From Polytrichum commune (Eukaryota; Streptophyta; Polytrichopsida; Polytrichales; Polytrichaceae): a DNA stretch of 64,000 bases. The position numbers and the translations under genes were made by a program. The notes under the pieces were generated by a model that saw only the letters and a program-made list of their open reading frames with translations, was not told the origin of the DNA and ran no database searches. The stretch is from assembly GCA_950295325.1 (NCBI GenBank), contig OX485808.1:27114527-27178526 (forward strand), written 5' to 3'. This document shows, piece by piece, positions 1 to 64,000 of this stretch; position 1 is the stretch's first letter; each line of letters begins with the position of its first letter.

Positions 1-669
1 TTATTTCTCGTTCGTAAAGTTCCTTCACTGGGAACCAGACAGCACAACCCATAATTGATTCTTTTTTAACTAATTTGACGCTTGAAGTACCCAGCTTCCA
101 AATCCCCAAATTATTGGTTTAGTGGGACCACCTAGTTAAGATGAAATAACCACAAAACTACATGGGGCACCAAAAAAACTGTTGTTTGAGTTGGTTGCAA
201 AAGTTAGTATAGGACATACACAACCTTTGCAGGTCACAAATGTTCTTGCGCCCACTCCCAACTCCCAAGAAACCAGAAAATTTGAGGAAGCCAACAAAGC
301 AGGTGATGTATAACAGGAGACAGAAGAGTACAAAATTTGCTCTAACATGAAGACACCATGAAGAGTACAAATACAGAAAAGTCAAAACACTTTACTATAT
401 ATCACTTGGTATGTGAGTGCAAGTCCCTTAACAAATGTTATAACCTGGTTATAGGGTTTGGAAACTTCAGGTTATACCCATGCAAGTTTAGCTGTTCTCA
501 GCTGTACAGACATTGTGCATAAAACCTCACAGGAAACACACGTAGCCCTTTTGATCACGAATCGTGATACACCATCACAACGATACTAGGGGCATACGAT
601 CAATGTATGATGCATGAATGTTTTTCTTCCGATTGGGGTATTTCTCAATCACAAACTGAAACTGGAAGG
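1..669. other. Intergenic DNA and 3' flank of the ubiquitin-RUB1 gene
   Basis: No gene is recognised. The part next to position 670 is the expected 3' UTR of the minus-strand ubiquitin-RUB1 gene. On the minus strand a frame stays open from about 112 to the window edge, but it is too short to call an exon. Confidence 0.5.
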
Positions 670-2600
<1,931 letters not shown>

Positions 2601-2754
2601 ATCTCTATTCGCAAATGAATGACATGGACAAAGGGGAATCTTTATGAGCATTATTCCTTTTCTTTTAAGTGGGGGCCCAATTGGCGGATTTGTGTATAGG
2701 GTGAATGTTTGGTATGAAAGAGCTAAGGTGGGTGGATTTTAAATGGTTAATTTT

Positions 2755-3045
2755 TTTTTCAAGTTTCCTCGTGTTTCTCATAATTTTTGGGAGCTCGTAT
2801 GAATATCTTAATCATTGTCAAAGTGAAGATTCTCTTTCTTATTGAATGATTGGATAGGTTTCGTCGACTATGTTGAATCAAACTAAGAATGGTTAATAAA
2901 ATTTTGATTGAGTAGTGCTGATCTCTTTTAACACGTGTCTTCTTGGTGTTTATTCGTAGATTCACATCTGACCACACACACACTCCTCGAATACATGTAC
3001 TCTTCTAAGATTAGTAATTGAATTAGGCCCACTCACCTCCAGGTG
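2755..3045 (+). mobile_element. MITE family 1, copy 1
   Basis: Member of the most abundant repeat in the window. Diagnostic blocks in order are gagctc.tatgaat, caaagtga, gtt.ac.atg.tgaatc, atggttaa and ac.cgtgtcttcttggtgt, ending in a terminus like TTAGGCCCACTC. Forward orientation is defined by this reading. It shows no coding capacity. Confidence 0.6.
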
Positions 3046-5149
3046 TGTGGGCCTTACAGCAAGGCCACCCCAACTTGACTCACCGTGTTCTCAGAACCTC
3101 AATAATGGATGAAATTATACATATAAGCCCAAAATATTCCTATCTGAACCTGAAATCTTTGAATACGTTGGACACAATATGAAAAAGTTTTGAATTTTCA
3201 AAGTCTTGCCCAAATGTGTACTCCAAAATGGATGCAGTTGACATAGGCTTTCATCTTTGTAATCAATCAATATCTAGGTTTTTGAGGTCACTTTGGTGTC
3301 CAAATGTGTGGATCACTTTTGGATGAAGGTCTCTTTCAGGTAGTTCTACCTTATCACGTTTCAGTAGCAGCAAATTGGAGTGGTGTGCGAGAATCTAGAA
3401 GGTCGACAAGATATCTACAAATGTTGGAGTTTTATTGACATTATGTACGTTTGGGCAATGGAGATCAAATATTTGAGCCTTGTTCAATTTAGAATCATTA
3501 TGTAACTAATTTCAAGTTTTGCGAACCACACCAATTTTGGAGCATTCGCATTTTCAAATTGGTGTGGTCCACACCAATTTGTTGTCAACGTCAATTTTGA
3601 TACTAACACAAAAACATGTGTATGGATGTCCATCACATCAATTTGATTGTATCCAAAGTAAACTTTGTATGTTGAAGACATTTCAAGAAAGCGTATTTTG
3701 TTTGTCACTCTGATATTGCAAAAGATTAGAAATAGCAAAGATAGTTTGACACTCAACTATAGATGTCTACATGCTTGGAAGAAAAGTCTTGATATATGAT
3801 TTGTTAACTTCTCAATATTTACCTACTTGATACTAATATGTTTGACTCATAGCGAAGCATTGCGGGAAAGGGCAAATGTTAACTTCATCCATTACAAAGT
3901 TTCTAGTTGTGGGGCGTTGATGATGGCATTTGATTAGATTGTCTGGTCCACCTCATTTCCAAATAACTCTCAAATTCATATCGTCCACCGTAATCATGGA
4001 AGACACCAATTGGGGCCCCACAAGATTTGAAACAATGGGTGTAGCTTCAGAGGACCTCTAAGTATTCTGAAATCAAATGGCAACAACCAATAGGCTACCA
4101 ATGAAAATCAGAGGTAATGAGTGGTACGGAATCGCAGGACAAGGCTATGAGGATTGGGGTAGGGACATGTTAGGTAACATACACATTCCTTTCACAATCA
4201 TGACCGTTGAAATCAAAATGAAAGATGCATCAGATGATCAAGGTTGTCTTGATGTTTCTTGTGTTAATAAACAATTGCATGTTGATTTTTTATTTTATTC
4301 TTCCTTTGGTCATTGCATCCTTTTCTTGCATGCCTCTACTTTTTCATTAAAACACACAATCGTAACCTTAAAATTCCATAGAGTCATATTGAATATAAAG
4401 TATAGGTAGGCAAAGGAAGACCTAAGGAATGTACTAGGTAGGAAGTTGTGCGTGGAGAGGAGGAGAAAATGACCAAGATGCACAAGGAAAGGAGAGGAGG
4501 GAGGGAGGGAGGGAGAAATATTAATGGTGAATCTTTCTTTGTTTTTATCAGGCTATTATAGTCAACTTACAAATGATGTGGCACTTACACACAATTTTAC
4601 CTTTCTAATTATTTAGTTAATATTGTTGATGAAACTTGGAAGTCTAGTGAATCATGAAAGCAATTGAAAGCTAAAACACATAGGGGTGGAAACCATTGAT
4701 GTTTTATTAACTAAAGCATGTTCTATGCCTACTGTATGCTACTAGAACCAATTATACCTACCAATAATCGGTATGAATAAGTAACGTAAGTAGCCATGTA
4801 TTTTGATTTTCTACCTTACATTCTATGGAAAGGTAAATTTAACTAAGCGAGTAACTTAAGAGTTGACATGGCTATCATGTGACCATGAAACTCCTACACT
4901 ATGCATTCGATTGAGTGTGGCCCAATGTCAATGATTTTGCAATCGCTCTCGATGGCAACCAGATAACATGGCATGAGACAATTGTTGTAGCCCGATATAT
5001 GACAAGCCGTAGAGGCCACCCTAATAAATGTGGTACATAAACTCGAATGCCACACTAAATAACATATATTATGTAGTAAACTACAGTCAAAGCAACATAT
5101 CTTATTAGCACTCCTTAACAATGATTATATGTAACGTAGATGTGCCTAG
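3046..5149. other. Intergenic AT-rich DNA, no gene recognised
   Basis: Open frames here are short and resemble nothing known. It contains a small stem at about 3529-3573, where accacaccaattt pairs with aaattggtgtggt, and a GGGA-type simple repeat near 4496-4515. Confidence 0.5.
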
Positions 5150-5510
5150 TTCAAAATCTACTATGTAATGGACACCTCATATTTGAGTGGTGTATGGTTG
5201 TGTGTGAATTTAAGAATGGACACCAAAGAGACTCGTGTTGGGGAAAAAAAACTACATAGTCAAGATTTGTTAACCATTCTAGACACAATAGTCAACCTAC
5301 TTGGGAGAGACCTATTAATGACTCAAAGAATCTTCACTTTGACAACTGATACAATATTCATACAAGCTCTGAAAAGGAAGAAAGTGACTACATGCACAAT
5401 TTGGAATTGATAATCATTTCGCACTAATTACATGTTTCCATATCATACAAGAAGTGGACGCACAGAGAAAACTATCCATTTTAGACCTGCTTACATTAAT
5501 AAATGGTAAT
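5150..5510 (-). mobile_element. MITE family 1, reverse copy
   Basis: Reverse-complement copy of family 1. The blocks gtgaatttaagaatggacacc, ttaaccattctag, agtcaacc, cttcactttgac, tacaagctct and atgcacaatttgga occur in the same order as in the copies at 57.6 and 62.7 kb. It is noncoding. Confidence 0.6.
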
Positions 5511-5787
5511 ATGACTATACATGGCAAAAGGGTGGATGATCACATCGATAACGTTGAACTAATTTATCCACACTAATTTATTGACATCCCGCACTATTTT
5601 GTACAATTATAAGCACAGGAACACAATACACGAAACACTGTTTATATACATATAATTTAATCTAATATAATTTTTTTGCTATGGTTGTTGTACAGCTGAG
5701 TAGGCAAAGTTGTAAGTATTTTTTTAGTATGTTTTTGACCCACTTGCATTGGAAAAAGTCAACCTATTTGCAAGGTCAACCTAATAT

Positions 5788-5808
5788 ATATATATATATA
5801 TATATATA
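5788..5808. repeat. (TA)n microsatellite
   Basis: About ten TA units, directly readable. Confidence 0.9.
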
Positions 5809-5881
5809 ATCCACACATATCAGTGTAGTTAGTTGTAGGAAAGGCAGGCATTTCATTTTTCGGAAACAGAAATTTGGCTTA

Positions 5882-6385
5882 AGGGTCACTTCACACGCAA
5901 GACTGAGAGCCCGTGACCAGGACGTTTCAAGCACTCTCATTGGTGGAAAAGGCGGAGCCGGTCCAAGGTCGCTTCACACTATGCTCGAGGGACCAACGGA
6001 GTATGTGAATGCAATATGGATGTAAAGTCCACATGGATTCTTAGATGGCACCAAATGGATGATGTTTCATGGTCACTTGGACTGTTTTCCAAAACCACCT
6101 CTGGAAGGTAGGCCTAACACAAAACTAGAAGACCAAGGCACTCCGAATGCTCACAACCGTTGATTTGTTCTATTTTATCATGTGTGAGAACCTACATGAA
6201 TAGAAATTCATTGAAATAGCATTTGGTTTAGGGCACGGTCACATATGACTTCACATTACACTTGAGGATCCGTGACCGCACTACATGATTTTGGAGGTGT
6301 CTTTTGACGGCCTTTGGACACTTTCTTTTGGACTCTCACAATTTCATGGTCACAAACTCTTGGCTAGTGTGTTGAAGGTTGTCTC
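5882..6385 (+). mobile_element. PIF/Harbinger (Tourist)-like MITE, copy A
   Basis: About 504 bp, flanked on both sides by TTA (5879-5881 and 6386-6388), the target duplication typical of PIF/Harbinger elements. The left terminus resembles GGGCCACTTCACACACGAG, the terminus of its inverted sister copy at 51.4 kb; the right terminus has drifted. Internal sequence matches the sister along its whole length. It has no transposase frame. Confidence 0.75.
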
Positions 6386-6483
6386 TTAATGTAAAGGCAT
6401 TGGAAATGTTTCATTCAATCTAATCTCCTCAGGATAATTTCAACCAAAACTCTGCCTATCTTCCCTTAACCTAGATTTATGAA

Positions 6484-7053
6484 CTTCACCGTTTATGGTA
6501 TTTAGTGTCACATACATATATAATGTCACACTATGCACATATGTCATACGATATCTTACCCTATTTTGAGGCGTATGCTAGGTTACACTGATGATCACCA
6601 ACTTCACCATTAGTGTCACGTCATGACACTTGGCGTTCAAGTCCGCTCACTAATATCTAGGCATCAGTACGTTCAAAAGTGCTATGAGGTGTATGCCTAT
6701 GTTACACAATGGCCTACAAAGTTGACCACAGTGTATACAAAAGACACGTGGCATTAGTATGCTCGAGAATATCTTCCTCTTGCATACTAAAATGTAAACA
6801 CATGACACTTGCCATCAGTATGCTCAACAATAATCTCCCCTCGCATGATAAAGACGCAAAACTATCGTATCAAGTATCCAAACATGCTACGTTGAATGTC
6901 ATAATGCAAATATTTTTCACTTATAAAAGTCACTTATGTTGACAAATAGTATCATATGGCAATTAGTGGACGTGACACATTGAGACCTCTAGGCATCTCA
7001 TTAAGGCCTTTTGCAAATAGTGTATGTGACACTAAATACCATGAATGGTGTAG
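6484..7053. mobile_element. MITE-like element with ~32-bp terminal inverted repeats
   Basis: The left end carries ATGGTATTTAGTGTCACATA and the right end carries its reverse complement (TATGTGACACTAAATACCAT) at 7023-7042. The ~570-bp interior has no convincing frame. Target duplications could not be defined, so the superfamily is open. Confidence 0.6.
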
Positions 7054-7583
7054 CTCTTACATCTTCCCACCAACACTTGTATCTGTTTTGTTATCATTCG
7101 AAACCTTCTTCTACCTCCTCTGAGATTACCCATACGCAGTAATTGTGTCCCGATAATGCCACCTCGTAATTAGCCGCTGCAAAACAACCAATATACATGC
7201 AAGAGAACATTAAGGTATTTCACATTTACTCGGGCTTTAAAAAAACACTTAAGTTAACCCCAAATCATCCAAGGCCCACAGACACATACTTTTTGAGCTA
7301 CATACTTCCATTTGTAGTTGATTGTGTCAAAAATGACCCTCTCTAAGATCAACTCATTCTTCAAGTGTGGCAGTTTTCAAATTGCTTGGAAAGTTGTGCC
7401 TTGATGTTATTGATCATGTTGGGCTCCAATACACAGCCTGGGTGCCCTTGGACACACAACTACATACTTATAATTTGGGTCACCAGTGTCACGTGTGAGT
7501 AGATTTCTATGTTCTTCATTGACGTAAGGTGATATATTAAGTAGAGATTCAAACCCATCAATGATAATAAAAAGAAGTAAATT
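7054..7583. other. 3' flank of the amylase-like gene
   Basis: Intergenic DNA that should include the 3' UTR of the minus-strand amylase-like gene. No other gene is seen. Confidence 0.4.
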
Positions 7584-10500
7584 TTAAGACGTGGTGAGTT
7601 CGAAGTAAAAAGTAGATTCAAAAGGGCGATGACGACAACAAAGGGAGTGTTGTAAGTTGCAAAGGCACTCACGAGGAGCGAAACCTCGAAGGTCAAAACT
7701 GGGGCCAAACTTGACGTAAACTCCATTGAAGTCAGCACTCTCAAGGTGCCGCCCAATCTTGGCAATGTACAAATTCGCGTCACACCTTTCGATTTTGATT
7801 TGGCTATCTGGAGAGATGTCCCACTTCTTCCTGATTGCAAGGAGTGATTTTATATGTCTCTGCAAAATTCCACCACAAAGAGATTTTGAGTGAAAAGTTT
7901 AAAAATACCTTCTAGAATTAAACTTGCTTTGATGGCGATTTTGTCTTTGTAAACTGCACAAACTATTCCTATATACTAAGTGATAAGAAAAGAGAAAAGC
8001 CTACTGCAGGCATTTCCGAGTCCACAGACAATTTAGGCTGGTGGATCCAATTGCAAACTGTATCCTCCAGTTGGGAATTGCGAATCACAAAACTCGTCGT
8101 TTCGCGTTTCAATATTCGAGTTGAGATGCAAACCCTAGAAGAGGTCGAAGAGAAGAATTTCACTCTTTTTGATCCATCACATAGACCTAGATCCTCCCAA
8201 TTGTGTCCACTCTTGAATGTCGTATGGTGTCTATATTTTGAGCACATAGTCCAATCTCATCGTAACATGTGTCTTTTTTAGTGTCCGTACTTAACTACAA
8301 GCCTTCCCATATATACCACTCAAATATACGTGTCCAAACTAAGAGTGATCACATTAGGTCCCACTTCCAGAAATTCAGATGAATGCAAAAAAAATGTACC
8401 TGAAGAGCTAGGTCTTGGAAGTCCTCCGCAAATATGCATGGTATACCTGGGTGTGTAAGAATATAGACATATCTGTCACCAAAATGCAACAGAGATGTTA
8501 ATCAAAATTATCACATTCACAAGATAGAATGTGCAAATCTGTGAACTTAAAAAGTTCTCATCAATGTTGGACTGGTATTTAGGTGTGGATGCATGGGTAT
8601 CAATAATCAACATCAATAATGGTATCAAGGAACTTGTCCATGGGTAGCAAACATATAATACCAATAGATTATTGATATTTGATGGGTATGTGAAGGCTGA
8701 GAGAACCTTTTTATACCCAAGTTATTATTTGGGTCAATACCATTCTAAACCATATTGATACAAGGGCGATTTTATCTACGAATGAAGGTTTTTGCATGGT
8801 ATATAGACCCAAATGCCATCAAAAACAAATAATACCGTTAAACAACCAGACCCTACTGGTATCAAAAATATGTGAAATCCACATTATAGAAACCTCCCCA
8901 AGTGGTCTCAAAAACAAGACGATACCAGTCCAACACTGGTTCTTACCCTAATTCAATACCCCATGTAGGGTAAGGCCATAGTCTTGGTTCTGAACCGGTG
9001 CTGTGATTGTCCAAGAATGTAATTGCCTGCAAAAATAATTACAAAATTTACAAACTCGCTCGTAGACAAGACTTATTGAATCCCATCCTACAACTTAACA
9101 ACTCTCTAACATACGAACAACATCCCTTCCAGGAAAGATATTTCTCAAAATTAATTAAAAAAATCAAAATTGAAACTTTTGGTTGCAGTAGTTAGGCCCC
9201 CTTTTACAATAGGGAGCTAGAAGAAAGGAGCCTTCTCTTTCACGTGGCATTCCAATTTGATATCTTTTTGAACTTTTTGCCGAGCTTACAATGGTTTCAT
9301 GGCACCTTGATGTATCCCATGTAGAATGACTACACCAAGCTCCCGCTCAAAATCCTAAGCTATCTCCACGAGGTAGCTTAGGAATGTCGAGAGTTTGCGG
9401 TCTCGTTTTGTGGGCCTCAAGCTGATAAGCTGTTCAAGCGTTCCTTGGCTTGTAGTAAATGCTTCTTTGTTTAGTATAATTTATGTCCGCCTTGATATCT
9501 CACTTTGAGCATGGCCACTTTGCACTTGCTCTTGAAAACTATTGAGATCTTGAAGATTGGTGAAGCTCTCAAATGTTTGAGCTTTTGATGAAAGCTTGTC
9601 AACTCCAAGTATCTAACTCACAAAAATTTGTAATTTCGAGCTCTAGCATGACGGGGACTTAATACTCATAAGCCAAGGCATGAACTACCAGGCAGTAGTT
9701 ACCCCAGAATGGCCTACACTAAATATTGTATTCAGTGCTACCAATTCGGTTTGTCTTTCGCAATACTAATTGTAGACCGCCCATGTAGTTGTCACCAACT
9801 TACACAACCCAGAATCCTCCATAGTATCAATAAAACTATATTTATTTATTATACTATTTTAGAAGGAAAAAAAGACACCAAGAAGACAGTCCAGTAATGT
9901 AGAGTAAAAAAACTTGCCATTTCAGGCCACCAGCCAATCAAGCCTGAGGGTTTCCCTGCAGTATCACACAGCCGCCAATACTCGGTGGCCTCCACAGCCT
10001 TTTGCAATATGCCCTGAATGCACAACAATTCTTGAATTTGAGGTAAGTGGGCCTTGATCAGACACTTGTTCTTGTAGGATATAAAACACATTGCAATTAG
10101 TGTGAGATGAATAGCAAGTCCAAATCGTGCACGTAGCACATTTTTTCCTCATAATTTTTGGACTTCATATGAACATCTGGTTCAGAATCAAAGTGGAAAT
10201 TCTTGTGTTCATTTACGTTGATCAGATAGGTCCCCCCAGATTATGATGTTGACTATTGAGCCTAGAATGGTTAACAAATTTTGAGCACATAATGTGATCT
10301 CTTTTTTTAACACATGATCATGGTGTCCATTCTTAGATCCATACCTAACCACATACCACTCAAATATAGGTGTCCACATTATAGTTGTGTTAGATTAACA
10401 CTGGGGTTGGATTGGTATCATCTTCTTTTGAGACCATTCGGGAAGGTATCTATAATGAAGATTTCACATGTTTTGATACCAATAGGATATGAGTATGTGA

Positions 10501-13500
10501 TAGTAATTTTGTTTTTGATACCATTCGGGTCTATACACCATGCAAGCACCCTCATGCCTAAGCAAATTCACCCTAGTATCAATATGTGGCTTAAAATGCA
10601 AGACCCTTCAAGCCTAAGTGTATCTACCCTAGTATCAATATGGTTTAGAATGCTATTGATCCAAATACTAACTCAGGTATACAAAGGTTCTCTCACCCTT
10701 GAGATACCCCCCAATATCAACTTTTGACTTGAATTACAATTTTGATACCCATGGGTAGGTTCTTTGATACCATTATTGATGTTGATTACTGATACCATGC
10801 ATTCGCCTATATACTAGACCAACACTCCTAAACTATCATACAAAAGTCTAATACCAAAATGGGGGAATGTGCACCACAATCAAATTTGTGGAGTAGGAGG
10901 GTACCTTGGTTGTGTAGTCGAAAACCCTGGCCGAGCCACCCGCTACGTTCACCCAATCACACAACTGTTGGCGGTGCTCATCTGTGTTTTTTTAACATGA
11001 CATAATTTAATATGCATCAAGTTGCAATTTTAATCCGCTAACTGTTGACTACTTTGAATCCAAGAATATATCTGCTCGAACTGCAAAAATCAACTGCATT
11101 CTTGACTTAAGCTCAAGAGAAATGAATCTGGCACAGGAGAATTATCCTTGAAAGTCTTTCGTGTGGAGGCCACACGCATTCAAAAACGCTGGTTTTCAAA
11201 AACAGACTTTAGTAAGCCAAAGGTAAAATAATTTCCGGCCTTCACATGTGCCTAACTTCAAGGAGCTTGGTTTCAAGGTTGGTCCCTCTTTTATTGGGTA
11301 TAGATGTCCTTTTTCAACTCCAATCCAAGACGGTGGTTTTGCAAGGCTTAAAACCTCCATTTCTGATCAAAGTTGGAAACGGACAGTTTCAACCACAAAA
11401 AGAGGGACCAACCTTGAAACCAAGCTCCACGAAGTTAGGCACATATCAAGGCTGGAATTCTTTTACCTTGGCTTACGAAACTCCGTTTCGAAACTGGCAA
11501 TTTTGAACAGAGCGTGTGGGGCCTCCCCTTCAAAAACTCGTGGATTTGGTGAGAAGTTTTGGCCTATTTTTTACATTTTTATAATGTTTCAAGGAGTTTT
11601 CAAGTGGTGTCAGAACATTTGAACATTTTGAACATAACCATCTTTTGGCAAATGCCAAACACCTCCATTTCATTTCACTAAAATCAGGGGTTCCAACACC
11701 CATTTGAACACTACTTAAACATTATAAAATGTACAAATTTAGGCCCAAACTCCCTACCAAACCCGTGAGTGTATGAGAGACTTTTAAGAATAACTTGAGT
11801 GAACTACAATAACATGCCAAAGTTTGAACATTGAAGTGAGTGAAAAATGTAGCAATTTACACATTACCCTGATTGTACTCCAACATTGTGCCATTGTACC
11901 TGGGATGCAGAAAAAAGAAGAAGAAACGAAATTAACAAGACAGGGTAAATGATTTTGTCAGTGATTTGCTCCAGCGTACAAATATCAAACAATTCTTTCA
12001 TGTCTGCATAAAATGGCTTGGAACCAATCAAGGATTTGGATGGTGGCTACTCAATTAATCATGAACATGAAGAACAATAAACAACAATTTTTAATGTTAG
12101 AATGAAGTTGAATTAATATTTAGAACAGCACTCAAATAACCTACCGCATAGGATGCCACACGTCGCCAACTGCAATAGCTGGTGTAGTCTCTTCACCATA
12201 TCTGCCAGATTTTAAATGTTATAAATAAATTAAAGAATGAAACTTTCCTTCTTATATATGATTTTGATTCTCACTTTTAACTTATACCACAACCGTTTTG
12301 CAAGAAATTAACCTACCCAAAAAGGCCCTGCCTGAAATTCTACTTAAATAGAGTACTTCACTTCAGAAATATCTAAGCAACCAGTTACCGGCGGACATTT
12401 CTCTTTCAAAACACTTCTCTTACAACTGATTTATGAGCCTATTCTTTCAGGTACCAAAATCATCAAATTACATGATCTTTTTTATAAAAAAATTCAACCA
12501 CAAGTTTCTTACATTTGAAAAATCTTCGGGTCATAAGTCTTTGCATAATCAAAGCACCACCCCTGCAAGAAAAAGTAGCGTTACCAAAGTTCTATAACAT
12601 TCCAACTATCAATTGACAGCTGCAGTGGTTATTGCAAAAAACCCTAAAAACCACAACAACTATTAAAAATGAAAATTAAATTACAATGCTCAAAAACCTC
12701 TCTAATTATGGACCCAAGATTGATATCAGAAACTTTAAAAAATATTGATTGGGTACTTACGTCGAAGCCGACATCCTTCTTGAGCCACAGTAACCAGCCC
12801 TTGACATCATTCTGAAAGACAGGATGGGAGTGATCTATTATATTACGCGCAGTTAAATTAACTGCACCATTTTTTGGTATATCATCATCAGATTCAAAGT
12901 CTCCTGCTCCAATCCAGTCGCCGAGATCAATTTCCTGTGAACCATCCAAAATTCATTGTCAATCATTATTATACAACCAAAATTGTAAAATCACTTGTGT
13001 CACAGCAAGTGGCAAGCTGCTAGAGCCTCGCTTCTTTTTGTGATCAAAGCTAGACAAGTCCTTGATCAAGACTAGTGTTTTGTTATAGAGCTAAATATAT
13101 AAGTGCCTCTTCCTAGGAACTTCATCTTTGCAAAACAAGAATATAATACATAAATAAAATCGAAATAGTATGCTTCTATAAACTAAAATAAGAATCATGT
13201 ATATATAGTATAAATCTAACATAAGAAAGAAAAAAGAAAAGACAAAATACAATGTAGGGTGGGATGATATATACAACTTCAGCAAGTTGAAAAAAAAATG
13301 AATGAATGAATGAATGCAAAAGAGTGGAGTTGTCAAAGAGACCGAGTCCAAAATGGTGCCGGCTTTATTCCATGCGGCTTGACAAGCCTGGTCACTGTCC
13401 ACAAATTGATGTAATACAACGTCAAGGATGATATACATTTCATACTTGTGCAATGTCGCCAGCGCTGTTTTGAGTTGATCTTCGGTGCCATACGCGGAAT

Positions 13501-14552
13501 CTAGGTTGTAGAAATCTTGTGGCATAAACCCTGCAACAAAAAAAGAGCAGATTCACATGAGCATTTTTACCAAAACCTAAAGAGACAATTTCCCAAGAGG
13601 ACTCATAGGTTAAGAAAAAATTACAGGTTTTCTCAACCTACAAGAACTTCTTAAAAGATTGCAATTCCTGAGGAGTGAGTCTTGCTTGTTTGTGGATTTT
13701 AGATTAATATACCTGGATACAACTTACACTTTCTCAACCTACAAAATCCTCTTGAAAGACTGCATTTCCATTACAATCGAATGAACTTGTTTCAAGGAAT
13801 TTAAACATGCCTGGATACAAGCTACATGTTCTCAACCTACAAAAACTTACTGAAAAGACTGCATTTCCACTAGAGTTGCGTCTACTTGCCTGAACCCAAC
13901 TCAAATTTTCCCAACCCACAACAACTTGGGAGATTGCATTTCCATGAAACTTTTTTAATAGATAAAATAAATTACGGATGTTGGGATAATTACCTTGCGG
14001 GTCAGTAGCCCTGGTACAAGGGGGGAAAAGAATGTGAGTGAATCCTGTGGCCTTCAATTCAGGTGCAAGCTCAGTCATCCGTTCATAAAACGTTTTGCCA
14101 TCCTGCCTCAAATGGGAGTTCCACCCAAACGCCTGAAATAAGGATTCTGTTTTCTCAGGCATGTTCAATTTGACTTCGGTGATCATGGGCTCCTCAGTTT
14201 TTTCATCTTCTTGTAACCCACTTGCTTCCTCAAACCCTATCGCCGTCCTCATCCTCATTCGAACTTCATGCTGCCTCCACCGGCTGCTACTGCTCCAATA
14301 ACCATTTTTTTCACGCACAAAATTTGAGGAGCTGACTGAATCACCATGATTCACTCTCCCACAAGAAACCGCCAAATTCCTCCCTTTTTGCCCTAAATAC
14401 CAACATGAAGCTCTTCTTCTCGAAATGAGCTCCGTGGATGATGATGATGATGGGCTTGCTTTTAAGCTTGACTCGAATTTGCAAAGTTCTTGTCGTTGTT
14501 GTTGATGGCAGTGCGAAATTGTGGACGGTGAAAATCCATTCAGGCAACCCAT
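7584..14552 (-). CDS. AMY3-type alpha-amylase-like protein with degenerate active site, 11 exons, 553 aa
   Basis: GH13 alpha-amylase homologue closest in motif order to plastidial AMY3. Exons: 13994-14552, 13343-13530, 12761-12934, 12513-12562, 12145-12201, 11868-11899, 10905-10981, 9918-10013, 8947-9026, 8400-8472, 7584-7859; the total is 1662 nt and phases agree throughout. Residues 1 to ~70 are Ser/Arg-rich like a plastid transit peptide; no CBM45 domain precedes the barrel. Region I reads DVVLHQ (223-228) where the family has an Asn-His pair. Region II reads GWCFDY: nucleophile Asp312 is kept, but the invariant Arg is Cys310. Region III reads AVGDVW: acid/base Glu is Asp337. Region IV reads DNHST: stabiliser Asp is Ser420. 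Hydrolysis is therefore doubtful and a regulatory or binding role is inferred. Start Met at 14552 is preferred for its transit-like sequence; an upstream in-frame Met lies at 14594. Exon 2 uses a weak donor (GTCTCT) and exon 8 a GC donor. Confidence 0.88.
8566..8940 (-). mobile_element. Intronic MITE-like element (amylase intron 9)
   Basis: Ends carry TTGGACTGGTAT at left and ATACCAGTCCAACACTGG at right, an inverted pair. The interior repeats gatacc/ggtatc blocks that recur in opposite orientation at 10394-10836 in intron 7. Its right end stops only a few bases from the exon 9 donor at 8946. Confidence 0.6.
9700..9835 (+). mobile_element. Fragment of CTACACTAA-terminus MITE (amylase intron 8)
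   Basis: Carries ctacactaaatattgtatt followed by blocks (caatactaattgtagaccg, gtcaccaac) shared with the complete element at 49325-49735. Only the left part is present. Confidence 0.5.
10040..10393 (+). mobile_element. MITE family 1 copy (amylase intron 7)
   Basis: Begins with ggtaagtgggcctt and runs through gtgtgagatgaatagcaa, catatgaacatctg, tcaaagtgga, atggttaacaaattttgag and ctcaaatataggtgtcca. It is a nearly complete forward copy between exons 8 and 7. Confidence 0.65.
10394..10836 (+). mobile_element. Intronic MITE-like element, opposite copy of the one in intron 9
   Basis: Shares gataccattcgggt, caccctagtatcaatat and gataccattattgatgttg with 8566-8940 in reverse complement. Both copies sit in the same gene, two introns apart. 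Confidence 0.55.
11161..11535. mobile_element. Foldback element (amylase intron 6), arms ~180 bp
   Basis: The two halves are reverse complements: gtgcctaacttc...gagcttggtttcaaggttgg at left pairs with ccaaccttgaaaccaagctc...gaagttaggcac at right, and the outer ends gtgtggaggcc and ggcctcc pair as well. Transcription of the intron would form a long hairpin. Confidence 0.75.
13625..13960. repeat. Tandem repeat, ~80-98-bp unit, ~4 copies, amylase intron 1
   Basis: The blocks ctcaacctacaa, aagactgcatttcca and cctggatacaa recur about every 80-98 bp between exons 1 and 2. Copies are degenerate. The repeat stays largely open in the frame of exon 1, which makes the exon 1 frame run far into the intron. 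Confidence 0.7.
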
Positions 14553-14621
14553 TTTGATGGTTTCACCGGTTTGGGCCCATATGAGAGATGTCAAAATTTT
14601 GATGCTTCACCCAAAACTTCG

Positions 14622-14653
14622 AGTAGTAGTCGTAGTCGTAGTCGTAGTCGTAG
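14622..14653. repeat. TAGTCG hexamer microsatellite upstream of the amylase start
   Basis: About five tagtcg/gtagtc units begin 28 bp upstream of the first in-frame Met (14594), probably inside the 5' leader. On the coding strand it reads as (CGACTA)n. Confidence 0.8.
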
Positions 14654-15784
14654 CAACCTGTCAAAATGTTGTTGATGTTAGTTACGAAGATTGATCTTCA
14701 CATTTCAAAAGGTTAACCCAAATGCCCAAAATCCACCCCAACAAAAACAAAAAAACTAACACGATCGCCACACTTGCAACCTGAAATGCTCCAGAAAGTT
14801 TCTTATGAGGAGAAATTTCTCTGTGAGAAGATTCCTACAAAAATTCCGAGTTCCATTGAAACCTAGCACCTTCCAGCTAGGTTGAATTTCTTGGAGTGGA
14901 GTGGAGAAAAGAAGTGAGACATCTCATTTAGTCGTAAGAATAAGCTAACGTAGTGAAATGTTTAAGACTGACATGAAAGTGAACGGGGAAAAAACAGGTG
15001 ATGTCGCAGTAGCTCGGATTATGCTTGACAAAAACATCCACAATTTAAGTGTCCAAACTGGCATTCAAAAATGGCCAAGAAAGATGATGAATCTCAGACA
15101 AACCCCAGAACCGACAATAGGTGCCAAAAAGCCCACCTTCTTCTCCTCTATCGTCCGAATCACTGTAAATCGATGATCGTCCTCAATGATCGAAATTCCA
15201 TCTCTGTAAGTTGGAGGAAATTTCAAGTAATCTCTTCTACCCTATACCTCGAGTTGACTCTCGACGCTCACAGCATACGTGGTATGGGATGGACAGATTT
15301 TTTGAGAGGTTCTCGAACTTACCCTCCAAGTATCTCCTACCCAAATTTCACCCAAAACAATCAGACCAGCGCCTCTGCATGATGGGATGGAATGGGATGA
15401 ATGATACATCAAAAAGTGCCACTCACAAATTCTATCGAATTCCAATGCACAAGTATCCCGGCTCCGAACTGATGATACCTTTGAAAAGAATTGCACAAGC
15501 TGAGAGAGACACGTGCCAGGGAATTGTGGCGAGATGGCAGGAACAGTCTTTAACCCACTCACTTCCTGCCAAATTTGAAGGAACAAAAGTGAAAAACAAA
15601 ACAAAAACAAAAAAAACTGCTTGAAAGAAGTTGAAAGCCTGAATCTCGAAGCTCGACTAGACTAGGCACGCCTGAGGTCAAAGAGTTAGAGTGAAAAAAC
15701 GGCCCACTCATTTTCTTCAAGTCACAAACGCAAACTTGAAGAAAACGAAATATGTAGAGTAGAGGCGCCTACAAACGATCACTT
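14654..15784. other. Upstream region of the amylase-like gene, no gene recognised
   Basis: It probably contains the promoter of the minus-strand amylase-like gene. Overlapping frames on both strands around 15.0-15.6 kb show no family resemblance. Confidence 0.4.
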
Positions 15785-16199
15785 AAGAGATTTTGCGCCA
15801 AATTTGGAGAAGTATGAGGCAGTGTAATTTTTTTTCTCCATGTAGGAAGATAAAAAATTAGGAGGATTGCAAAAACATTTGGTATATTTCGTTCCTTGAA
15901 TAAAATTGTATGTCACTGTAAATTTTTGAAGTCAAAAGTTGGCCCGAACATATTACTAATGTATAGAGTCTGCCATAACCCATGATTTTAACCACTCATT
16001 CCCCCTCACTTTAGCACTCAAAACTAGGACATGTGTCATGGCACTATTGGTTCCAACTCAATCGAAATTCAATCCTAGCTTCATCATAAACTCAGTCCCA
16101 ACTTGATCGGAAATTCAACCCCAACCTGATCAAAATTGCAGTTTCCTATAGATTGCCGATGGGATCATGAGTGGGAATAGGCACCTCTACAATAATGGT

Positions 16200-16410
16200 G
16201 TCATGAGGTTAGGGCTAGGGGTTCATGATGCCTACGGAAACTCGTCCAATTGTAAATGATTATTTTTAGACGATTTGACTCCCGAAATAGAGTCAGAGAT
16301 TGGTGGAGTTGAATTGGAATGATCAGTCCTAATCTTGTAGGGGACTTTTATTTACAAGAAACCCTTCATCCACGATGGATGAGTTACGTACACGCCACGA
16401 ATCCCAAGGG
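16200..16410 (+). repeat. Interspersed repeat, direct copy at 56.08-56.29 kb
   Basis: Shares gatttgactcc.aaaat.gaatc, cacgaatcccaag and neighbouring blocks with 56080-56290 in the same orientation. The type is unknown. Confidence 0.5.
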
Positions 16411-17049
16411 CCGTTAGTTAACCCTTAAAGGACATAGGGTCTCAATATATGGCCACATACACAATTAGTGCGGGCCTCACCAAGTTCACAATATACATTT
16501 AATATATTTAAAAGGGTTTTTTTAAACCTAATTTTATACATTGTCTTTTGTCAAGGATTACATATAAACACTTTCACACTTGACATTAACAATCAAAATA
16601 CAAGGTATGTATCCACATTTAGCTTGGGCACCCAAGCTGTGTATTTGACCTTCAAGCTTTGATCATAGTAAATCCTTCAACCCGTTCAAAAAGCACACTT
16701 GAAGAATATTTTGTTGCATGTTAACACCTTTCAGTTTTTCTATATCAATTTGAGGCATATTCTATAGATTCCACTAAAATGTTCTATAATTTCCCAAACT
16801 CGACCGTTTCGTATGTAATTTCATGGTCGTTTCTCCACGTTCATTGATGATGGTGTTTTTTTATTTGCGTATCTCAAAATAGCCTAATGAATGTACTCAA
16901 CTTGAAACAAATTGCACAAAGCAACTCTAGAATAACAAACTTAACAACCGAAGACACTTATGAAATCACTTCAAGTATTTCTTATGTTTCGAAGGCCCAC
17001 CATCAACCTTGCACCGAGGTTTAATCTCGGTCATCAAAATCCCATGATG

Positions 17050-17660
17050 TCCAAAAGGGAGAGAGAAGAGAATTATTGCATACAAGTGTACCTCTCATTC
17101 ATCCAATATAGAAGCCTTGAATTAGTATATAGTGTGAAAATTTAATTATTTTTAATTTATTTGACACCATAAATGATTTTTAAGACCCCACTTTTGTCCA
17201 TCTCCAGTCAAATGAGACAAATCAGTCACAAACTTATAGGGGATCAAATCTTTATGTTGGATGGACGAGAGGTACGCCCGTATACAACACTTTCATTTCT
17301 TTTGTTAGTATATTGGTCATCAGTGACTATTGAAAGGAGCGAGGGAATGAATGTATACGAGCGTACCTCTCATCCATCCAACATTGAAACTTGACCCCTA
17401 TAAGATTTGTTCTTGTTTCATTCCAAATGACCCGCGAGTGTATCATTTCATGGTCTTCAGAGCTAATTGTAGTGTCAAATCAACTTTAGAAAAGCAACCT
17501 CTAGGTTGGATACTCTTTCAAGGTTCTTGTGTTGGATGAATGAGAGAGGTACACTTGCATATGATAATTCCCTCTATCCTCTCGCGACTGACCATTAAAG
17601 GGGGAGAGAGGAAATTATCATGTATGAACATACCTCTCATCGATCCAATGCAAAGACTTG
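17050..17660. repeat. Cluster of foldback repeats with terminus like gagaggtacacttgtata
   Basis: The motif (tgaatgagaggtacacttg or its reverse tacctctcatccatccaa) occurs at about 17080, 17250, 17360, 17540 and 17625 in alternating orientation. 17248-17400 and 17530-17650 are small foldback units. Related pieces appear at 18.23 and 47.72 kb. Confidence 0.6.
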
Positions 17661-17943
17661 GCTCTATACAATGTAATCTCCCTCACATCACATAATCCAC
17701 ATCTAGCTTTCTTGGAGGGCATTCTGATTTCCTATTACATGTGGGTCATTTAGAAATTAGGTGTGGTGAGGCCTGAGAGAGAGGGCATCATCAAAAATAA
17801 ACTCGCCCGCTCAGGGGGGGTCCTTATTTTTCTTAAATGCCCTCTCTTCTGAGCCTCACCATTTACATATAAACTTGACCCCATGTAGGTTTCCCAATTC
17901 ATCTCAAATGACTTGTACTAGACTAATTCGGAGTCTTCAAAAC

Positions 17944-18164
17944 TGTACCAAATATTGTATTTAGTGTCACTTACTATTTGGAACTAAGCAATGCTATAAC
18001 TATTCATTGAGTGTCTCATTTTCTGCCAACAAAGGTCAAATTGGTTGTTTGGAAGTTATAGAAAATTAGCATCTTTAGTTGCTAAAATTTTGCATTAATA
18101 GCAAAAAGTAATAGCAATGCGTAATTTCAAACCATTAAGTGACACTAATTACAACATTTCATGG
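17944..18164. mobile_element. MITE with TTAGTGTCACTTA-type terminus
   Basis: The left end tgtatttagtgtcacttac is inverted at the right (taagtgacactaattacaac). The interior contains caatgct, ccaacaaa.gtcaaattggt and ttgctaaaattttgc, shared with 52977-53208. Confidence 0.6.
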
Positions 18165-18838
18165 ATTTCCTCCTCCAAATCAACCATAAGAAGTAACCTC
18201 CGGGTTGCATAACTATTTCATGGCTTTTATGTTGGGCGAACGAGAAGTACACCTGTACACACTAATTCCTCTGTCCTATTTAGTAAACTACTGCTCATCT
18301 ATGACCATTGACACCGACGAAAGAGGAACTTGCAACTAAATGATGAACATAACATTATTAAACAACATACATGCATGCATGCATTCATTCATTCATGTGA
18401 GCCCTAAGAACATAACCATGGATGCCCCAACCTAGTGCAAAGAAACTCATATTAAAACCGCTATGGACGTTTGGCTGCAGTAACAGTATGTAAATGTGAG
18501 ATCAATGTCTTTTGGCATAACCAGTCAAGATCCTAGTGTTCCCAAGTCCAACCTGTCACATGTTGACATCTTTCGGTTCTTCTCTATTGATTTGCGGTAT
18601 ATTCCATAGATTCCTCTAAACCGACCGGCGATGTTCCCAAAGTCTCGCACTTCGACCGGTGAATATCTCAAACTCCACCGGTTGGTCCGTCCTCCCCCTT
18701 TGTTGCATGAGACGGGTATCTTTTGCCGTTTCCGGAGGTTATAATAAAAGAAGCAAGGGAAGGGATGATTTTTTGGGGCACGGAAAGAAGGAGAATGATG
18801 GCCCGTGCATGGGGACTGGTACTCCATTGTGAGGTAGA

Positions 18839-18854
18839 GGGGGGGGGGGGGGGG
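18839..18854. repeat. Poly-G tract (16 nt)
   Basis: Uninterrupted G run inside a purine-rich stretch. Other G/C runs occur at 47753-47771, 49480-49491, 60208-60222 and 62849-62860. Confidence 0.85.
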
Positions 18855-19055
18855 TGGGGCGGAGGAGGCAAGGCTGAGCTGGCCAACCACTTGTCCTCCT
18901 CCCATTGGCTCCCTCTCCATGTCTCTCTTCCTCACACCTCCCTCTCTCGCCACCTGGCAAGCCTCTCCTTGTGGAGGCACCCTATTCTACTAAAGACGTC
19001 GTTATGCTCAGAGTCCCGTCCTTACAAGCACATAATAACTAAATGAGCGTAACTT

Positions 19056-19241
19056 CTTCTTCTTCTTTTTATGAGGCATAAGGCCGACATGCCAACGCCA
19101 AAGCATAGGAGGCAGTTGACCACCTGGCAAGTTTGTAGCTCAGAGGAGATTTCACAGCCGGGATTCGAACCGCCAACCTCTTTCTTGAGATTTGGGTATC
19201 TCTCCACCATCATCCGGTAGTTTAAGGTCATCTCGGACCAT
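19056..19241 (-). mobile_element. tRNA-derived SINE with 14-bp target duplication
   Basis: Flanked by perfect direct repeats AATGAGCGTAACTT (19042-19055 and 19242-19255). On the minus strand it has a pol III box B, GGTTCGAATCC (19161-19171), and a body shared with 52.33-52.47 kb (ggtggtcaactgcctcct, gctttggcgttgg, tgtcggcctt). It ends in an (AAG)n tail. Box A is weak. It is a clear target-primed retroposon insertion. Confidence 0.88.
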
Positions 19242-20064
19242 AATGAGCGTAACTTTAGATGTGCCGAAATTCAACACAAGGTATAACTTCGTGGAGGCGC
19301 CTGTTCTCAATCCTGACCCCCATCGCCAATCGATGGGATACACCCTAACCTCCATAATATCAACCTTCATAATGTCACTCACTCTCTAATATCCCGAAAC
19401 CCTAGGGAACGGATGTCCGTAGTTCAAATCTCACTCCTTATTGTCACATTTCTCTCCCTTATATCACGAATTTTGTCATTGATGCAAACCACCAAAGAAG
19501 TCGACCCACACCCTCGCATTGCGCCGTGTGTCAATATGTGGAGTGTTTTTCTCTTTTTCTTCTTCTTCTTCTGCCACTTGTTGGTGCATGCATATGCCAC
19601 ATTGCCCGGGAAGGCCAACTGGAATGGACCACACCACATCATTGAAATGTTGCACTTTGTGTTATTCCATAGCGTTACATGCTACACTAATTCTAACCCT
19701 ACAAAACTCCATAGTATCACGTGCACTTTGGTTGCCACAGGTGATATTACGGAGTTTAGAGTGCATTGTAAATTTTAATGAAGATGGGGCTCCATTTCAA
19801 TTAGGCCATAAGCAATAATGCCATGACACATGTCCTGGTTTCGAGTGCTAAAGTGGGAAGGAATGAGCAGTTTAAATGAGTGATTCTAGTAGACTCTAGA
19901 TGTTGGTGATATGTTCGGGCCAACTTTTGACCTTAAAAATTCAGAAATAATTCCAATTAAAGGAATGATAGTACTGAAAATTTTGCAATCCTCCTGATTT
20001 CTATCTTCCTACATGGGAATATTTTGCACCGCCTTATACTTCTCCAAACCTAGCGCAAAACATT

Positions 20065-21840
20065 GGTTATAACCCTCCAAGCTATGATTATGCACTTTTG
20101 CTCTTATTGATATACCATATTTACTTCTAGCTTCCTAACTTAGTTTAGATTGACCAAGATTACTGCACTATACTATAGAGGGTGGGTCCGTAGCCGGTAG
20201 TGATATTAAGGCATTGACCAACTTAGTCCTCTTAAGTCTAACACTAATCCAGTAGATACTTCTCATTATTATGGAAAATGAACATAAACAAGTCTCGTTT
20301 CTCCAAGACTTCTTGGAACTAATTGCTTTCACAATGACAAGCCGTACTACAACCACAAACAAGTTAGGAATCCCTTCCAACACAAATGCTAATATTCCAA
20401 GGACCAACATTCATTGGCAAGGTCATACACATCAAAACTTCACCACTCCCTTGTGTTGCTCACATGCTTTTACACTGTCTAATTAGGTACTAGAGTTTGT
20501 GGCCTACGAAACCCTCAGTTCACTATCCTGCTGCCACTTCTTATGCGGACTTCCTAAGGATTACAAACACCGCTCTTATATTTATCATTCATAAATCTTC
20601 CTCATCGCCGATTGTTCTGGTTACCACCTCAAAAACAAGCTAATGCTACCATCGGCTAGTAATTTAGTACAACACAACTTCTTGCCACAGGAGACCATGA
20701 CAGGGACTACTAACCCACATATGTGGTTTGGCCTCCTTGTGCAAATCATGGATACAATGGTTGTTGTGGCCAAGGCTAGGTAAAAGGCCATTGTTGGCAT
20801 GTATAATGACAACAATAATCAATCAAAGAATACTAACAAATCTTGTAAGGATATTGGCACTACCATTTTCAAGTTATATTAAATAAGCTAATGAATGCAA
20901 GACTATGGAATACTCCAAAGCGCCCTTGGCTTTGGTAAAAAGACAAAAATGGGGATACTAATGCAAGATAATTGACTATGGTTGTGCCTATGCTTGAGCA
21001 CCGCACTTGGTTCAATTAAAATGAACTCATTGTTAGATTATTGCTTGGGTAAATAATGTGAGATTGAATGATTGTCGCAATTACATGTATTGATATTGAA
21101 AGATTTTAAAGCCTTTACCCCTACACCATAATCTAATTGTCAGTTCAACCCAAAAATAAAGTGCAATAACTTTGTAATTCCCCTAATAAAACTCATTTGA
21201 GACACCTAGATGATACAAAAATCCTACATGACTGTTTCCGTGGGTTTGTTTGTAAAACTCAACTACAACATTAGTTTCTAATCCATGCTGAGAGGCATGA
21301 GGTGTCATGGTGAAAGTACGGCACCCAAGTAACTTCTTAGTTCTATGGTCAACCCCTGGGTAATTTACAAAAAAAACAAGAGACCTTGAAAATTTTATTG
21401 GCCTGACTTCAACACCTAGATTTTGTGTCGGATGTCATGTCAGCCAACTTGCAACATCTTTCTATTTTTCTTAGTGTAGGATTTATAGGTTCTCATTATA
21501 TTTTTCAATTAGATGAAACAATCAACAAACTTGAGCGATACATGAGAGAGATGGCAACTTGTAGAAGGCCTATACTTAATTTAAACAATCAAATTCAATT
21601 TGAGTTACCCCTAGTAGGCTTCGTCCTAGCCTACCAAACCATAGATCTCCCTTTAGTAGCAAACCCCTTTTACCCTTCGTTATTTAGGGCAATATGACTA
21701 TATGTTTTTGCCAACAAAGGAGCCGATTCCCACCTAGACTACTAATACATGGCTATTTGAAGACTATGGTCTTTCGTGAGTTGAAGATGTTCCTGTAGAC
21801 ATCCATTATGTAGAATTTCAAGGCAATGGTCTCTAACACC
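20065..21840. other. Intergenic DNA, no gene recognised
   Basis: Short frames without family resemblance and no clear repeat structure. Confidence 0.4.
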
Positions 21841-21844
21841 ACTA

Positions 21845-22170
21845 CACAAAACATGATATTAAGTGTTTGATACACTAAATACAAACGCATACACTAAATA
21901 TCAATAACCCTATGAAAGTTTGTAACATTAAATGTAAACTCAAACATTAAATACCAACCATGGTAATATGTGGAAGTTACATGTTTGAAATTAGTGTTAG
22001 TAAGGATATGGAAGAAAAGGATAGAATAAGAGAGGTGGCAGTAGGGAAGGTAGCAACACATTTAAGTCTAACACTAATTGTCAAAGAATTGAAAATTAGT
22101 GTTGAACATGGTAGGGTGGTAACAACACTAAATATAATCAAACACTAAATACCATATTTTGTGTAGTGGC
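21845..22170. mobile_element. CACTA-like MITE
   Basis: The left end CACTACACAAAACATGATAT is inverted at the right (ATACCATATTTTGTGTAGTG). CACTAC-type termini are usual for En/Spm elements. The interior holds repeated acactaaat and aacattaaa words. No coding capacity; the 3-bp target duplication is not evident. Confidence 0.65.
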
Positions 22171-24715
22171 CATAGGGAGTCATCCTCAATACTGCCCATG
22201 CCCTAGAAGACACCAGTAGAAGTTGACTGCCACTTTGTCAAGTGTTGAATATAACTGGCCCATAATACCAAGACCTAAGTCTAATTTTGTGGAATGCGTA
22301 GCTATTTACAAACAAATTTTCTAGACCCGTATGGAACATTCTGATCCAGTGTGCTATAAAGTTGTTGTTTATTCTAATATCATGGCAGACTGGTGTGGGC
22401 AAGGGAATGTAATCATTGACGTGAATTAGTTTCACGGTGTCATCATGAATTTTATTTCTCAAGTTGCAATATCGTCCTACAAGGTGGGTGAGAGTGGTTG
22501 AGGTGATGGCAATCAATCATTTTATCGTAGGTGCCTACAAGTGTCTCATAAATGAATTCCCACATACGAAGGCACAACCTTTCGAGAGGTTTTTACGATG
22601 GCAGAGAATTAATGCCCTTGCATTAGTAGCATCAAATGAAGATTTGTAGCGCGTAATAATTAAGATGGAGGCAAGAGAGCTTAAATGTGTGGCAATAGAT
22701 ACGGCTCTAAATCACAAACGCGCACCAAAATTCCTCCAGAGGTGAATTGCTAGAGGGCCAACAAGAAAATTAGTGAGGGGCTATGTGGTAATTATTAATT
22801 GATTCTTTAAAAATTCAAAACATAAACTAGGTGGGAAATGATTATCAAATGAACTAGAAAATTCCTAGGAGCCAAGTATGAACATGTTATAACTATAGGA
22901 TTCTAAAAAGCATGCCCATAGTCTAATTGCAAGAGGTTTGATCTTAAAAATCTGGAGGATACCTTAACTAAGGATAACAAGGACTAGAAAAAAAAAAACG
23001 AATTGAGAGGAGAGCGATAGAGCAAGAGGCTCTGAATATATTTTGGTGAACAAAACTATCCATAGTCTTGATGGTTATTAGGTGATTTTTTTGAATCATT
23101 TCAATGTGGGAGTTATACAACTTGATTGACTAGAATTATTTTTGATTAGTAATCAGGTGGTATGAATTGGTGTGCTAATATATTTTATCAAAATTTTGAA
23201 ATAACTTTTATCAAGAATTGTTGGGAAGTGTGGTAGTCCATTGTCTAAAGTGTCAAGTAATTAGACTGAGGCAAGAGTGAGTTGACTGGATTACAAAATA
23301 TTCTTTGATCTTTGTACTTACTTGGAAATTGATATTAAGTTGAGGAGAGAGCCAAGTGTGATTCCTAGGCTATGTTTCCTAAGAATAAATTGAGAGAATT
23401 TATGTGTTAGACTATTGCCTTGGATATTTGAAGTTGTTAAATTATAAAAATAAGTTTGTCATATAATCTGGAATGTAAAGATTGATGAATGACTGAGGTT
23501 GCAGCAAACCGAAGAATCCTTATGGGAGTGTAGTAACATTCCCAAGCAAATTTGATTTTTCCATATAAACAACTACAAGGGATTCACCATTGTCTTGTAA
23601 GAATTACCTCCAAGGTGATGAACATGGATGGTAAATTGAGTTATTTGACAATAGACACAAATCTGAATCACGTTGTTTGCCGAAGATTGAGTAAATTAAA
23701 TACCAAATTGCAAAGTCAATCTACAGTCTTGTGGGACTATACTGAGTAGGCCACTGATATGTGAGATAACTGAGAGACTCCGTTGGAATTCTTAGCAACA
23801 ATTCAGGTCGCATAATCAAAACGTTGTGAGTGCTTCATAGTGTTGTGGAATTGAGTTCACTTTGAAATAATTGGGAGCCATTGGAGGGATTATACAAAAT
23901 GGTGATTATCTTGAGATGAATTGATATCTAAATGTCGTGCAAATATAATTTGGTACATTACCGGGGAATTATCCCTATGGTATATTAAGTTTGAGTATGT
24001 AATCAACTTGCATGCAAGAAATATGAAAGAAAAGAAAAATCTTCATTAGCAATGAGATGATAATATTGAGACTTACCATTTGAAAGGGCCTTTCTCATTT
24101 TAAAAATTAAGCTTGATATGATGTTATAATTTTAGACAACGAGTTTAATAATACCATTTTCTTTCAAAAGTATTTATACACATTCAAACTAATTAAACAT
24201 TATCAAATATAAGCAAGCACAAAGCCTAAGATCTACAAGTATTTTGTAAGCCTAATTAATTCATTAACTCCTAATTGATAAAGAATAATTAATTCAAGGA
24301 ATGCATTTTTAGCTTGAGGGTTGCTCTCATGGGCCCCAACCCTTATCATGTCTTCAAGCCCTACCCTGAAAGTTTGTAAGGGAAGGGTTAACATCCCCCA
24401 TAATAAAGGTGTGTGCTCTGCTATACACACCGTGACACATGCAAGTGAATAGAGGCTCAAACATAGGTAAGGCCCTAGATTTGTCTGTTTTACATTGCAT
24501 TGAATACATATCATGCATTATAATAAGCAAGTGTGACATGTCACATGTGGTTCCACATTTTCACAATCATGAGGTTTTGGATGAAGCCATGAAAGGGTTA
24601 TTCACAAAGTAGTTTATCATGGCAATAGGTAGGGCATGTTCTATGCACATGTGTAGAACAAAATGGATGCAATGGGTTTTGGACTATTTCTTACGCTATT
24701 TCCAATATTATGAGT
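22171..24715. other. Intergenic AT-rich DNA, no gene recognised
   Basis: No supported gene or RNA. Frames are short and compositionally like noncoding sequence. Confidence 0.4.
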
Positions 24716-24719
24716 GATG

Positions 24720-25025
24720 TAAGATTAAGTGTGGGCTTAAGAATAATGGACACCAAATAGACATGAGTTCAAAAGAGATTGGGCTTCATGCTCAAAGTAT
24801 GTAAACCATTCTCTGCTCAATTGGGGGGCCTATGTGAATCATGACAATTTAACAAGCACGTGAATGTTGATAATGAATCAGGTATTAATATGAGCTCCAG
24901 AAATTATGAAGAAAATGAATATGGACACAATTTGGTTGCGCTTATTATCTTGCATTGATTGTGTGTTTCATGCCCTACAAGAACTGGGTGCAGAGATACC
25001 AATGTCCGTTCAAGGCCCATTTATC
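24720..25025 (-). mobile_element. MITE family 1, reverse copy
   Basis: Contains gtgtgggcttaagaat, ggacaccaaa, ttcaaaagagattgg, gtaaaccattct, gagctccagaaattatga and gacacaatttgg in family order. Confidence 0.6.
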
Positions 25026-25259
25026 TAAAGTCAAATTGATTTGAAGATGCTCATGGTTTAGCTCAATCCAAGAATAATAAGTTACCACCCCACATGAAAT
25101 GCATGGGTTAGATTTATACACAGAACAGAAGAATATAAATATGCTCTACCTTATCAACATTTGGCTATGAGACAAATAAGTAAGCTTATCATCAACTCAC
25201 AGTTGTGTGAGTGAATATCCTTTCAGTTGCACTTTAGGGCTTCTAGATTGACATTCCTA

Positions 25260-25530
25260 TTGTGTGCACACTAGGTTGATAAGCTCCGAGCAATAGACAA
25301 GACACAGTGCAAAGTTTAGATAACAACAGATACAAAGCATAGTTTCGGATGATATGTCTTCCAAAATGAACAGCAAAGAATTCTGAGAGAATGTATGAGA
25401 GGATTACATGAGATGCAAACATTTCCCAGGTTGTAGACAAGGCCCATTGCAAAGTTTGTAACAGATAATTAACGAGAAGCCAAGAAATCATCACAAGATA
25501 TATATCTTTCAAAACAAACAAAAGGATCAT
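25260..25530. repeat. Partial duplication 3' of the cystatin gene
   Basis: Blocks gacaag.c.ca.tgcaaagttt, gatat.tctt.caaaa and caaa.gaatt recur about 165 bp apart (25295 and 25437). This probably lies in or near the cystatin 3' UTR. Confidence 0.45.
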
Positions 25531-25778
25531 TTGGAGCATAGTGGCCAAATGTTTTGCACAATCCATGTGAAGAGAGACAAGGATCATTAAGCCACTGCCT
25601 AATGTCATGCCGTTTCCATTCAGAATAAAATATGGTTACAGGGCCTCTCTGGCACACGTCAGAATCAGAAACATTCGATGTTTTTTGAACGTCTGAACTG
25701 GGAACTTGTTTTTGTTTTTAACCATAATCACATACACAACATGAATATTATATACAAAAATTATATGATAGAGATAGA

Positions 25779-28539
25779 TCACTGAAGAGTGGTATGCTTC
25801 ACGGTCCATTTACCATCCCCAGCTCGGTGCACTTCGGACTTGAAATGCTCTTCTTTCACACCACGCTTGGTCTTCAACTCAAGATGAAAATTAGCGTCCT
25901 CGTCCTTAAGCTGTAATAAGGACAGCGGGACACACAAGTCAGACAGTGGTCGTGGTTTGGGGTCTGCTCCAACAGCACATGCCTCTGAACTTAGGAGCTG
26001 CAATAAACAAAATAGCAGGGGGAAAAAACAGGTAAAGCATAAAACAATTGCATGTTCCAAATAATTAGTAACAAAAATACTACACTTTACCATCTCCTTT
26101 AGCAGAAGTCGGAACTTCAAAGCTATAGGAGAGGTTAAGAACAAGGGAAAAAGCAATGAAACTGTTCTATGATTGGAGCATGATAGAGGCAGCATGTGTA
26201 AGTGAGCATCTAACATCCATCAACACACCATTCCACTAGAGCAACAAACTTAAATTTCAGTTTCGAAAGAAATCTACACCAATTGGCCACATTGTGTTTG
26301 CTCTCCAAGCAGAAGCAGAAAGAATAATTGAGGAAACAAGTAACTCAAATGTATCCAACATACACCAACACGCACTTTCACTGTGCAACAGAGTTTAAGT
26401 TGGATGTTTGGCTCTTTTCACACAGTTCCTCTTGTACAGACACGATGAAGTCTGAGAGCAATGGAACTGATTTGGGTATGAATCCAGAATCAAGCAGCAA
26501 AATCATGGAGGAAACAAGTATATCCACTGATCCAACATTTACAACACACCATTTCACCGAGGAAAAGACTTCAAATTTCCAACAACATTTGTTTCCCTTG
26601 TGCAGTTCCCTCCTCTTCAGCAATCTACATCAATTGATTACTGGACCGCCAAGTACAAACCTCTTTTTCTTGCGCAGACACAATGAAGTCAAAGAGGAAT
26701 GAAACTGTTCCAGGTAAAAATCCATAACCAAGCAGCAAAAAACAAATTGAGGAAAGAAGTGTAACATCCACAAAAACATTTGTTCTAACTTACAACAACT
26801 GACCACCAATTAGACCACGAAGTATGTACAACAGACCTCTGCTTGTGCAGACACAACTTCCTTAAGCTCATACAACGCAAGGGAGTTTGATCCCTGTTGG
26901 AGAATTTTCATTGTGTGCTCAGCGGCCTCCTGCACAGCTGGATCGTCTGTAGGCACAGTCTGCATGCCCGAAGGCGGGCCGCATTTATGGAGGACGCCGA
27001 GGGGCACTCCTACATGGTACCATAGACGATCCATGTTCAGAAACGGAGTTGTGTGCTTTCTTTATAAAAGAAAAAGAAAAAAAAACCAAGAGGACATTTC
27101 TCCACCTTGCCTTTCATTTCCTTTTCCTACCCCAAGTACTTCGTCCGAAAGTTTGGAAATTCATCACCACTTGTGTCTCATACACAGAGACGTTTCTTTG
27201 CATGAAGATGTTTGGATCCCAACACATAATTTTGACATAACATCCGAAAAGCATCGGTGACGCAGGTTCACATCTTTGCAGCAATTTGAGGGTATCCAGG
27301 TGGAGAACAATTAAGAAGAGGAAATTTAAGTTCAACATTGTTTTGTCCTTCTGTGAAATTGTTGGACGACAAACGAAGAGCACCAATTAAAAAAAGTAGG
27401 AAAAAGGGCGAAGGACGTAAGCTTTGTATATATCAACCTTTGGCCACACCCAAGTCAGCGGAAGTTAACGCACCCGATGAGGCCTTGGGCTTGAATTCTT
27501 CCAACTTCTTGAAGTTCTCCCATGGCTTCACCCACACCTTGGCCTCGTATTCCTTGGGCTTGTTGTCCTCCGTCACCTCAATCACAAGGTAGTACATGGT
27601 GCCCTGCACCACTTGCTTGTGGGCTGACACCACCTTGGAGAAGGTCAACTTCTCCACAGAATTCTGCAAAAATGGCGCCAAACACATGACATCCTCGGCA
27701 TCAGAAACACCGAAAGATCGCATTAAAAAGAAAATCCCAGAAAATTTGCAAAAATGTCGCCAAACATTGACGTCCTCGCCATCGGTGATGGTTCCGAACC
27801 CCGAATAACCACACAAACGAAAAATCTCTGGAAAATTGCAAAAATTTCACCAAACACAGACATCCTCGCCATCAGTACAAGATGACTAGGAAGGCCCAAG
27901 GACCACAAAATTGAATATCTCTGAAAATGTCCAGAAAGGTCGCCAAACAGACATCCTCGACATCAGTATAGATGGTTCGGAATGCCGAAAGACCACAAAA
28001 AAGATAATCTCTGAAAATTTGCAAACTAAACACCAAACACAGACATCCTCGCCATCAGTACAAGATGGTTCGGAACGCCAAAAGACCTCATGAAGGAGAT
28101 CTCTTGAAATATGCAAAAACACCAAAACACAGACATCATCGCCACCAGTACAGATTTATTCGTCACGAAATACCAACAACAACCAATATAATTACCGACA
28201 ACACTACGAAAAGCCAACATCGTCAGATCCGAAGAAGCGCAGACAGAAACGAACCCAATTCCGTCAACAAGCCAACTCTCGGATTAATTCAAACTGTTGA
28301 ACCCACATAGAGAAGAAATACAAAAAAAACAACACCAAAAACTAAGCATGAAGGAAGGAAAGTTACACACAAAATTGCATTTAAACTTTATTTTTATTTT
28401 TTCAAGAAAAAACAAGTTAAACCCACCGACCAAGAGGACAAACCTGCTGGTTGTTGTGCTCGTTGACGGCATAGTTGGCCAACTCCTCGACCTCAAGGTC
28501 ATTTGCAGCCGCGGGCACTTCCGTCTTGCCTCCCAACAT
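25779..28539 (-). CDS. Two-domain phytocystatin (cysteine proteinase inhibitor), 187 aa
   Basis: Inhibitor of papain-type proteases with a C-terminal extension of the kind that inhibits legumains. Exons: 28444-28539, 27438-27663, 26837-26946, 25779-25910 (564 nt with stop). The N-terminal domain has Gly3-Gly4, the phytocystatin signature LANYAVNEHN (20-29), the loop QVVQG (49-53) and the Pro79-Trp80 pair. The C-terminal domain carries SNSL (127-130), the legumain-reactive motif, and ends KHTTLQ. No signal peptide follows Met1, so cytosolic location is inferred; an in-frame Met at 28611 adds 24 residues that do not look like a signal. The exon 2-exon 3 junction (27438/26946) was chosen by phase; it leaves a linker about ten residues shorter than usual, so a small missed exon or alternative acceptor is possible. 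Introns 1 and 3 hold tandem arrays. Confidence 0.92.
26100..26860. repeat. Degenerate ~200-240-bp tandem repeat in cystatin intron 3, reaching into exon 3
   Basis: Blocks of the type cctct..ttg.gcagacac, gaaactgttc/gaactgattt, aatcca.aa.caagcagcaaa, gaggaaacaagt and aacatttgttt.cc recur at about 26.14, 26.42, 26.66 and 26.83 kb. The last occurrence is the 3' end of exon 3 with its donor. Confidence 0.55.
27664..28155. repeat. ~90-bp tandem repeat, ~5.5 copies, in cystatin intron 1
   Basis: Each unit reads approximately ttgcaaaaatgtcgccaaac, then acagacatcctcgccatcag, then gatggttcggaa, then gccgaaagaccacaaa, then aatctctgaaa. Units start near 27661, 27745, 27837, 27929, 28017 and 28110. The first unit begins in the exon 2 acceptor. 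Confidence 0.85.
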
Positions 28540-30399
28540 GGTGGAAAGATCGAAACTCGAGAAACGAAACGGACTTGAAAACTGGATTGATTGGGAACCA
28601 CAATTGCGCAAACGAAAACGAGAAACTAGGTAAGAGTGGCGAAGATCGAGTCAAGAGAAATTGTGCGTGGGTTCTGGGATTTTAAGGCAAGGTAGCGTGT
28701 TGTCGTATCGATGGAAATAGGATGATTCCCTTCGCTCCTCTCCGCGTTCATCTTTCTCTCTCTCTCTCTCCTCAACCCCGTAATGGATGGAGAGCCCACA
28801 TTGTGTTTGCCACGTCATCACTCCAACCCTTCGCACGGCCAGCCTGTTGACATGTGTCCTCTTCTCGGAGATGGGCCCCACCATTTCCCACGAGAGGTGA
28901 ATTGGAACACGCGTTAAGAAGGTGCCACGCACGTGAGGTCAGACGGATCAGAGTTCGGGAAGTTTTTGAAGCCTTAGTGGCTAATTGCCGGTAGTTGTTA
29001 TGAAGGGTCGGATTTTTTCCAATTTACATTGGCAAGAGCCGGTCTTTTGTAAAATCAATCGGCCAATTGCCTATATTTTTATATTTTCATTGGCCAATAT
29101 CCGATTAAATGGAATTCATATCGGCACTAATTGTTTAAAAAATGTATGAAAAGTTATTAGAAATCATTTCTTAGTACAAAATCTTGAATAAGTGAAAAGA
29201 AAGGCATGTTCAAAACTTTAAATTTGAAGAGTTAATATCCTTGGCAGGAATTAAACCTAGCAATGCCTTCACCGCTTGAAGGCCAAGGGTCCCCCAAGTC
29301 TTCATGGAAGCAATTGGATTTGGTCATGGAAAGGTTGCATAATTCAAAGAGTTTAAGGTTTAGGGTACTTCCTCAAGTGCATCATCAGATGCCCTAGACA
29401 AATAGCGCTCAGGATGCTTCCGGCTGAAATCCAGTAACTCACAAGAAGAATCGACTACATTTCCGGGACATTTTTTGGTCCATCGGCTAATTGCCGGAGG
29501 ATTGAAATTACAGTCGGATTGCCATCCGATGGTTGGAAATTTGGACCAGCCATGAGGGGAAATCCATCGGCTGATAATGAACTAGCCGTCGGTTATCCCG
29601 GAACATAGGTTCACACTAGGACCCAACGATTGGCCCATAGCAATGGGAGGGTTTCCATCTTGATAGGAGTTTGTGTCTTGTCTGCAGTGAAGTGAACGGA
29701 ATATACGAAACTGCAGGAGATGACATTCGGCGAGGTTATTATGAGCATGATGAAAATCCTTTACTGATTGTTTGAACTTTCGAAAAGAAACGAAATTTCT
29801 CTATCAAAAGAGACTCCTCCCATTGTCAAAGAGCAACTACTGACCTTATGTGGGCGCGGCACAAGTTACTCGTGTGTGCTTGTTATGGGCACTTTCACCT
29901 AGAGGGATTGATCCGGTCGCTAGAGTAGTGAGCTAATGGAACGAATATGTATAAAATTCAAAATGCATAAATCATGGAATTTTTTGATTCAAATGCAATT
30001 TTATGTGTACATGATCATGTTTGCCCAGTTAGTATGTGGGTTTGAAAGTACCCACAATAGAATTAGCCTTAAAACATCGGGCTAGTTGGTGAAACACACG
30101 AAAATAAGATGGTAGTACCATAAGAGGCTCGGTCCCTATCACACACCATATCAAATAACCTTGGTAGTTAGGATTGATCAAAATGTATGTTTGATTTGAA
30201 AAGAAGCAACATTTGTATTATTATCTTCATGATAGATTCAAAGCCTTGTTGGAATCTCTAATGTATCTTGAAGGTTTTGAACCCAATTCCTACAAAGTCG
30301 TTATCATTTTCAGTGCATCAATCAACTATTATCAAGTAGTCAAAACATCTATGCCTCCCTTTTATTATGATAACAAACCGACTATTGTTACTATTATCC
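28540..30399. other. Cystatin upstream region and intergenic DNA
   Basis: The part near 28540-28960 should hold the cystatin promoter and leader (a CT-rich run at 28754-28772). Between 28.97 and 29.62 kb the words attgccgg, gccggt and catcggctaat recur, suggesting an old repeat. No gene is recognised. Confidence 0.4.
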
Positions 30400-30407
30400 A
30401 TTGTTCA

Positions 30408-31025
30408 CAGGGGCGGAGCCAAGGGGGGGGGGTTGAGGGGGGGCTCAACCCCCCTTAACTTAGTAGTATAAAACTATGTCAAAACAACTACGTATTTTTC
30501 TTTTCTTTTTTGTGACTAAAATGTTTAAATTTTTTTGGGACATGTAATACACCTTTGGAAAGGTGTTTTTGAGACCTTTCCAATGGTATATTACAAGCCC
30601 CCCAAATTCCTAAAATTTCAGTTGATACAACCAAAAACAATTTGCAGTCGTTTAGTGACTGCAAAACATGATGGTCAAAAGAATAGCAATGGGAAATCGA
30701 CAATAATTCTTTTTTGCAATATTCTCTACGAGTGCATTGAAGGAAAGTTGGGCATCTGCTTACTATTGGCGATGTTTATTAGCGATGATTGGATGGTGGA
30801 TTTGATGATCAACTATATTGAAAAGACCATTGCCAAAGCTTTGGATATTAACGACATTATCAAATTTTCTATCGGGATGTTAGCTCGATGAGTCCAAATC
30901 TCTCAATGAATACTCAAATTCGACCACCTATTGAAATTTGAAAAATAAAATATACATTAGATTTATATTTTTTTTATGAGGTCACCCCCCCCCCCCTGCG
31001 GGTCAAAATCCTAGCTCCGCCCCTA
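30408..31025 (+). mobile_element. Non-autonomous hAT (Tip100-like) element, 618 bp, perfect 8-bp target duplication
   Basis: Flanked by ATTGTTCA on both sides (30400-30407 and 31026-31033). Termini are CAGGGGCGGAGCC and GCTCCGCCCCTA, the sequence typical of Tip100-type hAT elements. The plus-strand frame 30535-30891 ends in DDWMVDLMINYIEK...ALDINDII, which resembles the C-terminal tail of TTF/hAT transposases (W..D...YIE......I....I). The rest of the transposase is missing, so this is an internal-deletion derivative. Confidence 0.9.
30535..30891 (+). pseudogene. hAT transposase C-terminal remnant
   Basis: The last ~35 codons match the pattern of hAT transposase tails; the upstream part has no recognisable domain. 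There is no catalytic core and no BED finger. It lies wholly inside the 618-bp hAT element and cannot be functional. Confidence 0.55.
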
Positions 31026-31033
31026 ATTGTTCA

Positions 31034-32520
31034 TGTGGGCGTTTTCAAATTCCAACAATACTATCAATGTGATAGAATAAAGGCATGATATCATTTTCAT
31101 TGGCTTGTATCACAAAAATAAACATGGTAGAAAACACCTTCTATAAAAATGGACATATCACCTTTTTCAAACACTATGTAATATTCACTCATATTCCCAA
31201 AATTCTCAAAATGAATATATGATCCAATATATGGACTTATCAAACTCATAACGATGGAAGTGTAGTTTGCTCCATCAATCGGTTCGCAATGCAAATATGG
31301 ATATGTAGAATAAAAGAATATTAATTTGAGCTTAGAGTTCTATTATTTTCATCCTCACAACTTGTGGGGGAGAATGTAAAAATGTTTGTTTTTTTCCCGT
31401 GTTGTTTTTATAGCAAAGGTTACCTATTTTCACTTTCTATGTTCACATCTACTAGAAATTACGTTATCTAAATATAGAATTATGGGTCCATGATGTTTGG
31501 TTTTTCATATTCATGACTATTCACATGGAGTCCGGTTTTTATGGTGGGTCTTATGGGAGTCTGAATTTTCAAACCTTCTATGAGTTCCATGGGGTTTGAT
31601 TTTTTAAGCCATGTGGTTTCATGAGTTTATTGTATGGGGTATAATTAAGGGTTTCCATGGGTCTAAGATATATGATGGTGGGTTCCATGGTAGTCTTGAT
31701 TGAACTATAAACCTCTTAAAAATAATTTGAAAAAGATTTAAAAATCTCAAAGATCCACAATCGTATACTCCCATAGAATGCAATTCACCTGACAAACTCA
31801 ATATTCATAGATGAAGTACAATAATTTAAACTCATAGCTCAATCATATCTCACCCTCCCAACCTATAGAGGGAGAGTAAAAAACCATCTCTCCTCTCTCT
31901 AAGTGAAGTCTTAGACCAAATATTAGATTAGATTATTTCTATTCTTAGATCCACAAAGATATTTTTCTATATCAAAAGTAGGTTTGTGGGCTTTAAAACA
32001 TTTCCTTTGTTATGGGGTCTACTTTTTCAGACCTATATGACGGTGGGTCTCAGGGGGGTCTAAAATTCCAAACATGTTCTTTCACGAGATCTACATTTTG
32101 AGACCCCTTATAATGGATTCCATGGGGGTGTGATCTTCTATATGCTGATGGGTTCTCTGGTGGGTTCATAAAGGTCTGACTCCTATAATGATGGGTTTCT
32201 ATAAGGGTCGGAATTTTTGAAGCCCTTATTGTGGATCCGTTATATGGAGATTTGAAATTCCAACATGGATCCATTTCAAAATGTGAGTATAATAAGATAG
32301 CACATTGGACCTTCATAAGTTGTTGATGGGTGTCATTGCTTAGACTCTGCCCTAGTGGGCAGAGCCAACAAAAAAAGATAGTTTGAAAAAGTTAGGGGGG
32401 CAGCTTTTGTAAAAAAAGTGAGTGAGCAGGGCCTTCAGAGGGTCACACTCTGCGTGTATGTGTGATGTCCTAATTGTGTCTTCGGTTTCGCAAACCCTAC
32501 TTCGCGGACAGATCCATCGT
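31034..32520. other. Intergenic DNA with degenerate repeats, CRIPT upstream region
   Basis: 31.48-32.27 kb shows loosely repeated words (gggtctta, gggttccatgg, ggggtct). The CRIPT promoter should lie just before 32520. No gene is recognised. Confidence 0.4.
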
Positions 32521-32549
32521 GCGAGGAGCAATCCAGCAGGGAGGCGAAG

Positions 32550-34817
32550 ATGGTGTGCGAAAAGTGTTGAGTGCCTCTTTCCCTCCTTCCTTGCATAAAT
32601 TTCTTTGTGGAAAAAAAAGTTCTGGAATTATGTAGGAGCTAAACGCAGGTCACAGGGTGGAATTCAACGCAAATTTCTCTAGTTCTGGTAGTCTGAATGT
32701 TAGGATCCCGTATGCTCGTGGGAGTAGTGATTACATACCTGTTTTGGCAGTAATTGAAGAGGGATTTTCATTGAAAAGTGTGGTGGTAGTCATCCTCGCA
32801 CTGGAATGTCCTCCAAAGCTTTGTTGAAGGGAAATTTGTTATACTAACCTTGTGCTGAACAGCCAGGGGTAGGGATTAACTTTCAATTTGTGCTCATGTC
32901 CACTTTAGTGCGAGATGATCGAAATGTTAGGATACTGTTTCTTGAATAAATGATCACACAGATCTTTTTCTTCGCGAGAAAAGCCGTCTTCGGAATAATG
33001 TAAGAGGGCCTTATACGGACACTTTCAACTCTGCACCTACTTCTCGTGGGATATGAAAGAAAAATCGATTGTGGCCGTAGCTATTTTCCTCATAAATTTT
33101 GGAGCTCATATGAATCTCTTATTTATTATCAAAGTGGACATTTCGAGTTCATTAAATGGTCATATAGGTCCCCCCCAATTCTGATGTTGGCTGTTGATGG
33201 TTAACAAATCCTGAACATGGAGTCCAATCTCTTTTTTGAACACCTGTCTTTTTGGTGTCCGTTTTTAAGATCCCCACACCATGTCTTGTAGCATGGAATG
33301 ATTTAGCTCGATAAAAATGATAATTAAGACGAGCAATAGACACAGTTGTGTACCTACTCGCTGGTGTTTTATTTAGACTGGTGATTGCAAGGTCAAGCAC
33401 GTCCTTAGTGTAATTTACAATAACCCTTTGTATTTGTCGAGGTATTGCATTGCAGTGAAGATTCTTGGTTATACATCTGTATGTCATGCTCTTCACATGA
33501 ATATCTTTCGTAATCTAATATGGAAAACCTTGATGCATTCAGGTGAGAAGAAGCTAACAAAAGTTATAGTACCTGACAAATGGAAGGAAGGAGCAAGCAA
33601 CACCACTGAAAATGGTGGGAGGAAGATTAACGAGAATAAGCTCCTTAGCAAGAAAAACAGGTGCCATTCACCTCCAAGTTCTTGGAGGAAACTTACTTGT
33701 TGTGTCCTATTGTTGCTTTCAAAGTGACGTGGATAGGATATAATGCCTTCTGTTCGTCATTTGTCAAGAGGGATCGGACAATTCATGATGGTCATGAAAC
33801 CTCCAGAACATTATCATCTGTCAATTATGGAGCCCTTGTTCAGGACCTGAGAATATTGTCACAATAGCCTTCTAATGTAAAAATCTTAGGAACATCTTCT
33901 TTAAAATTTTCTTCACAATCCTGAATGTTAAATGCTGAGGATGCCATTCAACCTCGTCCACTCTTGTAATCTTATTCCGTGCTCAGGCTGCTCTTCATAT
34001 TTAAGTGTTCAAGTAAATAGTGCGGCAGAGGTTAACTAGCTACTTGTCTTAAATTTTTTTAAGAGAGTCAATATGTAGTTCATGGCCTACTAACCTGTTT
34101 GGCAGCTATAGGACATCTGGGAATCTAATGGAGGCTAGTACTGTTGGTCTTTGAAACAGAGGCACCAGTTCTAGACAGAAAATTAGAATATCTTGTTTAT
34201 TCTTTATTGCCTCTTCTCTGTGATAATGTCCTTACTGTTATCCTACATATCCTCCATGGTTGCTAGAAAGTGTAGAGACAGGTTTTACCATGACTGCTCA
34301 ATAATAACAATTGGAACTGTGACATCCTAGGTTTACTCCGTATGGCAAGAGTAAGTGTATAATCTGCAAGCAGCAACTGCACCAGGAAGCAAAATATTGC
34401 CAGTCATGTTCATATAAGAAAGGTATGTTTGCGTGGACTATAGTTGTTGCTGTATTCTAACGAACGCAACAAGGGAGAATAATCCAGATTGGCTCCTTCA
34501 CTGCAACAGTTGCAACAGTATGCCTGAATTTGAACCTTGTAGTCTGAAATCATCATCAGTGGATGGTGAAGGCTGTAGTGGTGGTTAATGTATTAGTCTC
34601 CCTTTTTGACAAAATTAGTACATCATTCCTCATTGTTTTTTCTTGTTCTTGGTCTGATCAATATGTCTCTGTGTTATTGCATGGTCCTTGATATTTATAT
34701 CCAGTCTTTCTACGCATGTTTCTCCATTGACTTTGTCACTTCGTGCTTGTAGGTGTATGTGCCATGTGTGGGAAGCAAGTACTGGACACAAAGTTGTACA
34801 AACAAAGTAATGTGTAA
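32550..34817 (+). CDS. CRIPT: CRIPT (cysteine-rich PDZ-binding protein homologue), 96 aa
   Basis: Small conserved eukaryotic protein named for PDZ binding in animals; in plants its role is poorly defined, and it is thought to be linked to the minor spliceosome. Exons: 32550-32565, 33543-33660, 34331-34422, 34753-34817 (291 nt with stop), all GT-AG with agreeing phases. The first coding exon holds only five codons plus one base (MVCEK). Residues after the second splice read KVIVPDKWKEGA, then GGRKINENKLLSKKNR, hallmarks of the family. Four Cys-x2-Cys pairs are present: VCEKC, KCIIC, YCQSC, VCAMC, as expected for paired zinc-ribbon-like knuckles. It ends DTKLYKQSNV, the usual C-terminus. The residue after KKNR is Phe where Trp is more usual. 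It is the only plus-strand gene seen. Confidence 0.95.
33005..33290 (+). mobile_element. MITE family 1 copy in CRIPT intron 1
   Basis: Contains gagggccttatacggaca, ctgcacctacttctcgtggg, ttttggagctcatatgaat, tcaaagtggac, gatggttaacaaat and tttttggtgtccgtttttaag in family order. It lies between coding exons 1 and 2. Confidence 0.65.
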
Positions 34818-36448
34818 GATGCAGCAGAGGGCAGGGTTTCATGAAGAAATCCAGAGGCATGGCTAGAGTATTTTCCGGCATGTCTGCAATACTTGCATCA
34901 ATGTAGAGAGAATTGGTGGCTGATGGACTGTTCAATTACTGAGACATTATGATGGACTTAATTACCCAAGTTCATCAGGTCTGTATACAGCAGCATCCTA
35001 ATCCCGCAGTGTAACATACTAGTGTTAGACTATGTAGGTTTATTACGAAGGCTGAGATGTGACAGAATATTTCAACTGAAATATATGCAAGGCAGTTGTT
35101 AGGGACATGCTTGCTTAGGACCTACAATGAAGACAACGAGAGTATGAGGTAAATTGCAGAGAGGTTGTGTAACACTGATTGAAAGGGTCAGTGTCCTCAA
35201 AAATGCTCTTGTCTGTAATCTGGGAATGCAGATTTTGGTGCACATTTGAATGCAAATTTTAGGTTTGAGATTGTCTTTGTGCCTTTCTCTTCGATGCCTT
35301 CAATGAAGTGAAACTCTTCCTTTCTTTTTTTTGAAGCCAATTGGGGTGATGCAATTAAAAGATTGAACCCGTAATTTTAGGTCATTTGTAGGTTGATAGA
35401 TCAATGCTTAGCCCATGTGACCTATATTAGATGGCTGTCATTATTTTCATTTTGAGAGGTAATCAGAAGCGCTTGTGTGGATTAAGCTCTACACTAATGG
35501 AGATCCTGATCACAAAAGGATTGAATTGAATGGAGTCCTCTAGTGGATGAGAAAATGTAGCACTCTCTTTTTCACCTAAAAGTCAAATCTGAGACACAGC
35601 TGTAGAGCAATTTCCGTTTTGAATTTCATCCGTATTGCTCACTGTAACTGAAAATTCCTTTAAGAAGTACCTGCAATCAGCCCTCCCTTGGATGGGCACA
35701 TGTGCAGGCGTGACTTGAAGATTTCTGCAGGTGCCATCATTTGTTTGACAAAACGATTTCAGTGTGGCCACTTCTAGTACTCGGGGAGAGCAATAAATGC
35801 CACTGTAAGTTTCCAAGCACCTATTCATATTTGCAACCACTGAGCTTTTTTGCGTGTCCAATTCCAAAATAACGAACATTGCGCTAATAGCGCATCCAGG
35901 AGTTATTAGCGCAAATCTTTGCTGTACAATCAATATTGTCGTGAGCAAATAAGAAGGTACACCCTTGGTTATTGAACTTGTTCATCAGCAGTTGAAGCCG
36001 CTTCAAATGTTGGGCTCGTTACCGTGTCCAGGCCATGAAGATTTGATTTGGAAGACAAGTGGTGGTCTGCCATTGCTATATTTGTTGTGTTTGTCTCCTT
36101 CACCCTTCCTTTTCTGTTGCGATGTTGACCACAGAGTGATGATGTTTATGCTTTGAAGGTACTCATTAAGTTCCAATCTTCATCAACTCACTTCAATTGG
36201 TGTTGAAGTGCAGTGGTGATCGAGTAGCCATCAAATCGCTGTGCAATTCACAAGGTATGTGAAATCTCTGTCCGAAATACATTACATCAAGGAGCACATC
36301 ATACTTTCCCAAAATGGTCTCGGCGCATTGCATCGTCCCTTGCAATTTTGTGAGTTCCGGTTGTGTATCATCACACCAACATTCGGGAACGACTGGATGC
36401 TTAGCTCCTCGACATAGTTTTTTTTCTTCCAATTAGGTATCATTTATT
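34818..36448. other. Convergent intergenic region between CRIPT and the GT92 gene
   Basis: Holds the 3' flanks of both genes. Two minus-strand frames (36193-36432 and 35583-35948) follow the GT92 stop. They are Cys-containing and compositionally coding-like (CRGAKHPVVPECWCDD; YDVLLDVMYFGQRFHIP), but match no family I recognise and have no proven splice link. They could be 3' UTR, a degraded gene, or an unrecognised small gene. Confidence 0.3.
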
Positions 36449-39400
36449 TCATGTTGTAGTCTGCACAAGTAGGCTTCCAATGTCTGACGAATTCAAACTG
36501 GTTCCGTTAATTTCATTCTTGGGAACATCCGGAGGCCACGTCGGACTCGGATTCACAAAGCTGGAATTGAATATCTTTGACGTGCTCGCATACTTGTGTG
36601 CGGCCCGTGTGTACTTTGCAATGCTTGTATCCTTCCACCATGTCCCAGCGATAGGCGTTGCGCTTCCATTTACAACTGACATTTTTGCCTCCTTGCAATC
36701 CTCAACTTGGCTAGTTTTCAGGCTGTAGTGGTTGATTCTTGCGATGGACGTGTCGAGGATGACGCCCGAATGTTGAGGTTCGAGCACGAGATGTAAGCTG
36801 GCCGCAAACACGAGGCGAGGATTCGCGATCCACTTCCGTCGGCCTTCGTTTCCGGAACACGTTGTCGCGTGCTCCGCCATGTTGCCACCACATGTCGGGT
36901 GCTCCATCCGGAAACACAACTTGTCGACCGCCCAAGTTTTCACGATATTTTTAAGTGATTCCTTTTGTGCACAACAATATTCGCCGGACCATTCCATCCT
37001 GCCAAACGAGATCCAGGGGGTGTTGTTGTAGGTGTCCAACAATCCCGGCAACATTTGTGGCGGCGCGACCCACAAGTATTCCTCAAAGCTCCAGAAGAAA
37101 GCCCAGTCTGCAAGATACCTGTGACGTGGCAAAGCTTCAATGTGAGTAAAAGGGTTAGCCACAACTCCCTAGCAGTAGTCCAACATGAATAGGACTCTGA
37201 AACTCTCTGATTTGACATAGATAATAGAGGCATGGGTGAAGGAGATATAAAACTGTGCCTCCAAGATGTTGTTCTTAAAGCTTCCTCTCCATATCTCATG
37301 TTGGGTAGGTGGTTTGTGCCACATAAACTCCTAGATTTGCAGAATGTCACGATACCTCACTTTGGAGGCACTCTGCAAGATACATGCGGCGTGCAAAGCT
37401 TCTACGTGAACAGGGTTAAGCCACAACACTTAGAAGTCCAACGTGAATTAGCCTGAGAAACTCTCTAATTTGAAATAGAAATTGGAGGCATGCGGGGAGC
37501 TATAGAAGCGAAGAGGAGAGAAGAAGGGAAGCAGGAATAGAATTAGTATGCCTCCCTGCTGTTGCTCCATAGCTCATGGTTGGGTGGTTAGTTTGTGCCA
37601 CATAAACGCCTCTAGCCTTGCAGAATGTCACAATACCTCGCTTCACGGAGGCACTTGTCCTATTTGAATAGGACTGAGAAACTCTCTTGTTTAAATATAG
37701 AAACTAGAGGTATAGGGGGAGCTATAGAAGCGGAGAGAAGAGAAGGGGAGCAAGAGATTATTCTGGTATGCCTCCATGGTGTTGCTCTCAAATCTCCTCT
37801 CCATAGCACACAGTTGGGTGGTTTGTGCCACATAATCTATAGACTTGTTAAATGTCACAAAACTTCACTATTTGCAGGCAATAGTCCAATCTGAACAGGG
37901 CCGAGAAACTCTCTTATTCTAAATAGAAGCTAGAGGCGCCGGGGGAGGAGCTATAGAAACGGAGAAAAGAGAAGGGGAGCGAGATGAAGTAATTCTAGTA
38001 TGCCTCCTTTCCATGGCTCACAAGGGGTTGGTTTGTGCCACATAAACTCTAGACTTGTAAAATGTCACAATACCTCACTCTGTGAAGGCATTCGTCCAAT
38101 CTGGATAGGACCGAGAAACTCTTGTATTTGAAATAGGAACTGGAGGCATGGGGGAACTTATAAAAAGGGGAGAGAATGGGAACATGAAGAAGAGCTTCCA
38201 GAATGCCTTCATGATGTTGCTTCTCAAGCCTCCTCTTCATAGCTCATGGTTGGGTAGTTTTGTACCACCTATAACTTTTCTAGAGTTGAAGAATGTCGCA
38301 ATACCTCGCCCGGTGGAGGCAATCGTTCATCACCAAGTGGTGACCTGGATATTGACCCGCCAACAAGTTGCTTCTTCCCGCCAACCGCACGTCAATTAGG
38401 GTTACGAGGCCGTTGTTCAAGAGCGGTCGCAACACCTTCATGACCTCCGCTCTGAGGTCAATCCCATGGTATATGAAGTAATGCGTTTTCCTCACATGGA
38501 AGAGGGAATGGTGGTACATGAACCACTCCTTCAAGTGGTCAGGGTTCAGGCCCGAGTCTAAGATCAGCGGCGAGCAATACGCATACTGGTATCGCAAGGG
38601 ACCTTCAAACTGGATGCTGTAGATTTCCTCCGGTTTCTGCCGGAAAACTGGGACAAACTCGGTCGTGTGAATTTTCATGTACAGGTCTCCCCCTTTGCCG
38701 TTTGCGCCAGTGGGGTCATCAAAAGCGCACTTAATCACGGCCACATCGTATGAGGTAAATTCATGTGACGGCTCGTTTGTGACGGTGGTGCTCTTGGTTC
38801 CCAGTTGTATGGGGGGCATATAATTATCATTATTGTTAGTGTTGTCGTACCCTAGCCCTCCTGATGTGTCTTGGGTATTTTCGGGTTTTTGTATCCACGC
38901 ACATGCTTCAGGTACTGGGTCCTTTGAGGGCGACTTCTCGGACAGGCCCAGGAGCACCACCACGTAGAATTCAGTGTCAGAAAATCTGTAGGAGCTGAAC
39001 ACGATGACGGAGTGAAGAGATTTACCATACGTTTGCAGCTTGTACGGCCAATTTTTCGTCGATGACACCAACAGTCTTCCGTTGTTGGTTTCCATCACCT
39101 TCATTCCGTCTGTTCAAGCAACACAAATTGAATATATATATATATAAAAGATACTGCAATGATGTGTATTGGCAATAATATTTCCTAACTTCTTCGTCAA
39201 GTTACATTTTAATAAGTGTTCTATTTAAGTTTGAGTACACTGATTTCTACCTGGGTGAAACGTAAATGCCTCAAAGTCGGCGACTACTGACTTCAAATTT
39301 AGCACTTGTGATATATTTCTAGAATAAAAAATGCAGCCTATTGGTTGCGAGAGATAAACAAGTCAATGCTAAATACTGTCCACTTTGTGAACTTCTTATA

Positions 39401-40281
39401 TAGACTGTCTCAGAGAAACCTTGACTTCCACTGATCATACCCCAATCATGTGGTATCGAAGTTTCATGAACTCAATTGCATCAAGCTCATTTTGGATTTG
39501 TTAGTGTTTATTTTTGACTTTTCCAAGCATTTTAAGGTTTCAGATGCTTAAATTTCCATTGTAGGCGCTTGTACCTCAGCATTCATTGTGTTGGATGGCC
39601 ATTACCAGACATGCTTGAACTGTTGAAACGTAAAGAGGAAATTTGCAGAAAGGAAAAAGAAAAAATAGCGCTGCCCTATATATTTCTTTTTCAGCATTGG
39701 TGACAAATACCTGGGATGTTGTTATCGTTTTTGCTGCAGTTGGGAATCGTCGGGATGAGTGAATTGTGTAATTCATCCAAAACGTGGACCTCTTCCATCA
39801 ATTCGGCCAACAAGTCGCCCAAAGACCCGTCGAGCGCCCCGTTGATGTCCCAGCTCCGACTGGAAGCCCGGTGTTGTGACGCCACCAAGTTTACGCTATC
39901 CATCTCCTGCTTCGTGGACACGTTCACAATCACAATCAACCCACGTGCGATCCCTTCCCTCACGAGCTCCTTAATGGGCACCGTCGCACTCTTGAACTTC
40001 AATTGCCGCATGAACTCCGGCATATCGTTGTCTGTGGGTATGTGATAATTAATGTCGAAGAGAGTGTCTTTAGAGTAAGTGGGCGGGAGTGCCAACGGTC
40101 TGATGTTTTGTTGTATGATATCGCGCTCACGGAGGAATTTGTTGCGCCCCGGAATTGGGGATGGGGAGTTTCTGAGCTGCGTATGCGGCGCCGAGGTGTT
40201 GAGAACCACGACGAAGAACATCGTGAGTCCCGCGAGAGCTGCCACCACCAAGGGTACGAGCGGAATCGCCATGTGCAGCAT
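36449..40281 (-). CDS. GT92 family, galactan synthase (GALS)-like type II membrane protein, 681 aa
   Basis: Homologue of plant galactan beta-1,4-galactosyltransferases, which extend pectic galactan in the Golgi. Exons: 39711-40281, 38305-39109, 36449-37118 (2046 nt with stop); phases agree. One N-terminal membrane segment (residues ~5-28) is followed by a low-complexity stem. Family features: YCSPLI near 395, EWFMYHHSLF, the FIYH block, then NDCLHRARYLADW spanning the exon 2-3 junction. The position of the family's acidic D-x-D-E motif reads Ser469-Phe-Glu471-Glu472: both metal-binding Asp are replaced while the following Glu-Tyr is kept. Whether it is active is therefore open. Further C-terminal GALS-like blocks (VDKLCFRM, RKWIANP, HLVLEPQ, RINHYS) are present. 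Intron 2 is a tandem array. The orthologue within GALS1-3 cannot be assigned. Confidence 0.86.
37094..38320. repeat. ~210-280-bp tandem array filling intron 2 of the GT92 gene, with duplicated splice donor
   Basis: Unit landmarks are gtgccacataaact, agaatgtcacaatacctc, gagaaactct.t, ggaggcatggggg.agctata and tatgcctcc. They recur at about 37319, 37600, 37828, 38038 and 38265. The last occurrence is exon 2 with its genuine donor (GCGAG|GTATTG at 38305/38304). The earlier units keep near-identical donor-like sites, and the first unit also carries a copy of the exon 3 start (tctgcaagatac, gcaaagcttc). Confidence 0.85.
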
Positions 40282-40379
40282 TTGTGGAGAATTTCCCGAT
40301 TCGAGAAATCTCCGTTCCCAACGAGGTTTCGTATCAAACGAGTCGGAAATAATTTCGTATTTCGGGAACTAAGGTGCGT

Positions 40380-41290
40380 GGGAGTTTTATGTGGTCACTC
40401 TTGTTAATCGACTTGTAGTTCAGAGTGGACACTAACAAGACACGTTACGATGAGATCGGACTACGTGCTCGAAATAGAGACACCATTCTAAGTTCAATTA
40501 GTGAACACAATTGGGAGAGCCTGGGTGATCACTTCCAAGAGTAAGAGACTCTTCACTTTCGGCCTCTCATAACTTCCTGCATCTCAATTCCGATTCCGAA
40601 ACCCAAAATTCAGGTAGATGGGTGTTGAGTGGCTCGTTTCTGAATCGGACTCCTATTTTTGATTGGTATGTGGTTTGATGAGGATCACAGAGCGAACATC
40701 ATAAAGACATGTGCTTATACGAGTTTGGACTACGCCTTCAAATTTTAATAACTACTCTACACTCAACAGTGAACGCAATTGGGAGGACCTATGTATCCGC
40801 TTCAGAAATCACCAAACATGCACTTCCGACTACATCAAGGTAACATTTGTTGATGCAACATTCCGACTACATTTGCTGATGCAACACGAGTTTTGTTGTG
40901 TAAAAACGAATCAAATAACCACTCACATACCTTATAATCCTCGTGATTTTCAATCGCTAACTTCATGAGGCAATTCCAGTCTGATCGAACGGCCAGAAAC
41001 TTAGTTAAGTTGGGAAGTGCCCACAATAGGGCCACATAGCTTACAAGGCCGATGAAATTCAGGTTTAGCTCGATACTGAAACCCTTCGAATTTTTCCGAA
41101 CGCAGAATTGTGAGTCGCTTCTCCACACTAAGTCACTCTCAAAATTCATGCGACACTCGCATTTCTGTTGTGTTTTTAGAGAACATGAATCAAATGCACG
41201 TGAATGAAAACCTAAATACAATGGAATGTGCTATGCCTTCAAAGTTGGAATAGCGGAGATTCACGAATGTGATGCACTCGTTATTGTCTC
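40380..41290. repeat. Degenerate repeat region upstream of the GT92 gene
   Basis: Pieces recur at 40.38-40.56, 40.66-40.83, 54.54-54.73 and 59.70-59.88 kb (caccat..ta.agaca.gt, actcaacagtgaacgcaa, gggag.acctatgt). The relation to MITE family 1 is loose. A minus-strand frame at 40835-41221 shows no domain. Confidence 0.4.
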
Positions 41291-42170
41291 ATACAGTTAT
41301 GCAGCAAAAATCTCCTCAAATTTGTGAATGTCTAATTCTCACAAACTCGCAAACTGTTTTCAGTGTGGGTCGATTTTTTTTGGAGGCATCGGAAGTGGGC
41401 GAGGGAAGTCTATAGACTAACTTACAGAGGTAGTTAATTTTTTTTTAGTTAAGCATTTGACATATCATTGAAGGCTTCATAACTACCTAAGATAATTTTT
41501 TTGAAACTCCTGTGTGCATGCTTCACTTTTGAGTGCTGAAAATTTTAATTTTTTCCGGAATTCTATTGGGTCATCATAAACGATGTAACGTGTGGCAACC
41601 CGTGGACATTTTAATCGGGATTGTTTTTTTAAACTAGGAATATGGAATCAATGTTTTTTTAATTAAACATGACATATAATTATCTGACAAGTGCAATATC
41701 AATGTGATATCATTATCATACTAGAAATATCAATATTTTTTGGTGAAATTTTCTCTATCTGTAATCAAATATCAGTAGTTTGTTAAGTTATAAGCCACCC
41801 TAGTTTCAACCCAAACGTAAAATACAGTGGACCACAGTATATTCTATTCATGTTAACTTTCAACCCACAATATTAGGTCTAAATGGTGTACATCAAAGGT
41901 GTTGAGCTTCCAATGCTTGGAGTAAAAATGACTATCCCTTGAATATTTAGAATGTTGCTTGTGGATTTCTTTTGGATCTATACAGTTTGGACTCAAACAT
42001 GTACCTCTACGTTAGAATCCATGTTCAAGTCAATGGTCGATCTTAAAGACACCCATACCTTTTGTTTGGAAATGTTGGTAGGTGCATGTGATTAGATTAT
42101 GGATGTATGGAAGACAATAATGACACTTCCAAAATTAAAAAAGGATTTGTGTTTGAGGTAGATGCTAGAA
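41291..42170. other. Intergenic DNA, no gene recognised
   Basis: AT-rich with scattered T runs. Nothing supportable. Confidence 0.4.
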
Positions 42171-42174
42171 AAGA

Positions 42175-42400
42175 AGACTTGTCCATTACACACATCCATT
42201 GCGACTCATGGCGAGAAAATGCATAAATAAATCATTATGGTTGTCAACTGAAGGTTTTCTGGTTGCACTTTTTGGACAATTTTCAACCCAAACCTCCAGT
42301 TGACAACCAATATGATTTATTTATGCATTTTCTTGCCATGAGTCACAATGGCCAAGTCGCAACGGACAGTTGTAATGGACAAGATTTCTTGTACATGCTC
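42175..42400. mobile_element. Foldback MITE, CACTAGAAG family (degraded copy)
   Basis: Arms pair around the centre: cattatggttgtcaactg at left with agttgacaaccaatatg at right, and gactcatggcgagaaaatgc with gcattttcttgccatgagtc. The sisters at 53388-53628 and 58187-58382 share the arms. The outer termini are eroded here. Confidence 0.7.
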
Positions 42401-45144
42401 AAGGGAAAAATAGCATTTGGCTCGAGGTAGGAGTGATCAATATTTTCACTGTGGTTTGTCTTGTGATATAGCCTAGTTCAAGGTGCAAGCAACTAGCAAG
42501 TTCACTATGCAATGGAATTCACTAACCCTAGGGGCTAAGAGCCAACTACCAAAATGGGTGGAATGACATGTCTTAAGGGTTGTCTTTACACTGCATATTG
42601 TTTCTCAAGTTCCATCTTTTCCAAGCAATGTAATTGATGGAGAGCAAGGTCCCACTCCAAACTTACACCATTCCTAGAAGTCTTGGTGTCCTCCATGGTG
42701 ACAAATATGGTGCCAAGAGGTTGGGAGTTTACCTCGGAGTTGGATCAACCAAAAGCAGTGACCCAACTCCAAGGCTAAGTCCCCACTCAAGTCCTAATAA
42801 AGTCTTTCATTAGAATGATTGAGCACTTGACTCTTAAAGGACTTAATGTCCCAAAATGGGACTTTCAACTTCAACCAGATAGATCTTGCTCGAAAAAAGT
42901 TACATGTAGTGGATTTTTTTTTTTTTTTTCATGCATAGCTATTGAATTTTTTGTATTGCTTCAAAAGCTTGATCATAATAATCCATCATTGATTATCCTT
43001 AATGCCTCATGAGTGTTCGCATTTAGCATGATATTTTGACAATTCTACCACTCACAGAACATATCATGTGACTTTCCCATCACTCTATAGTATTTATGAT
43101 TCTAGCCATTTGTGTCAAGTTCTTCATCAAACCAATTGGATTTGTGTTTATGATGAATTTTGGAAGTGATTACCTTTGTCTACAATATTAACCTGACATT
43201 GGTTAAAATATAGTTGAGGATGTCATTCTATGATGTGCATCATTATTTCTATTTTTTGACATTTCTTATGAGACCCTTGCAAAAGATAAATACATCTCAA
43301 AATCTACAATACCTCTTGTCCTTTAAGGGTTTAAGGTTGATGGACTCACCCTCACACGCACTTAAAATTGGCTTAAAATACGTGTAAAACGTATCATCTA
43401 TATAGAAAACCATCAACATTTGGTCCATGAACCCACTCAATCTTCAAAAATGCCATGTAATTATTACTTTGCTTATCCCACAATCTACAATAATCAAAAC
43501 AACATCATCATCATTATGGCACTTTGTCAACACGTGCTGTCCAATACGGATAATTCTTGTTATAACAACAATGTTAGGAAGAGCAAATGGGGGTGCAAAT
43601 GAAGTACTTCCACTCAAATGTTTTTTTTGTGGCAATAGATGCCATATGTACCTACTTGTGACATAATTTATAAAATGTTTCATTAGGAGCTATCTTTTTT
43701 TTAATCGTGAGTGCGCAAAAAATCAACATGCAGCTAGTGGACGTATTCCACTGGTTGAATGCAACGGATTCACAAAATCATTGAGAAGAAGAAAGTAAAT
43801 AAATAAATAGATCAGTCCCCATGTCCAAATTTCACTCATCAAGTTGTTAGAGCTTTTATAGAAGACATTCTTGTCAGTTACATATGAGTTGGACTCTATA
43901 TTGGCCCAAACTTGATTCACACAAATTTGGATAGTCCATAAGAAATGCACATGAAACCATAGAATCCAACTTGGTGCATAGGCATTGATCATCATTGTCA
44001 ATTCTAAAAAAACAATCACTCATAAATGGTATAAATTAGTATCACTTTTTCTTCAAATTGAGAGAGATACGATGACAACAATGACGACACTGCCAACAAC
44101 TTGTGTGGGCATGAATGAGGAACAATTCAACTTGATCACAGCCGCTAGCTCATATGTGAACCAGAAACAGTTTACAGAGCTTGGCTATGGAATAACTGCT
44201 ACTACATATTGTTGGAGCTGGTCCATTTTGGTATCCACATAAGGAGGGGGCATGGGAGGGCCCTCTGTTAGTATATCAATGTGTTATTTGTTAGTGTGAG
44301 TTCCATGAAGGTGGGTGTTATGGTGATAAGGTGTCTTTGTTGCTTCCAATGTGTGTTAGGTTTGATTCCTAAGGAAGGTTGGCCTTAGGTGGTTATCTAT
44401 CCTTATAGCTGAGCTAACTAAGCTATGATATTTTGTTATGGGATTCAACCTTTGGTACTTGGGTGTATGACTTTTGGTGTTGCATTTCCATGGGTAGTGT
44501 GAGGAGTTGGTGGTTTTCAAGTCTTCTTTTGTTTCAACTAACATTTCTTATGTATCGTACATAAAGAATCATTATCAATTCTCACGTTTTGATACATCAT
44601 GAACCTATAGTTGTAGTGCACGTGTTTGTAACACCAAAAGAAAATTCATCTGAAGGTTATCGGTTCTTAACAATAAGGAATGTATATAATGTAACTCCAT
44701 ATTGGCTTGCTTAGATTTCACCAAGTTATTTGAATTACATCATAGGTAACCCCATACTATTGAACAACCCACCATATGCAAGTTGGGCCCAAATAGAGTG
44801 ACGTGGCGACCATGTGACCCACGTGGAACGGCAAGTGGACAAGAAAGTCATAGCTAGCTTTTTAGGGTTAAGGCATGGCCCAAATATCTTTTGTGGGCAA
44901 AATGCACTTTCCCATCATCACAAAGCCGTAAGCTCAAAGATACAAAAGTGTTATCCAAAATCTAAGAATCTCACTCTCTTGAGGCCGGGGCTTGGCACTC
45001 ATCATCATGGATTAAAAGGTGCTCAATCCTAAAAGAACTTTTTGAGTCATCACAACTTAATGTTGTTGAATAGTGAAATAGGGTGAGCAAAACACGATGA
45101 AGTTGAAAACAAGTGCAGCACCTTATTTACTACTTGTTGCCATA
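42401..45144. other. Intergenic DNA, no gene recognised
   Basis: Short frames only. There is a poly-T run at 42914-42929. No supported gene, RNA or structured repeat. Confidence 0.4.
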
Positions 45145-45152
45145 CACACACC

Positions 45153-45654
45153 TAGTGTTGCAATTTTTTATTCTAGAGGTTGGAGGCGGCATAAAAAAAT
45201 GTTTTTTATGTTTTATGTTTTTAGTTGAAAATCATCAAAGACATCAATCCATGAGGTCCTTTATGGCAAATCATTGTCGAAAACATTCCCCTCTTCTAAA
45301 ATCAGTTCTTCGAGCTCTTCTCCGCCCAAGTATTGATCCAAGAATGAAGATATTGCGAATGCAAACCACCATTCACGACTTGTCCGGTGTGCCATGTGGT
45401 GCATTATGTACTCGAGTAATTGTCAGTTTGTGTGGCAACATTCAAGGCTCAAGCACTGCCATTGAGTTTGAATGTACTAATACTATATGGTAATATGAAA
45501 CAAATGGCAAAGTTGAGTGTGTTTATATTTGCTCCACTGGCGTGGATTGATTGTAGTCGTGAATTTATAATGAATTTTTTTTTAAATACCTCAAAATTTG
45601 CCGAGTATTTTTAAATGATTATTTTAAAATAAATAAAAAAGAAATGCACCACTA
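45153..45654. mobile_element. Non-autonomous hAT element, copy 1, perfect 8-bp target duplication
   Basis: 502 bp with termini TAGTGTTGCA and TGCACCACTA, flanked by CACACACC at 45145-45152 and 45655-45662. The internal sequence matches the copy at 63166-63678 along its length. Both copies keep an internal minus-strand segment reading EELEELILEEGNVFDNDLP before a stop, of unknown origin. Confidence 0.88.
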
Positions 45655-45664
45655 CACACACCCC

Positions 45665-46082
45665 ACGCACAAATACACTAAATAGTGTTTAGAGTCATAT
45701 GGTATTTTATGTTATTGTGATAACTTTTATAACGACATTTTAAAATGAATAAGTCTTATAAATATTGTCATCGATGATTGAAATTTGGATGAAAAATTCA
45801 TGCCAATCATTGAAACGGAGTTAGGTATATTCTCCATTTGAACAACTCCAATGAAATATCGTCATTGATACATGCAATTTGGATGAAGAATCACCTAGGA
45901 AGTGATAGTAATTGCAACATTGTAGATCTATAATGGCCCAATTTTTTTTTTTACAAGGAATAACAAATAATGTTAGGTATACGTTTAGTGTTGATGACAC
46001 TACACATGCGGATTACAAATAGTATTGAGCAAGACAAATAGAATTGGTGACACTGAATACAATATTTAGTGTAGTACAGAAG
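45665..46082 (-). mobile_element. MITE with CTACACTAA terminus, reverse copy
   Basis: Inverted relative to 49325-49735: it ends in gtgacactgaatacaatatt and tagtgtagt and contains gataattgcaac-type, gtcatcgatgattgaaatt and caaggaataacaaataatgt blocks in reverse order. Confidence 0.6.
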
Positions 46083-46860
46083 ATTCCAAAGTTCTATAAG
46101 TTAAGGTAAGTGAGTCTTAAAAAGACACTTTTCTCTCAACACCCACTTGTCATAGAATATTAAACACGCAATACAATAGTGCAAGATCATTAGCAAGTAC
46201 AAATTGTGCACAAACAATAGAGCCCAATTTGTGACAAACATTTGTTGAGTTGAAAACCTTTGGAAACCAACGTTTGAAGCTTAGAATTGGTGAAACCCTA
46301 GCATTCGCATCAACAACCCCAAATTAGTCTACAAAGAACGAGTCGATAGACTAATTTGGGGTAGTTAATGTCAATCATGTGGTTACATCATTTCTAACCT
46401 ATAAATGTGGGCTCCCCAAGGAGTTCTACATACAAGGTTGCCACAAAGCCATAGCCCTAAACAAGGTCAAGAACTTGTAACAACAATTTAGGTTGGAAGT
46501 GTAAAAAAATGTTGGGATCTTTTTCTATTTCAAATTTTGAATATATTAGAGATAATTTAACCTTGGAATCAGCACCAAATAGTGCGAAACAATAAGGGTG
46601 AGACTAAACGTGGGTTTATATTAGGGTTTGGGTCCTTGTAACATGGGGCTTGCAAGACCTCTTCATGGACTTTACGTTTGGATTCAAGATTGGACCCAAA
46701 CAGTTGGAAGTTTCTTTCCTTGAGTGGAGACCAACAAGATCTGTCAAGAAAGTGGTACCATATATATCAATGTCATTTCAAGTTTTGACACTGTGGAAAT
46801 CAAGAAGATTTGTTGGGAAATTGGTGCCATATGAGTGCCATTTCAAGTTTCCATACTCTG
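46083..46860. other. Intergenic DNA, no gene recognised
   Basis: Begins with a terminus of MITE family 1 (taaggtaagtgagtctta, 46102-46119). Otherwise nothing supportable. Confidence 0.4.
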
Positions 46861-46865
46861 GAGCC

Positions 46866-47436
46866 TTGGATCCCAACCCGGGTACGCGACTCCCATATTA
46901 TACGCAGGGGGCATCGTACTTAAAACGGCTTAGAGGACGGCTTTTGTAAAAATTATATCAAATTATATCAAATTAAAATGATCAAAAAGTTGGGTGAAGA
47001 CCAAATAAAATAAAATGAGATGAATTTTTTTTTGGTAAAGAACAAATTAAAAAAAAATGAGATGAAAAAAAAGTTGGGTTGCATATTTATTAAGCCTCCC
47101 ATTAAAATTATAAGCCACGAATAGTTGCCTCCCATTAAAATTATAATTCATTCATAATGTTAAAATTTTATTAAAAAGTCCAAAAAGTTGGGTAGTTTGA
47201 CCTGTGGTACATGTATTAAAAAAAATCATATAATTAGGTTTTTAATGCAATTATATGCTTCAAAATATATTCATTTCCTATATATAAATAAAATTTTGGA
47301 TTCCTTGTTAGAAGGGCTACAAGGGTTTCCTACATTAAAACAAATTGTATCACTCAATATTGGACTAAAACTCATTATAAGTGATTATAATCAGGGCCAT
47401 ATAATACGGGAGTTGCGTACCCGGGGATCCCAAAAC
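46866..47436. mobile_element. Inverted-terminus element (GGATCCC...GGGTACGC), ~570 bp
   Basis: The left end contains cccgggtacgcgactccc and the right end the inverse gggagttgcgtacccgggga, with flanking tattata on both. The interior is very AT-rich with poly-A/T. No clear target duplication. Confidence 0.55.
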
Positions 47437-47752
47437 ACTAAGATTGCCAAGTTTCATATTTTCTTTCCTAACAGTGCACTCAATATAGAGAATCAAAACA
47501 ACGTGAGTGGGTACTTTTGACCCTCTCCTCCCTCCCCTCCCCCCATTTGTTTACAATTGTTATGAAAAAAATGTGGAAAATAAATCAAACTTTATAACCA
47601 TACGATAAAATATGATCATATGTATAAAATATGAATACCAATTGTTCACAAAGTTAAAAAAAAACTTGTCATTCAATTCATAAAGTTAATATTTTATTTC
47701 TAACTTTCTATCAATCATGTTGATGAATGAGAAGTACGCTTGAATACAATTA

Positions 47753-47771
47753 CCCCCCCCCCCCCCCCCCC
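47753..47771. repeat. Poly-C tract (19 nt)
   Basis: Uninterrupted C run next to a foldback-repeat terminus (gagaagtacgcttgaataca). Confidence 0.85.
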
Positions 47772-48606
47772 ACCCAACCACTTCCTTCGAACTCCGTGGT
47801 ACTATTGACAAGGAGAGTGGTTCCAAAATGGCTGGCGGTTATTGTTGAGCCGGAAGTAAGTACAATGTTGGTGTACAATCTAACCACCTTCCCAAAAGGC
47901 AAACAAAAACCCCGGCCTCCAACCGTTCACAAAAGTGAGACTTGCGATTGCATCCGCAAGGTCTTCTTCTTCCTTTTGCAAAGCGTGTCCAAGGATGCAA
48001 TCGTTGGCATTTGTTTGTTGGGGCTAGGAAGGTCCTTCAAAGTGCTTACTTTTTTTACTCACAACATTTTCATCTCATTGATCTTAGGCATACTCGGTCA
48101 AGATTCTACTGTTTCCAAGTCCAACTGGTTACATGTTGTGGTTTAGGGCTTAGGGTCCTAAACAGCTTCAGAAATGCGATCCTTCGATTATTTTTTACTA
48201 TTTTTGTTTCTTTTATGTGTGTGTGGTTTTTAAGGTATAATGTTGATTTTTTAAAAATAGATTCCTTTAAAATGATCTTTACGTTTCCTGAAGTCATGAA
48301 CCTCAAGCGGTGGTTATTTCTCAAACTCAACCAGTATGTCTTTATCAACTAAAATAAGCCAATTTGGCCATTATGAGACAATTCTTTTGTCATAATTGAT
48401 GAGATCTTCGATATTACAATTGATTATTTGCATTGTTTTATAAACATGTGTGGGTGTATTGAAATGGTTGAGTTGTATTTTAAGAACCCTCAACGGGTAT
48501 TCTCTCGTGCCAACTAGCAATCATTACGTTCCCATCACGTTCCCTACATTAAATTGAGCGAACCAATTGGCTCATTTTAGTTGATAAGACCATCAGTTCA
48601 TCTGTG

Positions 48607-48828
48607 ACTACACTATTTTGTGTAATTAGTGTGGGTTACCGTTTGGAATTACGCATTGCGATAGTAAAAAAAAAATTTAAAATTTGAGAATATCATGAGT
48701 AGTTAGTATGTACACCAAAGAATATGATACAACTTCGACGGTAAAAAACAACGAAATTGTCGGTAAGATGTTATAGCAACACATAACTCCGAATGCTAAC
48801 CCACACTAATTAGACAAAATACTGTAGC
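48607..48828. mobile_element. MITE with ~30-bp inverted termini
   Basis: Left ctacactattttgtgtaatt followed by agtgtgggtta; right is the inverse, taacccacactaatt then agacaaaatactgtag. It is 222 bp with no coding capacity and is related by terminus to 17944-18164. Confidence 0.7.
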
Positions 48829-48919
48829 AATCGGTTCTCCACGTTCATTGTATTGCTTCTTCCGGTCTCGTCACATGCAATTGCCAAAACCCACTTGAAA
48901 GCATTGCTTGTGCCATATG

Positions 48920-49315
48920 TACTTAAGGTAAGGGCGTGTCTTAAAATGGACATTTTTTTCTCTCTGCACCCATTTCTTGTGGGTATGATGAAACACACAA
49001 AATTAGTGTGAGTTGATTAGCAAATCCAAATTGTGTCCATAGCCACCCTCCAAATGATTTTCGGAGCTCATAGTCATATGATTGTATCTTCACTTCATTG
49101 TCAAAGAGAATATTTTTCAAGCTATTATACGATCATGTAGGTGTCCCTGATTAGGTTGACAATTGCATTTAAAATGGTTCATAAATTTTGAGCAGTAGTC
49201 TATCTCTTCTCAACATATGCTCTTTATTTTGTCTCTTGTAGATCCACACTCAATTATTCACCGCTCAAATATAGGTGTTTGTTTAAGATGAGGCAATGAA
49301 TTAGGTACATCTACC
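48920..49315 (+). mobile_element. MITE family 1, most complete forward copy
   Basis: Starts aaggtaagggcgtgtctta and continues ctctgcacccatttcttgtg, gtgtgagttgattagcaaat, ttcggagctcat, tcaaagagaa, ggttcataaattttgag and tagatccacactcaa. It ends aggtacatctacctt, an inverted copy of the start (AAGGTA). It defines the family at about 400 bp. Confidence 0.7.
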
Positions 49316-49324
49316 TTGTACTAA

Positions 49325-49735
49325 ACTACACTAAGTATGATATTTGGTGTCAACAATTCTTATTAGTGTCTTGCTCAATACTAATTGTAAACCGCGGCGT
49401 AGTGTCACCAACAAACACTAAACGTTGACACAACATTATTTGTCATTCCTTGTATATAAATATATACATATATATTTGGGGGGGGGGGGTGGGGTTTATA
49501 TATTTACAGTGTTGCAATTATTGTCACTTACCAGGTGGATTTTCATCCAAATTTCAATCATCTATGACAATATTCCATCATATGTTGCTGACAAGAGAAG
49601 GTAGGGATTGGGCCAATGGATGAACTCATCCATCATCCGTGACGGTACTTGCAAATTTATACATAAGAAGTGTCATTTGACAAGTTACCATATGACACTA
49701 AATATCATATTTAGTGTAGTTTATTTGGCCTCATA
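49325..49735 (+). mobile_element. MITE with CTACACTAA terminus, full copy
   Basis: Left ctacactaagtatgatattt then ggtgtca; right is the inverse, tgacactaaat then atcatatttagtgtag. It contains a G run at 49480-49491. Sisters lie at 45665-46082 (reverse), 9700 (fragment) and 52977-53208 (shorter). Confidence 0.75.
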
Positions 49736-50670
49736 AGGTAAGTGGGCCTTAAACATACATTTTTAGCTTTGCACCTACTGCTCGTAGAATGTGAAACACG
49801 CAAAAAGAAAGAAAGAAGAAAGACAACTCTGATGTTGCCACCGACGTGAATTATGGTGTTGCTTCATTTTCAAGTTGTCCTAAGTCTGCGTGTAATCCCA
49901 AAACGGGCATTGCGAGAATTAGAGGGGCCTCGACGACTATTGCCCCCCTTCTGCAAGTGAACACCTTGAATGGGCGCAGACAAGTTAGCTGGTCCCTATC
50001 TCATAAGGGCAAGCCCCAAGGTTTCCCATATGGTTGGTTGAAAATAACCAGTTCAACTAGAAAATCCCCTGCTATGATCGGGTGGACCAGATGTGGTAAG
50101 GTGCACCGGATATCAAGTGCAAGAAGGTCACCCATCCAAGTACTATTCCAACCTTAGGCGGCTTAACATTGGGGTTCCCATGGTGTCCAGGTTAAGGCCT
50201 TGGGTTTAAGCCACCAATTATGAAACACGCAACCATTGCAAGAGGATTAACAAACCCAAATTATGTCAATTTTCATTTTTTTATAAGGTGTTTGCAACTC
50301 ATGTGAGTACCGTAGTACCATAGCTGGTTCGTTCAAAAATAATTCTAAAAATAAAAAACGTAAAAATTATGAAATTATGAAGACAGAAAAACGAAAATAA
50401 AATTAATTAATTTTTGCAATCTTTTGGTGTTTCTAAGCCATTTAAGGTCATTTTTACTGATTTTTTTGCTAAAAATGAAAATTGAGAAATTCAGTTTTTT
50501 GAGAGGCGAACCTTATTTTTTCAAAATAAATAAATATTCGTTCGCCAGGGGACGAACCAGCTATTGTGTTACGGTATCAGTTTTAAAATTGGCAAAGTGA
50601 AGATTCTTGTTCTTACTAAACCATCATGTAGCTCCCCCCTAACTTTTGCAAAAAACGCACATATAATATA
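49736..50670 (+). mobile_element. MITE family 1 copy, split by a 417-bp retroposon
   Basis: The left part (ggtaagtgggccttaaa, gcacctactgctcgtagaat, gaaacacgcaa) and the right part (gaaacacgcaaccattgc, ttaacaaacccaaatt) join into the normal family order once 49804-50220 is removed. Confidence 0.6.
49804..50220 (-). mobile_element. 5S-rRNA-derived retroposon (SINE3-like), nested in a MITE
   Basis: Bounded by the 12-bp direct repeat TGAAACACGCAA (49792-49803 and 50221-50232). On the minus strand 50124-50205 reads like the middle of plant 5S rRNA (TTAAGC, then AGTACTTGGATGGGTGACC). A Cassandra LTR also carries 5S sequence but should have 5-bp target duplications and TG..CA ends, so a SINE3-type origin fits better. 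Confidence 0.7.
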
Positions 50671-51164
50671 GGGGGTTTTTAAATAATGAAACATGTTTAC
50701 ATATAAAATACCATCACATATAATGGCCTCTTTTATATAGTCACTACATATAAATTAACGTGGAAACGATTACTAAGGGTGGCGGGTCTAGGGTAGGGTA
50801 TGTGCTAGTGGACAAAGTTTTTTATTGAAAAAACTTGGATGGATGACTTTGCAGGCTAGCTGGCTTGAACGTTACTGAACCAACGTATCCAATGTGGAAT
50901 TAATGTTCTCTACCTACATCCCAGGAGGGAAAATTTCAGCGCGTTGTTTAAATTGCAATCTTCTTTCCAATTTTATCTTTGACAATATAAGTAAAATAGG
51001 GTATTTTTAAATGGTTCCCCAAAAAAATTATAATTACTGATAGGGTGTATTAAAATACAAGCATTTACCTCTAGTTTGAAAAATACCATGCCTCATAATC
51101 TTTTCTACAAAGTAAAGAGCCCCCTGATAAATAGGTGTTGAGCCCACGTGTATACATTAATAAA

Positions 51165-51360
51165 AGAGGGAGTGACCTCCCTGAGCAATCATGTTGACTT
51201 TTGATTCCATTATAACGATTACCGAATTGGGCACTTAGTCCAATCTCTTTTAAATACATATATTTTGGGTGTATGTTCTCAGATCCACACCTATCCACAC
51301 ATCAATCAATTACATGTGTCCTATAAAGACAAGTGACCAAATCAGGCCCACTCTACCTTA
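51165..51360 (+). mobile_element. MITE family 1, 3' part
   Basis: Contains gggagtgacctcc, catgttgacttttgatt, ttggg.acttagtccaatctc, ttctcagatccacacct and the terminus caggcccactctacctta, immediately followed by the PIF-like MITE. Confidence 0.6.
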
Positions 51361-51366
51361 ATGTTA

Positions 51367-51866
51367 GGGCCACTTCACACACGAGCCAAGAGCCGTGACC
51401 ATGAAATTGTGAGAGCCCAAAAGAAAGTGTCCAAAGGCTGTCCCAACACACCTCCAAAATCATGTAGTGTGGTCACCGGTCCTCAAGTGTAGTGTGAAGC
51501 AATGTGTGACCGGGTCCCCAACCAAATGCTATTTCAATGAATTTCTATTCACGCAGATCCTCACAAATGATAAATTAGAATTAATCAACAGTTGTGAGTG
51601 TTCAGAGTGCCATGGTCTCTCGATTTTGTGTTAAGCCTACCTCCAAGAAGTGGTGCTTGAAAATAGTCCAAGTGACCATGCAACATGATCCATTTGATGC
51701 TATGTAGGAATCCATGTAGACTTTACATCCATCTTGCATTCACATACTCTCGTTGGTCCCTCAAGCGTAGTGTGGAGTGAACTTGGACCGGCTCCACCTT
51801 TTCCACCAATGAGAGTGCTTGAAGTGTGATGGTCACGGGCTCTCAGTCTCGTGTGTGAAGTGGCCC
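51367..51866 (-). mobile_element. PIF/Harbinger (Tourist)-like MITE, copy B, intact ends
   Basis: 500 bp; the left end GGGCCACTTCACACACGAG and the right end CTCGTGTGTGAAGTGGCCC are perfect inverses. TTA target duplications lie at 51364-51366 and 51867-51869. It is in opposite orientation to copy A (5882-6385). No transposase. Confidence 0.88.
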
Positions 51867-52328
51867 TTAATCAAGTATGTTTGTGGACCCTCATTCGGAA
51901 TACGGAAGAAAAGGTTGTCATGTTGAAAGCGTTACCAAAAACCCAACTTAACATATACGGTCTCCTCCGTAAATCTTCATGGAATTATGGTGGTACAATC
52001 CTCAAGTTAGTCTCACACTCCGCAAAAGCCCATATGAAGGCGGAGTAATGTTATGCCTCTAAGGTTTATATTATGAAATAGAATATTCCACTTTGATATG
52101 GTGTATACAATTATGGGTAGGTTAACATGGAATCCATTCTCAAGACAAGAAGGATTAAACCCAAAAGACGTTAAGTCGGATCCCTTGGGAATTGCAAGAT
52201 TAAGTTGCCTGAGATTATAATATCGTTAAGGTCGAGGATATTTATAGTTCACTTGATTTCCAATGCACCCTACACCCGTTCATAAGGGGTATCCTAGTGA
52301 ACCATATACTTTCAATACACCATGTGAG

Positions 52329-52471
52329 AACTAGGGGGTTGGGAGGTTAGCGGTTCGAATCCGGGTTGTGAAATCTTCTCTCTACTTGACGGAAATCTTG
52401 CTAGGTGGTCAACTGCCTCCTGTGCTTTGGCGTTGGCCTGTCGGCCTTCTGTCTCAAAATATATTTATATA
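52329..52471 (+). mobile_element. tRNA-derived SINE, truncated second copy
   Basis: Box B GGTTCGAATCC at 52352-52362, then ggtggtcaactgcctcc, gctttggcgttgg and tgtcggcctt, as in the copy at 19.1 kb. AACTAGGGGGTTGG precedes it and recurs at 52472-52485, where ttggccttgtggtaa resembles a box A of another SINE head. Confidence 0.75.
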
Positions 52472-52659
52472 AACTAGGGGGTTGGCCTTGTGGTAAATAT
52501 CTTAGGTTGGTTTGTTCACACCTGTCCAAATTGCTCATTTATAAAATGACGCTTTATTTAGATCCCTCTAGTTATGCAAATTTCAACATGATGACCAACC
52601 CAAAGACACAATAACATTATAACTCACGTTGGTGGCCATTGTCTTCATCTTCTTTGCAT

Positions 52660-52688
52660 CGTTAGTAGTAGAAGTAGTAGTAGTAGTA
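52660..52688. repeat. (TAG)n microsatellite
   Basis: agtagtagaagtagtagtagtagta, directly readable. Confidence 0.85.
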
Positions 52689-52976
52689 AATTATCAATAT
52701 ATTTACTCGGAATTTATTGTGTTATTTCGAAAATTGTTGATTTTTTGGAAATAATCATATTGTTGTAAAAGATAAGCGATAAAAAATTTCATTTATCAAA
52801 ATGGCTTTGGAAAATAAATGAATTATTCAACAACGGTTTGCCTAGACCAATCTAGGATTATGGTATCATACTTTCATTTGTAAATGATGGATACATACCA
52901 ACTTGAATTGGGAGCTATTCCAACGCATGAGAGAGAGATACCTGGGAAGGTGGGTGGGTCATTCTCTTTCAAGGCA

Positions 52977-53208
52977 CTACACTAAATATGATATTTGGTG
53001 TCACTTACTATTTGGAATTAACGCAATGCTATATCTATTTATCGTAAATCTGATATTTTACCAACAAATGTTAAATTGGTCGTTTGGACATTATAGAACA
53101 TTAACAACTTCAGTTGGTAAACAAAATTACATCAATAGTAATCAAAAAAAGAAGTATTGTGTAAATCCAAATAGTAAGGGACAATAAACATCATATTTAG
53201 TGTACCTT
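52977..53208. mobile_element. CACTA-type MITE with TTTGGTGTCACTTA terminus
   Basis: Left CACTACACTAAATATGATAT; right inverse catcatatttagtgta. Inner arms ttactatttgg and ccaaatagtaa also pair. Related to 17944-18164 and 49325-49735. Confidence 0.7.
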
Positions 53209-53387
53209 CTTGCCGTAAAACCTTGTCTTTGGAGTTTTAAGGCCATGTATCATTCTTACACAACATACAAGCCCAACAAAGTTCGTCACAATTTCAAGTT
53301 ACTTTTCATCATTTGTCTTGTGGGATGAATTAATGTCACTTCAAGTCTCTTATCCTAATTACGCGTTAAGGGTTCACCTCGCACTAG

Positions 53388-53628
53388 AAGAAATACTTTC
53401 TCCGTTTTATAACCATCTATTGCAACTTGCCCAATGCAACTCATGGCAAGTAAATGCATGAATAGATCATTATGGTTGTCAACTGCAGGTTTTTGGCTAT
53501 GATTTTGGACAATGAGTAACCCAAATCCTCTGGTTGACAACCAAAGTGATCTATTTATGCATTTTCTTGCCAAGAGACGCGATGACCAAGTCACAACAGA
53601 TGATTGCAATGGACAAGTTTTCTTCTAG
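53388..53628. mobile_element. Foldback MITE, CACTAGAAG family, best copy
   Basis: Ends CACTAGAAGAAA and TTTCTTCTAGTG are inverse, close to the En/Spm terminus. Inner arms pair: catgaatagatcattatggt / tgatctatttatgcat and gttgtcaact / ggttgacaac. The whole element can form one hairpin. Confidence 0.75.
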
Positions 53629-53879
53629 TGTTAAGCATAATCCTCCTAATTATATATGTGTGAATTGTTAGACATCTAAGATTATGTGTCTCATATTAGC
53701 CTTAGGATTGGATATTTTTTAGGGTATGAGCATGTCCCAATTAGACATGTATGTCCATCACCTTGTCATCCTTCATCCAACCTTAGGTAAATATCTTGTG
53801 TATGTACATAGGGCTTGATGATCTACTCAAGCCATTAGATTTTTCTTTTTTCATTGTATATGCATAACAAGGTCTAATA

Positions 53880-53906
53880 TAGATAGATAGATAGATAGAT
53901 AGATAA
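53880..53906. repeat. (GATA)n microsatellite
   Basis: About six gata units, directly readable. Confidence 0.9.
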
Positions 53907-54889
53907 AATGTTGTTCATTACGGTTCATATTCATATAGAACTCGACAAAGCCAACCACTCTTATTGGATTGTTTGACACTCCAATTCTTACGTCAGTAAA
54001 CATATATTGGTGAATTAAGTTGATGATTTCAATATATAAAATGACTAGATTCTTTTTTAAGTATTGATACTTTGGTCGATGTATATATTATATTGAAACT
54101 GTATATTTTAGCCCACAAATCATTCATGTTTGTGTACAAAATATTGGTTTCAAATTTATGACTTTCAGCATATGATATTGTGGGCTCAAAAATGGCATGG
54201 GTCAAGAAAAGTTACATTGACCAAATTATTGTAGTATGTCAAAACTATAGTGAGACACAATGATAGGTAAAAGGTGTAGTTCCCAACTTAAACTAACAAG
54301 GTACAATGTCTCTTCACTCTACCATGCTTTTGACTAGAATGCTAATAGTTTAAAAAATTAGTATTCTTATGTGATGTGTACTTGCACATTGTGTGGACCT
54401 TTTGGCATTGAATAGGACGGGGTGTTCCAAGTCATAACATCACTCAAACTTATATGCCTACTTTCTATGAAAATGGGATCAACAATGTGCTCTTAGAAAT
54501 ATTATGGTAGTAAGAACGCATGTGTTATCCAATTACTTTTCTTCATCGGACACCTATATATTTGAAAGGCATGGTAACTAGGATCACAAACAAACACCAT
54601 AAAGACACATGTTTAACATAAATTGAACTACAACTCCAATTTCATTAAACACTCCACACTCAACAATGAACATAACTTGGAAAAACCTATATGTCCAATT
54701 AAGGAATAAAACATTTATTGAAAAAATATGCATTTTTTATAACCATAACTAAATCATGGTTCAATGCTAGATTGTGAATAATGTTTTCGTTCATATTTCA
54801 CCATAGGTTTGCTAATGCAACACAAACTTAAAGACTTAAATCTTATCAAAGAGAAGATAGAGAAATTGAAAAACGGAACCGAATAACCC
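53907..54889. other. Intergenic DNA, no gene recognised
   Basis: AT-rich; it includes a repeat fragment at 54.54-54.73 kb shared with 40.7 kb. Confidence 0.4.
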
Positions 54890-55960
54890 TCGTACAATTT
54901 AGTCTAATCCACAACAAATAACAAGAAGTGCGTTTTCATCAAGCGATGCACTAAGTGTCGCGCACCTCTCCATGAGGAGTGCCCGAAACACCATGGGCAC
55001 AAGGGGGACCCCGGAGTGACACCCGGGACTTGTGGCGCCGTTGGTGAGAGGGCCCAAGTGATCCTAATGTGGGTGAGGGCCCCGAGCGTTGGGAACGCCT
55101 CCCACCCACGGAGACTAGGAGGCACAAGGGTAACGCCATAAGCTATGCGTAGCTCATGGCGTGGTGATTCTAGAGTGCTCAAGATCACCCCAATCGGAGG
55201 TGTGAGCAAGGAGTTATGGCCATTTGAGTGGGGCGCTGTCCCGGGACAGAGCCCTCGTGCAGCAGTGTCTGGGAGTGATTCCCGGGACTGCCAAGGTTCA
55301 AACAGGCATAACTTCCTCAAGACTTACCTGAATGGGGCAAGTGAGGAGTCCATCGGCATCTACGTGAAGCGTAAATGAAGATGGAGTGGTTGGTTGTTGG
55401 AATCAAACATCATACAAGGAAGTTGTGATGGTTTGAAGCTGCTGGGGGCTTCTAGGCCCAGCAGCTAAGGGAAAATGTCTACTTGGCCCCAACTCTTGGT
55501 AGAGAGACAAGAGGTCTCTTGACGGTGGGGTAGGGGCCCCGCGTAGAGTCCTAGAGGCTTATATGGGTGAGGTGGTGTGGCCTCACCCACCCGAGGCCGA
55601 ACGGCACGGCCTCCATGGGCATTGGCCCATTGTGAGGCCATAGTTGCCTAGTATGGTTCAGGTTGTTGTAGTGTTGCTCCGGCAACGCGATGATCAACAT
55701 AGGATTGGACTTTCATGGATGGAAGTCCACATTGGGGAAATGGGATACTAATTAAGGGATGAATCCCGAGAGCAAAGTAGGAGGGTTGGTTCCCTCCTAT
55801 GAACTATAGGTCCGGGGTAGGAGGAGCTAACCATTAGCATGGCGGGATGCGAAGGGTTAGCGCTCGTAACCTTTGCTAGAAACGAAAATTGGCAAGATTG
55901 TCAAGGGGGGCTAGCAAGGGTTGCGACACTAAGTGTGGACATAGATACCGTGCCTTTCCC
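54890..55960. other. GC-rich block of distinct composition, possible retrotransposon fragment
   Basis: Markedly richer in G and C than everything around it, with words such as gtcccgggaca and gattcccgggac, and a palindrome gctgctgggggc...gcccagcagc near 55440-55465. Frames run on both strands (54904-55320 minus; 55145-55378 plus), but no gag, protease or polymerase motif was seen. A plus-strand frame near 54926 reads RCTKCRAPLHEECPKHHGH, a Cys/His-rich stretch of uncertain meaning. An LTR or leader fragment is a guess. Confidence 0.35.
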
Positions 55961-57600
55961 AACTTCCCTAAACTTCCATGTCTTTGGGTTTGTTTAATTC
56001 AAAAATGTATAAGCCCCAAAAATGTGGCTTGGGATTTGTGGTGTAAACTTGTCCATTGTGAAGGTGAGAATGCAGTGAATTATTCTACAACCCCCAAACG
56101 ATGACTATTTTTAAAGGATTTGACTCCAAAAATGGAATCGGAGGCCTCGACTTAGTCTAATTGGAATTCAATTGAAATGAACTGGCTCTCAAATTTTGGA
56201 GGCCTTGGTTTTCTAAGAGCCCCTTCTTCCACAATACATGAATTTACATAGACACCACGAATCCCAAGCCTTAAAAAATTGACTTCGAGCACATGTTAAA
56301 CGAATAGGCAAGTGCTTCCTATTTCAACTTCTTAGTTTGCTTTCTTATTAAAAAAAAATTCACGTGTTAGTAATATATTGATCGATACCCACTCAAGTCT
56401 CAGGTGAAATTTCTAATTGGGATCGATAAAGATGATCCAGTGAACTTTCAATAGTTTTAGGTTCACACATAGTTCACAAATTACTATGTGTGAGCCAGGT
56501 GATTGTTCACAACACCTACCGAAGGAGAGGGGGTGAGTGAAAGTGTTGATTACTATATTTGGGAGATCATTGCATTCTTATTATGAACCAAATTAACCTC
56601 TAAATGGGGGTCAAAGATTTTGAACCAGTGGTGAATCACCACCAACCTAAAGGGGGAATGTTATTATTAATACTCCTTTAGTTTGCATAAGGAAACCAAA
56701 CCAATGTAAGCCCCGATGGTTTCACATTAGGGTGCAATCACAATAAAGTGGACAACTCCTTATCCATGCCTAGTGTTCAATGAAAGTGATTCAAAACTAT
56801 AAACTAACTTTGAGTTTTGTGAAGAAGAAAATCATAGACATTTTAAAAACAAATTGATCTACGAAGCCAAGAAAATTATGATGACAAAAATTATTCCAAG
56901 AAAAATCTACATGTTTTAGAAGATGGTACAAGTGGTATGCAAGTAGATGATATTGAACAATTGATTGTCTGAAGGTTGTTTAAAGTGAAATAAAATTGAT
57001 GGTTTTCCACAAAGTTTTGTGATGATGCCCTCAAGTAGATAATGAAGTCAAGGAATATGAAAGAAAATCCCAACTTCAAAATGGTTAAGGTCAAGAAATC
57101 TAAGTCCACAGACCATACTCAACCATTTGCTTTTGAGCATCACTTTTAGTGATGTATTGAAGATCTCAACTTGATTTTCTACATTTGAGTATTCAACACA
57201 ATAACAAAGGTCATCATAAAAAGAAATCCAATTTAAACAACGCTTTGCTACTACTTTTAGGCCTTTGACCAAAAAAATGATGGTTCTAGTATACCGGAGC
57301 ATTTTTTTGGTCCACTTTACCATGATTGCACTCATTACTAAATAACTAAGGTTGAGGCATCTAAAATTTTACAGTAAGAGAGTTTGCATATATTTAGGAG
57401 GAGAAATAGTGGGTTATTTGCATACGGAGGCCCATTATGAGCCTCTAGGACACTTAAGGGTCGATGTGTGGTAGTGACACTTGTTTGGCTATAGAAGAAT
57501 TGTTTGGTGGAAACAATCATTCATATCAAGCAAATCATCACTAATGTGAAGAGAATACATGTCATTGAGGAGTGAAATCTAGATGAATTTGACAAAAGTT
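55961..57600. other. Intergenic DNA, no gene recognised
   Basis: Contains the repeat at 56080-56290 shared with 16.2 kb. Otherwise nothing supportable. Confidence 0.4.
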
Positions 57601-57604
57601 GGGG

Positions 57605-57990
57605 ACTAAGGTAGATGTACCCAAACCCAACATAGAAACTGTCTAGACATCTATATTTCAATGGTATGTGGTTAAGTGTAGATTTAAGAACAAACACCAA
57701 AAAAATACACATATTTAACAAAGACTGGAGTACGTGCTCAAAATATGCTAACCATTCTAGGCTTAGTAGTCAACATGATTGGGGGGACCTTATTTGATTG
57801 CTTAATGTGAGAACAAGAATCTTCACTTTGATATTGAATAAGATATTCATATGAGCTCCAAAAATCATGAACCAGATGTCTACATGCACAGTTTGGATTT
57901 GCTAATCATCTTACACCAAAGGTATGTTTCGTATCCTCCAAGAAGTGGATGGAGAGAGAATAGTATGCAAATAACACTTGTCTACCTTTT
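57605..57990 (-). mobile_element. MITE family 1, reverse copy
   Basis: Contains ggtagatgtaccc, gtgtagatttaagaac, tgctcaaaatatgctaacca, tagtcaacatgattgggggg, catatgagctccaaaaat, cagtttggatttgctaatca and aagaagtggatgga in order. Confidence 0.65.
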
Positions 57991-58186
57991 ACATGAGGTT
58001 TTGTGTACGTGCAATGGTAGGAGTCAATACTCGGCAAGCTTCCCAAGATGTCTTTGATGGGATTTGTCGGAGAAATATTTTGGTTGCACAAATCTTTGTT
58101 CGATCAACTTGGCATTTAGCCTTGGTTTTTGGATTGACCATTGAGGGCATGTTGGTTACTTGGTTGTCCATTTCGCTAAACATACT

Positions 58187-58382
58187 AGAAGAAAACTTGT
58201 TCATTACAACCGTCCATTGTAACTTGTCCATTACAACTCATGATGAAATTGTGCACAGATAAATGAACTTGGTTGTGAACCAAAAGATTTTGATTATGAC
58301 TTTTAGAAAAAAGACAACCGAAATGATGTATTCATACGTTTTCTTGTTGTGCGTTGCAATGGACAAGTTACTTCTAGCGTCA
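58187..58382. mobile_element. Foldback MITE, CACTAGAAG family, third copy
   Basis: Ends actagaagaaaacttg and caagttacttctag are inverse. Inner blocks ttgtaacttgtccattac and gttgcaatggacaag match the sisters at 42.2 and 53.4 kb. Confidence 0.65.
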
Positions 58383-60043
58383 CCATGTAGTCATATAGTT
58401 TTTGGGCACTTTATTCTTTGGTTCTTAAGGTACTTGACTACGGTAGTTACTCCAACCCTTTGTCACGGTTTATGTGTTGTCCCTTTGAGCATAGCTTTTC
58501 TATGGAGCTCGGTGCCATGATTGGAAGTGTGGTTCTCAATGCAACAAACAAACATTTTCTCTCAAAAATACTTTTTTTTGAAGCTTCGTTTCTTTTATTT
58601 GGATTCATATTTCCTTCTCCATTACGTCAAATGTTAGTACTACATACAAACTCCTTTTCAAGGTTTCAACTTGGCGTGCCTCTACACATTGCACTAAGAT
58701 AGACATTTTTTTGGATTCAAACACCGGTCTTAAGTGGATTCTAATGCACATTTAAGTACGAAACATACATATCCAAAAGAATCCGTTTAGGAAAAACCCA
58801 CCAATTTCACTTTAAGACTTCGAAAGATATTCATCGTCGCTCACTCCAAAAATTGTTTATATTCCTCATTTGAATTTGCAATGTGCTCATGTAGTTTATA
58901 CACAACTTTGTTATTAGATCCCTAGTATACATGCCCATATGTTGGAAGGAACCATTATAGGCTCATCTACCAAGCAAGCTACGGAATAAAAAATACGTAG
59001 GTTAGTTTATAGTACTTTATGAGTGATATCTAGAACTTTACTCCTTTTCCAAAATTTTAAAGACACACTACATTACTTTTGGGCCCTTGGGTCTATGCCC
59101 ATCAAGAAAGCAACTACTAGGTATCCTTCCAAACTTGGCCAACCAAGTGAAACATATTTGGCCCACCATGTTACGGTTCCATTGAAAGTCGAGTTTCAAT
59201 TGGTGGTCATGGGTGATGTGGCGAGCTTTAGTAAACTTCAAGCACCTACTTCTTTGTTGATTTTGGAGTTTGTATTTGGACACGCTTGGAGTTCGTGGTG
59301 CCTACATTATAATCTCATTCATTGTGGATAAAGGGGTTGTAGTAAAAACAAGTCCTCTACATGTCGAGGGCAGTTGTGATTCCAAACTACAGTAGATCTT
59401 CATATCACTATAGCCCTCTCCTCCACTCATTGTGGCACGGTTGTGGATGACGAAACTATCGTATAAAAATCACATTCTCCTATCAAAGGTTTGTAGTTAA
59501 ATCTACCCAAGTAAGTAGTCAAAACTCGATCAAATTCAAGAAGTGATTTCGGGGTTGTAAAATAGTTCACCACACCATATCACGTGATTGACTAGAAACG
59601 TCTTCTTGAGTTGATCACTTGAAATTGTTGTATAAGGTAGACATGGCTGATTCGGCCACCCCAAACCGGAGACCTTTACATACGTGGTACATGGCTTGTT
59701 TGTGGTTAAGCACATACACCCAAGGTTATGACATGTGTTCCAATGAGATTAGACAACGCACTTAGCTTATAGACACAATTATAGGTTCAATAGGATCTAT
59801 GTGATCGATGAAGGAGAGATATACTCTTCACTTTGAGTTCTTATAGCTTATGCATCTCAACTCTAGTTCTGAAACTTGGATTGACAATCTTTGTGATTTG
59901 TAATCACTAACTACATGATATGATTCCTAGTCAAACCCAACAACCATAAATGCTTTTGTAATCAAAAGTGTCCACATTAGCCATGTTTGCCTCACAAGCA
60001 TATTTTTCATTCACCTCTAGAAACGTTGAAAACTCTTTGTAGT
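58383..60043. other. Intergenic DNA, no gene recognised
   Basis: Several short frames, none with family resemblance. Confidence 0.4.
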
Positions 60044-60147
60044 CATATATGTTCTTTCTTATTTGACATGATAGCTTCAAAGACCGTGATTTACGTTTAA
60101 ATCAAATTCTTTGAAGTTGTCATGTCAAATAGGAAAGAACATATATG
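60044..60147. repeat. Near-perfect hairpin, ~40-bp arms, ~23-nt loop
   Basis: The arm at 60044-60083 pairs with 60107-60147 with three mismatches (catatatgttctttc ... gaaagaacatatatg; atttgacatga / tcatgtcaaat). The size fits a young inverted duplication, small MITE or miRNA-like precursor. Confidence 0.75.
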
Positions 60148-62680
60148 TATTGACATGCACCCATTTGGAATGAATAAATCAATGATCCCCTTATTTACGA
60201 GGAATCCCCCCCCCCCCCCCCTCCTATTGGGATGGTTGAGAAAGCCCTTGCTATCTCAAGGACTACCGTGTAGTACTTTGTGCTTCCATGTTTAGGATAA
60301 TTATTCCTAAATTTTTGCAACATGGCAATTTTAGACTGCTTGAAACCCACTCAAATCCCATGTAGAAATCAAAACTATGCATCAAAAAAGTGAAATAGGG
60401 AGCACCTTTTGGTAATGTAGTTGATGGCCTTAAATACTTGGAGCATGTACACACTAGGGTCCAAGACCAAAGAAACTCCAAAATGGAATGATCCTATTTG
60501 CTAAGAACAAAATTTGGACCCAAAGAGTTAAATTGGGGTTAAGGTCCAAGGTATGTTAGAAACATAACTGGCACTAATGTGATATCACTTTCCCGCCAAA
60601 CCTCAACAATCCCCACTCAAAAAAGAAACAACAGTCATCCTAGTTTGACAACCCAATCTTCGAGCTGGGCTCCCAATCTTAAGTCCTAAAATTATGTCCA
60701 TTGAAGGGGTGTTTTGGACCCCAAGTTTCTTGGACCCAAACCCTGAAGAAAAGCCACCCTTTCCTTCAAGGAACTTGGGGTTTGTTGACACAAGGAACAT
60801 TTTTGAGAATCTTCCCTCTCAAGTATAGTATTGGTCACACGCAACATGGACAGTAAAGAGAAAGCTAAGATTTGTAAATATGACCTTTGGTTACAAAAGC
60901 AAAAAAGTCAATTGCAAAGAGGAAACGTAGAGCCAAACAAGAGGGGCCACCTAAACCCAGAACCTCAAGGGGAGGAAATAATCCTCATAGTAGTAGGACC
61001 CCTATCACCATGTTGCTCTCTAACATATGAAATAAAAGTATTTTAAAAAAATCAAAAATATGTCGTAACATTAACATAGAAAAATGGAAACCGTTGATGC
61101 CCACTATTGTTGCAGTAGACTAGAAGTAGAATGATTATTATGTGGACCCAAAATGGTTAATTATAAAAGTGGTGGTCTGAAAAGGATGCAGTGATTGTCG
61201 GGATAGGTCTTGTTTCACATCACTTGGGATCACTTTTGGGTATCGTTGAGTTGACCGTTTTGTGTGCATTGGTGAGCATAATAGGATACTTTGATGCTTA
61301 ATTGAGAGAGACTTACTTGCTTCTTTGGGAACATGTAAGTAATTGATTACAATTTACATGGAATGAAATCACACAACAACTTGCATTCCTCGTCATTTCC
61401 TCCATCTCTAAAAATTAAAATTAAAAAAAAACTACACAAATATTCAAGCCACTCTTTATGGCCAAATCAACTTATTTTCACCATTTTCCCATTTTTCTAC
61501 CTTAAATTTGGGACCTCCAAAGGAGAACCGATGCTCATAGTAGTAGGACCCCTATCAAATATTCACCATGTTGCTCCTTGGAGCAATTAACTCTCTAAAA
61601 TATCAAATATTTCTATTTGAACAAATTTGAAATTACGGCATAACATTACTAAGCAGTGGTTCTTTCTTCTCTTCTCTTAAACTGGACTAACCTACACAAT
61701 ATGATGCCAGGATTATACACATTCTAAGTGGTGCAAATGTGAGATATATTAGCTCTCGCATAGGTTAGCTAACTCTCTTAATTGGGCAATGTGGGCGTAA
61801 TATAACTAATTTGAGTGGTTACTTGTTCTAACCATAACCTTAACCAAGATGTGTAGCTAGAGCCTTAGTATGCTTTGTTATGGTTGATGAGCAAACAATA
61901 GAGCTTTGTGAAATTCACTTACAATATGTTCTTTGCCACCCAAGCCTACCATATGTCAACCACAACATCTCTTACAACATAGTCGACCTTCATAATAATA
62001 GACTAAACAATTTGTGTTTTCATTTTGGGATTTTAGCCCATCTTTGGGGAATTCCCTTCCCTTCCTAGTTTTGAATGTTAGTTAACATTGAGTTGCTCTC
62101 TATCTATAACTAGTATTAGTGACCGCTCCTCATACCACCGAGGGGCATAGATCTTATATTTAAGTAAAAATGGACTGAGGCTGAGTCCATAAGTATAACA
62201 TGTTAAACTTTACTAGAGGATCCTACAATAAGATTATATGGTAAGATCCTCTAATAGACTGTGTAGAGTGGATCATAATAGTATCATAGTAGTGGTTCTC
62301 ATCGTATTTTCACTATTTAACATTTATTTATATCTTAACATCAACAAATAGATCTTTGATTTATTTTCATCATATTGTAGTAGCATAACATTCAAGTAAT
62401 CACTAAGGATTCAGTGAAGTGGTTTAGAACTATATGAACAGATCCACCCATAGAATTGAAGCAACCAAAAAGTCCATATTTACTTAAATAAGTCACATAG
62501 GCGAACTTGTGGGAGAAGGCCATAAATCTCAACTAGACAATGTGACATTGTGGGGCAAAGACCTCTGGCTAGATTCCGAGGAAGAATTTGGAACACCACA
62601 AAACCCCGAGCACACAATGCCATCATGCTCTCATCCCCACCTCTCAAAGTCTATTGCAAGGCATCCTCAAGGTAGACGTG
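60148..62680. other. Intergenic DNA, no gene recognised
   Basis: Contains a poly-C tract at 60208-60222, and the phrase catagtagtaggacccctat occurs twice (near 60985 and 61536). No gene. Confidence 0.4.
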
Positions 62681-63045
62681 CCTAAATCGAACACAACAAT
62701 AATCTAGACGCATGCACATTCGAGTGGAATGCAGATATGTGTGGATCTAAGAACTGGCACCCAAAAAAAAACATCCGTTTAAAAGAGATCGGACAACATG
62801 CTCAAAATATGCTAACCATTCTAAGCTTAATAGTCAACATGATAACGAGGGGGGGGGGGACCTATATGACCACCTCATGAGCATGAGAACGACAATGAAG
62901 AAGATATTCATCATATGAGCTCCGAATGTTTGAGACAAATGTCCATGGGCATGATTTGGATTTGCTAATCATCTCGCATGAATCGCATGGTTTCATATCA
63001 TACGAGAAGTGGGTGCATAGAGAAAAAAAAATCAAAAAATGTCCA
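62680..63045 (-). mobile_element. MITE family 1, reverse copy
   Basis: Contains tgtgtggatctaagaac, ggcacccaaaaa, tgctcaaaatatgctaacca, tagtcaacatgata, a G run at 62849-62860, catatgagctccgaatg, atgatttggatttgctaatc and atacgagaagtgggtgca in family order. Confidence 0.65.
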
Positions 63046-63165
63046 TGCAACCACATTCTATCTTAATAACGTTATATTCATTAATCTTCACATATATAAC
63101 TAAAATACAAAGGAATGGTGTCATGTTCCATGATGAAGTTACATGGGGTTTTGATGTGTAGTAAG

Positions 63166-63678
63166 TAGTGTTGCATTTTTTTATTCTAAAGGTCGGAGGC
63201 AACATTATAATTTTTTTTAATGTTCTATTATTATTCAAAATCGTTGAAGATATCAATCCGTGAGGTCTTTTATGGCAAATCGTTGTCAAAAACATTCCCC
63301 TCTTCTAAGATTAGTTCTTCAAGCTCTTCTCTGCCCAAGCATTGATCCAAGAACAAAGACATTGCGAATGCAAACCATCATTCACGACTTATCCAGTGTG
63401 CCATGTGGTGCGTTATGTATTCCAACATTTGTCAGTTCGTGTGGCAACACTTAAGGCTCAGACATTGCCATCGAGTTTGAATGTACTAATGCTATATGAT
63501 AATATGGAACAATTGGCGAAGTTGAGCATGTCTGCACTTGCTCTACTGACCTGGACTGACTGTAACCGTGAATTTATAATTAAAAAAACATAAAAAAATG
63601 CCTCAAAACTTGCCGAGTACTTCAAAATGCATTTAAAAATGTTTATTTCAAAACAAATTAAAAAGAAATACACCACTA
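63166..63678. mobile_element. Non-autonomous hAT element, copy 2, perfect 8-bp target duplication
   Basis: 513 bp, flanked by GTAGTAAG at 63158-63165 and 63679-63686. Termini TAGTGTTGCA and TACACCACTA match copy 1 at 45.2 kb. The internal minus-strand EELEELILEEGNVFDNDLP segment is retained, with an upstream stop not present in copy 1. Confidence 0.88.
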
Positions 63679-63686
63679 GTAGTAAG

Positions 63687-64000
63687 TTCATTGTGGATTA
63701 TGACCGACAATGCACCGTCCATCATATAACGGCATGGAGCGGCAGCAGTCTGCAGTTCAATGCAATTATATAAGGGAATCATAAACCCAAAGGCCCAGGC
63801 CTCCTACCTTATTATACTGTCAATATGTGTATGATAGATGTAGTAATTTTTGTCTCGATTCATTTGTGTCTAAAAGGTGCCACAGTGGCAGTACCTTTAA
63901 CATGACAAGCTTTAAAGTTTGGACGAGACTGGCTTTAATTTGGACATGAATGCACTGAGAAACTTGTTTGAGAAACAAGTGGTTTAAATGCAAAGACATT
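63687..64000. other. Intergenic DNA to window end
   Basis: Nothing recognised. Confidence 0.4.

Follow-up and report, generated by a model that had tools for sequence, protein, structure and literature searches.

Introduction

ISA2 is an inactive isoamylase-type GH13 protein that acts through an active partner. The structure of the ISA1–ISA2 complex is cited in PMC12892837. Among the beta-amylases, BAM9 is described in PMC8774843 as plastidial, without measurable hydrolysis, and as a regulator of starch breakdown, and the roles given to BAM4 and BAM9 rest on mutants (PMC8774843 and PMC12892837). In the moss Polytrichum commune, we have analysed a gene that resembles these proteins in its losses and belongs to the plant alpha-amylase family. 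Plant GH13 subfamily 6, comprising barley AMY1/AMY2 and the AMY1–AMY6 subfamilies of Ju et al. 2019, combines a barrel with a C-terminal sheet domain, as does the moss homologue; the homologue differs in having lost catalytic residues. With BAM4 and BAM9 it shares catalytic residue loss in a paralogue of starch hydrolases, and it may share their plastidic location, but those two have the beta-amylase fold and belong to the beta-amylase family. ISA2 differs in belonging to the debranching-enzyme subfamily and in having a known partner. Like the starch pseudoenzymes BAM4, BAM9 and ISA2, the homologue is encoded by an intact gene whose product has lost catalytic residues.

No plant alpha-amylase pseudoenzyme was found in the literature among the matches listed, judged by titles and abstract openings; as far as we found, a non-cutting helper role is known for other starch enzymes, not for alpha-amylase. 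The family survey of Ju et al. 2019 found a conserved active site in every plant alpha-amylase subfamily and dropped sequences with 'apparent sequence erosions' (part of the text of PMC6426938), a filter that may have removed genes of this kind.

Results

Gene structure and a corrected 3′ end

The homologue lies on the minus strand at positions 14552–7094 of the window (the whole stretch of 64,000 nucleotides that was analysed), on contig C6 (44.65 Mb); the genome searched comprises 407.8 Mb in 64 contigs. Our corrected model has 12 exons and encodes 551 aa (Table 1). The original prediction had joined eleven exons (14552–7584) into 553 stop-free aa, and on rebuilding, its in-phase junctions and open frame stood; intron 8 is of the GC-AG kind, with its donor at 9917, and the other nine are GT-AG. 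Its 3′ end did not, because exon 11 there reads through a donor (CTC/GTGAGT, first intron base 7672), residues 525–553 being the product of this read-through. That end was rejected, and a spliced exon 12, with acceptor TTTTGCAG and protein end ...PANYEVALSGHNYCVWVISEEVEEGFE-stop, replaces it.

Table 1. Exons of the alpha-amylase homologue in window coordinates, with barley AMY1 residue numbers for substitutions
Feature	Position	Strand	Content
Exon 1	13994..14552	-	ATG, Ser-rich N-terminus (putative transit peptide), barrel begins
Exon 2	13343..13530	-	GFMPQDFY (Y52F); region I DVVLHQ (N92H, H93Q, R94F)
Exon 3	12761..12934	-	domain B; barley D139 to N, D149 to I
Exon 4	12513..12562	-	region II GWCFDYAKTY (R178C, G184T; D180 kept)
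Exon 5	12145..12201	-	region III AVGDVW (E205D)
Exon 6	11868..11899	-	32 nt
Exon 7	10905..10981	-	DEHRQQLCDWVN...FDYTTK
Exon 8	9918..10013	-	GLIGWWP, barley W278-W279 surface-site pair kept; GC donor next
Exon 9	8947..9026	-	region IV FLDNHSTGSE (D291S; H290 kept)
Exon 10	8400..8472	-	GYVYILTHPGIPCIF
Exon 11 (corrected end)	7673..7859	-	C-terminal sheet domain begins; donor GTGAGT from 7672
Exon 12 (absent from the original prediction)	7094..7176	-	strand motif ANYEVALSGHNYCVW...stop, C-terminal sheet domain end

To locate the new end, paralogue C-termini were aligned to the downstream DNA with an in-house spliced aligner. One query scored 92.0, where 15 shuffles of that DNA reached 65.8 at most; for another the corresponding values were 55.5 and 42.9. 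Tiny spurious exons in both raw alignments were dropped. Exon 12 restores the C-terminal sheet domain: the Alpha-amyl_C2 profile (PF07821, cut-off 27) reaches 23.4 bits over profile positions 3–42 of 60 in the 11-exon model, and 45.1 bits over positions 3–59 in the 12-exon model. With the exon and the domain recovered, the homologue is therefore more intact than first supposed. Queried against the raw region, the full paralogue C5 recovers exons 2–11 at both their boundaries, exon 1 at its 3′ boundary, and exon 12 as far as homology extends (7176–7130); paralogue C3 gives the same boundaries, together with two kinds of spurious match, a 3-base exon and some 5′ pieces. The donor after exon 2 (TCG/GTCTCT) is weak.

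The introns also carry inverted repeats, with copies in introns 9 and 7 (window 8596–8797 and 10596–10796) and a 115-nt repeat in intron 6 whose arms are separated by 9 nt (11226–11464). These are perhaps insertions of short mobile elements.

Descent from plant alpha-amylases

Barley alpha-amylase chains match the protein with E about 1e-81 over residues 137–524 of the 11-exon model, and the barrel profile PF00128 scores 32.8 bits (cut-off 22) with a match limited to residues 166–233. When the protein was searched against its own genome, six further alpha-amylase loci were found (C6b, C5, C3, C7, C4 and C2), of which C6b sits on the same contig, 12.5 Mb away. All six models are stop-free over their modelled parts and have canonical active sites; in the alignment C7, C4 and C2 enter without their N-termini and C6b without its C-terminus. 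A likely exon for the C-terminus of C6b lies ~1.4 kb downstream of its model. Identity to the homologue ranges from 35 to 43% among the six, the nearest being C3 (43.2%), followed by C5 (41.2%) and C6b (40.5%), with barley at 39.3%. C5 and C3 (loci L003 and L004) have few barrel introns, ~268 barrel residues of C5 lying in one exon.

Several other places were set aside. A C-terminal domain fragment closely resembling that of C2 (L008, C3:47849368-47849472), with no recognisable barrel in the 7.5 kb retrieved around it, is probably a relic copy and was excluded from the paralogue count; the PF00128 places C2:14402765 and C2:17103025 were left out of the paralogue comparison; and a weak match to the N-terminus of the homologue at C4:37629164 (E 3.1, two stops) was put down to chance. 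The homologue itself was missing from the family profile searches, which indicates that diverged copies can escape them. Among the viral contigs scanned, no relative was confirmed, and the CBM53 profile PF16760 matched neither this genome nor any of 14 control genomes, a result that shows nothing.

Intron positions were compared for ten of the eleven introns of the homologue. Six are private. The other four recur among the paralogues: the first in all six, the second in C6b, C7, C4 and C2, the third only in C6b and the fourth only in C7. The shared positions tie the gene to plant genes. The original label of AMY3-type does not fit in the Arabidopsis sense, because the stretch before the barrel measures 136 aa, compared to the N-terminal extension of 460–570 aa in the AMY5 and AMY6 subfamilies (Ju et al. 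2019, in part of PMC6426938).

In a tree of 26 rows, including eight plant rows and 18 of the 80 bacterial loci, the rows nearest to the homologue by path are bacterial, over a long branch. It also shares G9 and N11 with bacterial relatives, 13 and 12, respectively, of the 33 with at least 40% identity having these residues (among the best 80 of 491). The tree also served to ask whether the homologue belongs to the AMY3 lineage of Ju et al. 2019 (cereal AMY1–3 and AtAMY1). A grouping of the homologue with C6b, C5, C3 and barley was not rejected (p-AU 0.27), nor was one with C6b (0.19) or one of all eight plant rows (0.27). Its end branch, at 1.96 amino-acid changes per column, is 3–9 times those of C6b (0.62), C5 (0.32) and C3 (0.22). 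Taken together, barrel homology, the PF07821 domain and the intron positions point to descent within the plant alpha-amylases of GH13 subfamily 6.

Loss of catalytic residues

With residues numbered as in barley AMY1 (chain 2qpu), the homologue is changed at Y52F, N92H, H93Q, R94F, R178C, G184T, E205D and D291S, and keeps D88, D180, W207, N289, H290 and W299. We scored seven positions that we take to be catalytic (Y52, H93, R178, D180, E205, H290 and D291). E205 and D291 are named as members of the catalytic set in part of PMC6426938 (Ju et al. 2019). Five of the seven are changed in the homologue and none in the six paralogues or barley. All seven are also intact in 80/80 bacterial relatives (the best 80 of 491 confirmed), a count biased at R178 and D180 because the search for these relatives relied in part on a region II pattern with Arg and Asp; five of the 80 loci, still counted, have an internal stop (L020, L024, L043, L048 and L072). 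N92 and G184 have the barley residue in 79 of the same 80.

The substitutions first read from the DNA (Cys310, Asp337, Ser420 and the region I motif DVVLHQ, beside the kept Asp312) were all recovered, and the claim that all four GH13 motifs are altered is borne out, yet the nucleophile Asp is kept, as is the His of region IV. Among the acid/base Glu, nucleophile Asp, stabiliser Asp, region I His and region II Arg, only the nucleophile (D180) is kept. For region I an ungapped alignment is favoured because the homologue and C6b are equally long there.

These losses stand out from general divergence. Across the 97 columns invariant in seven homologues, the protein keeps 72 and loses 25, with changes at 5/7 catalytic columns versus 20/90 others (Fisher p 0.012). 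When each of the other sequences was left out in turn, it kept 97 of 98–107 invariant columns, compared to 73–78 of the same columns in the homologue. The protein would accordingly be expected, from its residues, to be unable to hydrolyse starch.

Maintenance or decay

A recently stripped duplicate, open by chance, is the alternative that survives best. It would account for the very long branch and the 25 lost invariant columns, as well as for one weak and one GC donor, but it has to be reconciled with how intact the gene is. About 4.7% of random changes in the frame create a stop, and under neutral drift the frame would stay free of stops, with every splice dinucleotide intact, at a probability of 0.003 for 0.05 changes per site and 7e-6 for 0.1 (11-exon model, counting substitutions and not indels). 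The probability that at least five of the seven catalytic codons are hit neutrally is 3e-6 at 0.02 changes per site and 2e-4 at 0.05, so recent decay explains the losses poorly: they far exceed what the short neutral interval compatible with the lack of stops would bring. From both sets of probabilities, calculated from one assembled sequence, the catalytic losses most likely arose while the frame was under constraint. All twelve exons are open; exon 12, although small and far from the others, codes for the conserved last strand and has strong splice sites. The open exons and the very long branch together argue against neutral decay for most of the history of the gene, and we regard a relic as unlikely. 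The long branch is also compatible with relaxed constraint.

Base composition at third codon positions (GC3 0.467) lies within the paralogue range (0.43–0.60), with intron GC at 0.359. Branch dN/dS was estimated from the 11-exon model over 369 codon columns on one fixed topology, with the homologue placed beside C6b. One omega gave a log-likelihood of -7791.2 and a separate omega for the homologue -7786.6 (dS saturated, branch at its bound); the free estimates, with synonymous sites saturated, were 0.038 for the homologue and 0.019 for the rest, about twofold apart. Fixing omega at 1 on the branch gave -7803.6, 17.0 units worse than free, to which saturated dS lends little weight. Because synonymous sites are saturated, within-genome dN/dS is uninformative. 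The original prediction of an intact, spliced alpha-amylase homologue that is presumably catalytically dead, with signs of long maintenance, has the support of the sequence.

Residues retained around the active site

An enzyme with a new activity, acting on another substrate or by another mechanism through the kept nucleophile Asp and region IV His, is a further explanation for a maintained gene, and retention at the D180, H290, W207 and W299 positions speaks for it. Against this, four alterations come together, at the acid/base residue, the third carboxylate, the His of region I and the Arg of region II. Changes also occur at N92, D149 and G184, which we take to be conserved calcium ligand positions (C7, C4 and C2 carry Asn at D149). 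A new activity seems somewhat less probable than a relic.

Surface sites and the N-terminus

At the position of Tyr380, presumably an SBS2 residue, Phe occurs in the homologue, C5 and C3. The SBS1 pair W278-W279 is retained as Trp 407 and 408 of the protein itself, and its first Trp is replaced in four of the six paralogues (F in C5, Y in C3, V in C4 and M in C2). As evidence, this retention amounts to one feature. According to part of PMC6426938, the SBS1 Trp pair, E205 and D291 are conserved across all six plant AMY subfamilies.

The first 100 aa contain 24 Ser/Thr and 6 Asp/Glu, a composition that fits a putative plastid transit peptide, and AMY3-lineage genes of liverworts, mosses and ferns have predicted chloroplast signals (Ju et al. 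2019, in part of PMC6426938). Two paralogues carry a long N-terminal extension, which is rich in Ser/Thr in C5 and in Arg/Lys in C6b. In C5 the first Met begins a run of hydrophobic residues, perhaps a secretory signal; family N-termini are therefore not uniformly transit-like.

A role outside starch metabolism, with the barrel reused as a binding module, has nothing positive in its favour beyond the putative status of the transit peptide, and it runs against both the kept surface starch-site Trp pair and the long extensions that C5 and C6b also bear; we consider it the more doubtful of the functional alternatives. An assembly or modelling artefact would be compatible with the splicing being predicted, but it is very improbable, since the exon boundaries are recovered with paralogue queries, the contig spans 44.65 Mb and the query against its own genome found no near-identical second copy.

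Other features of the window and genome

Elsewhere in the window, an open frame at 27436–27846 on the minus strand has a domain of the cystatin type (55.2 bits for SQAPI and 40.2 bits for Cystatin in Pfam) and is likely a phytocystatin gene. Two adjacent minus-strand frames at 36452–39113 give weak GT92 matches (17.0 and 21.3 bits; cut-off 23) and are perhaps exons of one gene. The assembly probably comprises seven large chromosomes: C2–C7 measure 70.3–42.1 Mb, and what is left of the total would accommodate another of about that size. The plastid contig C8 (146,561 bp) encodes rbcL and also an rpoA-type domain, the latter speaking against a typical moss. Two more rbcL matches, both partial and on large contigs (L091, C3:14137891; L092, C2:70106055), one with a stop, are probably plastid DNA in the nucleus. 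DUF617, a family that we take to mark land plants, has two matches in the genome.

Discussion

With the barrel fold kept and most catalytic residues lost, the homologue probably survives as a non-cutting, starch-binding helper. We put at roughly 0.5 the probability that it is a maintained plant alpha-amylase pseudoenzyme, taken together with its proposed plastid location, non-hydrolytic glucan binding and role as scaffold or modulator. Under this proposal, the protein would be imported into the plastid, where it could not cut starch and would still bind alpha-glucan via the Trp pair and what is left of the aromatic cleft; it may then act as a starch-binding scaffold or as a modulator of active hydrolases, like BAM4, BAM9 or ISA2. 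A plastidic, glucan-binding protein is probable from the N-terminal composition and the surface site, and we infer the regulatory role from these likenesses. More tentatively, and with the odds somewhat against it, the gene may found an old lineage of starch-binding plastid alpha-amylase pseudoenzymes that steer active hydrolases, a counterpart of BAM4 and BAM9 in a non-seed plant.

The proposal allows a clear bench test, namely starch binding without hydrolysis. Inactive relatives of beta-amylase and isoamylase control plant starch, and an inactive alpha-amylase would add a third hydrolase family.
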